Positions 1 through 64,000 of a DNA stretch of 64,000 nt are shown here, one piece after another. This DNA is from Egibacter rhizosphaerae (GTDB lineage Bacteria > Actinomycetota > Nitriliruptoria > Euzebyales > Egibacteraceae), in NCBI RefSeq assembly GCF_004322855.1, contig NZ_CP036402.1, forward strand, positions 3,100,001-3,164,000. Direction: 5' to 3'. The notes under the pieces are model-generated. The model was not told where the DNA came from. It saw only the letters and a list, made by a program, of their open reading frames with translations, and did no database searches. A program made the translations under genes and the position numbers. Position 1 is the stretch's first letter, and each line of letters opens with the position of its first letter.

Positions 1-1
1 G

Positions 2-841
2 TCCGGGGCCACCGGAGCGGAGTACGCGCACGCGTTCGCCCGTTTCGGCAGCGAGGTGCACCTGATCTCGAGCCGCGACCAGATCCTTCCCTCCGAGGAT
101 CCGGACGCCGCGGCCGTGATCGAGGACAGCTTCGAGCGCTGGGGCATGGTCATCCACCGCCGGAAGCGCGCCGCGGACATCGAGCGGGGCGCCGACGGGG
201 TGCGGGTCGAGACCACCGAGGGCGAGTGGGTGGAGGGGACCCACGCCTTGTTCTGCATCGGGCAGATCCCGGCCTCGGGCGGGCTCGGCCTCGCCGCGGC
301 CGGTGTCCACGTCACCGACCGCGACGCCATCCCGGTCGACGGGGTGAGCCGAACGAACGTGCCGACGGTCTACGCGGCGGGCGACGTGACCGGCTCGATG
401 ATGCTGGCCTCCACCGCCGCGATGCAGGGCCGCAACGCGATGTGGCACGCGCTCGGGCAGGCGGTGACACCGTTCCGTGACGACGCGGTGGCCAAATGCA
501 TCTTCACCGAACCCGAGGTGGCGACCGTCGGGATGACCGCCGAGGACATCGCCCAGTCGCAGGTCCCCGTCCGCACGGTCTCGTTGCCGATCGCGCGCAA
601 CCCGCGGGCCAAGATGCGGGAGCTCAGCGAGGGTTTCATCAAGCTGCACGCGATGGCCGGCAGCGGCCTCGTGCTCGGCGGAGCCGTCGTCTCGGCCCAG
701 GCGAGCGACCTGATCGCCCCGGTCAGCGTCGCGGTGCACAACCGCTTGTCAGTACAACAGCTGGCCTACGCGTTCACGGTCTATCCCTCGATCTCCGGCT
801 CGCTGCAGGAGGCCGCGCGGCAGCTGATGGACCGCGCGTAG
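2..841 (+). CDS. NAD(P)H-quinone reductase / dihydrolipoamide dehydrogenase-like flavoprotein, 5' truncated
   Basis: The reading frame is open from the left edge, so the FAD-binding N-terminus is missing and 279 codons remain. The first residues (SGATGAEYA) are the second Rossmann motif, which binds NAD(P)H. A TVYAAGDVTG motif near residue 125 is the second FAD contact, followed by the dimerisation domain with FTEPEVATVGMT. The extreme C-terminus (YPSISGSLQEAARQLM) resembles mycobacterial LpdA-type quinone reductases and lacks the HPT-type His-Glu pair of true lipoamide dehydrogenases, so I favour a cytosolic NAD(P)H-dependent quinone or disulfide reductase. Redox-active cysteines would lie in the missing part and cannot be judged. 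The gene stands apart from the downstream operon (222 bp gap). Exact substrate is unknown. Confidence 0.82.
   Translation, partial: SGATGAEYAHAFARFGSEVHLISSRDQILPSEDPDAAAVIEDSFERWGMVIHRRKRAADIERGADGVRVETTEGEWVEGTHALFCIGQIPASGGLGLAAAGVHVTDRDAIPVDGVSRTNVPTVYAAGDVTGSMMLASTAAMQGRNAMWHALGQAVTPFRDDAVAKCIFTEPEVATVGMTAEDIAQSQVPVRTVSLPIARNPRAKMRELSEGFIKLHAMAGSGLVLGGAVVSAQASDLIAPVSVAVHNRLSVQQLAYAFTVYPSISGSLQEAARQLMDRA
745..756 (+). promoter_or_regulatory. Second copy of the operator half-site inside the upstream gene
   Basis: The 12-mer CTTGTCAGTACA occurs here inside the reductase coding region and again, identically, at 944-955 in the right arm of the palindrome before the sugar operon. The copies are 199 bp apart, about 19 helical turns. 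This could be an auxiliary binding site for the same regulator, or coincidence; only one arm is present here. Confidence 0.3.
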
Positions 842-930
842 GCGCGCTGATACCGCGCTATCGCGGGAATCGCGCCGAGCCGTCATGGGCGCGTGAAACG
901 CTCGAAATCGCCCCTTGACCGCCCTGGGAG

Positions 931-954
931 GTACTGACACGCTCTTGTCAGTAC
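931..954. promoter_or_regulatory. Palindromic operator candidate in front of the sugar operon
   Basis: GTACTGACA and TGTCAGTAC form a perfect 9-bp inverted repeat separated by 6 bp. The left arm contains the -35-like hexamer and the rest covers the promoter spacer, the usual geometry of a repressor site. The most obvious ligand is the GntR-family protein encoded at 5717-7249 in the same gene cluster. That link is inferred from position only. Confidence 0.6.
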
Positions 955-962
955 AGGATAAC
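934..962 (+). promoter_or_regulatory. Sigma-70-type promoter candidate for the sugar operon
   Basis: CTGACA (934-939) and GATAAC (957-962) are separated by 17 bp, a good match to housekeeping -35/-10 spacing. The start point would fall near 969, giving a leader of about 95 nt before the GTG start at 1064. The promoter is overlapped by the perfect palindrome at 931-954. Confidence 0.5.
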
Positions 963-1063
963 AGGATGTCCGGTCGAGCTGTTCGGTCGAGGCCCCGCTG
1001 CGGGCCACGACCGCGGACCCGGGCCGAAGCCGATCCCGACCGGACCACGTCAGGGAGTCGAGG

Positions 1064-1810
1064 GTGCGCACGGTCATCGTGACGGGAGCGACGCGGGGCA
1101 TCGGGAGCGCGACGGCGCTCGAGCTCGCCCGGCGGGGATGGTGGGTGCTCGCCACGGGGCGCGATGCCGAGGAGGGTGCCGACGTCGAGAAGTGGATGCA
1201 GGACGTCGGGACGGGTCGGTTCGTGGCCGTCGATCTGCTCGAGGAACGGGCACCGGAGCAGGTGACGGCGGCGGCGCTCGAGGCCACAGGACGGATCGAC
1301 GGGCTGGTCAACAACGCGGGGGTCATCCATCCCGCACCGCTGGACGAGCTCGACATGGATGTCTACGACCGCCTCATGCGGCTCAACGTGCGGGCCGCCG
1401 TCGCGCTCGGCAAGGAGGTGGTCCCGCCGATGCGCCGACAGGGCGGGGGAGCCATCGTGAACGTCTCGAGCGAGGCCGGGCTCGTCGGCTTCCCCGGACA
1501 GGTCGCCTACAACATCTCGAAGGCGGCGCTGGTGATGCTCACGAAGTCGATCGCGGCGGACTACGCCTCGGACGGCATCCGCGCACTGACCGTGGCCCCG
1601 GGGACCACGCGGACGCCGCTGGTGGACGCTCTTATCGCGAACGCGCCCGATCCCGGTGAACAGGAGGCGGCGCTCACTCGCATCCGGCCCCAGCAGCGGC
1701 TCGGGACGCCCGAAGAGGTAGCGGCCGTCATCGCGTTCGCGATGAGCGACGACGCCGCGTTCATGACCGGCACGGAGCTGGTCTGCGACGGCGGCAAGAC
1801 GGCGGTGTAG
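1064..1810 (+). CDS. SDR-family NAD(P)-dependent oxidoreductase
   Basis: A 248-aa classical short-chain dehydrogenase. The cofactor motif TGATRGIG is at residues 7-14, NNAG near 87-90, and the catalytic Ser, Tyr and Lys occur as NVSSE and YNISK. The C-terminal part (PEEVAAVIAFAMSD..MTGTELVCDGG) is typical of the family. The GTG start is chosen because a GGGAG sequence sits 6 bp upstream and the cofactor motif follows at the expected distance. It is the first gene of a run of eight same-strand genes with sugar transport and aldolase functions, so a likely role is oxidation or reduction of a sugar or sugar acid, as in gluconate or 2-keto-3-deoxygluconate dehydrogenases. Substrate cannot be read from the sequence. 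Confidence 0.85.
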   Translation: MRTVIVTGATRGIGSATALELARRGWWVLATGRDAEEGADVEKWMQDVGTGRFVAVDLLEERAPEQVTAAALEATGRIDGLVNNAGVIHPAPLDELDMDVYDRLMRLNVRAAVALGKEVVPPMRRQGGGAIVNVSSEAGLVGFPGQVAYNISKAALVMLTKSIAADYASDGIRALTVAPGTTRTPLVDALIANAPDPGEQEAALTRIRPQQRLGTPEEVAAVIAFAMSDDAAFMTGTELVCDGGKTAV

Positions 1811-1836
1811 CGAAACAGCGGCTGGAGGGAAGGCAC

Positions 1837-2211
1837 ATGCGGTTCACCGTCTTCGAGAAGCGCGGCGACGAGGTCGGCGCGCGGGTGGTCGAGAAGCCCG
1901 AGTTCGAACCGTTCACGCACTTCGACGGCGCGCCGCTGCGCGCGGTCCAACGGGCGGACGTCACCAGTGCGCCCGGGGTCCGCACCGAGATGGTGCACAT
2001 CGCCGCCGGCGGCCACTTCGTGATGCACGCCAGTCCGGACGTGGCGGTGTGCAACGTGATCCGCGGCCGCGGCGAGCTCGTTCTGCCCCAGGGCGAGGTG
2101 CTCGGGTACGAGGCCCCCGAGCTCTACGTCTTCCTGCCGGACACGCTGCACGAATGGCGCAACATCGAGGCCGACACCCTGCTCTCGACCGCGTTGGTCG
2201 AGGCGCGCTAG
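1837..2211 (+). CDS. Small cupin-domain protein
   Basis: A 124-aa protein with a single double-stranded beta-helix (cupin) fold suggested by the central stretch MVHIAAGGHFVMHASPDVAVCNVIRGRGELVLPQGE and a second-motif-like PDTLHEWRN. Histidines at the usual metal positions are present but spacing is relaxed, so metal binding is plausible rather than certain. It begins 26 bp after the SDR stop with GAGGGAAGG as ribosome site. In sugar-acid operons such cupins are often isomerases, epimerases or sensors (KdgF-like proteins are an example); none can be assigned here. Confidence 0.7.
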   Translation: MRFTVFEKRGDEVGARVVEKPEFEPFTHFDGAPLRAVQRADVTSAPGVRTEMVHIAAGGHFVMHASPDVAVCNVIRGRGELVLPQGEVLGYEAPELYVFLPDTLHEWRNIEADTLLSTALVEAR

Positions 2212-2226
2212 CCCCCGGGCGGGGGC
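2211..2226 (+). terminator. Short GC stem-loop after the cupin gene
   Basis: GCCCCC and GGGGGC form a 6-bp stem with a 4-nt GGGC loop directly on the cupin stop codon. There is no T-run. It may act as a partial attenuator or mRNA-stabilising end between the enzymes and the transporter genes. Confidence 0.35.
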
Positions 2227-2370
2227 CGGTGACCGCGGCGTCCCCCGCGAGCACCTCTCCGTCGCGTCCGTCACGCACGAACCGTTGGCACGTCCGTCCG
2301 CGACCCATGCGAACCGGGTGGGGACCACGCCTTGAGCCCCACCGGAGCGCCAGGCGAGGAGCCGACCGCC

Positions 2371-3384
2371 ATGAGCCGTGAAGACACCCCCCTGTTGACC
2401 GACGAGGCCGCCGCCCCGGGCGCGCCCCCGCGGGTCCTGCCCATCACCGGCCCCGTGCCCGCGCCGTTCCTCGCGCCGGCGCTGATGGTGCTGATCTTCG
2501 GGATCGTCATGGCGGTCTTCGAGCCGTCGTTCTTCGCGTGGGGGAACCTGCGCAGCGTGCTGCTCGACGCCGCGCTCTATCTGGTGCTCGGCGTGGGGAT
2601 GACCTTCGTGATCACCGCCCGCGGCATCGACCTCTCGATCGGCGGGATCATCGTGTTCTCGGGCGTGGTGATGTCGGCCGTCATCCTGGATCTCGGGATG
2701 CCCGCCTGGGTGGGGATGCTCGCGTGCCTGGCCGCGGGCGCGGCCTGCGGGCTCTTCAACGGCCTGGTGATCCAGAAGGCCAAGGTCCCGGACCTGATCG
2801 TCACGCTCGCGAGCGAGTTCGTGTTCCGCGGGCTCGCGCTCATCTACGCGGGGGGTCAGATCTTCTACGGGTTCCCGGAGGCGATCGGCTGGATCGGCTC
2901 CGGGCGTGCCGGGCCGCTGCCAATCCCGATCATCATCGGCGTTCTCACCATCCTGGCCGGCCACGCGTTCCTCACCTGGCACCGGTACGGCGTGCGGCTG
3001 CACGCGGTCGGCGGCGATCCGGTGTCGGCGAACCAGATGGGCATCGACGTCCCCCGCTACCGGGTCGGTGTGTACGTGATCATGGGCCTGCTCGCCGGCC
3101 TCGGGAGCATCATCCTCGCCGGTCGGCTCGACGCGGTCGTGGCCAGCGGCCAGGAAGCCGTGATGCTCCACACCATCGCCGCGGTGATCGTCGGCGGGAC
3201 CCGGCTCTTCGGCGGCCGCGGGACGATTCTCGGGACGCTGCTCGGGGCGGTCCTCCTCTCGATGATCGGCAACGCCGTCGTGATGCTCGGGTTCGAGTCC
3301 TTCTGGCAGCTCGTGGCATCCGGTGTCGTGATCATCGTCACGATCGCCCTCTACGCGCACCGCGAGCGGTCCGTCCTGACCTAG
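2371..3384 (+). CDS. Sugar ABC transporter permease (RbsC/BPD_transp_2 family)
   Basis: A 337-aa polytopic protein with about nine hydrophobic segments and the family signature region SANQMGIDVPRYRVGVYVIMG followed by a glycine-rich IVGGTRLFGGRGTILGTLLGA. The protein is the membrane channel of a ribose/xylose/galactose-class (CUT2) importer. I chose ATG 2371, preceded by GAGGAG with 9-nt spacing; an in-frame TTG at 2332 would add 13 residues. Only one permease gene is present, so a homodimer is expected, as for RbsC. Binding protein and ATPase follow immediately downstream on the same strand. The transported sugar is unknown. Confidence 0.88.
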   Translation: MSREDTPLLTDEAAAPGAPPRVLPITGPVPAPFLAPALMVLIFGIVMAVFEPSFFAWGNLRSVLLDAALYLVLGVGMTFVITARGIDLSIGGIIVFSGVVMSAVILDLGMPAWVGMLACLAAGAACGLFNGLVIQKAKVPDLIVTLASEFVFRGLALIYAGGQIFYGFPEAIGWIGSGRAGPLPIPIIIGVLTILAGHAFLTWHRYGVRLHAVGGDPVSANQMGIDVPRYRVGVYVIMGLLAGLGSIILAGRLDAVVASGQEAVMLHTIAAVIVGGTRLFGGRGTILGTLLGAVLLSMIGNAVVMLGFESFWQLVASGVVIIVTIALYAHRERSVLT

Positions 3385-3513
3385 TGCTCACGGCACGACA
3401 GGGCCTCGAAAGGAGGTGGCGCGGCGCTCCGACGTTGCGTTGACGCTCGTCCCGTCGGCGTTCGGCGGGGCGGGCAGGCAGGGCCCGAGCCAGGTTGAGA
3501 AAGGGTAGAGCCG

Positions 3514-4848
3514 ATGGGTGACAGGCGGATGAGAGCCGGACTGGCGGTGTTGTTCGCGCTGATGCTCGCACTGGCGGCAGCGTGCGCCGAGGAAGAACCC
3601 GACGACGTGGCGGCCGACGATCCCGACGACGAGGCCGCACCCGACGACGACCCCGACGACGATGAGCCCGACGACGAGCCGGACGACGACGAACCTGATG
3701 ACGAGCCGGACGACGAGGCCGACGATGAGCCGGACGACGAGGCCGACGAGCCGGAGGCCGACCCCGAGGAGGCGTTCCCGGAGTCCTCGCACGAGCGGGG
3801 CGTGGCCACCGTGAGCGAGTTCCACGAGGCCTTCCCCGAGCACGAGCAGCTGATGGACGACCTGCTGGAGGTCGTGAGCGACGACGCCGAGGAGGCGGAC
3901 GTCGACCTGGACGAGCCGGTCCAGATCCTGTTGTTCATCCCGAGCCTGGAGGTCGGTGATGCATGGGCCCATCTCGAGGCGGGCCTCACGTTGCGGCTGG
4001 ACGAGCTCGGGATCGACCACGAGATCACCGACTTCCTCGTCGAGCCCGACGAACACGACACCCAGGCGTCGCAGGTCGAACAGGCGCTCGCCTCGGCCGA
4101 CGACTACGACTTCGCGCTCTATGCCCCCACCGAGTGGGAGGCCCAGAAGGGGCACGTGGCGCGCTTGTCGCAGGAGCTACCGACGATCGCCTACAACGTC
4201 GCGAACCCGTTCCCCGACCTCTGGGGGACCGAGGAGTCGCCGATCAGCCACATCGCGTTCGATCACGAGGTCGGCGCACTGGAGCTGTGCGACTGGGCGA
4301 TCGAGGAGCTCGACGACGGCGACCAGATCGCGCTGCTGCGCTTCGTTCGCGGCTTCGTCGACGACATGCGCAGCGGCACCTTCGCCGACTGCGTCGAGGA
4401 GAACTCCGGCATCGAGGTCGTCACCGACTACGAGACCGACGGCGACCAGGAGAAGGCGTTCGCCGGAGCAGGGACGGTCCTGTCCTCGTATCCGGACGTC
4501 GACATGATGCACGCCGCCTCGACCGCGATCACGCTCGGCGCGTCCGCTCAGCTGGAGGAGCGGGGCGTGGCCGACGACGTGATCATCAACGGGTGGGGCG
4601 GCACCGAGGAGGAGCTCAACGCGCTCCGCGAGGACGACATCGACGTCACGGTCTTCCGCCAGATCGACGACTGGGGCGTCGCGGGCGCCGAGATCATCCG
4701 CATGCACCTCGAGGGTCGTGAGGACGAGGTCCCCGGCGCGGTGTCGCCCGAGATGATCACGATGGATCAAACGTTCAGCGACGAGGACATCGACGCCGAG
4801 CTCGAGTACGCGTTCCGCTACATCGACCAGGTGCGCGGCGACGACTGA
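3514..4848 (+). CDS. Sugar ABC transporter substrate-binding lipoprotein with acidic linker
   Basis: A 444-aa secreted lipoprotein. Residues 1-23 are a signal peptide ending in the lipobox LAAAC with Cys24 as lipid anchor. Residues about 25-90 are an Asp/Glu/Pro repeat (DDEPDDEP units), an extended acidic tether. The rest is a type I periplasmic-binding fold (Peripla_BP_4/RbsB-like; VQILLFIPSLEVGDAWAHLE, later DVIINGWGGTEEELNAL). It would capture the sugar outside the membrane for the permease at 2371. Start ATG is preceded by AAAGGG. The acidic linker is much longer than in typical RbsB proteins and matches the style of other lipoproteins in the window, suggesting adaptation to high salt or pH. 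Confidence 0.88.
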   Translation: MGDRRMRAGLAVLFALMLALAAACAEEEPDDVAADDPDDEAAPDDDPDDDEPDDEPDDDEPDDEPDDEADDEPDDEADEPEADPEEAFPESSHERGVATVSEFHEAFPEHEQLMDDLLEVVSDDAEEADVDLDEPVQILLFIPSLEVGDAWAHLEAGLTLRLDELGIDHEITDFLVEPDEHDTQASQVEQALASADDYDFALYAPTEWEAQKGHVARLSQELPTIAYNVANPFPDLWGTEESPISHIAFDHEVGALELCDWAIEELDDGDQIALLRFVRGFVDDMRSGTFADCVEENSGIEVVTDYETDGDQEKAFAGAGTVLSSYPDVDMMHAASTAITLGASAQLEERGVADDVIINGWGGTEEELNALREDDIDVTVFRQIDDWGVAGAEIIRMHLEGREDEVPGAVSPEMITMDQTFSDEDIDAELEYAFRYIDQVRGDD

Positions 4849-4853
4849 CGCCA

Positions 4854-4885
4854 CCGGGTGGGGCGGGCGGCCTCGCCCCACCCGG
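4854..4885 (+). terminator. Perfect 12-bp stem-loop between binding protein and ATPase genes
   Basis: CCGGGTGGGGCG and CGCCCCACCCGG pair perfectly around an 8-nt loop, starting 5 bp after the binding-protein stop. No T-run follows. The position is that of intercistronic stems that raise binding-protein mRNA over the downstream transporter genes, as in malE-malF; that role is inferred. Confidence 0.6.
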
Positions 4886-4929
4886 CCCATCCGGCGCGTG
4901 GCCGGCACACCCGATCCGAAGGAGCGACC

Positions 4930-5691
4930 GTGGCCATCGAGATGACCGGCATCAGCAAGAGCTACGGCGCGGTGAAGGCGATCGAGGGAGTCGATTTCAC
5001 CGTCGAGCCCGGGGAGATCGTCGGGCTCGTGGGCGACAACGGCGCCGGCAAATCCACGTTGATCAAGTGTCTGTCCGGCGTGCTGCAACCGGACGAGGGC
5101 GAGATCGTCGTGGACGGGCAGCGGCGCCAGTTCCGCACCCCGAACGAGGCCCGCGCAGCGGGGATCGAGACCCTGTACCAGGATCTGGCCCTGTCGGACG
5201 GCTTGAACGTCGCCATGAACGTCTTCCTGGGTCGCGAGGTGACGACGCGGGGCGGGTGGCTCAAGTTCCGCGAGATGCACGAGCACGCGAGCCGCATCAT
5301 CAACCGCTTCTCGATCCGCGAGGTCGAGACCACCACCTACGTGAAGAACATCTCCGGCGGGCAACGGCAGGTCGTCGCGCTGGCGCGCACGCTCGGCTTC
5401 GGCTCGCGCTACGTGATCCTCGACGAGCCGACCTCGGCGTTGAGCCCGGCGGCGGCCGACGAGGTCATCGAGGTGGTGCGCAACCTGCGCGAGGAGGGCT
5501 TCGGGGTGGTCATGATCACCCACAACGTGCCGCACGCGTTCGAGACCACCGACCGCATCGTGGTGATGCACCTCGGTGAGATCGCCGGGGAACGGGTGAC
5601 CCGCGAGGCCACGCACCAGGAGATCGTGTCCTTGGTCATGGGCGCGCAGAGGATCGCCGACGAGTCGCCCCCGCCGGCCGACCGATCCTGA
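4930..5691 (+). CDS. Sugar ABC transporter ATP-binding protein (single ATPase domain)
   Basis: A 253-aa ATPase. Walker A is GDNGAGKST, the signature is ISGGQRQ, Walker B is YVILDEPTSA and the switch histidine lies in MITHNV. GTG 4930 is chosen because AAGGAG sits 5 bp upstream; a longer frame to 4858 would begin in the stem-loop. CUT2 importers such as RbsA usually carry two fused ATPase domains of about 500 aa; this one has only one, as in FrcA-type fructose importers, so it would act as a homodimer with the permease at 2371. Membrane-associated, cytosolic face. Confidence 0.9.
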   Translation: MAIEMTGISKSYGAVKAIEGVDFTVEPGEIVGLVGDNGAGKSTLIKCLSGVLQPDEGEIVVDGQRRQFRTPNEARAAGIETLYQDLALSDGLNVAMNVFLGREVTTRGGWLKFREMHEHASRIINRFSIREVETTTYVKNISGGQRQVVALARTLGFGSRYVILDEPTSALSPAAADEVIEVVRNLREEGFGVVMITHNVPHAFETTDRIVVMHLGEIAGERVTREATHQEIVSLVMGAQRIADESPPPADRS

Positions 5692-5716
5692 ACGCCCCCA
5701 CCTGCGAGACCCCCGC

Positions 5717-7249
5717 ATGAGTGCCATCGATCGCGAGTCCCCGCTGCCGCTGTACCACCAGCTGGAGCGCGTCCTGCGGGACGCCATCGAGCAGGGCGAG
5801 TACGCGCCCGGTGAGCTGCTGCCCAGCGAGAGCGAGATCTGTCGCCGCTACGACGTGTCGCGCAGCGTCGTGCGTCAGACGCTGACGAACCTCGCGCACG
5901 CGGGGCTGGTGCACACCGAGCGGGGCCGGGGCACCTTCGTCGCCGAGCGGAAGGTCCCCGAGCACTTCGTCCAGCGCACGGCCGGGCTGTTCCGCGACCT
6001 CGCCGGCCGCGGCTTCGACATGCAGACCCGCGTCCTCGGCCAGGAGCTCGTCGAGCTGCCGCTCGCGGTCCAGGAGTTCCTCGGGGTGCCGCGCGGGCTG
6101 CGGATCGAGCGGTGCCGGCTGGTCGAGGGCAAGACGATGATGTACGTGCTGAGCTACATCCCCGAGGGACGTTGCCCCGGACTCGAACACGACGACCTCG
6201 ACGACCGGTCCCTGTACGAGCACATCGAGGCGACCTACGGGCTCCGCGTGGCGCGAGGACGACGCAGCGTCGAGGCCGCGGCGGTCGACGAGCGCGTCGC
6301 GGACATCCTCGACGTGGCGCCGGGCGCGCCGGTGCTCGTGCTCCGTAGCCAGACGTACGCCGACGACGGTCGGCCGTTCGAGGTGTTCGAGGCCTGGCAC
6401 CGGGCCGACCGCACGCGGTTCGAGATCGACATCGCCCCGGAGGGCGAGGCGGTGCCCGTGCGCCATTCGCCGACCGGTGACGCCGCTGGCCAGCCGAGTT
6501 CGGTGGACGGCCTCGGCGACTTCCTGGCAGGGGGGCTCCACTTGGCGTCCGCCGCCGAGAGCGGTCGTCTGCTCGGCGTCGAGGTGGGGGTGTGTCCGTC
6601 GGCCGACGCCCTCGTGGACCGGTTGCGGGCCGAGCGCCTGGTGGCCGTGCTGCGCGCGCCGCACTACGCCCAGCCGGCGGGGGTCGCGCGGGCCCTCGAG
6701 AGCGGGGGCGTCTCGATCGTCGAGTTCACGTTCACGGGCGAGAACGCCCTCGAGAGCATCGAGGCCGCGCGGTCGGCGAGCGATCGCATCCTGGTCGGCG
6801 CCGGGTCGGTGTTCACCCTCGCGCAGGCGCGCAGCGCTGTCGAGGCGGGCGCGCAGTTCGTCGTCAGCCCGGTGGGTGTACCCGAGGCGGCGAGCGCGTC
6901 GCTCGGCGTTCCCGTGATGTCGTCGGGCCTCACCCCCAGCGAGGTGCACGCGGCGGCGGCGCGCACCGAGGCCCCCGTCAAGTTGTTCCCGGCGTCCGTC
7001 GGGGGCCCCGGCTACGTCCGGGCACTCACCGAGCCGATGCCCGACATCGCGCTCGTCCCCTCGGGTGGTGTCACCGTCGACAACGCGGTCGACTACCTCG
7101 AGGCCGGCGCGCTCGCCGTCCACGCGGGGGGTGCGCTCGCGCCGCGAGCAGCGCTCGTCGACGGGGACGTCTCGGCGATCGAGGCGCGGGCTGACCGCTT
7201 CGTTCGCGCCCTTCACGGATACCGCACCCGACAGGAGATCGGTGGATGA
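5717..7249 (+). CDS. GntR/UTRA transcription regulator fused to a KDPG/KHG aldolase
   Basis: A 510-aa two-part protein. Residues about 5-75 are a GntR winged helix (PLYHQLERVLRDAI..PSESEICRRYDVSR, then ERGRGTFV). Residues about 85-235 are a UTRA ligand domain of the HutC type. After a linker, residues about 300-505 are a complete KDPG/KHG aldolase: Glu336 in IVEFTF and Schiff-base Lys422 in VKLFPAS lie 86 apart, close to the spacing of the corresponding residues in E. coli Eda, and GAGSV, VVSP and PSGGV motifs are intact. There is no stop or frameshift between the halves. Its stop overlaps the next start (ATGA). The simplest reading is a regulator that carries the pathway's aldolase and controls the operon around it; catalysis by the C-terminal half looks possible. 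Sequencing-level fusion error cannot be excluded but the frame is clean. Confidence 0.9.
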   Translation: MSAIDRESPLPLYHQLERVLRDAIEQGEYAPGELLPSESEICRRYDVSRSVVRQTLTNLAHAGLVHTERGRGTFVAERKVPEHFVQRTAGLFRDLAGRGFDMQTRVLGQELVELPLAVQEFLGVPRGLRIERCRLVEGKTMMYVLSYIPEGRCPGLEHDDLDDRSLYEHIEATYGLRVARGRRSVEAAAVDERVADILDVAPGAPVLVLRSQTYADDGRPFEVFEAWHRADRTRFEIDIAPEGEAVPVRHSPTGDAAGQPSSVDGLGDFLAGGLHLASAAESGRLLGVEVGVCPSADALVDRLRAERLVAVLRAPHYAQPAGVARALESGGVSIVEFTFTGENALESIEAARSASDRILVGAGSVFTLAQARSAVEAGAQFVVSPVGVPEAASASLGVPVMSSGLTPSEVHAAAARTEAPVKLFPASVGGPGYVRALTEPMPDIALVPSGGVTVDNAVDYLEAGALAVHAGGALAPRAALVDGDVSAIEARADRFVRALHGYRTRQEIGG

Positions 7250-8211
7250 CCCAGGAGCACACCGCTGCGCGGCCCGTCGTCCGAGGTGATCCCACGCTCG
7301 GCTTCGTGGGGGTCACCGCCAGCCGTTCCTCCATCAACGACGTGTTCCCGCTGTGGTCCGAGGAGCTCGGCCTCGACGGGGCACGGCTCGAGCCGTGGGA
7401 CATCCCGCAGGACGCGGACGATCGGATGTACCGTCGCGTCCTCGAGGACCTCCGCGGCGATCCGCGCTTCCTGGGCGCGCTCGTCACCAGCCACAAGCTG
7501 CGGTTGATCGAGGCGGCCGGCGACCTCATCGACGAGTACGACGAGCACGCGCGCCGGCTCGGGGAGGTCTCGTGCCTCTCGAAGCGCGACGAGCGGGTAC
7601 GGGCCCACGCGAAGGATCCGATCACTGCCGGCAGGGCGCTGTGGGGCTTCGTGGCCCCGGACCACTTCGCCGACACGGGCGCCGAGGTGCTCTGTCTGGG
7701 CGCCGGGGGCTCGGGACTCGCCCTGACCATCCATCTGCTGGCGATGGTCGAGCCGTCACGCCGGCCGTCCCGGATCACCCTGGTCGACCGGGACGCGAGT
7801 CGGCTGGAGGAGGCCGAACGCTTGCACCGCGACCTCGGCGATGCCGGGGTCGCGATCGAGTGCGTGACGAACGCCGTGCCGGAGGAGAGCGACCGGCTGG
7901 TGGCGGGCCTGCCCGAGGCGTCGCTGGTGGTGAACGCGACGGGGCTCGGCAAGGACGCGCCCGGGTCGCCGCTCACCGACGACGCCCTGTTCCCCCACCG
8001 GGCGCGGGTCTGGGACTTCAACTACCGCGGTGATCTTCGGTTCCTCGCGCAGGCCCGGGCGCAGGAGCGCGCACGGGAGCTGGTCGTCGAGGACGGCTGG
8101 GACTACTTCGTGCACGGGTGGAGCGAGGTCGTCTCGGAGGTGTTCGGGATCCCGCTCGACGACGCCCTCGTGCGGCGACTCGGTGGCCTCGCCGCGGCGG
8201 CCCGCTCGTGA
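7246..8211 (+). CDS. Shikimate dehydrogenase-like oxidoreductase
   Basis: A 321-aa member of the AroE superfamily. The substrate-domain motif VTSHK carries the candidate catalytic Lys84, the dinucleotide motif is LGAGGSGLA near residue 149, and NATGLGKDAPGSPL matches the family's conserved loop. It is longer than AroE (about 270 aa) and diverges in the substrate half, and it sits in a sugar-uptake operon, so it is probably not the biosynthetic shikimate dehydrogenase but a relative that oxidises or reduces a polyol, sugar acid or cyclitol. Overlaps both neighbours (ATGA before, GTGA after), so its translation is coupled to the regulator-aldolase and the hydrolase. Confidence 0.75.
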   Translation: MTQEHTAARPVVRGDPTLGFVGVTASRSSINDVFPLWSEELGLDGARLEPWDIPQDADDRMYRRVLEDLRGDPRFLGALVTSHKLRLIEAAGDLIDEYDEHARRLGEVSCLSKRDERVRAHAKDPITAGRALWGFVAPDHFADTGAEVLCLGAGGSGLALTIHLLAMVEPSRRPSRITLVDRDASRLEEAERLHRDLGDAGVAIECVTNAVPEESDRLVAGLPEASLVVNATGLGKDAPGSPLTDDALFPHRARVWDFNYRGDLRFLAQARAQERARELVVEDGWDYFVHGWSEVVSEVFGIPLDDALVRRLGGLAAAARS

Positions 8212-9203
8212 GCGACCCCGCCCCGGCGTCGACGGCCAGGGACGCTGGCGCGGGCGCCGCGCCCCGCGCCGACCCGCGGGTGGTGCGAACGGTCCTGGGG
8301 GACCGCCGACCGGACCTGCTCGGCCGTACCGACTATCACGAGCACCTGCGGCACGTGAGCCCGCTGCTGCCCGGCGAGGAACTCGACGACCCGGACCGCT
8401 CGGAGCAGGAGGCGGCGTCGCTCTCGGGGGCCGGCGTCGACGCCATCGTCGACCTGACGCCGATCGGGCTCGGCCGCGACCCCGCGTTCCTGCGCGCCGT
8501 GAGCGAGCGCACCGGGCTCGGGATCGTGATGGCGACGGGCGTGCACCGCGAGGCGCACTATCCCCAGGACCATCCCGTGCGCGCCCTCGACGAGCGGCGG
8601 TTGCAGCAGCGGTTCGTGCGGGACGTCCGGGAGAGCGCGATCGCCGACGCCGAGCCGCTCGCCGAGCCGGTGCGTGCCGGGATCCTCAAGGTCGGGATCG
8701 GCTACTGGTCCATCAGCGCGTTCGAAGCACGCGTGCTCGACGCGGCAGCCGCCGCCCACGCGGCGACCGGCGTCCCGGTGGCGTGCCACCTCGAGCTCGG
8801 CAGCGCGGCGTGGGAGGCGAGCGACCGCCTCGCCCGCGCGGGCGTTGCCCGTGACCGGCAGGTCCTGGCGCACTGCGACCGGAACCCGGACCCGGGCCTG
8901 CACGCGGAGCTCGCCGCGGCCGGCTGTTACCTCGGCTACGACGGTGTGGCGCGTCCGAAGCACTGGCCGGACTCGACGGTGCTGGACTGCCTCGTGGAGG
9001 TCGCCGCGCGCGGGGGCGCGGATCGCTTGCTGCTCGGCGGCGATGTCGCCCGACGCTCCTCCTACGTGTCGTACGGGGGGATGCCGGGCCTCGCCTACCT
9101 GCCGGAGCGGTTCCTGCCCCGGCTGCGTGAGCGAGCGCCGGAACTGGAAACCCGGATCATGTGCGACAACCCGGCGCGCCTGCTCGCGTTCGCGCCGCGA
9201 TAG
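8208..9203 (+). CDS. Phosphotriesterase-family metal-dependent hydrolase (probable lactonase)
   Basis: A 331-aa TIM-barrel hydrolase. Metal ligands of the phosphotriesterase family can be traced: His-x-His in DYHEHL, a candidate carbamylated Lys in ILKVGIGY, His in ACHLE, His in LAHCDRN and Asp in LLGGDVAR. The GTG start overlaps the previous stop. Characterised relatives without true phosphotriesterase activity hydrolyse sugar lactones, including phosphorylated furanose lactones; given the dehydrogenases and aldolase beside it, opening of a sugar lactone is the best guess. It ends the operon and faces a convergent carboxylase gene 43 bp away. Confidence 0.83.
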   Translation: MSDPAPASTARDAGAGAAPRADPRVVRTVLGDRRPDLLGRTDYHEHLRHVSPLLPGEELDDPDRSEQEAASLSGAGVDAIVDLTPIGLGRDPAFLRAVSERTGLGIVMATGVHREAHYPQDHPVRALDERRLQQRFVRDVRESAIADAEPLAEPVRAGILKVGIGYWSISAFEARVLDAAAAAHAATGVPVACHLELGSAAWEASDRLARAGVARDRQVLAHCDRNPDPGLHAELAAAGCYLGYDGVARPKHWPDSTVLDCLVEVAARGGADRLLLGGDVARRSSYVSYGGMPGLAYLPERFLPRLRERAPELETRIMCDNPARLLAFAPR

Positions 9204-9246
9204 CCGCGTTCGGAACCGCAGCGTGCTCGGGCTCGAACGTCGCGGT

Positions 9247-11001
9247 TCAGGCGTGTGACGCGGACGCGGCCTCCTCGGCAGCGATCGTCACGAGCGGCGC
9301 ACCCAGGTCCACGTGGTCCCCGGGGCCGACGGCGACCCGCTCGACGACGCCGTCGCGCGGGGCGGTGACGTGGTTCTCCATCTTCATCGCCTCGAGCACC
9401 ACGAGGACGTCACCGGCGTGGACGGGGTCCCCGACCGCCACCGAGGTCTTGGTGATCGTGCCCTGCATGGGTGCGGTGACCTCGCCGGGTCCGCCGCCGA
9501 CGGCCGAGCGGGCGGTCGCCCGGCGCCGGGAGCTCGATGGCGTCGAGCGATCGTCGAACACGCTCACGTCGAGGCGCCGTCCACCCACCTCGACCGTCAG
9601 GGTCCGTGATGGCCGGGCCGGCCCCTCCGAGGGCTCGGGAGGCGCCGCGGGCGCGATCGGTGACAGGTCCCACTCGTGCTCGACCGACACGGTCGCGACC
9701 GCCCCGGCGATGAAGTCCTCGTGGGCCAGCGCGAACCGATGGAAGTCGAGCGTGGTCGGCACGCCCTCGACGAGGGCCTCCTCGCAGGCCGCCAGCAGCT
9801 TGCGTCGAGCTTCCTCGCGGTCCGCGCCGTACGCGACGATCTTCGCCATCAGCGAGTCGTAGTCGCGGGGGATCGCCCATCCGGTCACCACGCCGGCGTC
9901 GACCCGAACTCCCGGTCCGCCGGGAGGGCTCCAGCGGGTCACCCGTCCCGGCGAGGGCGCGAACGAGGCCGCGACGTGCTCGGCGTTCACGCGCGCCTCG
10001 ATCGCATGACCCCGCAGGACGACGTCGGACTGCGTGAGCTCGAGCGGCTCGCCGGCGGCGATGCGCAGCTGCCACTGCACGATGTCCTGGCCGGTCACGA
10101 GCTCGGTCACGGGATGCTCGACCTGCAGGCGCGTGTTCATCTCGAGGAAGAAGAACTCGCCGTCCTCGTAGAGGAACTCGCAGGTGCCGGCGCCGGTGTA
10201 GCCGACCTCTCGTGCGACGCGCAGGGCCGCGGTGCCCATCGCGTCGCGGACCGCGGGGTCGAGGTGGGGCGCGGGCGCCTCCTCGATGAGCTTCTGGTGA
10301 CGCCGCTGGGTGGAGCAGTCGCGCTCGCCGAGGTGCACGAGGTGCCCGTGGTGATCGGCGAGCACCTGGATCTCGACGTGCCGCGGGCGGCGGAGGTAGC
10401 GCTCCACGTAGACCTCGCCGCGTCCGAACGCGGCCACCGCCTCCCGCTGGGCCCCCTCGAGGGCATCCTCGAGCCCCACGGGGTCGCGCACCACCTTGAG
10501 GCCACGGCCGCCGCCCCCGTGCGCGGCCTTGATCGCGATCGGGAAGCCGTGCTGCTCCGCGAAGGCGCGGACGACCTCGGGGTCGTCGGTGGGCTCCATC
10601 GTGCCCGGCACGACCGGACACTCGGCGGTGGTCGCGGCCGCGCGGGCCGACAGCTTGTCGCCCATCGCCTCGATCGCCTCGGCAGGGGGGCCGATCCACA
10701 CCATCCCGGCCTCGGTGACGGCTCTCGCGAACTCGGCGCTCTCGGACAGGAACCCGTACCCGGGATGGACCGCCTCGGCCCCGGCGCGCCGCGCGACGGC
10801 GAGCAGACGCTCGGTGTCCAGATAGCTCTCCGCTGCCGGGGCCGGGCCCAGCAGGTGCGCATCGTCGGCGGCCGCGAGCCACGGCGCGTCGCGGTCCGCC
10901 TCGGAGTAGACCGCGACGGTCGGCAGACCGCGCTCCCGGCAGGCGCGCAGCACGCGCCAGGCGATCTCGCCGCGGTTCGCGACGAGCACGGGACCCTGCA
11001 T
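9247..11001 (-). CDS. Acyl-CoA carboxylase alpha subunit (biotin carboxylase + biotin carrier)
   Basis: A 584-aa protein. The N-terminal biotin carboxylase part runs from VLVANRGEIAWRVLRA through the glycine-rich ATP loop HGGGGRGLKVV and EMNTRLQVEHPVTE. A biotinyl domain at the C-terminus has EAMKM with Lys540, 44 residues from the end. The length matches actinobacterial AccA1/AccA3-type alpha chains used with exchangeable beta chains for acetyl-CoA or propionyl-CoA. It carboxylates biotin with ATP and bicarbonate. No beta gene adjoins; the beta/epsilon pair at 15.3-17.2 kb is the likely partner. The upstream gap of 150 bp is shared with the divergent cupredoxin gene. Confidence 0.93.
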   Translation of the reverse strand: MQGPVLVANRGEIAWRVLRACRERGLPTVAVYSEADRDAPWLAAADDAHLLGPAPAAESYLDTERLLAVARRAGAEAVHPGYGFLSESAEFARAVTEAGMVWIGPPAEAIEAMGDKLSARAAATTAECPVVPGTMEPTDDPEVVRAFAEQHGFPIAIKAAHGGGGRGLKVVRDPVGLEDALEGAQREAVAAFGRGEVYVERYLRRPRHVEIQVLADHHGHLVHLGERDCSTQRRHQKLIEEAPAPHLDPAVRDAMGTAALRVAREVGYTGAGTCEFLYEDGEFFFLEMNTRLQVEHPVTELVTGQDIVQWQLRIAAGEPLELTQSDVVLRGHAIEARVNAEHVAASFAPSPGRVTRWSPPGGPGVRVDAGVVTGWAIPRDYDSLMAKIVAYGADREEARRKLLAACEEALVEGVPTTLDFHRFALAHEDFIAGAVATVSVEHEWDLSPIAPAAPPEPSEGPARPSRTLTVEVGGRRLDVSVFDDRSTPSSSRRRATARSAVGGGPGEVTAPMQGTITKTSVAVGDPVHAGDVLVVLEAMKMENHVTAPRDGVVERVAVGPGDHVDLGAPLVTIAAEEAASASHA

Positions 11002-11151
11002 GCAGCGCTCCTTGCACCGCGGTCGACCCGCCGCATGCTACCCGGCACGCGCGGAGGCTCCGGTTGCCGGGAGGCCCCCGGCGCTACACCATTGGCCCAC
11101 ACGCTCACATCGGTCGGCGCTCGTCGCCGTCAGCCCAGGAGGAGTCTCTCG

Positions 11152-11607
11152 ATGACCCGCAGGCTCATGCTGCTCGCCGTCCTGCTCGTGTTCGGCCTCG
11201 CCGGCTGCTTCAGCGCCGAGCCGGAGGTCACCGAGGAGGAGCAGGTGCCCGCCGACCAGCGCGACGAGGTGGCGGAGGAGCCGGCGGAGGACGCCGACGA
11301 CGACGAGGCCGCCGACGACGGCGAGGCGGAGGAGACCGTCGAGTTCGTCGCCGACGACAACTTCTACGAGGATCTGCCCGACTCGGTGTCGGCGGGCACG
11401 GTCGAGTTCGTGATGGACAACCAGGGCGCGGCCGAGCACGACATGGTGATCGAGGAGCTGGGCGACGAGGAGGTCGTCGAGCTGACCCCCGGCGGCGAGA
11501 CCGCCTCGGGCACCGTGGAGCTGGAGCCGGGGGAGTACACGCTGTACTGCTCGGTTCCCGGGCACCGCGAGGCGGGCATGGAGGCGACCATCACCGTCGA
11601 GGGCTGA
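11152..11607 (+). CDS. Cupredoxin lipoprotein
   Basis: A 151-aa exported protein. The signal peptide ends in LAGC (Cys19), followed by a Glu/Asp-rich linker to about residue 65. The C-terminal 85 residues form a plastocyanin/azurin-like domain with the type 1 copper ligands in order: His in AEHD, Cys and His in YCSVPGH, Met in REAGM. It should carry electrons outside the membrane or bind copper. AGGAGGAG lies 7 bp before the ATG. It ends 6 bp from the convergent acyl-CoA dehydrogenase. No oxidase or nitrite reductase genes are near, so the redox partner is unknown. Confidence 0.85.
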   Translation: MTRRLMLLAVLLVFGLAGCFSAEPEVTEEEQVPADQRDEVAEEPAEDADDDEAADDGEAEETVEFVADDNFYEDLPDSVSAGTVEFVMDNQGAAEHDMVIEELGDEEVVELTPGGETASGTVELEPGEYTLYCSVPGHREAGMEATITVEG

Positions 11608-11613
11608 CCGGCG

Positions 11614-13374
11614 CTACCGGAACACGTCGTAGCGGTACCCGCCCTCCTCGTAGGCGACCCGGGCGATCGCGTCGAGCCGGTCGTCGTCGTTGTCCTCGAG
11701 CTGACGCAGGTGGCGGCGGACCCGTTGCTGGGAACGCGCGCAGAACGTCTCGGCGAGCTCGCGCTCCTCACCGACCATCTCGACCCCCACCTCGTCGATC
11801 CTCCGCGTCAGCCGGGACACGACCGCCGCCTGCGCGTAGAGGTCCATGGCCACGTGCGCGAGCCGTTTCAGTTGCCCCTGCTGCTCGGTCACGCCCCGAC
11901 CGTGACGGCGCAGCAGCTGCTCGCTCGCCCCGCGCAGGTCGCCGACCTGACTCGCGACCGGCTGCGCGAGGTCCGACAGCGACGCGTGCGCCGAGGTCAT
12001 CCGGTCGCTGCGGAGCTCGCGCTGGACCCGGCCGAGGACGTAGTCCGCGATCAGCCCGATGGTCCGCACCGGCTGGGTGAGCTCGAACGAGGCCACCTCC
12101 CGGAGCTCGTCGCCCAGGGGCTTGAGTCCCGCCATCGCGACGAACAGGCGCAGCACGTCGTTGGCGCCCTCGAAGATCGGGTACACGCGGATGTCGCGCA
12201 GGATCTTCTCGTACGGGCTGCCGGCCATGTAGGCGCTGCCCCCGGCGAGCTGGAACGCGCGGTTCGCCGCGTACCACAGGAACTCCGTGGAGGCGATCTT
12301 CACCATCGCCGACTCGAGCGCGACGTCGGGCACGCCGGCGTCGTGCAGGCCGGTGGTCTGGTACGCCATCGCCTCGATCGCGTAGGTGTGCGCGACCGTC
12401 CAGGCGACCTTCTCCCGCACGAGCCCGAAGTCGGCGAGCGGGTGGCCGAACTGCCGGCGGCTGCGCGTGTGGTTGATCGCGAGCTCGAGGAGGCGCTTCG
12501 CGCCGCCGACCGCGCCGGTGCCGAGCGACATGCGGCCGTGGTTGAGGACGTGCATCGCGACGCCGAAGCCCTCCCCGGGCTCGCCGAGCACGTTCTCGGG
12601 CGGGACGCGGACCCCGTCGAACCGCACGTGCCGCAGCGCGTTGCCTTTCAGGCCCATCGTCTCGTAGCCGAAGGGCGACGAGAGCCCTTCCATGCCCTGC
12701 TCGACGACGAGGGCGATGTGCCCGCCCCCGTCCTCCCCCACGATGGAGGCGAACGCGACGAGCACGTCCTTGTCGCCGTTGCCGATCCAGCGCTTCTCGC
12801 CGTCGAGGCGCCAGGAGCCGTCCGCCTGCGGTGTCGCGCGCGTCGCGAGGCTGGACGCGTCGCTGCCGGCACCGGGCTCGGTCAGGGCGAAGGCGGCGAG
12901 CTTGGAGCCGCGCGCGAGGTCCGGCAACCAGCGCTCGCGTTGCTCCTGGGTACCGAACAGCTGGATGGCCTTCGTCCCGAGTGACTGGTGCACGCCCATC
13001 ACGACCGCGAGCGTGCCGTCGATGCGCCCGAACTCCTCCGAGACCCGGCAGTAGGCCGTCTGCGACAGTCCTTGGCCACCCAGTTCGGTCGGCACCGACA
13101 GCCCCAGCAGGCCCTCCTCACCGAGTGCCGCGAGGAACTCGTCGCCGATCCACCCTCGTCGCTCGATCTCCCAGGGGTCGTGGTGGCGCTCGGCCACCTC
13201 GTGGACCGCGGCGATCAGTTCGTCGGCGCGTACCCGCTCGTCCCCGCTCAAGCGCGGGTAGGGCGAGAGCATCTCGTCGTGCAGCTCCCCGCGGAACAAC
13301 GACTTGGTGAACGACGACGCCGGAGGCTCGTCGGATCCGTTCGCCGGAGTCTCGTTCGACAGATCCTCGCCCAT
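11614..13374 (-). CDS. Long acyl-CoA dehydrogenase (VLCAD/ACAD9-like)
   Basis: A 586-aa flavoprotein. The FAD signature ALTEPGAGSDASSL and the catalytic-base region YPIFEGANDVLR are conserved. The extra C-terminal domain of about 180 residues distinguishes it from the usual 380-aa acyl-CoA dehydrogenases and is typical of very-long-chain acyl-CoA dehydrogenase relatives. It would catalyse the first beta-oxidation step on long fatty acyl-CoA. The gene stands alone on the minus strand, convergent with the cupredoxin and divergent from a lipoprotein gene. Confidence 0.9.
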   Translation of the reverse strand: MGEDLSNETPANGSDEPPASSFTKSLFRGELHDEMLSPYPRLSGDERVRADELIAAVHEVAERHHDPWEIERRGWIGDEFLAALGEEGLLGLSVPTELGGQGLSQTAYCRVSEEFGRIDGTLAVVMGVHQSLGTKAIQLFGTQEQRERWLPDLARGSKLAAFALTEPGAGSDASSLATRATPQADGSWRLDGEKRWIGNGDKDVLVAFASIVGEDGGGHIALVVEQGMEGLSSPFGYETMGLKGNALRHVRFDGVRVPPENVLGEPGEGFGVAMHVLNHGRMSLGTGAVGGAKRLLELAINHTRSRRQFGHPLADFGLVREKVAWTVAHTYAIEAMAYQTTGLHDAGVPDVALESAMVKIASTEFLWYAANRAFQLAGGSAYMAGSPYEKILRDIRVYPIFEGANDVLRLFVAMAGLKPLGDELREVASFELTQPVRTIGLIADYVLGRVQRELRSDRMTSAHASLSDLAQPVASQVGDLRGASEQLLRRHGRGVTEQQGQLKRLAHVAMDLYAQAAVVSRLTRRIDEVGVEMVGEERELAETFCARSQQRVRRHLRQLEDNDDDRLDAIARVAYEEGGYRYDVFR

Positions 13375-13618
13375 TCGCCTCCCCCCTGCGCGCGGCGGTG
13401 TGCATCGACGGTCGCAGCGTGCCCAGCACGGCCACGTCCACCACGCGCGATCGGTGTGCCGACACCGCGTCGAGTCCCGCGGGTTTCAAGTGCGCCGGTC
13501 GCATCCGTGCGATAACGTATTGTCACTCTTGTCGATTGAAAGTGCGGGAATGTAGGGCACGGGGGTTGTCGACATGGTTGGGGGCAGGATCCCGGTCCGG
13601 CTATCGAGGAGTTCGTCC
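13375..13618. promoter_or_regulatory. Divergent intergenic region with AT-richer core
   Basis: This 244-bp gap separates the divergent acyl-CoA dehydrogenase and DUF4352-like lipoprotein genes. Positions about 13507-13555 are conspicuously AT-rich for the window and contain TTGTCA and GATAAC-like hexamers in both orientations, so promoters for both genes probably lie here. I could not fix a single best -35/-10 pair. Confidence 0.4.
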
Positions 13619-14353
13619 ATGCGCGCCCGTACCTGCGTGCTGATGCTCGTTGGCCTGACCGGTGCGCTGCTGCTGACCGCCTGCGGCGATGACGACGAGA
13701 TGGGCGACGAGCTCGCCGATGTGCACGACGCGATCGACGACCTCGCCGCTGAGGTCGAGGAGCTCCGAACGGAGATCGACGAGGCGCGCGGTGAGGGCGC
13801 GGTCGACGAGGGCGAGGGCTCTGATTCCGAGGCCGATAGGGGTGCCGAAGGCGCCGGCGGGGACGACGGGGACGCGGTGTTCGATCGCGACACTGCCGAG
13901 GGCGTCGCCTTCAACCCCCCGATCGAGGCGCGTCACCCCGGCGGCGTGGTCGTCGAGGTGCACGGCGTGCGCTCCACCGAGTCGTCGGTCGAGCTCGACA
14001 CCCGAATCATCAACGGCCAAGGCAGGTCCGCCCGGTTGAGTACCCCCGGGATACCGAGTCGGATGACCGATGACGTGGGAAACGAGTACCTACTCGTCCC
14101 ACCGGAGGATGACGACTGGCTCGAGGTCGAGGAAGGCGAGGTGCTGGAAGGCGCCTTGTCGTTCTCCGGACGGCTCGCCGCGGACGCGACCTCGCTCACG
14201 GTGGAGTTCAGGCCCGACAACGCCGACCGAACGCAGGACGGCGCCGACTCCGGGCCGCATCTGCTGTTGGAGGACATCCCCCTCGATCCCGAGGATGCCG
14301 ACGAGGCCGAAGCTGGTGACGACGCCGACGGGTTGGAGGGCGACGACTTCTGA
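13619..14353 (+). CDS. Lipoprotein with coiled coil and DUF4352-like domain
   Basis: A 244-aa exported protein. Signal peptide with lipobox LTAC (Cys22), then a predicted coiled coil (DELADVHDAIDDLAAEVEEL), an acidic low-complexity spacer, and an immunoglobulin-like beta domain from about residue 105 (VVVEVHGVRSTESSVELDTR..VGNEYLLV) resembling DUF4352. The C-terminus is again acidic. GAGGAG lies 8 bp before ATG 13619. It is followed 68 bp later by the OmpA-like lipoprotein on the same strand; both probably sit on the outer face of the membrane. Function unknown. Confidence 0.78.
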   Translation: MRARTCVLMLVGLTGALLLTACGDDDEMGDELADVHDAIDDLAAEVEELRTEIDEARGEGAVDEGEGSDSEADRGAEGAGGDDGDAVFDRDTAEGVAFNPPIEARHPGGVVVEVHGVRSTESSVELDTRIINGQGRSARLSTPGIPSRMTDDVGNEYLLVPPEDDDWLEVEEGEVLEGALSFSGRLAADATSLTVEFRPDNADRTQDGADSGPHLLLEDIPLDPEDADEAEAGDDADGLEGDDF

Positions 14354-14421
14354 GCCCGTCACCGATGGAGATGGCGTGGGTCGATCCGATGGTCGCTCGG
14401 CAGTGTGAAAGAGGGATCACG

Positions 14422-15168
14422 ATGCGTGGACTCGTCGTGCTGATCAGCCTGGCGGTGCTCGTGCTCTTGGCAGCCTGTGACGACGCCGCCGACGACGAGG
14501 ACGAGGCCACGCAGGCCTCGGAAGAGGACGCGGCGGCCTCGGTTGAGGTGGAGGAGGGCGAGGCGGAGGCGGAGTCGGGCGAGGCCGGCTCGGGGGAGAC
14601 CGACGGCACGGGCGGCGACGCCGACGAGGGCGGCGCCCCCGAGCGCCCCGAGAGCGATGTCGAGCTCGTCGAGGAGGCGCGTGAGGACTTCCTCGGCGAG
14701 GAGCTCGGCGCCTCCGAGATGGAGACCACGGAGCAGCTCGGCTCCGAGATCGAGCGGATCGAGGAACTCGAGTCCCGCTACGACGCCGAGGAGACCGAGC
14801 AGGGCGAGGTGCAGCTCACCGTTCCCGACCACGTGCTGTTCGACTTCGACTCCGACGAGTTGCGACCCGAGGCGGCGGAGGCGCTCGACGACATCGCCGA
14901 GGTCATCGAGCACTACGAGGACGCGCCCGTCGAGATCCAGGGTCACACCGACCATATCGGCGAGCCCGAGTACAACCTCGATCTCTCGGAGCGGCGGGCC
15001 CACTCGGTCGTCGACTACCTCGTCGACCGCGGCGTGGACGAGGGTCGCCTCACGGCTCGCGGGCTCGGGGAGGAAGAGCCCGTTGCGCCCAACGAACACG
15101 AGGACGGCTCCGACAATCCCGAAGGTCGAGCGCAGAACCGGCGGGTCGAGGTCCTGATCGACGAGTAA
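14422..15168 (+). CDS. OmpA-family peptidoglycan-associated lipoprotein
   Basis: A 248-aa protein with lipobox LLAAC, a long Glu/Asp/Gly spacer (about residues 20-130) and a C-terminal OmpA/Pal domain: VLFDFDSDELRPEA, EIQGHTDHIGEPEYN and LSERRAHSVVDYL followed by GRAQNRRVEV. The Asp of GHTD and the Arg of NRRVEV are the usual diaminopimelate-binding residues. It should tie the membrane to peptidoglycan, unusual-looking in a monoderm but common in actinobacteria (ArfA-type). Ribosome site GAGGG 6 bp before ATG 14422. Confidence 0.9.
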   Translation: MRGLVVLISLAVLVLLAACDDAADDEDEATQASEEDAAASVEVEEGEAEAESGEAGSGETDGTGGDADEGGAPERPESDVELVEEAREDFLGEELGASEMETTEQLGSEIERIEELESRYDAEETEQGEVQLTVPDHVLFDFDSDELRPEAAEALDDIAEVIEHYEDAPVEIQGHTDHIGEPEYNLDLSERRAHSVVDYLVDRGVDEGRLTARGLGEEEPVAPNEHEDGSDNPEGRAQNRRVEVLIDE

Positions 15169-15251
15169 CGAGTCGTGGGTCCGTCGCGCGACCGACCGAG
15201 GGAGGTCGGGCTCGGGAGACGTCGGGCGAGCACTGCCCCACCGGGTGGCCG

Positions 15252-15515
15252 CTACCCAGATCCTGCGGGTGTCGAGCGTCCTCCCAGGTCCGACGGGCGG
15301 GTCGCGGGCGGTCCGCCGACACCTTCACGCCGGGCGGCCCGCAACCACGCGGGGAGATCCCGACCGTCGGGCGGCTCGGGTTCGGCCTCCGTGATCAACG
15401 CCGCGACGATGGCCGCGACCTCCTCGTCGGTGGCCGGCGCCGGGATCCGCACGTCGGGCACTGCTTGCTGGTCGGGCACTGCTTGCTGGTCGGGCGCCGG
15501 TGGATCTTCGGGCAT
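15252..15515 (-). CDS. Acyl-CoA carboxylase epsilon subunit candidate
   Basis: An 87-aa protein 43 bp downstream of the beta subunit on the same strand. The core VRIPAPATDEEVAAIVAALITEA matches the short helical signature of actinobacterial epsilon chains, which stabilise the alpha-beta complex. Its N-terminus carries a duplicated hexapeptide (DQQAVP) encoded by an 18-bp tandem repeat. The family is poorly conserved, so the call rests as much on position as on sequence. Confidence 0.7.
   Translation of the reverse strand: MPEDPPAPDQQAVPDQQAVPDVRIPAPATDEEVAAIVAALITEAEPEPPDGRDLPAWLRAARREGVGGPPATRPSDLGGRSTPAGSG
15453..15488. repeat. 18-bp tandem repeat in the epsilon subunit gene
   Basis: GTCGGGCACTGCTTGCTG occurs twice exactly (15453-15470, 15471-15488) with the start of a third copy. 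The period is a multiple of three, so the reading frame is kept and DQQAVP is duplicated near the protein's N-terminus. Confidence 0.9.
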
Positions 15516-15558
15516 GGGGTGACCCTCGGGGATGGCGGCTCCTCGGCAGTCGGTCCGC

Positions 15559-17160
15559 TCAGAGCGGGATGTTGCCGTGCTTGCGGGCCGGCGGCGCCTG
15601 GCGCTTCGTGCGCGCGAAGCGCAGCGCTCGGACCAGGGTCGGCCGCGTCGCCGACGGTTCGATCACGTCGTCGAGGTAACCGCGCTCGGCGGCGCGCCAG
15701 GGATTCGCGAGCTCCCCGTGGTAGTGGTCGATGAGCTCCTGCCGCCGGTGCTCGACGTCCTCGCCCCGGCGCTCGAGGTCGGCGAGCTCCTTGCGGTACA
15801 GGACGCTGACGGCCCCCTCGGCGCCCATCACGGCGATCTCGGCGGTCGGCCACGCGAAGTTCGCGTCCGCGCCGGCGTGCTTGGAGCCCATCACGTCGTA
15901 CGCGCCGCCGTAGGCCTTGCGGGTGATGACGGTGAGCTTGGGCACCGTCGCCTCACAGTACGCGTAGAGCAGCTTCGCGCCGTGGCGGATGATCCCGCCC
16001 CACTCCTGGTCGGTGCCCGGCAGGAACCCGGGCACGTCCTCGAAGGTGAGGATCGGGAGGTTGAACGCGTCGCACGTGCGCACGAACCGCGCGCCCTTCT
16101 CGCTCGCGGCCACGTCGAGCACGCCCGCCAGATGCATCGGCTGGTTCCCGACGACCCCCACGGGGTGTCCGTCGAGGCGGGAGAAGCCGATGACGAGGTT
16201 CTGCGCGTAGTTGGGCTGCAGCTCGTAGAACTCGCCCTCGTCCACGACATGGCCGATGACGTCGCGGATGTCGTAGGGCTGGTTGGAGCCGTCCGGCACG
16301 AGCGTGTCGAGCGCCGCGTCAGCGCGGTCGGGGTCGTCGTCCGGCTGGCTGTGCGGCGGTTCCTCGAGGTTGTTGTCCGGCAGGAACTCGAGCAGGTACT
16401 TGATGTCCTCGAGGCAGGAGATCTCGTCGTCGGCGGCGACGTGGGCCACGCCGGATCGGGTGGCGTGGCTCATCGCCCCGCCGAGCTCCTCGAACGTCAC
16501 GTCCTCGCCCGTCACGGTCTTGATCACCTCTGGGCCGGTGATGAACATGTGGCTCGACTCGCGGACCATGAACACGAAGTCGGTCATCGCCGGCGAGTAG
16601 ACCGCGCCGCCCGCGCACGGGCCCATGATCGCCGAGATCTGCGGCACGACCCCCGACGCCCGGACGTTGCGGTAGAAGATGTCCCCGTACCCGCCGAGCG
16701 CGACCACGCCCTCCTGGATCCGCGCCCCGCCGGAGTCGTTCAGTCCGATCATCGGCACGCCCATGCGCAGGGCGAGGTCCATGATCTTGCAGATCTTCTC
16801 CGCGAACACCTCGCCGAGCGACCCCCCGAAGACGGTGAAGTCCTGGCTGAACAGGCAGACGCGGCGGCCGTCGATCGTGCCGTAGCCGGTGAGCACCCCG
16901 TCCCCGGGCGGGTGCTCCTCCTCCATCCCGAAACCGGTCGCCCGGTGGATCGCGAGCCGGTCGGTCTCCACGAACGACCCCTCGTCGAGCAGGGCGTCCA
17001 CCCGCTCACGCGCGGTGAGCTTGCCCTTCTCGCGCTGGCGCTGGACGGCGCGCTCGCTGCCGGGCTCCTCGGCCTCGGCCTTGCGGCGCCGCAACTCCTC
17101 GAGCTTGCCGGCGGTCGTATCGGTCACGCGTCCCCCTGTGCCTGTCGCGGACGGCGTCAT
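15559..17160 (-). CDS. pccB: Acyl-CoA (propionyl-CoA) carboxylase beta subunit
   Basis: A 533-aa carboxyltransferase of the crotonase-like fold in two halves. The N-terminal half has [13 protein letters not shown] and [16 protein letters not shown], the C-terminal half has [15 protein letters not shown] and [15 protein letters not shown]. These loops form the two oxyanion pockets for acyl-CoA and biotin. The sequence is closest in style to actinobacterial PccB/AccD5, which carboxylate propionyl-CoA to methylmalonyl-CoA. ATG 17160 is followed by an in-frame GTG at 17127 that is also possible. The biotin ligase gene diverges from it 70 bp away, so biotinylation and carboxylase are neighbours. 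Confidence 0.93.
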
Positions 17161-17218
17161 GGCGCGCGAGGACGCAGTCTAGGAGGCTGCCTCGCCGCGG
17201 CGGACGCGGCCGCACCGC

Positions 17219-17224
17219 TACTGT
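17219..17224 (+). promoter_or_regulatory. -10 element suggesting a leaderless birA mRNA
   Basis: TACTGT lies 6 nt before the ATG at 17231, and no Shine-Dalgarno sequence is present. A TANNNT element this close places transcription start at the start codon, as in leaderless actinobacterial mRNAs. Confidence 0.5.
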
Positions 17225-17230
17225 GCCGGT

Positions 17231-18103
17231 ATGCCCGGCCCTCCCGACGGACTCGTGCGCAGCCTGACCACCGGGTCGGGTGGGCTCGCCGGGTTCGAGT
17301 GGCACGAGGAGGTCGGGTCGACCAACGACCTCGCGGCGGAGGCGGCGCGGCGCGGCGCATCGGAGATCCACCTCGTGCTCGCCGACCATCAGGTCCGCGG
17401 CCGGGGCCGACGCGGCCGCGAGTGGCGGGCGCCGCCGGGGTCCTCGCTGACGGGCACGTTCCTGCTGCGGCCGGGCGACGCGCCGGTCGAGACGCTGCCG
17501 CTGCTGGCCGGGGTGGTCCTCGCGGAGGTCGTGGACGCCTACCTCGCGCCCGCGCGGGCGCTGGCGCGGGAACGCACCGCCACGGCGCCGGGCGCGAACG
17601 AAGGCACCGGGCAGGAGCGTCGGGGAGGCCCCGAGCTGGGCCTCAAGTGGCCCAACGACCTGCTGCTGCGTCCCGGTCCGAACCACTCGTGGACGAAGGC
17701 GGCCGGCGTGCTCATCGAGCGCGAGGGGCCGGCGGCCCTGCTCGGCATCGGCTGCAACGTCGACTGGCGCGGCGTGCCGCGCCCCGAAGGCGTGGTGGCG
17801 ACCTCGATCGCCGAGACGATCGGCGAGCCGGTCGACCGCTGGCGGGTGCTCGCCGGGCTGGTCGGGGTCCTCGCCCGACGGTACGCGACATGGCGCGAGG
17901 ATCCGCGCGACACCCTGGCCGCCTACCGCGACCGGTGCGTCACCCTGGGAGCGCGCGTGCGCGTCACCGGGAACGCCAGCGACCTGGGCGACCTCGAGGG
18001 CGAGGCCACCGGAATCGGCGACGACGGGCGGCTCCTGGTCGCGACCCCCCGGGGGGAGCGGGCCGTGGCCGCGGGCGACGTCATCCACCTCCACGAGGCG
18101 TAG
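17231..18103 (+). CDS. birA: Biotin--[acetyl-CoA-carboxylase] ligase
   Basis: A 290-aa class I biotin ligase without a DNA-binding domain. Motifs in order: STNDLA (residues about 30-35), the biotinyl-AMP loop GRGRRGREW, LKWPNDLL, and the C-terminal SH3-like cap. A 25-30 residue insert rich in Ala/Arg/Glu separates the adenylate loop from LKWPNDLL. It activates biotin with ATP and attaches it to the EAMKM lysine of the carboxylase alpha chains at 9247 and 40382. Divergent from the beta subunit gene. Confidence 0.93.
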   Translation: MPGPPDGLVRSLTTGSGGLAGFEWHEEVGSTNDLAAEAARRGASEIHLVLADHQVRGRGRRGREWRAPPGSSLTGTFLLRPGDAPVETLPLLAGVVLAEVVDAYLAPARALARERTATAPGANEGTGQERRGGPELGLKWPNDLLLRPGPNHSWTKAAGVLIEREGPAALLGIGCNVDWRGVPRPEGVVATSIAETIGEPVDRWRVLAGLVGVLARRYATWREDPRDTLAAYRDRCVTLGARVRVTGNASDLGDLEGEATGIGDDGRLLVATPRGERAVAAGDVIHLHEA

Positions 18104-18207
18104 CAACCACGGGGCAGGGGCAGGGTCAGTGAGGGCGTGTCCGAGCCGGCGTTGTCGGCCGGGCCCGGGCCCTCGTTGCGCGAACGCCGACCGGGAGGGG
18201 AACTCGC

Positions 18208-19359
18208 ATGGGCGACAGGATGTCCGGGGTGGGCCGGGGGGCGGTGCGGCTGCTCGCGGTGGCGGGCGGCATCGCGCTCGCCCGGCGGGTCACCCGCTCC
18301 TCGCAATGGCAGTTCGCGAAGCTCGGCGGCTGGTCCATCGCGGGTCCGACCGCGGCGGGCTGGGCGACCGACTTCCTGAACGCCGCCTACTTCCGCCGGC
18401 CGCCCGGATTGCGCGACGTCGACGATCTGCGGCTGGCGTTCGCCATCCTGACGACGCGTTGGCACCGTCTCGCACGACCGCTGCACGCCGGGGATGTGGC
18501 CGCGTTCCATCACGCGTTCGGGGTGGACCGCTTCCTCGACACGACGACGTCGGGGCGCGGGGCGCTCGATCGCAGCCAGCTGCTGGAGGGGGCCGCTCGG
18601 CTGCACGGCGACTGGTTCCCCGAGGCCTACGCCGACGACGAGCGCCGCGCCTGGGGGATCGTCTTCGCGACCACCGGGGAACGCGCGGCGTACCGCCCCG
18701 AGGACCGGCTACGCCACGCCCGCGTCGGGCCGCTCAGCCCTCCCGTCGCACCCGCGACCGAGCAGACCTGGCACACCTATCCCCCCGTGGAGGTGCCGGA
18801 CACGGACGCGACACTCGGCGCTTTGCTGCGCCCCGAGACGTGGCCGGACTACGCGAGTGAGATCGGCCGCTTCACCCCGCTGCGCAGTGGTGGGCTGGAG
18901 GGGCAGACCTTCGAGATCGAGGTCACCGGGCACCCGACGAGCCGAACCCCGGTCTTCCTGCGGGCGTACGTCACCGTGACGCGCCTCGTGAGCCGCGATG
19001 ACGGTCGTGCCCTCGACGAGTACGTCGCGGAGCTGAACGACGGGCTGCGGCGCTTCGGTCGGGACGAGCCCCCCGCCGTACCCGAGGGGGGTGAGCCGGT
19101 CGCGGCGTTCGATCTGACCACCCACGAGGGGCACTTCCTGGGCAACGCGCGCAACCGCCTCCTGTTGTTCGAGCACGACGGGCGCTCGTACCTGCGGGCG
19201 GCGGGCACGTGGGATCCGCTGCGCTGGGACCTCGCCCAACTCTACGAGCGGGTCGGTTACGCGGCCCAACCGGCGATGTGGGGTGGCAGCGTGCCGGAGG
19301 AGTCGATGCTCCACCAGATCGGTGAGCGGGTCGCCGCGCAGCTCGGGGGGCCGCGGTGA
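18208..19359 (+). CDS. Uncharacterised protein coupled to an FAD oxidoreductase gene
   Basis: A 383-aa protein I do not recognise. There is a short hydrophobic N-terminal stretch (VRLLAVAGGIALARRV) that might anchor it. Tryptophan- and arginine-rich motifs such as WQFAKLGGWSIAGP, WHTYPPVEV and WDPLRWDLAQLYERVGY recur, with GNARNRLLLFEHDGRSYLRAAGTWDP near the C-terminus. No catalytic motif is evident. Its stop overlaps the GTG start of the phytoene-desaturase-like gene (GTGA), so the two are translated together and probably act in one process. ATG 18208 is preceded by GGGAGGGGAACTC. Confidence 0.65.
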   Translation: MGDRMSGVGRGAVRLLAVAGGIALARRVTRSSQWQFAKLGGWSIAGPTAAGWATDFLNAAYFRRPPGLRDVDDLRLAFAILTTRWHRLARPLHAGDVAAFHHAFGVDRFLDTTTSGRGALDRSQLLEGAARLHGDWFPEAYADDERRAWGIVFATTGERAAYRPEDRLRHARVGPLSPPVAPATEQTWHTYPPVEVPDTDATLGALLRPETWPDYASEIGRFTPLRSGGLEGQTFEIEVTGHPTSRTPVFLRAYVTVTRLVSRDDGRALDEYVAELNDGLRRFGRDEPPAVPEGGEPVAAFDLTTHEGHFLGNARNRLLLFEHDGRSYLRAAGTWDPLRWDLAQLYERVGYAAQPAMWGGSVPEESMLHQIGERVAAQLGGPR

Positions 19360-20888
19360 GCCGCGCGACGCCGCGCGCCGTCGTCGTCGGGGGCGGCCAG
19401 AACGGGCTGTCGGCCGCCTGCACGCTGGCCGGCAAGGGCTGGGACGTCACGGTGCTCGAGCGCGCCGGCGAGCTCGGCGGCGCGGTCAAGACCCGCGAGC
19501 TCACCCTCCCCGGCTTCCACCACGACGTCTACTCGGCCGTGTACCCCGCGGCCGCAGCGAGCCCCGTGTTCCGCCGCTGGCCGCTGGAGCGGCACGGGTT
19601 GCGGTTCGTGCACCCGATCGTGGCGGCGGCGCATCCGCTGGACGACGGCAGCGCGCCCGCGTTGCATCGCTCGCTCGCCGACACGCGGGCGAGCCTCGAC
19701 GGCTTCGGCGACGGCGACGGGCGCCGCTGGGCGGAGGCGATGGGGCCGCTCGTCGCGCGCTTCGACGCCCTGCGGGGGGTGATGCTGGGCGGGTTCCCAC
19801 CGATCGCGGGAGGTGCGAAGCTGCTGGCTCGGCTCAAGCTCTCGGGCACGCTCGAGTTCGCGCGGCTCCTGCTCATGCCGGCCAGCGGGCTCGCCGACGA
19901 CCTGTTCGAGAGCGACGCCGCGCGGGCGTGGCTGTACGGCTCGGCGCTGCACGGCGACGCGGGGCCGCACAGCGCCGGCAGCGCGATCGCGGGGGCGTAC
20001 CTGAACCTGATGGGGCACGCGGTCGGGTGGCCGAGCCCCGAGGGGGGAGCGGCCCGGCTCGTCGACGCGCTCGTCTCCTACCTGCGCGAGCTCGGCGGGA
20101 CCACGCGTTGCGACGCGCCGGTCGAGCGGGTCGTCGCCCAGGGCGGCCGCGCCGTCGGGGTGGAGCTCGCGGACGGCGAGCGCATCGCCGCGGACGCGGT
20201 CGTGTGCGATCTCAACCCCCATGGGCTCGCCCGCGTCGCCGGGGACATCCTGCCGCAGGCGACGCTGAGGAAGTACCGCCGTTTCCGCTACGGACCCGGG
20301 ACGCTCAAGGTCGACTGGGCGCTCGACGGTCCGATCCCGTGGGCGGCCCCGGAGGCCCGCCAGGCCGGCACGATCCATGTGGGTGGCAGCGCCGCCGAGA
20401 TCGCTCGCGCGGTCGCGGAGGTCGAGTTGGGCGAGTGGCCCGAACGGCCGTTCCTGCTCGCGGGGAGTCAGACGGTGGCCGACCCCACCCGGGCGCCGGC
20501 CGGCAAGCACACCGCGTGGGCCTACACGCACACGCCCGGGTACGGCAGCGCGGGCCAGGTGGAGGAGCAGGTCGCGCGGCTCGAGGCACAGATGGAGCGC
20601 TTCGCGCCCGGCTTCTCGTCGCGCGTGCTCGGCCGCCACGTGCAGTCGCCGCGGGACATCGAGGCCGGCACCCCGAACCTCGTCGCCGGCGACGTCGGCG
20701 CCGGCAGCCACGCCCTCGACCAGGTGGTCTTCCGCCCCGTGCCCTCGCTGTCTCCCTACCGGACCGGCGTGCGGGGTCTGTACCTCGGCAGCGCCTCGGC
20801 CTTCCCGGGGGGCGCGGTGCACGGGGTGGCCGGCCACGCCGCCGCGAGGGCGGCCATCACCGACCGCAGGGTGCGCCGGGTCGGCTGA
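19356..20888 (+). CDS. FAD-dependent oxidoreductase, phytoene desaturase-like
   Basis: A 510-aa flavoprotein. The FAD dinucleotide motif VVVGGGQNGLSAA is at residues about 9-21, ending in the ribose-binding Glu of TVLERA, and the conserved C-terminal FAD motif GLYLGSASAFPGGAVHGVAGH is intact. The overall organisation fits the CrtI/PYROXD2-like NAD(P)/FAD family, which oxidise or isomerise isoprenoids or other lipids. No crtB or crtE gene is in the window, so carotenoid synthesis is not supported. Coupled to the unknown gene upstream. The last codons lie within a 43-bp direct repeat that continues past the stop. Confidence 0.82.
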   Translation: MSRATPRAVVVGGGQNGLSAACTLAGKGWDVTVLERAGELGGAVKTRELTLPGFHHDVYSAVYPAAAASPVFRRWPLERHGLRFVHPIVAAAHPLDDGSAPALHRSLADTRASLDGFGDGDGRRWAEAMGPLVARFDALRGVMLGGFPPIAGGAKLLARLKLSGTLEFARLLLMPASGLADDLFESDAARAWLYGSALHGDAGPHSAGSAIAGAYLNLMGHAVGWPSPEGGAARLVDALVSYLRELGGTTRCDAPVERVVAQGGRAVGVELADGERIAADAVVCDLNPHGLARVAGDILPQATLRKYRRFRYGPGTLKVDWALDGPIPWAAPEARQAGTIHVGGSAAEIARAVAEVELGEWPERPFLLAGSQTVADPTRAPAGKHTAWAYTHTPGYGSAGQVEEQVARLEAQMERFAPGFSSRVLGRHVQSPRDIEAGTPNLVAGDVGAGSHALDQVVFRPVPSLSPYRTGVRGLYLGSASAFPGGAVHGVAGHAAARAAITDRRVRRVG

Positions 20889-20947
20889 GCGCCGGGTCAT
20901 CCCTGACCGCAGTGTGCGCCGGGTCGGCTGAGCGCCGGGTTATCCAT
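20862..20947. repeat. Two tandem 43-bp units spanning a stop codon
   Basis: The segment 20862-20904 is repeated at 20905-20947 with three or four substitutions. The first unit contains the last codons and the TGA of the oxidoreductase, so the gene's end was duplicated into non-coding DNA. Both units share GTGCGCCGGGTCGGCTGAGC. Confidence 0.9.
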
Positions 20948-20967
20948 CGACGGCCGCCACCGAGAGC

Positions 20968-21101
20968 GTGCGCTGAATGGGCGCGCAATCTCGCGGTGCA
21001 GTTGCCCGCGCCCACGCGGGTCACCGTACATCGAGTTTGTGCGCTGAATGCACGCGCCTGAGGCGTGGTGCGGTTACCCGCGCGGACGCGGGCAACCGCA
21101 C
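20968..21101. repeat. Two REP-like palindromes within a 71-bp periodic repeat
   Basis: Each unit starts with GTGCGCTGAATG (20968 and 21039, 71 bp apart) and contains a palindrome. Copy A has arms 20996-21010 and 21015-21029. Copy B has arms GTGCGGTTACCCGCG (21068-21082) and CGCGGGCAACCGCAC (21087-21101), a 15-bp stem with one mismatch and a 4-nt loop. The same palindrome recurs at 49937-50072, which makes this a dispersed family. Located between two convergent genes, where it could also end transcription. Confidence 0.85.
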
Positions 21102-21147
21102 GGTGCGGTGGGCGCCGGGGTGCGGCGAGCGCACGGTGCGGCCGCCG

Positions 21148-22176
21148 CTACTCCTCGACCTGGACGGCGATCTCGGCGGTGTACTGCGCTCGGTCGGCCT
21201 CCCCGTCCGACGGGTCCGGCGACCGCACCACCAGCGTCCACTCGCCCGGCTCGTCGAGCGGCCGGTCCATCTGGTGCGCGAACGGTCCGCGTTGGTCCAT
21301 CCCGGGCTGGTCGGCGGTGGTGAACGACTCCTCGACCGTCTCGCCCGAGGGGTCCCGCAGCTCGAACTGCACGTTCGACTCGAACGTGAGCGACGTACCG
21401 GACACCTCGAGGACGCTCCCGGTCGCGTAGGTGTCGCCGTAGTTCGGCGTCTCCACGTCCACGTCCGCGCGCATGAAGGGGTCGGGCGCGATCGGTTCGC
21501 TCCAGTCGAGGTGGCCCCACAGCTCGTCGATCGGGTCCCCCTCGACCTGCAGGCTCACGGCATCGACGCTGTCGAACTGGGCTCCCGCGTGCGCGAGTGC
21601 CTGCGCGAACGCCCCCTCGTGGGCGGCGCCGCCCGGAGAGCCGTCCCGGACCTCCTCGGTGAGGTTCACCGTCAGCACGCCGTCATCGATGCTGGCGCCG
21701 AGCACCTCGGGGGAGGACTCGAGCGGGCGGGTGAGGCCCGGGTCGGCGGGCTCGGCGTCGAGCATCGCCTCGATCGAGGCCGTGGCCACCGCCTCGGTGG
21801 GCTCGGTCGTGGTCTGCACCGACTCGACGAAGTAGTCGCCGTCGATCTCCCGGAGGGCGAAGGTCGTCACCGATTGGCTCTCGCCGTCGCCGTCGCCGTC
21901 GTTCCCCTCATCCGCCTCGGCGGCGTCGACGTCCTCGTCGTCGGCCTCGTCCTCGGCCTCCTCTTCGTCCACCTCCTCCGGCTCCTCGTCGGCCTCGTCC
22001 TCCTCGTCGGTCTCGTCGGTCTCGTCGGCGTCATCCGAGTCGTCCGGATCGGGCTCCTCCTCCTCACCGGAGTCGTCGGGCTCCCCCTCGAGCGTGGTCT
22101 CGTCCTCAGCGTCACTACAGGCAGCCAGCGCGAGTAGCAGCAGGCCCGCAAGGGCGACGCGCAACAGCGTGCGCAC
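21148..22176 (-). CDS. GerMN/Gmad2 lipoprotein
   Basis: A 342-aa exported protein. GTG 22176 is chosen since GAGGAGG sits 8 bp upstream and the signal peptide (LLRVALAGLLLLALAAC) begins at once. A Glu/Asp run covers about residues 22-95. A GerMN domain follows (EAMLDAEPADPGLTRPL..VLGASIDDGVLTVNLTEEV), then an immunoglobulin-like Gmad2 domain (DVETPNYGDTYATGSVLEVSG). In Bacillus these domains occur in germination and sporulation proteins; in actinobacteria they occur in LpqB and stand-alone lipoproteins of unknown role. Extracytoplasmic, membrane anchored. Confidence 0.85.
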   Translation of the reverse strand: MRTLLRVALAGLLLLALAACSDAEDETTLEGEPDDSGEEEEPDPDDSDDADETDETDEEDEADEEPEEVDEEEAEDEADDEDVDAAEADEGNDGDGDGESQSVTTFALREIDGDYFVESVQTTTEPTEAVATASIEAMLDAEPADPGLTRPLESSPEVLGASIDDGVLTVNLTEEVRDGSPGGAAHEGAFAQALAHAGAQFDSVDAVSLQVEGDPIDELWGHLDWSEPIAPDPFMRADVDVETPNYGDTYATGSVLEVSGTSLTFESNVQFELRDPSGETVEESFTTADQPGMDQRGPFAHQMDRPLDEPGEWTLVVRSPDPSDGEADRAQYTAEIAVQVEE

Positions 22177-22290
22177 GGTTGGCCTCCTCAGGTTCGGGGG
22201 TGTCGCGACCCACCATCGGGGTCGTTCGTGATGCGGTTGGCTCGCCCCCTTTGACGCGTGAGCCGTCGGCTGCGTTCCGACCGACCCGAG

Positions 22291-22296
22291 TAGCCT
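22291..22296 (+). promoter_or_regulatory. -10-like element before the mccB-type gene
   Basis: TAGCCT is 27 nt upstream of ATG 22324 in the 147-bp gap after the divergent GerMN gene, with GAGGAG between them as ribosome site. Similar TAG(C/A)CT hexamers occur before the acyl-CoA dehydrogenase genes at 44039 and 47115. No clear -35 was found. Confidence 0.35.
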
Positions 22297-22323
22297 GCCG
22301 CCGTCCGACGAGGAGCACAGCGC

Positions 22324-23934
22324 ATGAGCACCGTACTGGGGACCGGGGCGAACCCGCACGACGAGACGTTCCGCGCCCACGAGGCAGCCCACACCGAGCT
22401 GGTCGCCGATCTGCGTGCCCGCTTGGCGGCCACGGCCGAGGGAGGGGGCGAGCGGGCCCGGGAGCGGCACACCTCCCGGGGCAAGCTGTTGCCCCGCGAC
22501 CGCGTCGATCGGCTGGTCGATCCTGGCAGCGCGTTCCTGGAGCTGAGCCCGCTGGCCGCGCTAGGGATGTACGACGACGAGACACCGGCCGCGGGCATCG
22601 TGACCGGCGTCGGTCGCGTGTGCGGACGCTCGGTCGTGATCGTCGCGAACGACGCCACCGTCAAGGGCGGCTCCTACTATCCGGAGACGGTCAAGAAGCA
22701 TCTGCGCGCGCAGGAGGTCGCGCGGGCCAACCGCCTGCCGTGCATCTACCTGGTCGACTCGGGCGGGGCCTACCTGCCGCGCCAGGACGAGGTCTTCCCC
22801 GACCGCGACCACTTCGGCCGGATCTTCCGCAACCAGGCGCAGCTGTCGGAGATGGGCGTCCCGCAGATCGCGGCCGTGCTCGGTTCGTGCACCGCCGGCG
22901 GCGCCTACGTGCCCGCGATGAGCGACGAGACGGTCATCGTCGCCGAGCAGGGCACCATCTTCCTGGGTGGCCCGCCGCTGGTGAAGGCCGCGACCGGCGA
23001 GGAGGTCTCCGCCGAGGAGCTGGGTGGGGGCGACGTGCACACTCGCGTGTCCGGTGTCGCCGATCACCTCGCCACCGACGACGCGCACGCGCTCGAGATC
23101 GTCCGGTCGATCGTCGCGACCTTGCCCGAGCCGGGACCGCCGCCGTGGGACGTCGCCGACCCGGAGCCGCCCGCGGTCGACGCGGCCGAGCTCTACGGGG
23201 TGGTGCCGACCGACCCGCGCACCCCCTACGAGGTCCGCGAGGTGATCGCGCGGCTGGTGGACGGCAGCCGCCTGCACGAGTTCAAGCCGCGGTACGGGTC
23301 GACGCTCGTGACCGGTTTCGCGCACATCTGGGGCCATCCGGTCGGCATCGTCGCGAACAACGGGATCCTGTTCAGCGAGTCCGCGCTCAAGGGGGCGCAC
23401 TTCATCCAGCTGTGCGACCGGCGCGCGGTGCCGCTGCTGTTCCTGCAGAACATCAGCGGCTTCATGGTCGGACGCGAGTACGAGGCCGGGGGCATCGCCA
23501 AGGACGGCGCGAAGATGGTCACGGCCGTCGCGTGCGCCCGGGTGCCCAAGCTCACGGTCCTGATCGGCGGGTCCTACGGCGCGGGCAACTACGCGATGTG
23601 CGGGCGGGCGTACGACCCGCGGTTCCTCTTCACGTGGCCGAACGCCCGGATCAGCGTGATGGGCGGCGAGCAGGCGGCGAACGTCCTCGCGACGGTTCGT
23701 CGTGACCAGCTCGAGGCGCGGGGGGAGGCCTGGCCGGCCGAGGACGAGGAGGCCTTCAAGCAGCCGATCCGCGAGCAGTACGAGACGCAGGGCCACCCGT
23801 ACTACGCGACGGCGCGGCTGTGGGACGACGGCGTGATCGACCCGCTCGACACCCGTCGGGTGCTCGGGCTGTCGCTCTCGGCCGTGGCGGGTGCGCCGCT
23901 CGACGACCTCGGCTACGGGGTCTTCCGCATGTGA
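22324..23934 (+). CDS. mccB: Methylcrotonyl-CoA carboxylase-type beta subunit
   Basis: A 536-aa carboxyltransferase. The stretches [36 protein letters not shown] and [15 protein letters not shown], then [19 protein letters not shown], are characteristic of 3-methylcrotonyl-CoA carboxylase beta chains rather than propionyl-CoA ones. It would carboxylate 3-methylcrotonyl-CoA in leucine breakdown. Its likely alpha partner (40382) and a 3-methylglutaconyl-CoA hydratase-like gene (39495) lie 16 kb away in the same window. ATG 22324 has GAGGAG 9 bp upstream. Confidence 0.9.
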
Positions 23935-23970
23935 CGGGGCTCCCCGCCGCCCGCCCGGCGGAGAGCGGGC

Positions 23971-24042
23971 GGCGTGAAGGTGGCAGGCGGCGTGAAGGTG
24001 GCAGGCGGCGTGAAGGTGGCGGGCGGCGTGAAGGTGGCGGGT
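23971..24042. repeat. Four tandem 18-bp units upstream of glpD
   Basis: GGCGTGAAGGTGGCAGGC repeats four times (23971-24042), the last two with G for A at position 15. The array lies in the 218-bp gap between the mccB-type gene and glpD. It could be read as a Lys-Val-Ala-Gly-Gly-Val peptide, but no start or homology supports a gene. Confidence 0.9.
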
Positions 24043-24152
24043 GGCCCCCGCCGTCGGCCGCCGAGTACGGGGCGCCGCGCGAGCAGATGTCCCGTGACCC
24101 GGGGTGTCCGAACGGGCAGACTGGCACTCCGAGTCGACCGTCAGGAGCCCGC

Positions 24153-25832
24153 ATGCTGCCCATCGCCAAGCTCGGCCCGAGCGAACGTGCCGACGCGCTC
24201 GATCGTCTGGACAGCGAGGACTTCGACGTCCTCGTGATCGGCGGCGGTGTCACGGGCGCTGGATCCGCGCTCGACGCGGCGAGCCGGGGACTGCGCACCG
24301 CGCTCATCGAGCGTGAGGACTTCGCGGCGGGCACCTCGTCGGCGTCGACGAAGCTGATCCACGGCGGGCTGCGCTACCTGGAGAAACTGGACTTCGGGCT
24401 GGTGCAGGAGGCGCTCACCGAGCGGGCACGCATGCTGGAGGAGCTCTGCCCGCACCTCGTGCACCCGGTCCCGTTCCTGTACCCCCTGACCGGCCGGGCC
24501 TGGGAGCGCGCGTACGTGGGGGCGGGCGTGCTCCTCTACGACACCATCGGGACGGGCAAGCGCGGCGTGCCGGTGCACAAGCACCTGAGCCGCACGGGCG
24601 CGCTCCGGTTGGCTCCCGACCTGCGGGAGGACGCCCTCGTCGGCGCGATCCGCTACTACGACGCGCAGGTCGACGACGCGCGCCACACGGCGATGCTCGC
24701 CCGGACGGCAGCCCATCACGGGGCCCTGGTCACCACCCACGTGGAGGCGACGGACCTCACGAAGCAGGGCGGATGCGTCACGGGCGCGGTGGCCACCGAC
24801 ACCGAGAGCGGCCGGGAGGTCCGGATCACCGCGCGCCGGATCGTCAACGCGACCGGTCCGTGGACCGACGAGGTCCAGAACATGGCGGGGCAGGCACAGG
24901 TGAAGGTGCGCCCCTCGAAGGGCGTTCACTTCCTCGTCCCCCGGGAGCGTCTCGACCTCGGCGTCGGGCTGATCATGCGGACGGAGAAGAGCGTGCTCTT
25001 CGTCGTCCCGTGGGGGAACCGGTGGATCATCGGGACGACCGACACCGACTGGGACGAGAGCGTCGACGACGTCGTCGCGACCCAGGCCGACCTCGACTAC
25101 CTGCTCGACCGCCTCAACCCGATGCTGCGTCACCCGCTGACCAAGGCCGACATCACGGGGGTCTACGCGGGGCTGCGACCGTTGCTCGCCGCGACGGAAG
25201 GGTCCACCGCGGAGCTGTCGCGTGAGCACTCGGTGCTGGAGTCGACGCCCGGGCTCATCTCGATCGGTGGTGGGAAGTACACCACGTACCGGGTCATGGC
25301 CGAGGACGCGGTCGATCGTGCCGTGGAAGGGCTCGATCGGGAGGTGCCGCCCTCGCCGACTCGTCACCTGCCCCTGCTCGGTGCGATCGGATACGAGGCC
25401 GCGGTGGCCGATCGTGAGCGCATCGCTCGGCAGGCCGGTGTTCATGTCGCCTGGATCGACCACCTGCTCGCGCGCTACGGGGACCTCTACGAGGAGGTTC
25501 TCGCCCTGGGGGAGGAGCGGCCGCACCTAATGCAGCCGCTCGAGGGCGCGCCCTCGTACCTGGGGGTCGAGGTCGCCTACGCCGCGAGCCACGAGGGAGC
25601 CCGTGACCTCTTCGATGCCCTGGAGCGCCGCACCCGGGTGCGCATCGAGGTTGCCGACCGGGGGCTCGCCGCCGCCGAGCCGGCCGCCGCGATCCTCGCC
25701 GACGTGCTCGACTGGGACGACGAGACGCGCAAGGACGCGATCGACGCCTACCGCAAGGCGGTGGAGGCCGACCGTGCGGCCGAGCAGGCGTCCACCGATC
25801 AGGAAGCGGTCGCGGCTCGTCACCCGGGCTGA
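24153..25832 (+). CDS. glpD: FAD-dependent glycerol-3-phosphate dehydrogenase
   Basis: A 559-aa membrane-associated flavoprotein. FAD motif VLVIGGGVTGAGSALDAASRG at about residues 25-45, then TSSASTKLIHGGLRYLE and the family-typical RPSKGVHFLVPRERL, IIGTTDTDWD and GGKYTTYRVMAEDAVD. The C-terminal alpha domain is present. It oxidises glycerol-3-phosphate to dihydroxyacetone phosphate, passing electrons to quinone, and completes the GlpF/GlpK pathway encoded at 32.4-36.5 kb. ATG 24153 has AGGAG 5 bp upstream. The last dozen residues and the stop are encoded by a 34-bp tandem repeat, so the C-terminal tail is probably dispensable. Confidence 0.95.
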   Translation: MLPIAKLGPSERADALDRLDSEDFDVLVIGGGVTGAGSALDAASRGLRTALIEREDFAAGTSSASTKLIHGGLRYLEKLDFGLVQEALTERARMLEELCPHLVHPVPFLYPLTGRAWERAYVGAGVLLYDTIGTGKRGVPVHKHLSRTGALRLAPDLREDALVGAIRYYDAQVDDARHTAMLARTAAHHGALVTTHVEATDLTKQGGCVTGAVATDTESGREVRITARRIVNATGPWTDEVQNMAGQAQVKVRPSKGVHFLVPRERLDLGVGLIMRTEKSVLFVVPWGNRWIIGTTDTDWDESVDDVVATQADLDYLLDRLNPMLRHPLTKADITGVYAGLRPLLAATEGSTAELSREHSVLESTPGLISIGGGKYTTYRVMAEDAVDRAVEGLDREVPPSPTRHLPLLGAIGYEAAVADRERIARQAGVHVAWIDHLLARYGDLYEEVLALGEERPHLMQPLEGAPSYLGVEVAYAASHEGARDLFDALERRTRVRIEVADRGLAAAEPAAAILADVLDWDDETRKDAIDAYRKAVEADRAAEQASTDQEAVAARHPG

Positions 25833-25919
25833 TCAGGAAGCGGTTGCGGCTCGTCACCCGGGCTGACCAGGAAGCGGTCGCGGCTCGTCACCCGGGCTGA
25901 TCAGGAAGCGGTCGCGGCT
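25797..25919. repeat. 34-bp tandem repeat overlapping the 3' end of glpD
   Basis: Units at 25797-25830, 25831-25864 and 25865-25898, plus a partial fourth (25899-25919), begin GATCAGGAAGCGGTCGCGGC and differ at only one or two positions. The first unit codes for the glpD C-terminus; the TGA stop spans the first junction. No spacers are present, so this is not a CRISPR array. Confidence 0.92.
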
Positions 25920-25944
25920 GGGCGCAGCGAGTGGAGCGCCGGTC

Positions 25945-26637
25945 TCAGGGTTCGGCACGTCCGGCCTCGGCGGCGAGGAGCTCGAGCCGTTCGCGGAGTT
26001 CCGTCGTGAGCGCGCGATAGTCGTCGTCGGTGCGAGGTGGGATCGGCTCGCCGAAGTACACGTGCACACGGTGGGGCGTCGGCCACTTGCTGCCCTTGCC
26101 GTGCGACTCGTGGGTGCCGGTCAGGTAGACCGGCACGATCGGCAGCCCGTACTGGATCGACATCGCTGCCGTGCCGTGTTTGAGTCGTCCCATCCGGCCG
26201 TCGCGTGTGCGCGTGCCCTCCGGGAACAGCAGGATGCTCCACCCGTCGGCGACCATGCCGTTGATCTGCTCGCGCGTGTGCTCGCTGATGCCGCTGCGTT
26301 CGATGGGGATGGTGGCGAAGCACAGGCACACGAACCAGCCGGTGAATCGATTCTTGAAGAAGTAGTCGGCCGCGGCCACCACGCCCGTGCGGCCCCGCAG
26401 CGGGCGTGGGAGGCTCTGCAGGATGATCGGGGTGTCGAGGTGGCTCGCGTGGTTGCTGGCGACCAGCACCGGCCCCTGGAGCCCCTTGAGTCGGTCGCGC
26501 CCGTGTGCCCGCGGTGCGTTGTGCAGGAAGATGAGAAAGCGCATGAGCCCCAACGCGACGATCATGCGTCCCACCCGCGCGAGCGGGCGCCGTGCCCACG
26601 ATGAGTCGTACTGCAGTTCTTCGTCCGTGCTCGCCAC
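25945..26637 (-). CDS. plsC: 1-acyl-sn-glycerol-3-phosphate acyltransferase
   Basis: A 230-aa membrane-bound acyltransferase. The catalytic motif NHASHLD is at about residues 62-68, followed by YFFKNRFTGWF, PIERSG and the substrate-binding FPEGTRTRDG. It transfers an acyl chain to lysophosphatidic acid in phospholipid synthesis. The GTG start at 26637 is preceded by GAGGGA and leaves 45 bp to the divergent pgsA-type gene, so the two phospholipid genes share a very short control region. Confidence 0.9.
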   Translation of the reverse strand: MASTDEELQYDSSWARRPLARVGRMIVALGLMRFLIFLHNAPRAHGRDRLKGLQGPVLVASNHASHLDTPIILQSLPRPLRGRTGVVAAADYFFKNRFTGWFVCLCFATIPIERSGISEHTREQINGMVADGWSILLFPEGTRTRDGRMGRLKHGTAAMSIQYGLPIVPVYLTGTHESHGKGSKWPTPHRVHVYFGEPIPPRTDDDYRALTTELRERLELLAAEAGRAEP

Positions 26638-26682
26638 GTTCCCTCGCTGGTTCGCGCTGCGCGCCTGAGGCTGGGAGCAGGC

Positions 26683-27387
26683 ATGATACGGGCCGTGTCG
26701 ACGCTGTCACGGCGTCGGGGTCCCACGATGTCGCCGAGCTGGAGGATGGTGCCGACCGTGCGAGCCCGAGGGGCGGTCGTCGCGCTGACACAACTCACGG
26801 TCGCGCGGATCGTGGCCGTGCCGCTCATCATGGCGTTGTTGCTGGTCGGGCCCGACAACCCCACCATGCGCTGGTCGGCCTTCGGTCTGTTCGTGGCCGC
26901 GGCGGTCACCGACTTCCTGGACGGCTACCTCGCTCGTCGGTGGCAGGTGACGAGCGACCTCGGGTCGTTCCTCGACACGACGGCCGACAAGCTGCTCACC
27001 GCGGGCGTGCTGATCGCCCTCGTCGAGATCGGCCGCGCCTGGTCCTGGATCGTGGTGATCATCGTCGCGCGCGAGCTCGTCGTGATGGGGCTGCGCGGCC
27101 TCGTCGCCTCGACCGGGGCGGTCATGCCCCCGTCGGTGTGGGGCAAGCTGAAGACCAACGTGCAGTTCATCGCGATCGCGCTGGCGATCGTGCGGCCCGG
27201 CGAGGCGTTCGTCGCGGGCCTCTACGCCGACGAGGTCGTCATGCTCGTGGCCGGGTTCGTGACGTTCATGAGCGGCGCGGAGTACCTCGTCCGGTTCCGA
27301 TGGCTGTTCCGGCTGGACGCCGGGCCCGGCGACGAGGACGACACGTCGTCGGGCAGCAGACAGCACCACGACGGAGGGGAGTCCTGA
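26683..27387 (+). CDS. pgsA: CDP-diacylglycerol--glycerol-3-phosphate 3-phosphatidyltransferase
   Basis: A 234-aa protein with four or more membrane segments. The CDP-alcohol phosphotransferase motif is complete: DFLDGYLARRW followed by SDLGSFLDTTAD, giving D-x2-D-G-x2-A-R-x8-G-x3-D-x3-D. It makes phosphatidylglycerophosphate. The exact start is unclear; ATG 26683, GTG 26695 and internal ATGs are all in frame before the first membrane segment (VVALTQLTVARIVAVPLIM). The stop is 1 nt from the following epimerase start, so both are probably co-transcribed. Confidence 0.88.
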   Translation: MIRAVSTLSRRRGPTMSPSWRMVPTVRARGAVVALTQLTVARIVAVPLIMALLLVGPDNPTMRWSAFGLFVAAAVTDFLDGYLARRWQVTSDLGSFLDTTADKLLTAGVLIALVEIGRAWSWIVVIIVARELVVMGLRGLVASTGAVMPPSVWGKLKTNVQFIAIALAIVRPGEAFVAGLYADEVVMLVAGFVTFMSGAEYLVRFRWLFRLDAGPGDEDDTSSGSRQHHDGGES

Positions 27388-27388
27388 C

Positions 27389-28408
27389 ATGCGCGTGTTC
27401 GTGACCGGCGGCAGCGGTGTCGTGGGGCGCGACCTCATCGCCCGGCTCGTCGCCGATGGTCGCGAGGTGGTGGCCTTGGCCCGTTCGGACGCGGCGAGCG
27501 CCGAGCTCGAGGGCCTGGGTGCGGCCCGTAGCGTCCGCGGCGATCTGTTCGACCGCGAGGCCCTCGCCGAGGGGATGGCGGGTTGCGAGGTCGTCTACCA
27601 CGTCGCGGGGGTCAACGCGATGTGCGTCGCCGACCCGCGCCCGATGTTCCGTACCAACATCGAGGGGTCGCGTCGCGTCGTGCGCGCGGCCGCGGACGCC
27701 GGGGTCCGTCGCCTGGTCCACACGAGCTCGGCGGCCGCGATCGGCGAGGCGCGGGGCACCGTCGGCAGCGAGGAGAGCCTGCACCGCGGCACGTACCTCT
27801 CGCGGTACGAGCAGTCCAAACACCGAGCGGAGCAGGCCGTGTGGAAGGCCGCTGCGGGCACCGAGCTGGAGGTCGTCGCGGTGCTGCCCTCGTCGGTCCA
27901 GGGCCCCGGGCGGGGCGGCGGTACCGCCAAGATCCTGCTCGATTTCGTGAACGGCACGCTCCCGGCGGTCATCGACAGCCGGCTGTCGATCGTGGACATC
28001 CGCGACTGCGCGGCGGGTCACGTCCTCGCCGAGCTGCACGGCAAGGCCGGCGAGCGGTACGTCCTGAACGGGGCCACGATGACCGTGCGGGAGGGCCTCG
28101 GGGTGTTGAGCGAGGTGACCGGCGTGGACACGAGGGTGCGGTCGTTGCCGGGACCGGTCGCCAGCGGGGCCGCCGCGGCCGCGGCCGCCGTGGCGCGGGT
28201 CCGCCGCCGCGAGCCCCGGTTCTGCCCCGAGATGGTCCGCACGCTGCGGCACGGCCACGCCTACGACGGGTCGAAGGCGGCCCGCGAGCTCGGCCTCGAG
28301 TACACCCCGGTCGCCGAGACCCTCGAGCGCACGATCCGCTGGTTCGCCGAGCAGCGCATGATCACGCGCGATCTGCCGGGCCTCGGGATCCGCGCCGCCG
28401 ACGGGTAG
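27389..28408 (+). CDS. NAD-dependent epimerase/dehydratase (extended SDR)
   Basis: A 339-aa extended short-chain dehydrogenase. The cofactor motif VTGGSGVVG is at residues 5-13. The active-site serines are in VHTSSAAAIG, and the Tyr-x3-Lys pair is YEQSK. It resembles dihydroflavonol-4-reductase-like or hopanoid-associated sugar epimerases. It starts 1 nt after the pgsA stop with GGAGGGGAG as ribosome site. A lipid- or sugar-modifying role is likely but the substrate is unknown. Convergent with the glycerol locus downstream. Confidence 0.85.
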   Translation: MRVFVTGGSGVVGRDLIARLVADGREVVALARSDAASAELEGLGAARSVRGDLFDREALAEGMAGCEVVYHVAGVNAMCVADPRPMFRTNIEGSRRVVRAAADAGVRRLVHTSSAAAIGEARGTVGSEESLHRGTYLSRYEQSKHRAEQAVWKAAAGTELEVVAVLPSSVQGPGRGGGTAKILLDFVNGTLPAVIDSRLSIVDIRDCAAGHVLAELHGKAGERYVLNGATMTVREGLGVLSEVTGVDTRVRSLPGPVASGAAAAAAAVARVRRREPRFCPEMVRTLRHGHAYDGSKAARELGLEYTPVAETLERTIRWFAEQRMITRDLPGLGIRAADG

Positions 28409-28520
28409 GTGGCCTTGCGGGACGGGCTGACCCCTGCTGCGTTCCGTTCCGCGACCTAGTCGGCGCGCCGACGCCGCTGCTCCGGGAGGTCGTCGTCTTC
28501 GGCGACCGGACGTGGCGGGG

Positions 28521-30983
28521 TCAGTCGGCCGGAACGGTGAGCAGGCGCTGCTTCACGTCGGCGATCGCGCCGGGCGCCATGGACAGCTCGCGGACGCCGA
28601 GGTCCACGAGCCCGGCGGCGTACTCGGGCTCGCCGGCCATCTCGCCGCACACCCCGACCCACACGCCCCGTGCGCGGGCGGCCTCGCAGAGCCAGCCGAT
28701 CAGTCGGGCGATGGCCGGGTGATCGGGTTGGGCGAGGGGGGCCACCTCGGTCACCGTCCGATCCGCGGCCATGGTGTAGGCGGCCAGGTCGTTCGAGCCG
28801 ACGCTCACGAAGTCCAGGCCGTCGAGGAGGTCCTCCGGCGCGACCGCGGCGGCCGGCACCTCCACCATGATGCCCACGGCCTCGGGCTCCCCGTAGGGCA
28901 CGCCCTCGCGCGCGAGCGAGTCGCGGGCGGCGTCGACCGCCTCCCGGGCCCGGGCCACCTCGTCGGCGGTGGTCACCATCGGGAACATCACCCGCAGCCG
29001 CCGTCCCGTGGCCACCCGCAGGATCGCTCGGAGTTGCGTGTGGAACAGCTCCGGCCGCGCGAGGGAGAGGCGGAGCCCCCGCACGCCGAGGAACCCGTTG
29101 CGGACCGGGTCGAGGTCCAGCGCCGGCATGGGCTTGTCACCCCCCGCGTCGAGCGTCCGGACGGTGACGGGCCGTCCGGCCAGCGCGTCGACCACCGCGG
29201 TGAGCCGGTCGACCTGCTCGTCCTCGCTGGGCAGGTCGGCGCGCTCGCTGAACAGGAACTCGGTCCGCAGCAGGCCGATGGCCTCCGCGCCCGCGTCGAC
29301 CGCTGCTCGGGCCTCGGCCGGCGTGCTCGCGTTCGCGGCGAGCTCGACCCGCTCGCCGGCCGCCGTGTGGACAGGACGGCCGGCGAGCTCGCGCGCCTGC
29401 TCCCGGCGTTGCGCCTCGGTGTCCCGCTCCGCACGGGCGGCCTCGAGCGCGGCCTCGTCCGGGTCCACGAGCAGTGTGCCCGCCCGACCGTCGAGGACCA
29501 GCGTGGCGCCCTCGGCGACGGCGGGCACGTCGGGGCCGAGGCCGAGCACCAGGGGCAGGTCGAGGTTGCGGGCCAGGATCGCGGCGTGCGCGGTGCGCGA
29601 CCCCCGGGCGAGTGCCAGGCCGGCAGCGCCGGCCTCCACGAGGGCGGGCACCTGACTCGGCAGGACGTCGGTGGCGACGACCACCGCGCCGGGGGGCACG
29701 TCCAACCCCGGCGCCGCGCCGCCCCGGAGCGCCGCGAGGACCCGCAGCCCCACGTCGCGGACATCGGCTGCGCGCGCGGCGGCGAACTCGCCCGGCAGCG
29801 CGGCCAACGTGCTCGCTTGCCCCTCGAACGCATCGCGCCACGCGGCACCGGCGCTCGCCCCGGACCGGATGCGCTGGACCGCCTCCTCCCGCAGCGCGGG
29901 GTCGTCCAGCAGGGCGCGGTGGGCGGCGAAGATGTCGCCTCCCTCGGAGGCCAGCGCCTCGCTGACGACCTCGAGAGCGCCGTCGAGCCGCGCTTCCTCG
30001 TGCGCGGGATCGTCCGCCGGTTGCTCGTCGACGGTGACCTCGGCCTGACGCAGCGGGGCGGCCGGCCCGATCACGATCCCGGGCACCGCACCGGTGCCGC
30101 GCAACGTCCCGGTGGGGCTACCTTCGGTGGGGCGTCCCGGATCGGCGGCGGCGCGGGCTCCGTCGCCGACCGCTGGGCCCTCGGCGGCGGTGGGCACGCC
30201 CTCGCCCGGACGCTGGGCGAAGGTGGGGCGGGCCCCGTCGGTCTCCTCGGCCCCGTCGGTCTCCCCGAACCCGTCGGCGATCAGTGCGCGCAGCGAGTCG
30301 ACGGCCTCCTCGGCGCCCTCGCCCCACCCCTCGATCGCCAGCGGCGTGCCGCGCGCTGTGCCGAGCGCGACGAGCCGGAGCATGCTCGTGGCCTCCGCGT
30401 GGTCGCCGGAGTCGAGGCGGCGGATGCGCAACCGCGCCGAGCTGCGCTGGGCGGCCTGGGCCAGATGGCTGGCCGGGCGGGCGTGCAGGCCGTGCGCGTT
30501 CGTGACGGTGACCTCGGCGGCGGCGTCGGGGTGGCCGTCGGGCGCGGTCTCCGCCACCGACGTGCCGGTCGCCGGGTCCACGGCCGCTGCGTCCGGATCG
30601 TCGGTCCCGCTCGCCTGGCGCGCGGCGACCTCCACCGTGTCGAGATCGGCACCGCCGGCGGCGGTCGTGGCGGCCGCCAGGGAACCCTCGGCGAGCGGTG
30701 CGTCGACCAGCCGCACGCGTGCCGGCTGATCCGGGTCGAGGAACTCGATCGCCTGCTCCGCCGTCATCGTGGCGCTGCCGAGGTCGGTGAGGATCACCGC
30801 GCCGTCGCCGCTGTCGGCTTCCTCGATCGCGGTCATGATCCGCTGGAACGAGGTACCGATGCCACCCTCGTCGTCCCCGCCGGCGGGCACGACCGCGACG
30901 CCTCCGGCCATCTGCCCGGCGAGCTCCACCACGCCACGCGCGAGCAGGTCGCTGTGGCTGGCCACCACGATTCCGACGTTCAT
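28521..30983 (-). CDS. DhaM-HPr-Enzyme I fusion phosphotransferase
   Basis: An 820-aa phosphorelay protein. Residues 1-125 are the DhaM/mannose-type EIIA domain with phospho-His10 (VVASHSDLL). Residues about 157-240 are HPr with His167 (NAHGLHARP). From about 297 onward is Enzyme I, with phospho-His466 (GSRTAHAAIL), LLRTEFLF, the TLDAGGDKP motif and the C-terminal Cys in VCGEMAG. It carries phosphate from PEP to the ADP bound by DhaL, allowing DhaK to phosphorylate dihydroxyacetone. The Met at 30983 (MNVGIVV) is chosen over a longer frame because the DhaM domain begins there and an AGGAGG-type site precedes it. Last gene of the glycerol locus; no separate ptsI or ptsH is seen in the window. 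Confidence 0.92.
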   Translation of the reverse strand: MNVGIVVASHSDLLARGVVELAGQMAGGVAVVPAGGDDEGGIGTSFQRIMTAIEEADSGDGAVILTDLGSATMTAEQAIEFLDPDQPARVRLVDAPLAEGSLAAATTAAGGADLDTVEVAARQASGTDDPDAAAVDPATGTSVAETAPDGHPDAAAEVTVTNAHGLHARPASHLAQAAQRSSARLRIRRLDSGDHAEATSMLRLVALGTARGTPLAIEGWGEGAEEAVDSLRALIADGFGETDGAEETDGARPTFAQRPGEGVPTAAEGPAVGDGARAAADPGRPTEGSPTGTLRGTGAVPGIVIGPAAPLRQAEVTVDEQPADDPAHEEARLDGALEVVSEALASEGGDIFAAHRALLDDPALREEAVQRIRSGASAGAAWRDAFEGQASTLAALPGEFAAARAADVRDVGLRVLAALRGGAAPGLDVPPGAVVVATDVLPSQVPALVEAGAAGLALARGSRTAHAAILARNLDLPLVLGLGPDVPAVAEGATLVLDGRAGTLLVDPDEAALEAARAERDTEAQRREQARELAGRPVHTAAGERVELAANASTPAEARAAVDAGAEAIGLLRTEFLFSERADLPSEDEQVDRLTAVVDALAGRPVTVRTLDAGGDKPMPALDLDPVRNGFLGVRGLRLSLARPELFHTQLRAILRVATGRRLRVMFPMVTTADEVARAREAVDAARDSLAREGVPYGEPEAVGIMVEVPAAAVAPEDLLDGLDFVSVGSNDLAAYTMAADRTVTEVAPLAQPDHPAIARLIGWLCEAARARGVWVGVCGEMAGEPEYAAGLVDLGVRELSMAPGAIADVKQRLLTVPAD

Positions 30984-31127
30984 CGGCCACCTCCTTGGGA
31001 GGGCCAAGTATCGCGTGCCGGGCGGCACGCGACGACTCGAGCGCTGCTCGTGCCCTCCTCAGGCGCTCGACACGCCCGTGGAGGAGGTGGCCGCGGGGCG
31101 GCTGCCGTGAGCTCCGACGGCTCGCGG

Positions 31128-32222
31128 TCAGGTCGGCACGGGCACGAACCCCGCCGACGGGAAGAGCCCGATCAGGTGCAGGACGGCGATGAGCAACGTC
31201 GTGAGCACGATGCTCGTCGCGGGGGGATCCCAGTGCGTGTCGCCGTGCATGAAGAGCACGCGCTGGACCAGTTCCCCGAGAAGCCCGCCGATGAGGCCGA
31301 ACAGCGCGCCGATCAGCACGGCCTCGAGCAGGAGCACCTCGCCCTGGACCGCGCTGATCTGCGGCGCGTCGTTGAACCCTCCGTAGGCCGCGACCGCGGT
31401 GGAGGCGGGCAGGGTGACGTGGTGGGTGACCGGGACCGGGACCTGTGGGATGCGGAAGTCCTCGGTGAACCCGAGGGTCAGGAAGATCAACGTGCCCGCG
31501 CTGAAGCCGAACGCGAGGAACATGCTCCCGGTCCAGTAGAAGGTCAGACCGGCGAGCGCGCCGAACGCCAGGCTGATGACCGCGACGTTACCCCATTTGT
31601 AGAACCACGGGAGCCAGGGCTCGACGTCCAGCCGATCGGCCGGCTTGCCGCCCTCCCCGTCCGTTTCACGGGTGTCGCCCCGTTCGAAGGGGGAGACGTC
31701 GAGCAGGTGCCGGGCGCGGACCTCGCCGACGACGGGGTACCGCAGCACGAGGCGGTGCGCCAGCGCGGACACGACGACGCCGAACGCGATCGGGTCCCAC
31801 GGCAGCGCCAGCAGGTCGGAGACGTAGAAGACGGCGAACCCGAGGATCCCGAAGGCCCCGCCGAGCAGCAGGACGTCGAGGTGCTTGCCGCCGAAGGCGA
31901 TCAGGATGTTCTTGCCCTTGTGCAGCGCCCAGTTCCCGCCGAACCCCGCACCCATGTAGCCGCGCTTCGCGGCGTAGGCGGTGGCCGCCGCGCCGGCGGC
32001 GAAGGTGATGTGCGGGCCGAAGAAGGCGCCGAACGCGATCTCGAACGTGTAGCCGGGCAGCTCCACGTCGCCGAGGTTGATGGCGGCGATCCGGACCGCC
32101 TCACCCGCCATGATCGCCAACCCCATGAAGGAGAAGGCGGGCAGCGCGCCGAGCGCCGCGCCGAGCACACCCCCGGCGAACGCTGCGATGACGAGGGCCA
32201 CGAGGTCGACGATCGGGTCCAT
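31128..32222 (-). CDS. Uncharacterised polytopic membrane protein in the glycerol locus
   Basis: A 364-aa protein with eight or more hydrophobic segments, for example VDLVALVIAAFAGGVLGAAL, TFEIAFGAFFGPHITFAAGA and LLEAVLIGALFGLIGGLLGE. Charged loops carry RRGYMG-like and HGDTHWDPPAT motifs, and a His pair occurs in PVTHHVTLP. AAGGGGG lies 7 bp before ATG 32222. It sits between glpK and the DhaM fusion, all on the minus strand, so it is probably a transporter or channel for glycerol, dihydroxyacetone or a related compound, or a membrane partner of the phosphorelay. I cannot name its family. Confidence 0.7.
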   Translation of the reverse strand: MDPIVDLVALVIAAFAGGVLGAALGALPAFSFMGLAIMAGEAVRIAAINLGDVELPGYTFEIAFGAFFGPHITFAAGAAATAYAAKRGYMGAGFGGNWALHKGKNILIAFGGKHLDVLLLGGAFGILGFAVFYVSDLLALPWDPIAFGVVVSALAHRLVLRYPVVGEVRARHLLDVSPFERGDTRETDGEGGKPADRLDVEPWLPWFYKWGNVAVISLAFGALAGLTFYWTGSMFLAFGFSAGTLIFLTLGFTEDFRIPQVPVPVTHHVTLPASTAVAAYGGFNDAPQISAVQGEVLLLEAVLIGALFGLIGGLLGELVQRVLFMHGDTHWDPPATSIVLTTLLIAVLHLIGLFPSAGFVPVPT

Positions 32223-32366
32223 CGGATCCCCCTTTGAGCGCCGGGCAATGGCCACGCCCCTGTACCCACCGATGGCCGGACGATGCCAGCCCCGTGGAGA
32301 CTGCACCAGAGGGGGCGTGCCACAGTGGCCGTCCCGCAGGGGGGCTCGACCGGCCCGGACACGCCG

Positions 32367-32390
32367 AAGGCCGCCCCGCGGGGCGGCCTC
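32367..32390 (-). terminator. Stem-loop after glpK
   Basis: GGCCGCCCCGCGGGGCGGCC (32369-32388) is a perfect palindrome, extended by flanking A/T pairs, 23 bp beyond the glpK stop on the minus strand. It is likely to end or attenuate glpK transcription before the membrane-protein gene. Confidence 0.7.
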
Positions 32391-32413
32391 CGTCGTGCGG
32401 TCAGCGGGTGGTG

Positions 32414-33925
32414 CTAGCTGACATCGACCCAGTCGAAGGTGCGCTCGACGGCCTTCTTCCAGCCGGCGTAGCCCTCCTGACGCTTGGCGTCGTCCCACTG
32501 CGGCTCCCACCGCTTGTCCTCGAGCCAGTTCTGGCGCATCTCGTCCTTGTTGCTCCAGAACCCGACGGCCAGGCCTGCCGCGTAGGCCGAGCCGAGCGCG
32601 GTCGTCTCGGCGACCTGCGGACGCGCGACCGGCACGCCGAGGATGTCGGCCTGCATCTGCATGAGGTGGTCGTTGACCACCGCGCCGCCGTCGACCTTGA
32701 GGAACTCGAGCTCCACGCCCGAGTCCTTATACATCGCGTCGGCGACCTCCTTGGACTGCCAGCAGATCGACTCGAGCGTCGCCCGGACGATGTGCGCCTT
32801 GGTGTGGTAGCGGGCGAGGCCGACCATCGCGCCGCGGGCATCGGAGCGCCAGTACGGCGCGAACAGCCCGCTGAAGGCCGGCACGAAGTACATGCCGCCA
32901 GCGTCGTCGACCTGCTTGGACAGGGCCTCGGTCTCGGCAGCGTCGGTGATGAGGCCGAGCTGGTCGCGCAGCCACTGCACCGCCGAGCCAGTGACCGCGA
33001 TCGCCCCTTCGAGGCAGTACACGGCCGGCTCGTCACCGAACTTGTACCCCAGGGTCGTGAGCAGGCCCGACTTGGACCGCACGATCTCGTTGCCGGTGTT
33101 GAGCAGGAAGAAGTTGCCGGTGCCGTAGGTGTTCTTGCCCTCCCCGGGAGTGAACGCGACCTGTCCGACGACCGCGCCCTGCTGGTCGCCGAGCATCCCG
33201 GCGATGGGGACCTCGGCGCCGACCGGGCCACCGGCCACGGTGTGCGCGTAGACCTTCGAGCTGGACTTGATCTCGGGCAGCATCCGCCGGGGGATGCCAA
33301 AGAAGCCCAGCAGCTCGTCGTCCCAGTCGAGGGTCTCGAGGTTCATCAGCATCGTGCGGCTGGCGTTGGTGACGTCGGTCATGTGCACGCCGCCGTTGAC
33401 GCCCCCGGAGAGGTTCCACAGCACCCAGGTGTCGATGGTGCCGAAGATCGCCTGGCCGTTCTCGGCCTTCTCGCGCAGCCCGTCGACGTTCTCGAGCAGC
33501 CACTGGACCTTGCCGGCGGCGAAGTACGTCGCGGGCGGCAAGCCGGCCTTCTGCCGGATCACGTCGCCCTTGCCCTCGCGCTCCAGGGCGCTGGCGATCC
33601 GGTCGGTGCGGGTGTCCTGCCACACGATCGCGTTGTGGTGGGGCTGTCCGGTGTTCGGGTCCCATACGACCGTGGTCTCGCGCTGGTTGGTGATCCCGAT
33701 GGCTTCGAGGTCACTGCCCTTCAATCCCCCGCGCTGCAGTGCCTGCTCGATCACCGTGCGGCTGCGCTCCCAGATCTCGATCGGGTCGTGCTCGACCCAG
33801 CCCGCCTTGGGCAGGATCTGCTCGTGCTCGAGTTGAGCCTTGGCGACCTCCTCGCCCGAATGGTTGAAGATCATGAACCGCGTGCTCGTCGTCCCCTGGT
33901 CGATGGCGCCTACGTAACCGGCCAC
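32414..33925 (-). CDS. glpK: Glycerol kinase
   Basis: A 503-aa FGGY kinase. The ATPase phosphate-1 loop is [15 protein letters not shown], followed by [29 protein letters not shown] and the C-terminal [19 protein letters not shown] signature. It phosphorylates glycerol to glycerol-3-phosphate for GlpD. GTG 33925 is chosen because GAGGAGG lies 6 bp upstream and the length matches other GlpK proteins; the frame continues much further upstream without family similarity. A stem-loop precedes it and another follows it, so glpK may be a separate transcript. Confidence 0.96.
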
Positions 33926-33984
33926 TTCCGCCTCCTCGTCATCAGGTCGTCGTTCGGCTGGCGGCAGCCACGCACCGTTCCGTC

Positions 33985-34015
33985 GAGGGGGCGCCCGCTG
34001 CCGGGGGCGCCCCTC
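33985..34015 (-). terminator. Stem-loop between dhaL and glpK
   Basis: GAGGGGGCGCCC and GGGCGCCCCTC form a near-perfect stem around a short loop, 30 bp past the dhaL stop on the minus strand. It probably separates the dhaKL transcript from glpK. Confidence 0.65.
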
Positions 34016-34044
34016 AACGTGCTGTTCGATCTCGGCGAGCCGGG

Positions 34045-34686
34045 TCAGTCGTCCGCGTGCGCCCGCGCGGTGTCGGCGAGCGCACGGAACAGCAGCGCCG
34101 TGGAGGTCGCCCCGGGATCCTGGTGCCCGGCGCTGCGCTCCCCGAGATAGCTGGCGCGCCCCTTGCGGGCGACCAGCGGGATGGTGTCGGCCATGCCTGC
34201 TTCGGCCGCCTCCGCGGCCCGGTCGAGCGCGTCCGGACACGAGGCGCCCTCGTCCAGGGCGGCCTCCAGCGCCTCGATCCCCGGGCGCCACGCATCGAGG
34301 ATCGTCTTGTCGCCGACCTCGGCCTTGCCCCGCTGGATCACCCCTTGCTCGCCGGCGACGAGCGCGGCGAGCACCGCGGGGCCGTCGAGCTGCTCGTGCT
34401 CGCCCAACGCCGCGGACGCCCGCAGGAACGCGGTCCCGTACAAGGGACCGGCAGCCCCCCCGACCTTGCTGACGAGCGCCATCGCCACGGCCTTGAGGAC
34501 CGCGTCCGCACCGGCATCGTCGTCGGGGAGCTGGGTCAGTGCTGCCTGGAACCCACGGTCGAGGTTCTCGCCGTGGTCCGCGTCGCCGATCGCGCTGTCC
34601 AGCTTGGTCAGCTCGCTCTTGTGCTCGTGCACCACCTCGGCGTAGTGGCGCACGAACGCGAGCGCGGCCTCCGTCGGTCCTGCCAA
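34045..34686 (-). CDS. dhaL: Dihydroxyacetone kinase ADP-binding subunit
   Basis: A 213-aa all-helical subunit. The Mg-ADP site motif [17 protein letters not shown] is near residue 32, with [24 protein letters not shown] and GATSTA later. It holds ADP that is rephosphorylated by DhaM and donates phosphate to dihydroxyacetone on DhaK. The start is a TTG at 34686: AGGAGG lies 6 bp upstream and no ATG or GTG fits, and the length then matches the family. It begins 10 bp after the dhaK stop. Confidence 0.93.
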
Positions 34687-34696
34687 TTCGGTCCTC

Positions 34697-35701
<1,005 letters not shown>

Positions 35702-35732
35702 CGCGAGGCCTTTCCTTGTGCTGGCACGAACT

Positions 35733-35768
35733 CGTCCGCGGTCAGGCCACGATGCCTGACCGCGGACG
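35733..35768 (-). terminator. Perfect 15-bp stem-loop between glpF and dhaK
   Basis: CGTCCGCGGTCAGGC and GCCTGACCGCGGACG pair perfectly around a 6-nt loop, a few bases past the glpF stop on the minus strand. It is the strongest hairpin seen in the window and likely terminates or attenuates the glpF transcript before dhaK. Confidence 0.8.
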
Positions 35769-35774
35769 CTGGGT

Positions 35775-36536
35775 CTAGATGAAGAGGGGTTCGACGGCCA
35801 GGAAGGCCAGGCCGGCGATGACCGCGCCGAGCAGGGGGCCGACCACGGGCACCCAGCTGTAGGCCCAGTCGCTGGTGCCTTTGCCGGGGATGGGCAGCAG
35901 GGCGTGCATGATGCGGGGGCCGAGGTCGCGGGCGGGGTTGATGGCGTAGCCGGTGGGCCCGCCCAGGGACAGGCCGATGGAGAACACCAGGAAGCCCACG
36001 ATCAGCGGCCAGGTGCCCAGGGTCCATTGTTGGGCGAGTTGGTCGCCGGCTTGGCCGGTGAGGAACTCGCCGCCGGAGACCACGATCATGAGGATGCCGA
36101 ACACCAGCATGAACGTGCCGATGACCTCGGTGACGGTGTTCCAGGCGTAGTTGCGGATCTCGGGGCCGGTGCAGAACACGGCGAGCTTGAGGCCGGGGTC
36201 CTCGGTGGCGTCGAAGTGTTTCTGGTAGGCCAGCCACACCAGCAGCGCGCCGATCATGGCGCCGATGAGTTGGGCGATGAGGTAGGGGGCGACGTCGACC
36301 CAGGGGAACACGCCGGCCACGGCTTGGCCGACGGTGACCGCGGGGTTGATGTGGGCGCCGGAGATCCAGCCCACCGAGTACACGGCCATGGCCACGGCGA
36401 ATCCCCAGCCGGCGGTGATGACGATCCAGCCGCCGCCTTCGCCTTTGTTCTTGCGGAGCACGACGTTGGCCACGACGCCGTCACCCAACAGGATGAGGAT
36501 CGCCGTGCCGATGATCTCTGCGACGTATACCTCCAT
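35775..36536 (-). CDS. glpF: Glycerol facilitator (aquaglyceroporin)
   Basis: A 253-aa MIP-family channel with six membrane helices and two half-helices. Both asparagine motifs are present: HINPAVT near residue 63 and [10 protein letters not shown] near 202, the latter with the Asp typical of glyceroporins. It lets glycerol diffuse into the cell. ATG 36536 has GAGGAGG 10 bp upstream; the frame extends 12 codons further without similarity. First gene of the glycerol locus. Confidence 0.95.
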
Positions 36537-36941
36537 GAACGACCCGCCTCCTCGACTCGAGCGAGCTGTCATCGGACGACCGCTCGCGGCCTACTACGGC
36601 CGGTGCACCGTGGATCACGGAGCTCCGGGAAACCAGCGTCAATCGGGCGCGGCGGAGGCGGTGAAACGGGGTGCCCCCGGGATGCCCGGGTGGTTGGATC
36701 GTCGTCGGAACGGCACGGGGCGGGGCGGTGTCTGCGAGCGCCTCGCGAGCGTCGCTGGGAAGATTACCCCCCGTGGTAAACCTGGTTGCGGGGCGAAGGG
36801 CCCGTCCGCACAGTGCCGACCGGTCCTTGAGCCGGGGAGGGCGGGGGACCGGACGGACGCGTCTCGTGGCGCTAGACCCCGCCTGACACAGCAAGTGTGG
36901 TCCGACTGTTCGAGTGTTCCGGGGTGACTCGTGGTGGGGTG

Positions 36942-36971
36942 ACATTAGCCCAGACACAAATATGGTGTCAA
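36942..36971 (-). promoter_or_regulatory. Consensus-like sigma-70 promoter for the glycerol locus
   Basis: Read on the minus strand, TTGACA (36971-36966) and TAATGT (36947-36942) are 18 bp apart. This is the best housekeeping promoter match in the window and it points toward glpF. Confidence 0.55.
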
Positions 36972-36993
36972 TACCTTGATGTCCTGGTGTGTC
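36953..36993. promoter_or_regulatory. GACAC/GTGTC operator candidate over the glycerol promoter
   Basis: GACAC (36953-36957) and GTGTC (36965-36969) form an inverted repeat with a 7-bp AT-rich centre that overlaps the -35 hexamer. A further GTGTC lies at 36989-36993, 24 bp on. The arrangement suggests a dimeric repressor site. No regulator gene lies next to it. Confidence 0.45.
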
Positions 36994-37051
36994 ACATTCC
37001 TGTGGGTCCGTGAGGCGCGTGGATGGAGGCGGGCTCGCGGGCGCGACGCCT

Positions 37052-39385
37052 TCAGGGCGTTGGACTCCCGGGAGGCTCGCTCGCGGTGGGGGCCCGGTGG
37101 CTCGGGTCGCGGGGAGGGCGCGCCACGGCTGCGGCGATGCGCTCCTCGACCGTTCGGGAATCCGCGGCGGTGGCGAAATGGTCGCCCTGGACGAGCTGGC
37201 AGCCGAGCTCGCGCAGCGCGGCCGCCTGACCGGGCCGGTCCACGCCGTCGGCGACGACCTCGAGGCCGAGCGACCGTGACAGCCCCAGGGTCGCGGCGAC
37301 GATCGCGTGGCTGTCGCCGGGCTGGTCGAGGGTCGCGATGAAGCTGCGGTCGACCTTGAGCACGTCGATCGGCACGCGCGTGAGGTAGGCGAGGGAGGAC
37401 CAGCCGGCCCCGAAGTCGTCGACGGCGAGCATGACGCCGAGCCGCTTGAGGGCGCGCAGACCATCGACGGTCGCGGGCGTGTCGTCGAGCAACGCGTGCT
37501 CGCTGATCTCGAGGCAGAGGCGGTCGGGGGGCAGCCCGGACTCGGCGAGCACCTGGGCGACCGCGTCGGCGAGCCCCCCGTCGCGCAGCTGTGGCCGGGT
37601 GATCCGTACGGCCAGCGCGAGGTCGGCGCGCTGCCCGTGGTGTTCGCGCCAGGAGGCGACCTGCCGGCACGCGGTCGCCAGCACGTAGCGGCCCAGGGTG
37701 TCCACCAGCGCGGTCTCCTCCGCGAGACCGAGCAGCTCTTCGGCGGGCAGTTCGCCGCGCTCGGGGTGCGGCCACACCGGGATGGCCGCGACCGCATCGA
37801 GGCGGCCGCCGGTCAGCTCCACGCGGGGCTGGTATCGCACCTCGACCGCCGACTCGGCGATGGCGTCCGCGAACTCGGTCTCCAGCTGTTGGCGGCGCTC
37901 GGTCTGCGCGCGGAGGCTCTCGTCGAAGATCTCGACGCGGTCACGGCCGAGCTCCTTGGCCCGGTACATCGCCGTGTCGGCCTCCTCGAGGAGGGCGTCG
38001 GCGTTGGCGCGAGGGTCGTCGAAGACCGTGAGGCCCACGCTCACCGACACGTTCGCGATCAGGCCCTCGACCTCGTACGGCTCGCTGAGCGCCTGCTGGA
38101 GGCGCTCAGCGATCACCATGACGTCGGCGCGCGACTCGAGGTCGGTGCAGAGGACGACGAACTCGTCGCCGCCCATGCGCGACACCGTGTCGTGCGCGCG
38201 CACGGCGGCGCGCAGACGGTCGGCCGCCTGCCGCAGCAGCTCGTCGCCCGTGGCGTGGCCGAGCGTGTCGTTGACGTCCTTGAACTGGTCGAGGTCACAG
38301 AACAGCAGCGCGGCGGTGTGCCGGTCCCGGTCGATGCGGGCGAGCGCCTGGGCGAGGTGCGCACGCAGCAGCGTGCGGTTCGCGAGGCCGGTGAGCTCGT
38401 CGTGCAGGGCCTGCCGCTGCAGGCGCTCCCGTTCGGTCAGGTCGCGGAACGTCGCGACGATGCCGGTGACGACGCCTTTGTCCCAGAGCACCGTGGCGCC
38501 GCACTCGACGGGCACGTCCCGGCCGTCGCGACGGCGCAGGGCGAGGCCGCCCGTGGGGACGCCGCGCCCCGCGCGCACCGTCGTGCAGACGGGGCAGGGT
38601 TGCCCCTCCGGCGCGACGTGGCCGAGCGCCTCGTGGTGGTCGCGGCCGACGAGCCGTTCCGGGCGCTCGCCGACGAGCTTGGCGAGCGCCGCGTTCGCGA
38701 ACGTGATGCGGCCCTGCGGGTCGACGCCGTGGACGCCGTCGGCGGTCGCGTCGAGCACGAGGTCGGCGCGGGCGCGGTCGCGCTCGCCGAGCCGCCAGGC
38801 GAGGATCGAGGCGACGTTCGCGGCGCCGAGGAACAGCAGGTACAGGACGACGGTGCGTCCGGGCGCGTCGGCCGAGGCGGGGTCGGCGAACAGCCGCTGC
38901 GGGACGACCGTGCCGAGGACGAGGTGGTGCAACGCGATCGCACCGCTGGCGGCGAGAAAGGGCAGCCAGTCCTGGTACAGCGAGACCACCGCGAGCATCA
39001 CGAACACGTGCAGGTGCACCTCGCTCAAGCCACCGGTGATGTGCACGAGATACGCGGAGCAGGCGATGAGGCCGATCGCGACCGCTCCCGTGCGCACGGC
39101 GCGACGCAGCCGCTCGATCAGGGCGATGGTCGTGGCCGAGGCGACCACGATCCAGAAGACGATCGCCGCCCCGGTGGTGCCCTCGCTAGCGAGGTGCTGC
39201 CACGTGATCGCCGATCCGGCGAGCTCCGCGGTGACCACCAGTGCCGCGGCCTGCACCGCGAGTAGTAGGGTCAGCCCTCGGTGCCGGCGGCTCCAGACGT
39301 CGTCGGGCAGGCGGCCGCCCTCGGGTAGTGGCCGGGTGAGCACTGCCCGCAGCCGCTGCAGCGTGGCGCCGACATCGACAGGCAT
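37052..39385 (-). CDS. Membrane-bound diguanylate cyclase with PAS and degenerate EAL domain
   Basis: A 777-aa signalling protein. Residues about 35-200 contain five or six membrane helices with conserved histidines (SEVHLHVFVML, ALHHLVLG). A PAS domain follows (about 210-325), then GGDEF (about 330-490) with the intact catalytic motif RMGGDEFVVL, then EAL (about 510-760). The EAL signature is replaced by AAIPVW and the later AEGVE by ADGVD, while LEISEH and DDFGAG remain. It should make c-di-GMP; phosphodiesterase activity is doubtful and the EAL half may only bind. The environmental cue is unknown. Confidence 0.88.
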   Translation of the reverse strand: MPVDVGATLQRLRAVLTRPLPEGGRLPDDVWSRRHRGLTLLLAVQAAALVVTAELAGSAITWQHLASEGTTGAAIVFWIVVASATTIALIERLRRAVRTGAVAIGLIACSAYLVHITGGLSEVHLHVFVMLAVVSLYQDWLPFLAASGAIALHHLVLGTVVPQRLFADPASADAPGRTVVLYLLFLGAANVASILAWRLGERDRARADLVLDATADGVHGVDPQGRITFANAALAKLVGERPERLVGRDHHEALGHVAPEGQPCPVCTTVRAGRGVPTGGLALRRRDGRDVPVECGATVLWDKGVVTGIVATFRDLTERERLQRQALHDELTGLANRTLLRAHLAQALARIDRDRHTAALLFCDLDQFKDVNDTLGHATGDELLRQAADRLRAAVRAHDTVSRMGGDEFVVLCTDLESRADVMVIAERLQQALSEPYEVEGLIANVSVSVGLTVFDDPRANADALLEEADTAMYRAKELGRDRVEIFDESLRAQTERRQQLETEFADAIAESAVEVRYQPRVELTGGRLDAVAAIPVWPHPERGELPAEELLGLAEETALVDTLGRYVLATACRQVASWREHHGQRADLALAVRITRPQLRDGGLADAVAQVLAESGLPPDRLCLEISEHALLDDTPATVDGLRALKRLGVMLAVDDFGAGWSSLAYLTRVPIDVLKVDRSFIATLDQPGDSHAIVAATLGLSRSLGLEVVADGVDRPGQAAALRELGCQLVQGDHFATAADSRTVEERIAAAVARPPRDPSHRAPTASEPPGSPTP

Positions 39386-39494
39386 GCCTTTTCTCTCGGC
39401 CTACGGGGAGTGATTCCTTAGGACTAGTTACGACCCAGCGTGATTTGTTCGGCGATCGGGCGGTGCTCGAGGAGCGATGGCAGGATGCGCGCGC

Positions 39495-40385
39495 ATGAGC
39501 ACGTCATCCGGCAACCCGCCACCGCACCACGGCCCGGCCTCGGGCCCCGGTCAGTCCGCGGGCGACGACCCAGGCGCCAGTGGTCCGCTCGCGGTGGAGC
39601 TCGACCGGCGCGGGGTGGCGACGCTGACGCTGTCTCGCCCCGAGGTCCGCAACGCCTTCGACGGGTCGCTGGTCGCGGCGCTCGCCGACTCGGCCGCGCG
39701 TCTCACGCCCGATGACGGGGTGCGGGTGGCGGTGTTGACCGGGGCCGGCACCGCCTTCAGCGCCGGTGCGGACCTGGAGACGATGCGCGCGATGCGCGAC
39801 GCCGACCCCGGCGAGAACCTCGCCGACGCCCGCGCGCTCGAGTCGATGCTCCACACGCTCGACACCGTGCCCGTTCCGGTGGTGGGACGGATCAACGGGC
39901 CCGCGATCGGTGGGGGCGTGGGCCTGGTGGCCTGCTGCGACGTCGCGGTCGCGGCCTCCTCCGCAGTGTTCGCGTTCAGCGAGGTGCGGCTGGGTCTCGC
40001 GCCGGCCGTGATCGCCCCGTTCGTGGTCGCGAAGACCGGTCCCGCCTTCGCGCGAGCCGCCTTCGTGACCGGCGGGCGCTTCGATGCGGCTCGTGCGCGG
40101 GAGGTGGGGCTGGTCCACGAGGTCGTCCCCGACGACGAGGGCGCGGACGGGCTCGACGAGCGGGTCGCGGCCGTGGTCGGGCAGTGCCTGCGGGCGGGTC
40201 CGCGGGCCGTGGCCGAGGTCAAGCGCTTGCCCGAGCGCGTGCAGGGTCCGCGCGAGGAGGTTCGCGAGCGCACCGCGGCGCTGATCGCGCGGCTGCGCAC
40301 GAGCGAGGAGGGCCAGGAGGGCATCGCCGCGTTCCTGGAGCGCCGGGCGCCTTCGTGGGTGCCCGAGGAGGAGCCGGGACGGTGA
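39495..40385 (+). CDS. Enoyl-CoA hydratase, methylglutaconyl-CoA hydratase-like
   Basis: A 296-aa crotonase-fold enzyme. Motifs are FSAGADLETM and AIGGGVGL for the oxyanion hole, and SEVRLGLAPAVIAPFV, which resembles LiuC-type 3-methylglutaconyl-CoA hydratases. It probably hydrates 3-methylglutaconyl-CoA in leucine breakdown, consistent with the coupled carboxylase next to it. Start could be ATG 39477 or ATG 39495; an AGGA spaced 9 bp favours the latter. The stop overlaps the next gene's start (GTGA). Confidence 0.82.
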   Translation: MSTSSGNPPPHHGPASGPGQSAGDDPGASGPLAVELDRRGVATLTLSRPEVRNAFDGSLVAALADSAARLTPDDGVRVAVLTGAGTAFSAGADLETMRAMRDADPGENLADARALESMLHTLDTVPVPVVGRINGPAIGGGVGLVACCDVAVAASSAVFAFSEVRLGLAPAVIAPFVVAKTGPAFARAAFVTGGRFDAARAREVGLVHEVVPDDEGADGLDERVAAVVGQCLRAGPRAVAEVKRLPERVQGPREEVRERTAALIARLRTSEEGQEGIAAFLERRAPSWVPEEEPGR

Positions 40386-42478
40386 GCGAGGGCATACGCG
40401 CCGTGCTGGTCGCCAATCGCGGCGAGATCGCCTGCCGGATCCTCGCGACCGTGAGGCGGCTGGGCCTGCGCGGGATCGCCGTCTACAGCGACGAGGACGC
40501 ACAAGCCGCGCACGTCGCGACCGCCGACGAGGCGCACTGGCTCGGTGACGCCCGGGCGTACCTGGATGCCGAGCGCATCGTGGCGGTCGCGCGTGCCGCC
40601 GGTGCCGACGCGATCCACCCCGGATACGGCTTCCTCGCCGAGGACGCGGCCTTCGCGGGGGCGGTGTCCGCCGCTGGCGTGGGATGGATCGGGCCCCCGC
40701 CCGAGGCGATCGCCGCGATGGGGGACAAGATCGCCGCCAAGCGTGCCGCGGAACGGGCCGGTGTCCCCGTGGTGCCCGGGGTCCACGAGCCGGGGCTCGA
40801 CGACGCCGGCCTGCGAAAGGCCGCCGGGGAGGTGGGCTTCCCCCTGCTCGTGAAGGCCGCCGCCGGGGGAGGCGGGCGCGGGATGCGGGTGGTCGACGAC
40901 CCCGACGCCCTCGAGACGGGCGTGTTCGACGACGCGGTCGCGGCCGCGCGGCGGGAGGCGTCCGCGGCGTTCGGGTCCGACGCGCTGCTGCTGGAACGCC
41001 TCATCGAGCGGCCGCGCCACATCGAGGTGCAGGTCCTCGCCGACCGGGACGGTGGCGTGGCGGCGGTCGGCGACCGGGAGTGCAGCCTGCAGCGGCGCCA
41101 CCAGAAGATCGTCGAGGAAGCGCCCGCGCCCGGCCTCGATGCCACCCGCGCGGCGATGGCCGATGCGGCGGTGGCCGTCGCGCGTGCTTGTGGCTACGAG
41201 GGGGCGGGAACGGTCGAGTTCGTTCGCTCGGGCGTGGACGGGGCCTGGTACTTCCTCGAGATGAACACCCGCCTGCAGGTCGAGCACCCTGTCACCGAGC
41301 TCGTGACCGGCGTCGACCTGGTCGCCTGGCAGCTGTGGATCGTGGAGGGCGCACGGATCGATCCCGCCCTCGACCGGCCCGAGCCGCGCGGCCATGCGGT
41401 CGAGGCGCGGGTCACCGCCGAGGACCCCGCCCACGGGTTCCTGCCCACCGGCGGGCGGATCACCGGGCTCGTGTGGCCCGAGGCCGCGTCGGGGCGGGCG
41501 CCGCACGAGATCGTGTCGGGGCGGGCGCCGCACGAGGTCGTGTCGGGGCGGGCGCCGCACGAGGCGGGGCCGGACGGGGTGCGCGTCGACGCGGGCGTGC
41601 GGGCCGGCGACGTCGTGTCGACCGCGTACGACTCGCTGCTCGGGAAGGTCATCGCCCACGGCGCGACACGCGAGCAGGCCCTCGACCGCCTCGACCGGGC
41701 CCTCGCCGGCACCCGCATCCTGGGCGTCGAGACGAGCGTGGGCTATCTGCGACGGCTGCTGGCGCACCCCCGGGTGCGGGCCGGCGATCTCGACACGGGG
41801 TTGCTGGCCGCCGCGCCCGAACTCGCCGCGCAGCCGCTGGACTCCGGCGCTCTCGTCGCCGCGTCACTGGGACGGCTGGCCACCCTCGAGCGGGCGGCCG
41901 GCGGCGACCCGTTCGGCGCCGACGGGTGGCGGGTCGGGGTCCCTGCGCCGATCCGCTGGCGGGCGCACAGCGGGGACCGCGTGGTCGACGTGGCCGTCCG
42001 GGGCTCCACGCGGGACGCGTCGGTCGTCCTCGACGAGGCCCCCGCCCACCGCGCCCGTCTCGTCGAGGCGTGCGAGTTCGCGGGCGTCGGGGCGCGGGAG
42101 CTGCTCGCCGAGGTCGACGGCCGGGCGCGGCGCTACGGGTTCCACGCCGACGACGACGAGGTGTGGATCGAGCTCGACGGGGCTGCATGGCGCGTGTCGT
42201 GGGTGGGGGAGCTCGCGGCCGCTCGCGGCGACGAGGGCGGCGAGGCCGTGGGACCGTTGCTCGCGCCCATGCCCGGCACGGTGACCGCCGTCCGCGCCGA
42301 GGCCGGGGCCGTGGTGGGTCGCGGTGACCCGGTCGTCGTCGTGGAGGCCATGAAGATGGAGCACGCCGTGCCTGCTCCCGTGGACGGCGTCGTGGCCGAG
42401 CTGCGGGTGAGGAACGGCGACCACGTCGCGATGGGACAGGTCCTCGCCGTGGTGGAACCGCGCGAGGAGGCCGGGTGA
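40382..42478 (+). CDS. mccA: Biotin-dependent acyl-CoA carboxylase alpha subunit (methylcrotonyl-type)
   Basis: A 698-aa protein. The biotin carboxylase half spans AVLVANRGEIACRIL to about residue 450, with the ATP loop AAGGGGRGMRVV and EMNTRLQVEHPVTE. A middle domain and a biotinyl domain follow, with EAMKM at Lys658, 40 residues from the end. Length and the middle domain fit methylcrotonyl-CoA carboxylase alpha chains. Residues about 370-395 are a triplicated nonapeptide (SGRAPHE..), an in-frame insert of the 27-bp repeat. Coupled by GTGA overlaps to the hydratase before and the P450 after. Confidence 0.88.
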   Translation: MSEGIRAVLVANRGEIACRILATVRRLGLRGIAVYSDEDAQAAHVATADEAHWLGDARAYLDAERIVAVARAAGADAIHPGYGFLAEDAAFAGAVSAAGVGWIGPPPEAIAAMGDKIAAKRAAERAGVPVVPGVHEPGLDDAGLRKAAGEVGFPLLVKAAAGGGGRGMRVVDDPDALETGVFDDAVAAARREASAAFGSDALLLERLIERPRHIEVQVLADRDGGVAAVGDRECSLQRRHQKIVEEAPAPGLDATRAAMADAAVAVARACGYEGAGTVEFVRSGVDGAWYFLEMNTRLQVEHPVTELVTGVDLVAWQLWIVEGARIDPALDRPEPRGHAVEARVTAEDPAHGFLPTGGRITGLVWPEAASGRAPHEIVSGRAPHEVVSGRAPHEAGPDGVRVDAGVRAGDVVSTAYDSLLGKVIAHGATREQALDRLDRALAGTRILGVETSVGYLRRLLAHPRVRAGDLDTGLLAAAPELAAQPLDSGALVAASLGRLATLERAAGGDPFGADGWRVGVPAPIRWRAHSGDRVVDVAVRGSTRDASVVLDEAPAHRARLVEACEFAGVGARELLAEVDGRARRYGFHADDDEVWIELDGAAWRVSWVGELAAARGDEGGEAVGPLLAPMPGTVTAVRAEAGAVVGRGDPVVVVEAMKMEHAVPAPVDGVVAELRVRNGDHVAMGQVLAVVEPREEAG
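41489..41566. repeat. 27-bp tandem repeat inside the mccA-type gene
   Basis: Three in-frame units (41489-41515, 41516-41542, 41543-41566) begin TCGGGGCGGGCGCCGCACGA and encode SGRAPHE plus two variable residues. They lie in a surface-loop position of the biotin carboxylase C-lobe. Confidence 0.92.
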
Positions 42479-43851
42479 CTGCCGACGTCGACGACCCGCA
42501 GGCGCTGCTGCTCAGCCTGCTCGACCCCGCCGTGCGGGCGGACCCGTACTCGGTCTACGCGCGGCTGCGCGAGGCGGGGCCGGTCGTCGGGCCGATGGGC
42601 ATCGTGGTCGTGTCGGGTTATGCCGACATCGACCGGCTGCTGCGTGGCGGCGAGGTCTCCTCGGACTACCGCACCTCGGCGGTGTTCCGCGACTGGCTCG
42701 CCGAGCAGGGCGCGGACGTGGGCATGTGGCTCGCCGACGACACGCAGCCGTTCCTCCTGCGGGACCCACCGGACCACACGCGGTTGCGGCGACTGGTCAG
42801 CAAGGCGTTCACGCCACGGGCGGTCGCGTCCCTGCGCCCGCGGATCGTCGAGCTCGTGGACGGCTTGCTCGACCGTGCGCTCGCCCGGGCGCGGGCCGGG
42901 GAGCCGGTGGGCGCTGCTGACCGATCGCCGGATGCCGCTGAGGGGTCGCCGGACGCGCCTGCGGCCGCGGCTGAGGGGTCGCCGGACGCGGCTGCGGCCG
43001 CGGTGCCGTCGGGCGCCATCGAGCTCGTCGACGAGCTGGCGTACCCGCTGCCGGTGACGGTCATCAGCGAGCTCCTCGGTGTTCCTGCCGAGGATGAGCA
43101 TCAGTTGCGGGGCTGGTCGCGTCACCTCGCCCGGTCGATCGACCCGCCGTTCCTCCTCTCGCCCGAGGACCGGCGCGCGTCCTGGGACGCGATCGACGAG
43201 TTCCACGAGTACCTGCGCGAGCGGATCGCCGAGCGTCGGGCGCACCCCCGCGACGACCTCCTGAGCGCGCTCGTGCAGGCCCGCGACGGCGGCGACGCGC
43301 TCACCGAGGACGAGCTCCTGGGAACCTGCGTGCTGTTGCTCGCCGCCGGGCACGAGACGACCGTGAACCTGATCGCGAACGGGACCCTCGCGCTCCTGCG
43401 TCACCCCGAGGCGCGGGCGTGGCACGCCGCCGACCCGGAGCAGCGCAGCCTCGCGGTCGTGGAGGAGACACTGCGTCACGATCCCCCGGTGCAGCTGCGC
43501 GACCGGGTCGCGGCCAGTGACCTCGACCTCCACGGGGTGGGGATCGAGGCGGGACGGACGCTGTTGCTCCTGCTCGCGGCCGGCAACCGGGATCCCCGCC
43601 GGTTCCCCGACCCGGAGGCGTTCGCTCCCTGGCGCGGCTCGCACGGCCGGGGCGATCCCGGCCACCTGGGGTTCGGTGCGGGCATCCACTACTGCCTGGG
43701 TGCACCGCTCGCGCGGCTCGAGGGGGAGGTCACCTTCACCGCGATCGCGCGCCGGTTGGGCGAGGCCCGGCTCCCCGACGTGGAGCTGGTGTACCGCCCG
43801 AGTGTCGCCCTGCGGGGCCTGGAGGCCCTGCCGGTGCAGCCGTCCTCCTGA
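42475..43851 (+). CDS. Cytochrome P450
   Basis: A 458-aa soluble bacterial-type P450. The I-helix oxygen-binding motif is AGHETT, the K-helix is EETLR and the heme loop is FGAGIHYCLG with Cys407 as ligand. The protein has an Ala/Ser/Pro insert near residues 148-180 made of an 11-residue tandem duplication (AEGSPDA..). It begins in a GTGA overlap with the carboxylase, so it is translated with leucine-type catabolic genes; a role in hydroxylating a branched or fatty acid is a guess. Electron partners are not adjacent. Confidence 0.92.
   Translation: MTADVDDPQALLLSLLDPAVRADPYSVYARLREAGPVVGPMGIVVVSGYADIDRLLRGGEVSSDYRTSAVFRDWLAEQGADVGMWLADDTQPFLLRDPPDHTRLRRLVSKAFTPRAVASLRPRIVELVDGLLDRALARARAGEPVGAADRSPDAAEGSPDAPAAAAEGSPDAAAAAVPSGAIELVDELAYPLPVTVISELLGVPAEDEHQLRGWSRHLARSIDPPFLLSPEDRRASWDAIDEFHEYLRERIAERRAHPRDDLLSALVQARDGGDALTEDELLGTCVLLLAAGHETTVNLIANGTLALLRHPEARAWHAADPEQRSLAVVEETLRHDPPVQLRDRVAASDLDLHGVGIEAGRTLLLLLAAGNRDPRRFPDPEAFAPWRGSHGRGDPGHLGFGAGIHYCLGAPLARLEGEVTFTAIARRLGEARLPDVELVYRPSVALRGLEALPVQPSS
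42937..43002. repeat. 33-bp in-frame tandem duplication in the P450 gene
   Basis: Units at 42937-42969 and 42970-43002 both begin GCTGAGGGGTCGCCGGACGC and differ at one base. They encode AEGSPDAPAAA and AEGSPDAAAAA in the loop before the helix containing ELVDELAYPLP. A degenerate earlier half unit precedes them. Confidence 0.92.
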
Positions 43852-43884
43852 ACCGCGACCCCGCCCGGGCGGGGATCAGCTCGA

Positions 43885-43970
43885 TGGTGCACACGGCCCC
43901 GCCCGAGTGCGCGTCACCTCGCCCGGTCTGGGCGGGGTGAGGTGCAGTGGTGCACACGACTCCGCCCGGG
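43885..43970. repeat. Direct repeat pair flanking a stem-loop between P450 and acyl-CoA dehydrogenase
   Basis: TGGTGCACACG followed by a C/T-rich CCGCCCG segment occurs at 43885 and 43948 (63 bp apart). Between them TCACCTCGCCC (43914-43924) and GGGCGGGGTGA (43930-43940) form an 11-bp stem with one mismatch. It may end the P450 operon; the repeated flanks suggest a small repeat element. Confidence 0.6.
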
Positions 43971-44038
43971 CAGGGCTCGGCCCGGCGGGTTCGGGTTCGT
44001 AGACTGCTCGCCGGCGACGGTAGCGAAAGGGCACGCAC

Positions 44039-45205
44039 GTGGACTCCGCGGCCCCTGGGCCCTCGTTCGCGCTCACCGACGAGCAGGCCGAACTGCAACG
44101 AGTGGTGCGCCAGTTCGCCCGCGAGCGGGTAGCGCCGCGGGCGGAGGCGTTCAATGCGCGCGCCGAGCTGCCCCTCGACCTCGTGGGGGAGATGGGGCAG
44201 ATGGGCCTGTTCGGCCTCCCCTTTCCCGAGGAGGTCGGGGGCTCGGGTGGCACGTACCTCGACCTCTGCTTGGCGCTCGAGGAGATCGGCCGGGTCGACC
44301 AGTCGCTCGGCATCACCCTCGAGGCCGCCGTGGGCCTCGGCGCGATGCCGATCTACCGGTTCGGGAGCGACGAGCAGCGGGAGCGGTGGTTGCCGCCGCT
44401 GGCCCGCGGGGAGCAGCTCGCCGGGTTCGGCCTCACCGAGCCGGGCGGGGGCTCTGATGCCGGCGCGCTGCGTACGCGCGCGCGCTGGGACGGCGACGCG
44501 TGGGTGATCGACGGGTCGAAGCAGTTCATCACCAACGTCGGTACCGACGTCAGCGCGTTCGTGACCGTGGCGGCGGTCACGGCCGACGACCCTCGGGAGA
44601 TCACCAACTTCGTCGTGCCCACCGGGACCCCCGGCTACGTCGTCGGTCAGGGGTACCGCAAGGTGGGGTGGCACGCGTCCGATACGCGGGACCTCGCCTT
44701 CTCCGACTGCGGGGTGCCCGCAGACCACCAGCTGGGCGAGCAGGGTCGCGGCCTCGCGAACTTCCTGTCCATCCTCTCCGAGGGGCGGATCGCGATCGCG
44801 GCGCTGGCCGTCGGGCTCATCCAGGGATGCGTCGACGAGTGCGTGCGGTACGCCCAGGAGCGGGAGGCGTTCGGCAAGCCGATCGGCGCGCACCAGGCGG
44901 TGGCGTTCAAGATCGCGGACATGGAGGCCGCCGCGCAGCTGGCCCGCAACCAGTACCGCTACGCCTGCTGGCTGCTCGCGACCGGGCAGCGGTTCACGCG
45001 CGAGGCGGCGATCGCGAAGCTCCACGCGACCGAGCAGGCCGTCGCCGCCGCCCGGGAGGCCTGCCAGGTCTTCGGCGGGTACGGGTTCACCACCGAGTAC
45101 GCGGTGGGCCGCTTCTACCAGGACGCGAAGATCCTCGAGATCGGGGAGGGCACGAGCGAGGTGCAGCGGATGCTCATCGCCCGGGACCTGGGCCTGCCGC
45201 GTTGA
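44039..45205 (+). CDS. Acyl-CoA dehydrogenase
   Basis: A 388-aa flavoprotein of normal family length. FAD/substrate motif FGLTEPGGGSDAGAL, later VFGGYGFTTEYAVGRFYQDAKI and the catalytic Glu in IGEGTSEVQRMLIAR. It oxidises a short- or branched-chain acyl-CoA to the 2-enoyl-CoA, passing electrons to ETF. Proximity to the hydratase, carboxylase and P450 suggests isovaleryl-CoA or a similar substrate. GTG start 44039; TAGACT at 44000-44005 is a possible -10. Confidence 0.9.
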   Translation: MDSAAPGPSFALTDEQAELQRVVRQFARERVAPRAEAFNARAELPLDLVGEMGQMGLFGLPFPEEVGGSGGTYLDLCLALEEIGRVDQSLGITLEAAVGLGAMPIYRFGSDEQRERWLPPLARGEQLAGFGLTEPGGGSDAGALRTRARWDGDAWVIDGSKQFITNVGTDVSAFVTVAAVTADDPREITNFVVPTGTPGYVVGQGYRKVGWHASDTRDLAFSDCGVPADHQLGEQGRGLANFLSILSEGRIAIAALAVGLIQGCVDECVRYAQEREAFGKPIGAHQAVAFKIADMEAAAQLARNQYRYACWLLATGQRFTREAAIAKLHATEQAVAAAREACQVFGGYGFTTEYAVGRFYQDAKILEIGEGTSEVQRMLIARDLGLPR

Positions 45206-45315
45206 TGCGGCCGCTCGGACCTGCCCGGGAGCGGTCGGGCATGCCGCGCCGGGCTCGGGATGGGTGTTGACCCGATCGCGGGGCCGCTCCGGCACGGATC
45301 CGGGACCTACCGGGG

Positions 45316-45345
45316 TCCTTTAGGGCCCGGAGACCGGGCCGACCC
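45316..45345 (+). promoter_or_regulatory. FliA/WhiG-like promoter candidate before the chemoreceptor
   Basis: TCCTTTAGG (45316-45324) is followed by GCCGA at 45338. A similar pair, TCCTAAGG and GCCGA at the same 22-23 bp offset, precedes the GGDEF gene on the minus strand (39423-39396). The GCCGA core recalls the -10 of sigma-28 promoters for motility genes. Tentative. Confidence 0.3.
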
Positions 45346-45411
45346 CTTCTGAACGACTGTCCCCATGGTCAGGGTCATCCGTGTCGGCTGGGGTTCGCGA
45401 GAGGGCGGGAA

Positions 45412-46995
45412 ATGACAGGAATGCACCGCACGGGGCTAACCGTCCGAGCGAAGATGTCGCTTCTCGCGGGCGGTCTGCTGTTGTTGACGACCATCATCGT
45501 GGGTTACGTCGTGTTCGCGTTGTATTCACAAGCGGGCGAGGTCGAGGAGGTCGTCGATCAGGCGGCCCCGGCCTCGCTGACGCTCGTGAACGTCGACCGG
45601 GACGCGTACCAGGCCCAGCTGCACCTCGAGCGTGCGCTGGACGCCGACGACCCTGCGGTGCGCCAGGACCTGCTGGAACGTGAGGAGGGCTTCTGGGACA
45701 ACGTGCAGCAGACGGAGGACAAGTTCGCCGACTACCGGGAACTCGCGATCGGCAGCGACGAGGAACAGGAGATGTGGGCCGCCTACGCCGATCAGCGCCA
45801 GGAGTGGATCGAGTCGAGCGAGGCCGTGCTCGCGACGGACGAGCCGAGCGATGGGGACTTGGAGGCGCAGCAGACGGCGTTCGCGGAGATGCGGGCCCTG
45901 ATCGACCTGCCGCAGGACGACTTCTACGAGCCGATGCTGGAAGCGGCGGGTGCGGAGCACCGCGACGCGGTCCAGACCTCCACGACACGTGTCCTGCTTG
46001 CCCTGCTCGTGACGCTCGCCCTCGGCATGGGCGGTTCGGTCCTGGTTGTGCGTCAGGTGAGCGGTGCGGTGCGCACCGGTTCACGCGAGATCGTCGGGCA
46101 CGCGACCGACGTCGAAGGGGTTGCCGGGCGGCTCGGAGAGAAGTCCCGCACGACGGAGGGGCAGGCGCAGGCCGCGTCGGCGGCGAGCGAGCAGGTCTCG
46201 CAGAACGTGCACACGGTCGCGACCGCGGCCGAGGAGCTGAGCTCGAGCGTCGAGGAGGTCGCTGCCAACGCGGCTCGAGCCCGCGAAGTCGCCGCTGAGG
46301 CGACGCAGCGCGTTCAGCAGACGAACGACGCCGTGGGGCAGCTCGGGACGTCCAGTTCGGAGGTGGGCAAGGTCATCGACCTGATCAACTCGATCGCCGA
46401 GCAGACGAACCTCCTGGCACTCAATGCGACGATCGAGGCGGCCCGGGCGGGCGAGGCCGGGAAGGGATTCGCGGTCGTGGCCGGCGAGGTGAAGTCGCTG
46501 GCTGAGCAGACGTCCGAGGCGACGCGCGACATCGCGGGCCGGATCTCGACGATCCAGGCCGACACCGAGGGGGCTGTCTCCACCATGGGGGGCATCGTCG
46601 AGGTGATCGAGCGGATCGCGGAGACCCAGGACACAATTGCCTCATCGGTCGAAGAGCAGAGCGCGACCACGAACGAGATCGCTCGCAACGTCAACGAGGC
46701 GGCGACCGGGAGCACCGAGATCGCGGAGAGTGTCTCCCGGCTGGCCGAGGCCACCGGCGATGTCCGCTCCGAGGCCTCGCGGGTCGCCGACGCCGCCCGA
46801 GGCCTTCGTGCAACCTCCGGACGGCTGCGCATCCTGGTTGACGGACAGGACGCGGAGGACGCCAGCCAGCGTCTCCACGAGGTCCGGATGCCGGAGGGGA
46901 CGGCACGGAGCGGTTCGGCTGGCAATGCCCCGACCGAACGGGGAACCCACGCTGAGCCCTCGTCGGAATGGGTCAGCACGACCTCTTCGGCCTGA
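45412..46995 (+). CDS. Methyl-accepting chemotaxis protein without clear HAMP
   Basis: A 527-aa membrane receptor. TM1 is about residues 17-38 ([20 protein letters not shown]), then an acidic helical sensor domain to about 185, TM2 about 190-210 ([20 protein letters not shown]), and a cytoplasmic signalling domain with the hairpin tip [20 protein letters not shown] intact. The expected HAMP proline and repeat pattern after TM2 are not seen. The C-terminus has no CheR-tether pentapeptide. No other che or flagellar genes are in the window, so this is an orphan receptor. ATG/GTG choice follows GAGGGCGGGAA upstream. Confidence 0.9.
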
Positions 46996-47068
46996 CCGCT
47001 GGTGTGGTGGGGCGCGGCGACGTCGTTCCCCCGCCTCCCGTCGACGCGCCGCCGGCCAGTGAGGGCGC

Positions 47069-47074
47069 TAGCCT
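47069..47074 (+). promoter_or_regulatory. -10-like element before acyl-CoA dehydrogenase gene
   Basis: TAGCCT lies 40 nt upstream of ATG 47115, matching the hexamer before the mccB-type gene at 22291. No -35 stands out. Confidence 0.3.
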
Positions 47075-47114
47075 CGGGCCCACGCAACGAGCTCGAACGC
47101 CTCGGGAGTGGCCG

Positions 47115-48266
47115 ATGAGCGACCTGTTCACCCTCACCGACGAGCACCGCCAGTTTCGCGAGGTGGTGCGCAAGATGGCGGTCGACCACATCGAGCCACG
47201 GGCGGCCGAGATCGACGCGAACGGCGAGTTCCCCTGGGACGTCGCCCGTGTACTGGGGGAGAACGGCCTGCTCGGGCTGCACGTCCCCGAGGAGTACGGC
47301 GGGTCGGGGGCGGACGCGCTGACGTTCGCGCTCATGGTCGAGGAGATCGCTCGGGTGTGTGCCTCCTCGTCGGTGATCCCCCTGGTGCAGAAGCTCGGGA
47401 CCGTGCCGATCCTGCAGGCGGCCAGCGAGGAGCAGAAGCGGGCGTGGTTGCCGTCGATCGCGTCGGGCGAGCAGCTGATCAGCTACGGGATCAGCGAGGC
47501 CGAGGCCGGCAGCGACCCGGCCTCGATGGTGACGACGGCGACGCGCGACGGCGACGGCTACGTGTTGAACGGCACCAAGGTGTGGACCTCGATGGCCGGC
47601 GCCAGCGAGCGCTACGTCGTGTTCGCCAAGACCGACCCGGACGCGGGCGCCAAGGGCGTCTCCGCGTTCTTCGTGCACGCGGACGATCCGGGCTTCACCG
47701 TCGGGAAGGCCGAGGACAAGCTCGGCATCCGGGGGAGCCCCACGTGCCAGATCCACTTCGACGACACACCGCTGTCTGCCGACCGGCTGATCGGCGAGGA
47801 GGGCCGGGCCTTCTACGAGGCGATGGCCGCGTTCGACCACACACGGCTGGTGGTCGGCGCGCAGGCGGTGGGCATCGCGCAGGGCGCGATCGACGCCGCG
47901 GCGGCCTACGTGACCGAGCGCGAGCAGTTCGGCAAGCCGGTGGGCGAGTTCCAGGGCGTGCAGTTCATGCTCGCCGACATGCAGACCGAGACCGACGCTG
48001 CCCGCGGCCTCGTCTACCAGGCAGCGGGCAAGGCCGATCGCGCCGACGACGACCTCACACGGTTCTCCTCGATGGCCAAGCTCAAGGCCGGCGACACGGC
48101 GATGCGGGTCACCACCGACGCGGTGCAGCTGTTCGGCGGGTACGGCTACACGAAGGACTACCCCGTCGAACGCATGATGCGGGACGCGAAGATCACCCAG
48201 ATCTACGAGGGCACCCAGCAGATACAGCGGCTGGTCATCGCGCGTGACATGCTCAAGCGTCGATGA
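47115..48266 (+). CDS. Acyl-CoA dehydrogenase
   Basis: A 383-aa enzyme of the same family as 44039 but distinct in sequence. It has YGISEAEAGSDPASM, KVWTSMAGASERYVVF, LFGGYGYTKDYPVERMMRDAKI and the catalytic Glu in IYEGTQQIQRLVIAR. The last motifs resemble short-chain (butyryl-type) and glutaryl-like acyl-CoA dehydrogenases. ATG 47115 has GGGAG 6 bp upstream. It is followed closely by a thioesterase gene, so the two may control acyl-CoA pools together. Confidence 0.9.
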   Translation: MSDLFTLTDEHRQFREVVRKMAVDHIEPRAAEIDANGEFPWDVARVLGENGLLGLHVPEEYGGSGADALTFALMVEEIARVCASSSVIPLVQKLGTVPILQAASEEQKRAWLPSIASGEQLISYGISEAEAGSDPASMVTTATRDGDGYVLNGTKVWTSMAGASERYVVFAKTDPDAGAKGVSAFFVHADDPGFTVGKAEDKLGIRGSPTCQIHFDDTPLSADRLIGEEGRAFYEAMAAFDHTRLVVGAQAVGIAQGAIDAAAAYVTEREQFGKPVGEFQGVQFMLADMQTETDAARGLVYQAAGKADRADDDLTRFSSMAKLKAGDTAMRVTTDAVQLFGGYGYTKDYPVERMMRDAKITQIYEGTQQIQRLVIARDMLKRR

Positions 48267-48304
48267 CCGGAGCCGATGGCTGCCCGGCCCCCGGCGCTCA
48301 CCAA

Positions 48305-48352
48305 GTGGTGACTCCCTGACCCAACAGCGTGGTGACTCCTTGACCCAACAGC
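48305..48352. repeat. 24-bp tandem duplication at the thioesterase start
   Basis: Units 48305-48328 and 48329-48352 both begin GTGGTGACTCC and differ at one base (CTG versus TTG). Each unit contains a potential non-ATG start, so the duplication gives two possible translation starts, eight codons apart. Confidence 0.9.
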
Positions 48353-48912
48353 CCGAGCAGGCCCACGAGCTCGCGCCGAAGCCCGTCCACGACTCCGAGA
48401 TCACGTTCGTGCGGACCATGACCCAGCTCGACGCGAACGTGCTCGGCAACGTGCACGGCGGCGAGATCATGCGGGAGGTCGACACCGCTGCTGGGACGGC
48501 AGCGGCTCGCCACGCCGGGCGCGTGTGCGTCACCGCGTCGATCGACGAGCTCTCGTTCCTCGAGCCCGTGCACGTCGGGGACCTGTTGATCGTCCAGGCC
48601 GCCGTCAACGACGTGGGCCGCACGAGCCTCGAGGTCGGGGTGAAGGTCGAGGCCGAACGCTGGGACGGTGGCAACCGCCGACACACGACGACCGCCTACC
48701 TCGTCATGGTCTGTCTCGACGAACACGGTCGCCCCGCGCCCGTCCGCCCTCTGGAGGTGACCACCGAGCAGCAGCGCCGCCGCCAGCAGGGGGCGCGCAT
48801 CCGCCGCCAGATGCGCAAGGAACGCATCGAGCGTCTCGGCTCCTACCAGCCCGAGCCCGGCACGCCGGATCCCGGCGACGGCAGTGGCACGGGCTCCGCG
48901 GGGGTGGAGTAG
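48340..48912 (+). CDS. Acyl-CoA thioesterase (hotdog fold)
   Basis: A 190-aa protein from the start chosen here. The hotdog helix motif LDANVLGNVHGGEIMREVD is close to the N-terminus, with SIDELSFLEPVHVGDLL following, as in YciA-type broad acyl-CoA hydrolases. The C-terminal 40 residues are basic (RRRQQGARIRRQMRKERIE) and then Gly/Pro/Asp rich. Start is uncertain: TTG 48340 lies in the second unit of a tandem repeat, and GTG 48244 would give 222 aa overlapping the preceding gene. It releases free acids from acyl-CoA. Confidence 0.78.
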   Translation: MTQQPEQAHELAPKPVHDSEITFVRTMTQLDANVLGNVHGGEIMREVDTAAGTAAARHAGRVCVTASIDELSFLEPVHVGDLLIVQAAVNDVGRTSLEVGVKVEAERWDGGNRRHTTTAYLVMVCLDEHGRPAPVRPLEVTTEQQRRRQQGARIRRQMRKERIERLGSYQPEPGTPDPGDGSGTGSAGVE

Positions 48913-48935
48913 CCGGGAGTTGCGGCGCCCGCGGC

Positions 48936-48941
48936 TATCCT
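48936..48941 (+). promoter_or_regulatory. -10 element suggesting a leaderless surE mRNA
   Basis: TATCCT lies 7 nt before the ATG at 48949 and there is no Shine-Dalgarno sequence between. This fits leaderless transcription. Confidence 0.5.
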
Positions 48942-48948
48942 CGCCTCC

Positions 48949-49710
48949 ATGCGCGTGCTCCTGACCAACGATGATGGCGCTGATGCTCCCTGGCTCAGCG
49001 AGTTCTCCCGCGGCCTCACCGAGGCCGGACACCGTGTGACGGTGGTCGTGCCAGACGGCAACCGCAGCGGCGTGTCGGGCTCGCTGGCGCCCCTGCCCCT
49101 CGGCAGGCCGATCGACATCCCCCTCGAGCCGCTGCCGGGGATCGTCGCCGACGAGGCTTGGGCCGCGGCCGAGTGCTCACCGAGCGTCTGCGCCGCCGTG
49201 GCGCTCACCGGCCTGGTCGAAGAGCGGCCCGACATCGTGGTGAGCGGACCGAACTACGGGTGGAACATCGGGCGCGACATCTGGCGGTCGGGCACGGCGT
49301 GGGCCGCGATCACGGCGTGGGGGATGGGGCTGCCCGCCGTCGCGGTCTCGTGCGCACCCGAGCGTCATCGGGGGGACGACCTCGCGCGGGTCGCGCAGCA
49401 CACCGCCTGGGTGATCGAGCAGCTCGTGGCAACACCGCTGCCGGAGCTCTGGAACCTCAACTTCCCGGCGCCGCCCGCCCACGCCTGGAGCGGGCCGGAC
49501 TGGGTGGCCATGGCTGCGAACGAGCGGCTGTCGGCCTCCCGGTCCGAAGTGGTGGATCGCACGCCCGGCGGAGGCGCGGTCGTGCGGATCAGCCAGGACC
49601 CCGGGTTGCAGGTGCACGGGGACCCGGGCACCGACGCCCACACCGTCCAGCGGGGGCGGATCGCGTTGTCGCGGCTCCGGCCGGTCGACAGCATCGCCGA
49701 GGAGGCCTGA
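48949..49710 (+). CDS. surE: 5'/3'-nucleotidase SurE
   Basis: A 253-aa metal-dependent phosphatase. The N-terminal LLTNDDG (Asp-Asp metal site), VVPDGNRSGVSG and the SGPNYGWNIGRDIWRSGTAWAA stretch match SurE, with Asn of SGPN as third metal ligand. SurE removes phosphate from nucleoside monophosphates and short polyphosphate. Family members usually have SGIN; the Pro here is a small deviation. Standing alone after a tight -10 element. Confidence 0.93.
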   Translation: MRVLLTNDDGADAPWLSEFSRGLTEAGHRVTVVVPDGNRSGVSGSLAPLPLGRPIDIPLEPLPGIVADEAWAAAECSPSVCAAVALTGLVEERPDIVVSGPNYGWNIGRDIWRSGTAWAAITAWGMGLPAVAVSCAPERHRGDDLARVAQHTAWVIEQLVATPLPELWNLNFPAPPAHAWSGPDWVAMAANERLSASRSEVVDRTPGGGAVVRISQDPGLQVHGDPGTDAHTVQRGRIALSRLRPVDSIAEEA

Positions 49711-49784
49711 GCGCGGGCGCCGATGGGGTCCTCCGTGCCGCGGCGGTGGGGGACCGTGGCACCGGGTTGCCTCGCCCGCGGTGC

Positions 49785-49920
49785 CGCGTTGTCTCGCCCG
49801 CCGCGTTGCCTCGCCCGCCGCGTTGCCTCGCCCGCGGTGTTGTCTCGCCCGCCGCGCTTCTTCGCCCGCCGCGCTTCTTCGCCCGCCGCGCTTCTTCGCC
49901 CGCCGCGCTTCTTCGCCGGC
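49785..49920. repeat. Eight tandem 17-bp units downstream of surE
   Basis: The array is 136 bp, exactly eight periods. Early units read CGCGTTGCCTCGCCCGC; from 49853 the units change to CGCGCTTCTTCGCCCGC, showing two waves of amplification. The period is not a multiple of three and the region holds no gene. Confidence 0.93.
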
Positions 49921-49936
49921 ACCCGTGTCGTTCGTG

Positions 49937-50072
49937 GTGCGGTTACCCGCGCGCCCACCGTCGTGGTGCGGTTACCCGCGTCCACGCGGGTTTTCTGCAC
50001 AGCGGTGAGGCGGCGCCGTCGGGGCGCTCAGACCCGCGGTACGGTTACCCGCGTCCGCGCGGGTTTCTGTAC
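49937..50072. repeat. REP-like palindromes, copies C-E
   Basis: GTGCGGTTACCCGCG occurs as a half element at 49937-49951 and as the left arm of a hairpin at 49966-49980 (right arm 49985-50000). A third copy at 50039-50072 begins GTACGGTTACCCGCG and has arms extended by CCGCG/CGCGG. The family is shared with 20996-21101. The last copy contains the stop codon of the transporter gene on the minus strand. Confidence 0.85.
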
Positions 50073-51073
50073 CGCGGCTCTGACGGCTGCCCCGGATCGT
50101 CCGCCTCGGCACCCCGGGCGGTGGGACGGCGCACACTGAGCGTGACGAGTGCGGCGAGCACGAGCAGGGCCCCGACGATCTGGACGGGCACCGGGCGCTC
50201 CGCGAGCACCCCCACGCCCAGCGCCGTCGCGGTGAGCGGCTCCGCCAGGACCAGCGTCGCTGCGGTCGCGGCCGGGACCCTCGCGATCCCGCGTCCGAAC
50301 AGCCAGTACGCGACCGCGGTCGCGCCCACCGCGAGCCAGCCGAGCATCGCGAGGCCGGGCGGGGAGGCAGCCCATTCGAGCGAGTCGCCGGCGGCGACGG
50401 TGATCCCGACCGCCGCGGGGGCGAACACGATGGCGGCGCCGGCGAGCAGCCACCCCATCCGCGCCGCCGGGTCGCCGGCCCCACGCGAGAGGCGCCGGCT
50501 GGCCACCGCGAACCCGGCGAAGCCGAGCCCGGCGATGAGCCCCGCCACGATCCCGAGGGCGTCTCCGGTCTCGGCGCGCAGGTCGGCGCCGAGCAGCAGG
50601 GCGAGGCCGAGCACGGCCAGCGCGGTGGCCGGCCACCAGCGCCGTTCGGGTCTGACGCCGAGCGCGACGCGCTCGACCACGCCGGCCAGGATGGGGCTCG
50701 AGCCGATCGCCACGACCGTGCCGAGAGCCACGCCGGCGCGGTCGATCGCGGTGAAGTAGCCCGCCTGGAAGACAGCCAGCGCGGCCGCGGCGGCCACGGC
50801 GGCGCGGAGCGGCCGAGGTGGCCCGCCGAGCCTGCCGGTCGCCGCCGCGAGGAGCAGCAACAGGCCCGCTCCGAGGCCCAGCCGGGCGAGCGCAACCTGC
50901 CAGGTCGTGGCCTCGGACGGCCCCAGTGCCACCGCCGCGCCCGCCGTGCCCCAAAGGATGGCGCCCGCGAGAACGAACGTGCCGCCGAGCGGTCTCGGTC
51001 CGGGCGGTGTGTCGCGCGCGGACGACGCTTCACGTCCGTCGGTGTGTCTCGGACCACGCGAGGGCTCGCTCAT
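50045..51073 (-). CDS. EamA/DMT-family transporter
   Basis: A 342-aa protein with ten hydrophobic segments in two EamA halves (GGTFVLAGAILWGTAGAAVAL near the start; ALAMLGWLAVGATAVAYWLFGRG in the second half). Family members export or import small metabolites across the membrane. ATG 51073 is chosen because hydrophobic helix 1 follows after a short polar tail. The last nine codons (RYRNPRGRG) and TAA stop are encoded within a REP-like palindrome, so the C-terminus was probably altered by repeat insertion. Confidence 0.85.
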   Translation of the reverse strand: MSEPSRGPRHTDGREASSARDTPPGPRPLGGTFVLAGAILWGTAGAAVALGPSEATTWQVALARLGLGAGLLLLLAAATGRLGGPPRPLRAAVAAAAALAVFQAGYFTAIDRAGVALGTVVAIGSSPILAGVVERVALGVRPERRWWPATALAVLGLALLLGADLRAETGDALGIVAGLIAGLGFAGFAVASRRLSRGAGDPAARMGWLLAGAAIVFAPAAVGITVAAGDSLEWAASPPGLAMLGWLAVGATAVAYWLFGRGIARVPAATAATLVLAEPLTATALGVGVLAERPVPVQIVGALLVLAALVTLSVRRPTARGAEADDPGQPSEPRYRNPRGRG

Positions 51074-51229
51074 GGCCCCTCGCCTGCCGACGCTCGGGCA
51101 GGGCGAGCGCGGCTCGCTGGCCTCGAACCGACGTGCATCACGATGCTCCCCTCCACGACACTGTCGTGGTGTCCGACGATGTCCGGGCAAGGATGCCGCC
51201 CCGAGGACGCGCTGGCGAAGGAGTGCCCC

Positions 51230-51604
51230 GTGACCAGCCAACCGCACGACCCCGCGGCCCTACCCCGCAAGGAGCCCGTGGGCGCCGACGCCTTCTTCGG
51301 TCTCGACCTGCGCGTCGGGCGCGTGGTGGGGGTCGAGGACTTCCCGCAGGCGCGCGTGCCCGCCTGCAAGCTCGTGGTCGACTTCGGCCCCGCGGTGGGG
51401 ACCCTGCAGACGAGCGCACAGATCACCAACTATGCGCACGACGAGCTCGAGGGGCGGCTCGTCGTCGGGGCCATCAACCTCGGCGACAAGCGCATCGCGG
51501 GGTTCACCAGCGAGTTCCTCGTGCTCGGCGGCCTCGAGCCGGACGGCACGGTCCGCCTGCTCGGCGTGGACCAGGGCGTCGAGCCGGGCGCGCCCGTCGC
51601 CTGA
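51230..51604 (+). CDS. csaA: CsaA-type tRNA-binding domain protein
   Basis: A 124-aa OB-fold protein. DLRVGRVVGVEDFPQARVPACKL, then LQTSAQITNYAHDELEGRLVVGAINLGDKRIAGFTSEFLVLG, follows CsaA closely. CsaA is a small dimeric chaperone or tRNA-binding protein related to the C-terminal domain of methionyl-tRNA synthetase. GTG 51230 has AAGGAG 6 bp upstream. It ends 9 bp from the convergent TIGR03089-type gene. Confidence 0.9.
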   Translation: MTSQPHDPAALPRKEPVGADAFFGLDLRVGRVVGVEDFPQARVPACKLVVDFGPAVGTLQTSAQITNYAHDELEGRLVVGAINLGDKRIAGFTSEFLVLGGLEPDGTVRLLGVDQGVEPGAPVA

Positions 51605-51613
51605 GCACCGCTG

Positions 51614-52585
51614 TCACGGGAGGCGGGGCACTCCATCAGCGGCGGTGCGCAGGTCGGCGCCGAGGCGCTCCGCGGCGGTCGTGGCTGCCGGCAGCTCGGA
51701 CTCCGGGATCACGGCGGGCACGAGCACGGCCTCCAGCGTCGGCGGTGAGTCGAGCCCCGCGACCGTGGACAGCCCGTCGGCCGTGAGCAGGGCGACGTGG
51801 GCCCGCTCCTCGCCGACCGCGCCGGACCACGCCTCCCACGCGCCCCGCTCGCCCTGTGCGTCCCGTACGTTCCGTTCGTCCTGCACGGCCTGCTCGTCCG
51901 CGTCCTGCTCGTCCGCCGCGTCGCGGGGGCCCCCGCGCGTGGCGAGGATGCTCGCCCCCGATGCCAGGGCGGCGGCCGCGACGGCACAACCCCGCGGGTC
52001 ATCGATCGACATCCCGAGGGCCAGGCGGCGGTCGCTTCCGGCGCCGACCGTGGCGAGTGCCGCCCCCGCCCCGAGCGCCTCCTCCTGCGTGCGGGTCGCG
52101 GCCCCCAGGTCGAGCCAGGGCGCCTGCGGTTCCGCGTCGGGCAGGTCGACGACGTCGGCGCCCTCGAGCACCTCGGTCGCGAACGCGCTCGCGGCGGGAT
52201 CGGTCGGGCGCCCCCCGAGTCCGGCGCCGACGACGAGGTCGTCCGCGCCCGGCCCGAATCGCTCGTGCACGATCCGGCACGTGGCGGTGTCGGCGGAGGG
52301 AGCTCCCGCCCGCACCCGCACGACGGCCTGCAGGAGGCCGCCGCCGACGACCGCGACGAACCCGAGCCAGCTCCCGTCGGCGGCGACCTCGACGAGCTCG
52401 CCGGGCTCGATGTCGTCGAGGAGCCGGTCGGCGCACTTGGCCGCCCAGTTCTCGAACGTCGCGGCCCCGAGCTCGGTGCGCTCGCCGGTGTCGAGGTCCC
52501 GGTAGGTGAGCAGTGGTCGGTCGGCGTCCCTGGCCAGGCGCGCGGCGAGGGCGTCCCCGACGGTACGTGGCGCGGGCGCGGACAT
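51614..52585 (-). CDS. TIGR03089-like protein (N-terminal acyl-adenylate-enzyme homologue)
   Basis: A 323-aa protein resembling only the N-terminal part of AMP-binding enzymes (DRPLLTYRDLDTGERTELGAATFENWAAKCADRLLDD). The ATP-binding and catalytic motifs of acyl-CoA synthetases are missing, so enzymatic adenylation is unlikely. A run of Asp/Gln/Glu residues (about 225-255) is an insert. The family is known from actinobacteria beside LCP and cell-wall glycosyltransferase genes, as here: the LCP gene diverges 215 bp away. ATG 52585 has GGGGAG upstream. Role unknown. Confidence 0.75.
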   Translation of the reverse strand: MSAPAPRTVGDALAARLARDADRPLLTYRDLDTGERTELGAATFENWAAKCADRLLDDIEPGELVEVAADGSWLGFVAVVGGGLLQAVVRVRAGAPSADTATCRIVHERFGPGADDLVVGAGLGGRPTDPAASAFATEVLEGADVVDLPDAEPQAPWLDLGAATRTQEEALGAGAALATVGAGSDRRLALGMSIDDPRGCAVAAAALASGASILATRGGPRDAADEQDADEQAVQDERNVRDAQGERGAWEAWSGAVGEERAHVALLTADGLSTVAGLDSPPTLEAVLVPAVIPESELPAATTAAERLGADLRTAADGVPRLP

Positions 52586-52800
52586 GGTGGTCTCCCCTGT
52601 TGCTTCAGCCTCTGCGGACCGCTGCCGACACCCTCGCAGAACGGCCGAAACCCGCATGTCCGGCGTGTCGGTCAGGTCGGTCGGAACCCCCGGCATGGTA
52701 GGTTTCACGTATCCCCCGGAGTGCGCGGGTTCGACGTGCCTGCGCGGCGGTGGCCGGCCGCGCAGCCGGGGCGGCACGGGGTCATGGAGGCGAGTCGGGC

Positions 52801-54363
52801 ATGGCGAGCAATCAGAGCACCGCGACTGGGCGGCCGCGTTGGCGGCGGCGCATCGGGTGGTCGTTGGTCGGCGTGCTCCTCTTCGCGCTCGGGGCGGTCG
52901 CGATGACCGGCGTGATGCTGTACCTGCGCGCGGAGGCGAGCGTCGACCGGGTCGAGGTCGACACGCTCACCGACCCGGGCGATCTCGACGGCGACGGCGT
53001 CGCCGACTACGAGGAGATCCCGGGGGCGATCAACGTGCTCGTGGTCGGCAGCGACGCGCGCGACGGCCTCACCCCCGAGGAGCGGGCCGAGCTCGGCACC
53101 GGCGACGACGACGGCGGGATGCGCACCGACACGATGATGGTGGCGCGGCTGGATCCCGAGACCGACGAGGTGTCGCTGCTGTCGTTCCCACGCGACCTGC
53201 GCGTCGAGCTGTGCGACGGCTCGACCGACAAGATCAACGCGGCCTACCAGGTCGGCGAGAACACCGGTCGCGGCGGGCCCTCGTGTCTGGTCGAGACGAT
53301 CCGCGACGTGTCCGGCATCTCGATCCAACACTTCGTCGCGATCGACTTCGCCGGGTTCATCGAGGTCGTCGACGTGGTCGGCGGCGTCGACGTGTACCTC
53401 GAGCATCCCATCGACGACTGGCGCGCGAACCTCGACCTCGATGCCGGCTGCCAGCGGCTCGACGGCGTCGAGGCACTGGGGTTCGCCCGCCATCGGGCGA
53501 GCGATTCCGACTACGGCCGGATCGCTCGCCAGCAGCGCCTCATCAAGGAGTTGGTCCGCGAGACGGCGTCGATCGGCACCCTCGCGAACGTGCCACGCCT
53601 GTTCGAGCTCGTCGAGACCGGCGCCGGTGCGGTCGAGGCCGACGAGAGCCTGTCGCTCGACCGGATGCGCCGCATCGCGTTCAGCCTCCGTGATCTCGGG
53701 GGAGACAGCGTGCAGGCGCGCACGGTCCCGGCGGACTTCGAGATGATCGACGACATCGCGTACGAGATCCTCCGCGAGGACGAGGCCGCGGACCTGTTCT
53801 ACGACTTCCGGACCGGCGCACTCGAGGACCCCCGCGAGCCCGAGGACTCCGAGGAGCCACGGATCGCGGCGAGCGACGTGCCGCCGGTCACCGTGCTGAA
53901 CGCGGCGGGGGAGCCCGGCCTCGCCGCCGCGATCAGCGACGAGCTCGGCGAGCGAGGGTTCACGGTCGCCTCGGTCGGCAACGCGCAGGTGTTCGGCGCA
54001 CACGAGACGGAGGTGCGCTACTCGCCGGAGCTCGCCGACGAGGCCGCCTTCCTGGGGGCACACCTGCCCAGCGCGGAGCTGTCCACGCGCACGCCGCAGG
54101 GCGACGGGATCGAGATCGTGCTCGGCGAGATCGCCGACCCCGCGCTCGTCAGCACCCCAGAGGAGTTCGGCGGGGGCGACGACGGCGGCGGCCCGGCCGA
54201 CGGCGGGAACGGGGAGGCCGACGGCGGGAACGGGGAGGCCGACGGCGGCGAAGGCGGCGAGGGTGATCCGCTCGAGGAGGGTCGTGGTCAGGGTGAGTCC
54301 GCCCCCGAACCCGACGAGTTCTACGTCGGGGCGCAATCCGTTCCGGACGACTGTCGCCGGTGA
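52801..54363 (+). CDS. LytR-CpsA-Psr (LCP) family cell-wall glycopolymer transferase
   Basis: A 520-aa membrane protein. One membrane helix at about residues 20-42, then the LCP domain with INVLVVGSDARDG, RTDTMMVARLDPETDEVSLLSFPRDL and FARHRASDSDYGRIARQQRLI. A LytR_C domain follows (PPVTVLNAAGEPGLAAAISDELGERG), and the tail is Gly/Asp/Glu with a 7-residue duplication. LCP enzymes attach glycopolymers from lipid carriers to peptidoglycan. The stop overlaps the next glycosyltransferase start (GTGA). Confidence 0.93.
   Translation: MASNQSTATGRPRWRRRIGWSLVGVLLFALGAVAMTGVMLYLRAEASVDRVEVDTLTDPGDLDGDGVADYEEIPGAINVLVVGSDARDGLTPEERAELGTGDDDGGMRTDTMMVARLDPETDEVSLLSFPRDLRVELCDGSTDKINAAYQVGENTGRGGPSCLVETIRDVSGISIQHFVAIDFAGFIEVVDVVGGVDVYLEHPIDDWRANLDLDAGCQRLDGVEALGFARHRASDSDYGRIARQQRLIKELVRETASIGTLANVPRLFELVETGAGAVEADESLSLDRMRRIAFSLRDLGGDSVQARTVPADFEMIDDIAYEILREDEAADLFYDFRTGALEDPREPEDSEEPRIAASDVPPVTVLNAAGEPGLAAAISDELGERGFTVASVGNAQVFGAHETEVRYSPELADEAAFLGAHLPSAELSTRTPQGDGIEIVLGEIADPALVSTPEEFGGGDDGGGPADGGNGEADGGNGEADGGEGGEGDPLEEGRGQGESAPEPDEFYVGAQSVPDDCRR
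54199..54240. repeat. 21-bp in-frame tandem repeat in the LCP gene tail
   Basis: GACGGCGGGAACGGGGAGGC plus one base is present twice in a row (54199-54219, 54220-54240), encoding DGGNGEA twice in the Gly-rich tail. Confidence 0.9.
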
Positions 54364-55520
54364 GCCCGGCGGACTCCGACCCGGTGCGCCCGGCGGACTC
54401 CGACCCGGTGCGCCCGGCGCAGTCCGACCCGGGGCGCCCGGGGCAGTCCGACCCGGACTCTGCTCGGCCGTCGGTGTCGGTCGTGATGGCCGTCCGCGAC
54501 GAGCAGGCGCATCTCGGCCGCGCGCTCGACGCCGTGCTCGCCCAGGACTACGCCGGCCTCCTGGAGGTGTGCGTGGCGGTGGCGCCCTCGCACGACGGGA
54601 CCGAGGAGCTCGCGCGGGAGGTGGCTGCGAGGGACCGGCGCGTCGCGGTGACCGCCAACCCGCGGGGCGTCACTCCCGCCGGCCTGAACGCCGCGATCGC
54701 GGCGACCAGCGGCGACGTCGTCGTGCGCGTCGACGGCCACGCGGTGCTGCCGCCCGGCTACGTCCGTCGGGCAGTGGAGCTCCTCGCCGAGACCGGCGCG
54801 GACAACGTCGGGGGCATCATGGCCGCCGAGGGCGATACCCCGTTCACCCGAGCAGTCGCCGCCGCGATGACGTCGCGGTTCGGGACGGGTGACGCGCGCT
54901 TCCACACCGGTGGGCGCCCGGGGCCGGTCGACACCGTCTATCTCGGGGTGTTCCGGCGCGCGGCGCTGGAGCGCGTCGGCCACTTCGACGAGCGGCTGGT
55001 GCGCACCCAGGACGCGGAGCTTAACCATCGGATCCGCCAGAGCGGCGGGCAGGTGTGGTTCCACCCGGACCTGCGCGTCGCGTACCGCCCGCGGGACAGC
55101 CTGCGCGGCCTCGCCCGCCAGTACTTCGAGTACGGACGCTGGCGCCGGGCGGTCGTGCGGCGCCACCCGGACTCCCTCGCGCTGCGACAGCTCGCCCCGC
55201 CCGCAGCACTCGTGGGCACGGTGGCAGGCGCCGCGCTCGGACTGACCGCGCTGGCGGGACGGAGCGGGCTGACGGGGCCGGCGGGGCGGACCCGGCCGGC
55301 CGGGGGCACGCTCGGACGCGCTCCGGAGCGTGTCCGGGCGCTCGCGCTGGCCGGCTGGGTCGCACCGCTGGGCTATCTGCTCGCGGTGCTCGGCGCGAGC
55401 GCCGCCGCCGGCCGCGGCCTCGAGCCCGGCGCGCGCCTGCGCCTGCCCCTGGTGTTCGCGACGATGCACGGCTGCTGGGCCGTCGGCTTCCTCACCAGCC
55501 CCCGGGACCTCGGAACCTGA
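54360..55520 (+). CDS. Family 2 glycosyltransferase
   Basis: A 386-aa inverting glycosyltransferase. The N-terminal 35 residues are four copies of an octapeptide (ADSDPVRP type) from a 24-bp DNA repeat. The GT-A domain follows: VSVVMAVRDEQAHLGRALDAV, the DxD-like VRVDGHA, and the acceptor-side ED motif TQDAELNHRI. Two or three hydrophobic helices at the C-terminus anchor it in the membrane. It probably adds a sugar to a lipid-linked intermediate for the LCP-attached polymer. Coupled to the LCP gene. Confidence 0.88.
   Translation: MSPADSDPVRPADSDPVRPAQSDPGRPGQSDPDSARPSVSVVMAVRDEQAHLGRALDAVLAQDYAGLLEVCVAVAPSHDGTEELAREVAARDRRVAVTANPRGVTPAGLNAAIAATSGDVVVRVDGHAVLPPGYVRRAVELLAETGADNVGGIMAAEGDTPFTRAVAAAMTSRFGTGDARFHTGGRPGPVDTVYLGVFRRAALERVGHFDERLVRTQDAELNHRIRQSGGQVWFHPDLRVAYRPRDSLRGLARQYFEYGRWRRAVVRRHPDSLALRQLAPPAALVGTVAGAALGLTALAGRSGLTGPAGRTRPAGGTLGRAPERVRALALAGWVAPLGYLLAVLGASAAAGRGLEPGARLRLPLVFATMHGCWAVGFLTSPRDLGT
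54365..54460. repeat. 24-bp in-frame repeat at the start of a glycosyltransferase gene
   Basis: Four units at about 54365, 54389, 54413 and 54437 begin CCCGG(C/G)G(G/C)A and encode PADSDPVR, PADSDPVR, PAQSDPGR and PGQSDPDS. The first two are identical. Confidence 0.88.
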
Positions 55521-55528
55521 GGCCGGCC

Positions 55529-55617
55529 GGCACGCCCGGCCCGCGGGGCGGCCAGGGCCACGCCTCCTCACCCGGGAGGCGGGCCACGGCACGCCCGGCC
55601 CGCCGGGGCGGCCAGGG
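55529..55617. repeat. Direct repeat of about 30 bp between glycosyltransferase and dehydrogenase genes
   Basis: GGCACGCCCGGCCCGC followed by GGGGCGGCCAGGG occurs at 55529-55557 and, with one extra C, at 55588-55617. Between them CCTCCTCACCCGGGAGG forms a small stem. A TACACT -10-like element follows at 55646. Confidence 0.8.
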
Positions 55618-55751
55618 GCAGGTGCCGGGTCGCACCGCGCGCACCTACACTGCGCGCGGCACGGCCTCGCCCGGGGCCCGGCGATCGGATCCGGCCGAGG
55701 CGTCGTGCGGCCTTGCCCGAGGACGCCCACCCCGAGGATGCAGACGCCGTC

Positions 55752-57122
55752 ATGGATCACACATCCCCCAGCGGATCGTCCGCCACCGCGTCGGATCCGG
55801 CTTCGGCCGGCTGGTCGTCGGAGGTCACCGACCGCGCCGCGCACTTCCGCGAGCGTCCGTGGACCGCCGGTGTGATCGGCCTCGGCTACGTGGGCCTGCC
55901 ACTCGCGGTCACCGCGGCGCAGAAGGGCCTGGCATGCGTCGGCTTCGACGTCTCCGACGCCGTCGTGGAGCGGCTGAAGGGCGGCACGAGCCACATCGGC
56001 GACGTCACCCACGGCGAGCTCGTCGAGGCGCTGGACAGCGGGCTCGAGGTCACCAGCGACCCGAGCCGGCTCGTGGACGCCGACACGATCTTCATCGCCG
56101 TGCCGAGCCCGCTGGGCCGCAACCGGCAGCCGGACATGAGCTACATCGAGGCGGCCGCGGATACCGTCCGCGAGGTCGCGCGGCCCGGTCAACTGATCAC
56201 GCTCGAGTCGACGACGTATCCGGGGACGACCGACGAGATCATCCTGCCGGCGGCCACCGCGAAGGGGCTCGAGCTCGACCGGGACGTCTTCGTCGCGTTC
56301 AGCCCCGAGCGGGTCGATCCCGGCAACCAGCGATCGACCGGTGAGATCCCGAAGGTCGTCGGTGGCGTGACGCCCGCGTCGGGTGCGGTGGCGGAGGCGG
56401 CCTACCGGCGCCTGGTGCCCGCGGTGCACCTCGTGTCGAACGCGCGCGCCGCCGAGATGACCAAGCTGCTCGAGAACACCTACCGCGCGGTGAACATCGG
56501 CCTGGTCAACGAGCTCGCGCAGCTGTCGCACGAGCTCGACATCGACGTCTGGGAGGTCATCGACGCCGCCGACACGAAGCCGTTCGGCTTCCAGGCGTTC
56601 TACCCCGGGCCCGGGGTGGGAGGGCACTGCATCCCGCTCGACCCGCAGTTCCTCGCCTGGCGCGCCCGCGAGGCGAAGTTCGCGACGCGCTTCATCGACC
56701 TCGCCGAGCAGGTCAACACCCGGATGCCGGCGTACAACGCGGACCGGGTCGCCGAGCTCCTGAACCGCCACGGCCGGCCCGTGTGGGGGACTCGGATCCT
56801 CGGGGTCGGGGTCGCCTACAAGCCGAACGTCGCCGACGACCGCGAGTCCCCCGCCTGGGACGTGCTCTCCGAGCTCGCCGCACGCGGGGGCGACATCGGC
56901 GTGCTCGACCCGCTGATCGAGCCCGAGCGCATCGCCGCGCAGGGCTACCGCACGGTCGGGCACAGCCGCGACGAGATCGCCGATCACGCTCTCGCGGTCG
57001 TCCTCACCGACCACGACGCGATCGACCTCGCCGAGCTCGCCGACGCGGTGCCCGCCGTGTTCGACACCCGCGGCGCGTACCGCAAGCGCGGCATCGACGC
57101 CCCCAACGTCACCGCGCTGTAG
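55752..57122 (+). CDS. UDP-sugar 6-dehydrogenase (WecC/WbpA-like)
   Basis: A 456-aa NAD-dependent dehydrogenase that oxidises UDP-hexose or UDP-N-acetylhexosamine to the uronate in two steps. Cofactor motif IGLGYVGLPLA at about residues 40-50, PERVDPGN, the central KLLENTYRAVNIGLVNELA, and the catalytic Cys in GVGGHCIPLDP. Closest in pattern to UDP-N-acetylmannosamine/glucosamine dehydrogenases. An in-frame TTG at 55713 is possible; ATG 55752 is preferred. Provides acidic sugar for the polymer of this region. Confidence 0.88.
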   Translation: MDHTSPSGSSATASDPASAGWSSEVTDRAAHFRERPWTAGVIGLGYVGLPLAVTAAQKGLACVGFDVSDAVVERLKGGTSHIGDVTHGELVEALDSGLEVTSDPSRLVDADTIFIAVPSPLGRNRQPDMSYIEAAADTVREVARPGQLITLESTTYPGTTDEIILPAATAKGLELDRDVFVAFSPERVDPGNQRSTGEIPKVVGGVTPASGAVAEAAYRRLVPAVHLVSNARAAEMTKLLENTYRAVNIGLVNELAQLSHELDIDVWEVIDAADTKPFGFQAFYPGPGVGGHCIPLDPQFLAWRAREAKFATRFIDLAEQVNTRMPAYNADRVAELLNRHGRPVWGTRILGVGVAYKPNVADDRESPAWDVLSELAARGGDIGVLDPLIEPERIAAQGYRTVGHSRDEIADHALAVVLTDHDAIDLAELADAVPAVFDTRGAYRKRGIDAPNVTAL

Positions 57123-57125
57123 CGC

Positions 57126-58280
57126 GTGGCCGGCAGCGGGGCCTCCCACGAGGCGGGGTCGCGGGCCGGTGCGGCGTCCCGGCCCGACGCCGTCGTGCTC
57201 GTGTTGTCGACCGTGCACCAGGCCGACGACCCGCGTCTGCGCTACCGCACGGTCGCGGTCGTGGCCGCCGACGGGCCGGTGCGCTACGCCACCCGGCCCC
57301 CGGCTCCCGCGACCGTCGACGACCACGAGTGGCGCGCGTTGCCGGGCGGTCGGCCGCGGCGCTGGCTCGCCGCCGTGCGGGAGGCGTGGCGCCGCGACGT
57401 CGCGCTCGTGAGCGTGCACGATCCCGAGCTCATCCCGCTCGCGCTCGCGACCCGCTACCTGCGCCGCCGGCCGGTGATCGTCGACGTGCACGAGGACGTG
57501 CCGGCCCAGATCGCCACGAAGGCGTGGCTGCCGCGCCCGTTGCGGCGCCCGCTCGCGTGGCTGGCCGCCGGGCTGCTGCGGGCCGCCGAGCGTGGGTGCG
57601 TCGTCACGCTCGCGGAGCCGAACTACGCCGACCGCTTCCGGCGCGCGCACCCGGTCCTGCCCAACTACCCCGATCCGGCGTCGCTTCCCCAGGCCGCGCC
57701 CAGCGACGGCTGGTTCGTGTACGTCGGGGACGTCACGGAGGTGCGGGGGGCGCGGCTCGCGGTCGCGGCGGTCGGCCGCCTCGAGCCACCCCGCAGGCTG
57801 CGGCTCATCGGCCGCTGCGCCTCCGATCTCGCGACGGTGCTGCGGGCCGACGCCGATGCGCACGACGTCGAGCTCGACCTGCCCGGGTTCGTGCCTCACC
57901 CGCACGCGATGGCACGGGTCGCCACCGCCGAGGCGGGGCTGTCGCCCCTGGCGGACATCCCGAACTACCGGCGGTCCCTGCCCACCAAGACCCTCGAGTA
58001 CCTCGGCGCCGGGGTCCCCGTCGTCGCGAGCGACCTGCCCGGCACGCGCGAGGTGGTCGGCGACCTGCCGGGTGTTCGGCTCGTCGCGGCGCCCGGTCCC
58101 GGCCCGCCCGCCCCACACGACGTGCAGTCCTGGGCCGAGGCACTCCGAGCCGTGCGCGCCGATCCGGGCGTCCGGGCCCGCGCGCTGACGGGCCGTGATG
58201 CGGTGCGGGCCCGCTTCGCGTGGCCGTCGACCCACCTGCGCCGCATCTACGCGGACGCGCGCACCACGCACGGTCGCTGA
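57126..58280 (+). CDS. Family 4-type glycosyltransferase
   Basis: A 384-aa GT-B protein. The donor-domain motif LPTKTLEYLGAGVPVVASDLPG holds the Glu that contacts the nucleotide-sugar ribose. The N-terminal domain has VSVHDPELIPLAL and VDVHEDVP. GTG 57126 follows the dehydrogenase stop by 3 nt, so the two are co-transcribed. Likely transfers the sugar made by its neighbour to a membrane-lipid acceptor. Confidence 0.85.
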   Translation: MAGSGASHEAGSRAGAASRPDAVVLVLSTVHQADDPRLRYRTVAVVAADGPVRYATRPPAPATVDDHEWRALPGGRPRRWLAAVREAWRRDVALVSVHDPELIPLALATRYLRRRPVIVDVHEDVPAQIATKAWLPRPLRRPLAWLAAGLLRAAERGCVVTLAEPNYADRFRRAHPVLPNYPDPASLPQAAPSDGWFVYVGDVTEVRGARLAVAAVGRLEPPRRLRLIGRCASDLATVLRADADAHDVELDLPGFVPHPHAMARVATAEAGLSPLADIPNYRRSLPTKTLEYLGAGVPVVASDLPGTREVVGDLPGVRLVAAPGPGPPAPHDVQSWAEALRAVRADPGVRARALTGRDAVRARFAWPSTHLRRIYADARTTHGR

Positions 58281-58638
58281 GTCGGGCCGCACCGTCGCCT
58301 CCCCGGGCCCGGTCGTGCGACGTCCGACCCCGGTCGGTGCCAGGCGGGCACCGGTCGCACATTGCGGAGGGCGTTCCCCGACCCGGGGGAGGGTCGCCGT
58401 GGCCCAAGGGGAGGTGTCCGGAGGGACAAGCGGGGCGATTGCGGCGACCGGGTCGCTTGGCACGATCCGGGTGCCCTCGGCGGGACGAGTTCCCAGTTCA
58501 CGATCAACGCACCGCGCCGGCCGAACGCGTCGCGTGCGCGGCCATGAAGGCTCCCTGCCCCGTCGGGACGCGGCACCCCCCACAACCACACCCGACCCGA
58601 CACCCGACCCCCACACCCCACCCCACAAAGCGAGCCCC
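58281..58638. other. 358-bp non-coding region before the CWB2-RlpA gene
   Basis: No gene is supported here. Near its left end CGGTGCC (58335-58341) and GGCACCG (58347-58353) form a 7-bp stem that may end the glycosyltransferase transcript. The last 70 bases are C/A-rich and almost free of G (CCCACACCCCACCCCAC-like), an unusual leader for the CWB2-RlpA gene. I compared it by eye with c-di-AMP (ydaO) riboswitches, often found before RlpA-type genes in actinobacteria, and did not find the conserved core. Confidence 0.4.
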
Positions 58639-60075
58639 ATGACACTCTCCCGAACGCAACTGCTCCGACGTGTGACCACCCGTGCGGCGGTGATCGCCGC
58701 CGGGGCGTTGATGGTCCCGGTCGCCGCGACACCCGTCCTGGCCGACGACGAGGACGAGGTCGTGCGCTTGGCCGCCGGCAACGATCGGATCGAGACCGCG
58801 ATCGAGACCAGCAAGGCCGCTGGCGACGACGCGCGAGAAGCCCTGCTCGTGCACGAGGACGGTTATCCCGACGCGCTGGCTGCGGGCTCGGTGGCCGGCG
58901 AGCTCGACGCGCCGCTGCTGTACACCGACGGCGCGGGGCTCGACCCCCGGGTCGCCGACGAGCTCGACCGGCTCGGGACCGAGCGGGTCTGGGTGTTCGG
59001 CGGCCCGGCCGCGATCGACGAGACCGTGACGGACGCGCTCGCTGACGCCGACCTCGAGGTCGAGCGGATCGACGGTGACACCCGCGTGGGGACCGCGGCG
59101 GCCGCCGCGACCGAGCTGCACGACGAGATCGACACGGCCACGCTCGCCCTCGGGTTCTCCGCCGACGACCGGCCCGGATGGCCGGACGCCGGCGCCGCCG
59201 CGACGTTCGCCGGCGCCGGAGCCACCCCGACCCTCCTGAGCCGGCACGACTCGGTGCCGCAGGTCACCCTGGACGCGCTCGACGAGCTCGATGTCGAGCG
59301 GGTCCAGCTCATCGGCGGACAGCACGTGCTCGCCGACGGCGTCTCGGACGAGCTCGAGCGCGCCGGCTTCGACGTGGAGCGACACTCCGGCGAGACCCGC
59401 GCCGCGACGGCCGCTCGCGTCGCCGACCGCGTCCTCGACGGAGCCGCCGAGGACGCCGAGTTCACCGCGGTGCTGGTCGACGGTCGGGCCCAGCCCGACG
59501 TCTTCCTGGCCGGGGGTCTCGCGGCCCGCATCGGCGGCACGGTCCTGTTCAGCGGGCGGGATCAGCTCTCCTCACACGCCGAGGAGGCGCTGCGCCGCGA
59601 CCGCGTGACCGGCGCGACGGTGGTCGGAGGCGGCCTGCACTCGTGGGTGGTCGACAGTGCCTCCGCCGCCGCGTCCGGCGACGACCTGCCCGAGCCCCCC
59701 GACGAGCTCGTCGAGGAGGAGCCCGCCGAGGCCGAGGAGGAGGCCGAGCCGGAGGGCCCCGAGGTCGTCGACGTCGTCGAGGGCGAGGCCAGCTGGTACG
59801 GCGACCGGTTCGCCGGGCGCCCGACCGCCAGCGGCGAGCCCTACGACCCCAACGCGCTCACGGCCGCGATGCCGCCGGGCACGGTCGCCTTCGGCACGTG
59901 GGTGCGCGTCACCTACCTCGCCACCGACCGATCGGTCGAGGTGCGCATCAACGACCGCGGCCCGTACGCCGGCAACCGCGTGATCGACCTCTCGCGCGCC
60001 GCCGCGGACACGATCGGCCTGCGCAGCGCCGGGACCGGCCAGGTGCGCATCGAGGTACTCGACGGCGCCCCGTAG
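58639..60075 (+). CDS. Secreted protein: three CWB2 cell-wall-binding repeats plus RlpA-like barrel
   Basis: A 478-aa exported protein. Signal peptide residues 1-35 (VIAAGALMVPVAATPVLA). Three cell-wall-binding repeat 2 units follow, starting at RLAAGNDRIETAI, RIDGDTRVGTAA and RHSGETRAATAA. An acidic Glu/Pro linker (about 355-380) joins them to a C-terminal double-psi beta-barrel: GEASWYGDRFAGRPTASGE, GTWVRVTYLATDRSVEVRINDRGPY, with the conserved Asp of the NDRGPY motif. RlpA-type barrels cleave or bind glycan strands; CWB2 anchors to wall polymers. The combination suggests a wall-anchored remodelling enzyme. Weak ribosome site AAAGCGAG before ATG 58639. Confidence 0.88.
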   Translation: MTLSRTQLLRRVTTRAAVIAAGALMVPVAATPVLADDEDEVVRLAAGNDRIETAIETSKAAGDDAREALLVHEDGYPDALAAGSVAGELDAPLLYTDGAGLDPRVADELDRLGTERVWVFGGPAAIDETVTDALADADLEVERIDGDTRVGTAAAAATELHDEIDTATLALGFSADDRPGWPDAGAAATFAGAGATPTLLSRHDSVPQVTLDALDELDVERVQLIGGQHVLADGVSDELERAGFDVERHSGETRAATAARVADRVLDGAAEDAEFTAVLVDGRAQPDVFLAGGLAARIGGTVLFSGRDQLSSHAEEALRRDRVTGATVVGGGLHSWVVDSASAAASGDDLPEPPDELVEEEPAEAEEEAEPEGPEVVDVVEGEASWYGDRFAGRPTASGEPYDPNALTAAMPPGTVAFGTWVRVTYLATDRSVEVRINDRGPYAGNRVIDLSRAAADTIGLRSAGTGQVRIEVLDGAP

Positions 60076-60118
60076 CCACCACGGGCGCGTCGGCGGCGGC
60101 GCTACGCTGCCGCCACCC

Positions 60119-61255
60119 ATGGCGCGACGACGAGACGGATCGACCCGCGCGCCCGGCCCACCGGCCGGGCGCGCCTTGCTGTGCACGACCAACGGGATCG
60201 GCCTCGGCCACCTGACCCGCGCGATGGCGGTCGGGTCCCGCCTGCCGCACGGCCTCACCCCCATCGTGTTCACGACCTCGCAGGCCGTGCCCGTCGTCCG
60301 GGCACAGGGGTTCGCGGTCGAGCACCTGCCGTCGCCCGGCGCGGCCCCGCTCGACCAGCCCGACTGGAACCTGTTGTACGAGCGGCGGTTGGAGGAGCTG
60401 CTCGCGACCTACGACCCCGCGGTCGTGGCCTTCGACGGCACGCATCCCTATGTCGGCCTGCTGCGCGCGACCTCCCGTCACCGCCGTCGTGCGTTCGTGT
60501 GGGTCCGGCGCGCGATGTGGCAGCCGGGGCTCGGGCGCGAGTCGGTCGCGCGAGCGGGACTCTTCGACGCGGTCATCGAGCCGGGCGAGCACGCGGCCCC
60601 CGCCGACCGGGGCGCGACCACGAGGGCCGACGACGGGGCGGTGCGGGTCGACCCCATCCTGCTGTGCGATCCGGGCGAGCAGCGCGACCGGACCGAGGCC
60701 CGTGCCGCGCTGGGCCTCGATCCCGACCCGACCTGGGCGCTCGTCCAGCTCGGCGCGGGGGCCATCAACGACCTCTCGAGCACGCTGGGCGCCGCGTTCG
60801 CGGCGTTGCGCGCGACGCCCGGGGTCCGGATCGCGTTCGCGGACTCCACCCTCGTCGCGCCGCGGGACGACCTGCCCGGCGACGTCGCCCGGCTGCGCCG
60901 CTATCCGCTCGCCGCCGACCTCGCGGCCTTCGACGTCGTGCTCACCGCGGCCGGCTACAACACGTACCACGAGGTGCTCGCGGCGGGCGTGCCCGCGGTG
61001 TTCGCGCCGAACCGCTCGACCCAGCTCGACGACCAGCTCGCACGGGCGCGGTTCGCCGACCGTCTCGGCGTCGCCCGGTGCTGGGAGGACGGCTCGCCGG
61101 AGACCTTGCGCCGGATCCTCGCCGCGTTGCTCGCGCCCGGTGAGGCCGCGCGGGTCCGTGCGCGCCTGCAGCGGCGGCCGGTGCGCAACGGCGCGGGGGA
61201 GGCGGCGGCGGTGCTCTCCCGGCAGGCCGCCGCACGCCGCGGGGAGGGGGCCTAG
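60119..61255 (+). CDS. MurG/GT28-like glycosyltransferase
   Basis: A 378-aa GT-B protein. The N-terminal loop TTNGIGLGHLTRAMAVG and C-terminal AAGYNTYHEVLAAGVPAVFAPN..TQLDDQ match UDP-sugar transferases of the MurG/GT28 type. TACGCT lies 10 nt before the ATG and no ribosome site is seen, so the mRNA may be leaderless or nearly so. The stop overlaps the next GTG by one base. Substrate unknown; context suggests a surface glycan. Confidence 0.83.
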   Translation: MARRRDGSTRAPGPPAGRALLCTTNGIGLGHLTRAMAVGSRLPHGLTPIVFTTSQAVPVVRAQGFAVEHLPSPGAAPLDQPDWNLLYERRLEELLATYDPAVVAFDGTHPYVGLLRATSRHRRRAFVWVRRAMWQPGLGRESVARAGLFDAVIEPGEHAAPADRGATTRADDGAVRVDPILLCDPGEQRDRTEARAALGLDPDPTWALVQLGAGAINDLSSTLGAAFAALRATPGVRIAFADSTLVAPRDDLPGDVARLRRYPLAADLAAFDVVLTAAGYNTYHEVLAAGVPAVFAPNRSTQLDDQLARARFADRLGVARCWEDGSPETLRRILAALLAPGEAARVRARLQRRPVRNGAGEAAAVLSRQAAARRGEGA

Positions 61256-61746
61256 TGGCGGCCCCGGCTCCGGGTCTCGTGCGGCGGGTCTATCGGCGGC
61301 TGCTCGCCCGGCTGCCACCGGGTTCGCAGGTGGCAACCAAGCGCGCGTTGCTCGCCGGACGCCAGCGCGCCCGGGCGCTGGCCGGGCGCGGGCCGGGAGC
61401 ACTCGCCGGGCGCCCGATCGTGCGCCCTGGTGGCGACCCGAGGCTGGGCACCACCCTGGTCCGCGCGTTCGGGGGTGGCCGTCCGCAGCTCGCCGCGGCC
61501 TGCGCGGAGGCGGCCTCGCGACGGGACGGCGGTGAGCCCGTCGTGCTCGTGAGCGACCACGACGGCGTCGATCTGGCACGTGACCGTGGCCTCGTCCTCG
61601 AGCTCGTCCCCCCGGAGGCCGAGTGGCGTGCCGCGACCGGGGGCGACGCGACCGCGTACGCGCGCTTCCGCACCGCCCGGCTCGACGACCTGGCCGACGT
61701 CTGGGACGTGGCCCGCACGGTCGACGTGCCGGTGTCGCCAGGCTGA
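61255..61746 (+). CDS. Uncharacterised protein coupled to a glycosyltransferase
   Basis: A 163-aa protein of unknown family. The N-terminal 50 residues are very Arg/Ala/Gly rich (GLVRRVYRRLLARL, AGRQRARALAGRG). The second half has a compact pattern RPQLAAACAEAASRRDGGEPVVLVSDHDGVDLARDRG and DVWDVARTVDVPV. It resembles the N-terminal part of a glycosyltransferase or a sugar-phosphate enzyme but no motif decides. Its GTG overlaps the preceding TAG, so it is translated with the GT28-like gene. Confidence 0.55.
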   Translation: MAAPAPGLVRRVYRRLLARLPPGSQVATKRALLAGRQRARALAGRGPGALAGRPIVRPGGDPRLGTTLVRAFGGGRPQLAAACAEAASRRDGGEPVVLVSDHDGVDLARDRGLVLELVPPEAEWRAATGGDATAYARFRTARLDDLADVWDVARTVDVPVSPG

Positions 61747-61780
61747 GCGGGTGCCCTGCGACCTGACCGCGCGGTGTGGG

Positions 61781-63481
61781 TCAGCCGGCCGGGTCGGGCG
61801 GGTCGCGTCGAGCCGTCGTGGCCTGATCGCGTCCGGCGAGCGTGCGCGCGAGCCCGCGCAGCGCCGCCATCGCCGCGCCGGGTCGGCGGGCCCGCGCGAC
61901 CTGCCCGAAGGCGTCCGCGATCCGGAGCACGCGGCGCCGCCGCAACCGGGCGAGCGTGTCCTCGGCCGCGCCCAGCTGCGCCTCGAGCCGCTGGATGCGC
62001 GCGTCGCGGGCGGTCCCCGACCCGCCCGCTGGGGGCGGTTTGCCCACGCTGCCGATGCCGAGGTCCTCGCCGGGCACCCACCGTTCCTCGAACAGCTCGC
62101 CGACCAGCGCGGCCACCTCGCCCGGGCGGTCGGTGAGCCGCGCGGCGCGCTGGACCGCGCGGGTGCTCACGGCCTCCACCGTCCCGTGGGCGTCGGGAGC
62201 CATCCCCGGGACGACGACGTGCAGGGCGCCCACCCGGTGGTGGGCGAGTCGCTCGCGGACGCGCACCAGGGCGTCCGGGGCCGTGCGGACCGCCGGCGGC
62301 ACCGTGAGGCGGATCGGCGTGTACGGGTGCGTGGCCGACCAGGTGGCGGCATCGGTCACGGTGACCCGGTCCTGGCCGGCCATCCACAGGTCGAGCCGCT
62401 CGCGCACCGGATCACCGGCCGGCGCGGTCACCCCGATCGCGACGTCGGCGGTGTCGTTGGCGAGCAGCGACTCGATGCAGCGCAGGGCCTCCTCCTCGGT
62501 CGTGGTGGCCTCGCTGACCGGCACCTCCGCCGCGAGGTAGGGCACGGCGAACGCCCGGCCGGGAACCGAGCGGCGGTAGTTGCGCGCGGGTGCGTGGTTC
62601 GCGATGACCGGCAGGCGCCGGGTGATCGCCGCGTCGCGGGACGCCTGGTCGTCGAGGTGGCGGGGGCCCTGGTGCCAGCTGTGCGCCTCGCGGTCGGGTA
62701 CCAGCACGGCCCCGCGAGTGAAGAGGCGGTAGCCGAAGATCGTGTCCTCGCAGCCGCGGATGCCGAACACCGGGAAGCCGCCGACCTCCCGGAACAACCA
62801 CGACGGGACCGCGATCGACGACCCCACCGCGACGCGCCAGAGGTCCCCCCGAGGCTCCCGCAGTTGGTCCGTCTCGCCGAGCAGCTTCTCGATCCAGTCG
62901 TGGTCCTGCTGCTCGCGGCCCTCGACGAGCGCGGCGACCCCGCCGTCGGCGGCCGCCCGTGTGACGTCGTCCGCGCCGATGTCCGCGAAGTCGACGAAGG
63001 TGCGGAATCCCATCGTGACCGCGTGGTCGATCGTGTGGTGCCAGCGCGCGTGGGCCTCGACGTGGTGCGGGTCGAGGACCACGTCCGCGTCGACGAACAA
63101 CAGGATCTCGCCGGTGGCCGTGAACCCTCCGGTGGACCGGGCCTTGCCCGCCCCGAAGCCCTCGTTGACCTGACGGACCGCACGGACCGGTACGTCCCCG
63201 GCGAACGCCGGCACGTCGAGCGGCGGGTCGCTGCCGTCGTCGACGACCACGATCTCGAGCAGCTCGGGCGGGTAGCGCTGCGCCGCGAGCGAGGCGAGCG
63301 TCAGCGGCAGCTCGTCATGGTCGCCGTAGGCCGGCACGACGAGGCTCACGGTCATGGTCGGGGTCCACGAGCCCAGCGGCGGCACGGACAGCTGGTCCCA
63401 GCGATTGTGGGCGACCCGGGGCTGGTCCGACGCGGGGCCGGCGACGGTCGCCGGTACCGGCGCGGCGGCAGGTATGCTCAT
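61781..63481 (-). CDS. Family 2 glycosyltransferase with helical tail
   Basis: A 566-aa protein. GT-A domain at about residues 40-310: VSLVVPAYGDHDELPLTLASLA, VVVDDGS, the metal motif LLFVDADVVLD and the acceptor motif FGIRGCEDTIFGYRL. A second region to about 470 has no clear motif, and the tail (RDARIQRLEAQLGAAEDTLARL) is coiled-coil like. It probably extends a surface polymer. The ATG at 63481 lies only 5 bp from the GTG of the divergent gene; see the overlapping -10 elements. Confidence 0.87.
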   Translation of the reverse strand: MSIPAAAPVPATVAGPASDQPRVAHNRWDQLSVPPLGSWTPTMTVSLVVPAYGDHDELPLTLASLAAQRYPPELLEIVVVDDGSDPPLDVPAFAGDVPVRAVRQVNEGFGAGKARSTGGFTATGEILLFVDADVVLDPHHVEAHARWHHTIDHAVTMGFRTFVDFADIGADDVTRAAADGGVAALVEGREQQDHDWIEKLLGETDQLREPRGDLWRVAVGSSIAVPSWLFREVGGFPVFGIRGCEDTIFGYRLFTRGAVLVPDREAHSWHQGPRHLDDQASRDAAITRRLPVIANHAPARNYRRSVPGRAFAVPYLAAEVPVSEATTTEEEALRCIESLLANDTADVAIGVTAPAGDPVRERLDLWMAGQDRVTVTDAATWSATHPYTPIRLTVPPAVRTAPDALVRVRERLAHHRVGALHVVVPGMAPDAHGTVEAVSTRAVQRAARLTDRPGEVAALVGELFEERWVPGEDLGIGSVGKPPPAGGSGTARDARIQRLEAQLGAAEDTLARLRRRRVLRIADAFGQVARARRPGAAMAALRGLARTLAGRDQATTARRDPPDPAG

Positions 63482-63495
63482 CGCCCGTGATGCTA
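63473..63495. promoter_or_regulatory. Face-to-face -10 elements for two divergent leaderless genes
   Basis: TATGCT (63473-63478) lies 8 nt before the plus-strand GTG at 63487; TAGCAT on the minus strand (63495-63490) lies 8 nt before the minus-strand ATG at 63481. Each -10 therefore falls inside the first codons of the other gene. No ribosome site can exist for either, so both must be leaderless or use distant promoters. Confidence 0.55.
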
Positions 63496-64000
63496 CCCGC
63501 TGCCTCCGGTGCCGGTGACGCCGACGGGACGCCGCCGGACTGGCGTGCCGCGGTCGACGCCGCACTCGCCCGTCAGCCGGATCCGCGCGCCGACGTGCCC
63601 GCCCTCCTGGCGGGGGAGGTCGGCGCACCGGCCGAGCGGGCCTCGGCCGCCGCCGCGGTCGACTGGCTCGCCGCGCAGCTGCCGACCGGCGGCCGCGTCG
63701 TCGATCTGGGCAGCGGCGGTGCGGTCGGCGTCACCGCGGCGCGCCGCGGCGCCGACGTGCTGGTGCTGGTGCCGGACGCCGGCGCCCGCCGCGCGGCCGA
63801 GGCAGCCTGCGATGCCGAGCCCGGGGACGTCGGCGACCGCATCGAGATCCGTGAGGGCACGCTCACCGAGCTCGCGGCCTCCGGGCCCCCGGCCGCCGAC
63901 GTCGTCACGGCGCTCGATCCGTCGCTCGACGCCGACGGTCGGGCCGCGACCGCCACGCTGCTCGGCCCCGACGGCCGGGTCGCGGCGGCCGGCGTGGCGC
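63487..64000 (+). CDS. Class I methyltransferase-like protein, 3' end outside window
   Basis: The frame is open from adjacent GTG 63487/ATG 63490 to the right edge with no stop. After about 55 residues the sequence GGRVVDLGSGGAVGVTAARRGADVLVLVPD matches methyltransferase motif I and post-I of SAM-binding folds, and REGTLTELAASGPPAADVVTALDP fits motifs II-III. Likely an O- or C-methyltransferase for a glycan or lipid, given its neighbours. Divergent from the glycosyltransferase. Confidence 0.65.
   Translation, partial: MMLPAASGAGDADGTPPDWRAAVDAALARQPDPRADVPALLAGEVGAPAERASAAAAVDWLAAQLPTGGRVVDLGSGGAVGVTAARRGADVLVLVPDAGARRAAEAACDAEPGDVGDRIEIREGTLTELAASGPPAADVVTALDPSLDADGRAATATLLGPDGRVAAAGVA

Follow-up and report, generated by a model that had tools for sequence, protein, structure and literature searches.

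In Bacillus subtilis, the GntR/HutC regulator NagR (YvoA) consists of a winged-helix DNA-binding domain and a UTRA effector domain, after which the protein ends. NagR holds a sugar phosphate through Arg133, Arg135, Ser165 and Tyr167 (PMC4333415), and HutC operators follow a GT-N4-AC rule (PMC4494728). The MocR/GabR/PdxR regulators combine a GntR-type DNA-binding domain with the entire fold of a metabolic enzyme, an aminotransferase fold that carries a Schiff-base-forming lysine and replaces the effector domain. The Thermotoga maritima KDPG aldolase TM0066 (1wa3, 1vlw), finally, is a free enzyme in nature. No characterised protein with a GntR–UTRA–aldolase architecture was found in the open-access literature, a body that mostly excludes subscription journals, in line with what the first-pass annotation of the present DNA had claimed.

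The window analysed here, a stretch of 64,000 nucleotides from Egibacter rhizosphaerae, encodes such a protein. A single 510-codon frame runs on the forward strand from the ATG at 5717 to the stop at 7249 with no internal stop, and contains three Pfam domains, all above the curated cut-offs (Table 1). With 68.7 bits for PF00392 against a cut-off of 27, the protein belongs to the GntR family, and its UTRA domain (PF07702, 118.6 bits against 23.8) places it in the HutC subfamily. The aldolase domain is full-length, covering positions 3–194 of the 196 in the PF01081 model. Described HutC members stop after the UTRA domain, which is not a strict family requirement; the window protein goes on for 270 residues that include the aldolase, an addition to the HutC-subfamily architecture with no loss. 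It shares with the MocR-type regulators the union of a GntR domain and a Schiff-base enzyme fold, but it retains the UTRA domain, has an aldolase fold and no PLP, and gave no aminotransferase match in Pfam. It thus falls outside the MocR subfamily, which is characterised by a fold-type I aminotransferase-like C-terminal domain with a PLP site.

Table 1. Features of the fusion gene and its surroundings, in window coordinates.
Feature	Position	Strand	Remarks
Inverted repeat GTACTGACA-N6-TGTCAGTAC	931..954	.	arms 931-939/946-954; right arm inside predicted operator
Predicted operator CTCTTGTCAGTACAGGAT	942..959	+	about 105 bp before first operon gene
SDR dehydrogenase, first operon gene	1064..1810	+	Pfam
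Small cupin	1837..2211	+	conserved in fusion clusters
RbsC-type sugar ABC permease	2371..3384	+	
Sugar-binding lipoprotein (Peripla_BP_4)	3514..4848	+	
Sugar ABC ATPase	4930..5691	+	single domain
GntR-UTRA-KDPG/KHG aldolase fusion gene	5717..7249	+	510 aa
Winged-helix GntR DNA-binding domain	5750..5941	+	residues 12-75; PF00392, E 3.3e-19
UTRA effector domain	6008..6415	+	residues 98-233; PF07702, E 2.4e-34
Inter-domain linker	6437..6607	+	residues 241-297
KDPG/KHG aldolase domain	6617..7183	+	residues 301-489; PF01081, E 1.4e-31
Glu336 codon	6722-6724	+	catalytic residue of aldolase domain
Lys422 codon	6980-6982	+	catalytic residue of aldolase domain
Shikimate-dehydrogenase-like protein	7246..8211	+	start overlaps fusion stop codon (ATGA)
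PTE-family (phospho-furanose lactonase-like) hydrolase	8208..9203	+	

The frame and its domains bear out the uninterrupted fusion that the first-pass annotation had read there. A sequencing frameshift at the join (residues 235–300), one of the findings that annotation had named as refuting its reading, is practically excluded because full-length fusions exist at seven additional loci, and eight fusion loci across seven genomes rule out a sequencing or assembly artefact. An internal start that would yield free aldolase was also considered and rejected: codon 292 is a GTG with a weak Shine–Dalgarno sequence, but the G076 fusion has no equivalent, showing that the site is not conserved.

The seven other fusions have the same three domains and are 45–54% identical to the window protein. 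One is encoded on the same chromosome (G000:C1:2247269-2248732; L002, L041:8752-10287; 49% identity), and the remainder come from two more Nitriliruptoria genomes (G076 and G290), from Jiangella aurantiaca and Phytoactinopolyspora halophila in the Jiangellaceae, and from two species of Chloroflexota, the phylum of Thermogemmatispora (G1141 and G1154). Fusions were present in 3 of 66 Nitriliruptoria genomes, in 2/22 genomes of the Jiangella family and 2/395 of its class, and in 2/301 of the Chloroflexota sample and 2/22 of the family of G1141 and G1154. None appeared in samples of 399 genomes from the phylum of L023 (Novosphingobium) and 396 from that of L036 (an Acidobacteria MAG), surveys that scored the few best candidates per genome and that divergent fusions could escape; plasmid records held no match covering most of the fusion query. 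A wide distribution was rejected on the basis of these samples and records. The fusion thus represents a genuine protein family, though a rare one, with eight loci in two bacterial phyla.

The fusion gene lies in the sugar-uptake operon that the first-pass annotation had described, with a permease, a binding protein and an ATPase around it. The neighbourhood shared among the fusions comprises an RbsABC-like importer, an FGGY kinase, a GPI-type cupin, a 2-hydroxyacid dehydrogenase, an SDR, a shikimate-dehydrogenase-like protein, a PTE-family lactonase-like protein and a small cupin, in some cases with IolG- and Zn-ADH-like dehydrogenases. The window operon is without the FGGY kinase, GPI-type cupin and 2-hydroxyacid dehydrogenase, whereas the paralogue cluster L041 has all three, together with an IolG-like dehydrogenase. 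Two points speak against the reading favoured below: no kinase that could supply a phosphorylated ligand is adjacent to the window operon, and neither a substrate nor a dehydratase of the pathway was identified. IolG-, IolM- and IolO-like genes occur near some fusions with scores below the cut-offs; an inositol-type substrate was considered and dropped, as there are no inositol-like genes beside the window copy and a literature search yielded nothing.

Several neighbouring genes have features of their own. The window ATPase is a single domain of 253 aa, whereas homologous clusters have a double-length RbsA-type protein of about 480–500 aa, and its surroundings revealed no second half. In the sugar-binding lipoprotein, the lipobox is followed by a long low-complexity stretch rich in Asp, Glu and Pro, suggestive of a halophilic host. 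The shikimate-dehydrogenase-like protein matches no Pfam family above cut-off, and several clusters have it conserved near their fusion gene.

The first-pass annotation had also pointed to a palindrome at 931–954 in front of the operon. The repeat is real, but the conserved operator-like site, at 942–959, overlaps it without being identical. This site is an 18-bp palindrome with a consensus of about ATCCTGTACGTACAGGAT; one version, TCCTGTACGTACAGGA, precedes the split GntR gene of L073, and related sequences occur ahead of genes for transporters or regulators in L082, L083 and L078. Scored with a matrix of five sites from these four loci, which left the window out but were chosen by eye after it had been seen, so that some selection is built in, the window site reached 26.0 bits, compared to 11.6 bits for the next best in the 64 kb and a maximum of 22.3 in 100 shuffles. 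Among loci outside the training set, L040:3530 scored 21.9 bits and L101:2282, before the SDR of the G076 cluster, 18.0 bits, neither score being reached in 500 shuffles. In the Chloroflexota the sites score weakly (13.7 and 12.3 bits, reached by 15–27 of 500 shuffles), and the paralogue cluster L041 has no clear site (70/500). In both G076 and the Chloroflexota, an SDR again lies downstream of the operator-like sites. The predicted window site contains the GT-N4-AC core of the HutC subfamily as GT-CAGT-AC; NagR has an operator of the same type with a different sequence. No sigma-70 promoter was found in 842–1100. Another good site, L018:2719 (22.9 bits, likewise outside the training set), lies near a stand-alone cousin of the regulator half in Prauserella (L018:5962-6828), whose cluster also encodes a GntP-like permease, a DUF1537-like kinase and a PdxA-like dehydrogenase, all named by eye.

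The G076 operon is preceded by tandem operator-like sites (L101 2261 and 2282), and the L083 and L073 clusters have several each. As KDPG aldolases form trimers and HutC regulators form dimers, the aldolase might serve mainly as an oligomerisation platform, generating a multivalent repressor that bridges several operators. The retention of the domain in a catalytically dead member of the family, described below, would fit this arrangement. We nevertheless consider it improbable, because the entire window has a single strong site and because it leaves unexplained why the active site is conserved in seven of the eight fusions.

The first half of the protein resembles NagR over its whole length, in both winged-helix and UTRA domains (phmmer against solved structures, E 6e-34; Foldseek, E 2e-21). 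The positions with which NagR contacts the phosphate correspond in the alignment to R132, R134, S165 and Y167, which are identical in 8/8 fusions, as are R210 and E222. Since the phosphate-binding residues are invariant, the effector is likely to be a phosphorylated sugar or sugar acid, judging from the alignment. With the phospho-sugar pocket of the UTRA domain kept intact, the aldolase would not be needed as a sensor.

An AlphaFold model of the protein (mean pLDDT 78.8) contains two separately confident parts with a disordered stretch between them; pLDDT is below 50 for residues 236–290. Foldseek searches with the model returned NagR and KDPG aldolases. Across the fusion family, linker length ranges between 30 and 57 residues with 14–27% identity, compared to 38–75% for the domains and 67–75% between the winged helix of the window protein (residues 4–78) and those of the other fusions. 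The first-pass annotation had suggested that the aldolase may feed on, or sense, the compound that controls DNA binding; the length, hypervariability and disorder of the linker argue against rigid coupling of the two halves, and the aldolase domain would hang from the repressor by a long flexible tether.

Among solved structures, phmmer matched the second half to the KDPG aldolase of Thermotoga as well as to designed proteins that descend from it. TM0066 has the same full barrel, with 34% identity and a TM-score of 0.87 by target length (Foldseek match to 1wa3: 210 columns, rmsd 2.6). Glu336 and Lys422, the general acid/base glutamate and Schiff-base lysine expected of a class I enzyme, align with their counterparts in KDPG aldolases of the Thermotoga type. 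At the position equivalent to Arg49 of E. coli Eda, the fusion has a Thr; TM0066 and the Thermotoga-derived sequences have the same Thr, and the missing Arg is therefore no argument against activity. The protein scored 140.4 bits against the Eda subfamily model TIGR01182 (NCBIfam; cut-off 156), and its substrate specificity should accordingly not be named Eda. Unlike TM0066, the fusion aldolase is tethered to a repressor.

Both catalytic residues are kept in 7/8 fusions in the alignment. In the one near-identical pair available, from the Chloroflexota (G1141 and G1154) and differing by few changes, dN/dS came to 0.08 (GntR), 0.13 (UTRA), 0.47 (linker) and 0.16 (aldolase); by this measure, the aldolase part is under purifying selection in this pair. 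The fusion is also the only PF01081 protein found in each of these two genome assemblies. With its full domain and its Glu and Lys retained, the second half appears to be a plausible enzyme and no relic, as originally proposed.

The exception is the G290 fusion (L009:1474-2997, L040), an open frame of 507 codons with a recognisable aldolase domain (PF01081, 65.7 bits), in which A and E replace the equivalents of Glu336 and Lys422. Two further changes are G363R and S364G, while the fold residues are kept. The same genome has a second, stand-alone aldolase. Because the domain is retained although both catalytic residues are lost, catalysis is not required in every lineage, which speaks against a purely enzymatic reading, and this member provides the best hint of a non-catalytic role. 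In the G290 protein, an enzyme may naturally have turned into a sensor or a scaffold.

Such a role could be that of a MocR-like sensor, in which a Schiff base at Lys422, or an emptied barrel, binds a keto acid and alters DNA binding, with catalysis secondary or lost. The MocR regulators show that a GntR winged helix can use an enzyme fold for sensing (PMC5320631, PMC6917764), and G290 would be in keeping with this. We regard it as fairly unlikely for the family, however: the UTRA domain is complete with its phospho-sugar pocket, the linker is long, disordered and hypervariable, the catalytic residues are kept in all members but one, and the split clusters described below possess a normal separate aldolase. 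A combined arrangement seems somewhat less likely still. The protein would then have two inputs, the UTRA domain reading a phospho-sugar and the aldolase both reading and removing, as a covalent Schiff base, a 2-keto-3-deoxy acid from that pathway, so that enzyme flux sets DNA binding; the G290 lineage would have lost catalysis and kept sensing or scaffolding.

The fused sequences form one clade in both the aldolase tree (support 97/100) and the GntR–UTRA tree (93/86), and in neither does this clade include a member that has split again. Both trees are compatible with a single fusion and wide transfer or losses after it; the aldolase tree singles out no nearest stand-alone relatives of the fused aldolases. 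The first-pass annotation would have been refuted by close relatives that always encode the two parts separately. This is not the case, and both forms occur: two other actinobacteria, from the class sampled around Jiangella (G557, L073; G708, L078), have homologous clusters with the same FGGY kinase, GPI-type cupin and 2-hydroxyacid dehydrogenase, a related regulator and operator-like sites nearby, but with the GntR–UTRA and aldolase functions in separate genes. The fusion would thus have joined partners that already shared a cluster, and most likely arose from the regulator and aldolase genes of one cluster. Separate genes in the clusters of relatives, together with the variable, disordered linker, might also point to an accidental fusion of operon partners, with two functionally unlinked proteins translated as one. 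We find this very improbable, since the fusion was kept over deep divergence in two phyla with no re-splitting, and since stoichiometric coupling of repressor and enzyme would normally be costly.

Probably, then, the protein is a bifunctional regulator–enzyme, a HutC-type operon repressor that carries an aldolase of its pathway on a flexible tether. Computation establishes the architecture, the family, a shared operator motif, the conservation of UTRA and catalytic residues and the split counterparts; from these we infer repression, effector class, catalysis and substrate as follows. The N-terminal GntR/HutC-type repressor would bind the 18-bp palindrome before the operon containing its own gene, and would let go of it once a phosphorylated intermediate, a sugar or sugar acid, occupies the NagR-like pocket of the UTRA domain. 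The C-terminal class I (Schiff-base) aldolase would split a 2-keto-3-deoxy acid from the same pathway into pyruvate and an aldehyde. The fusion would have originated from a regulator gene and an aldolase gene that lie in the same cluster in relatives.

There are few regulators that carry a whole metabolic enzyme, and those that exist serve as test cases for the evolution of enzymes into sensors. Here, split genes, an active-looking fusion and a dead-site fusion form a natural series in related clusters that mostly have one operator-like motif, making the contribution of the enzyme half to the switch directly testable. The motif also offers a candidate regulon signature for an undescribed sugar pathway in the Nitriliruptoria, the Jiangellaceae and perhaps the Chloroflexota.
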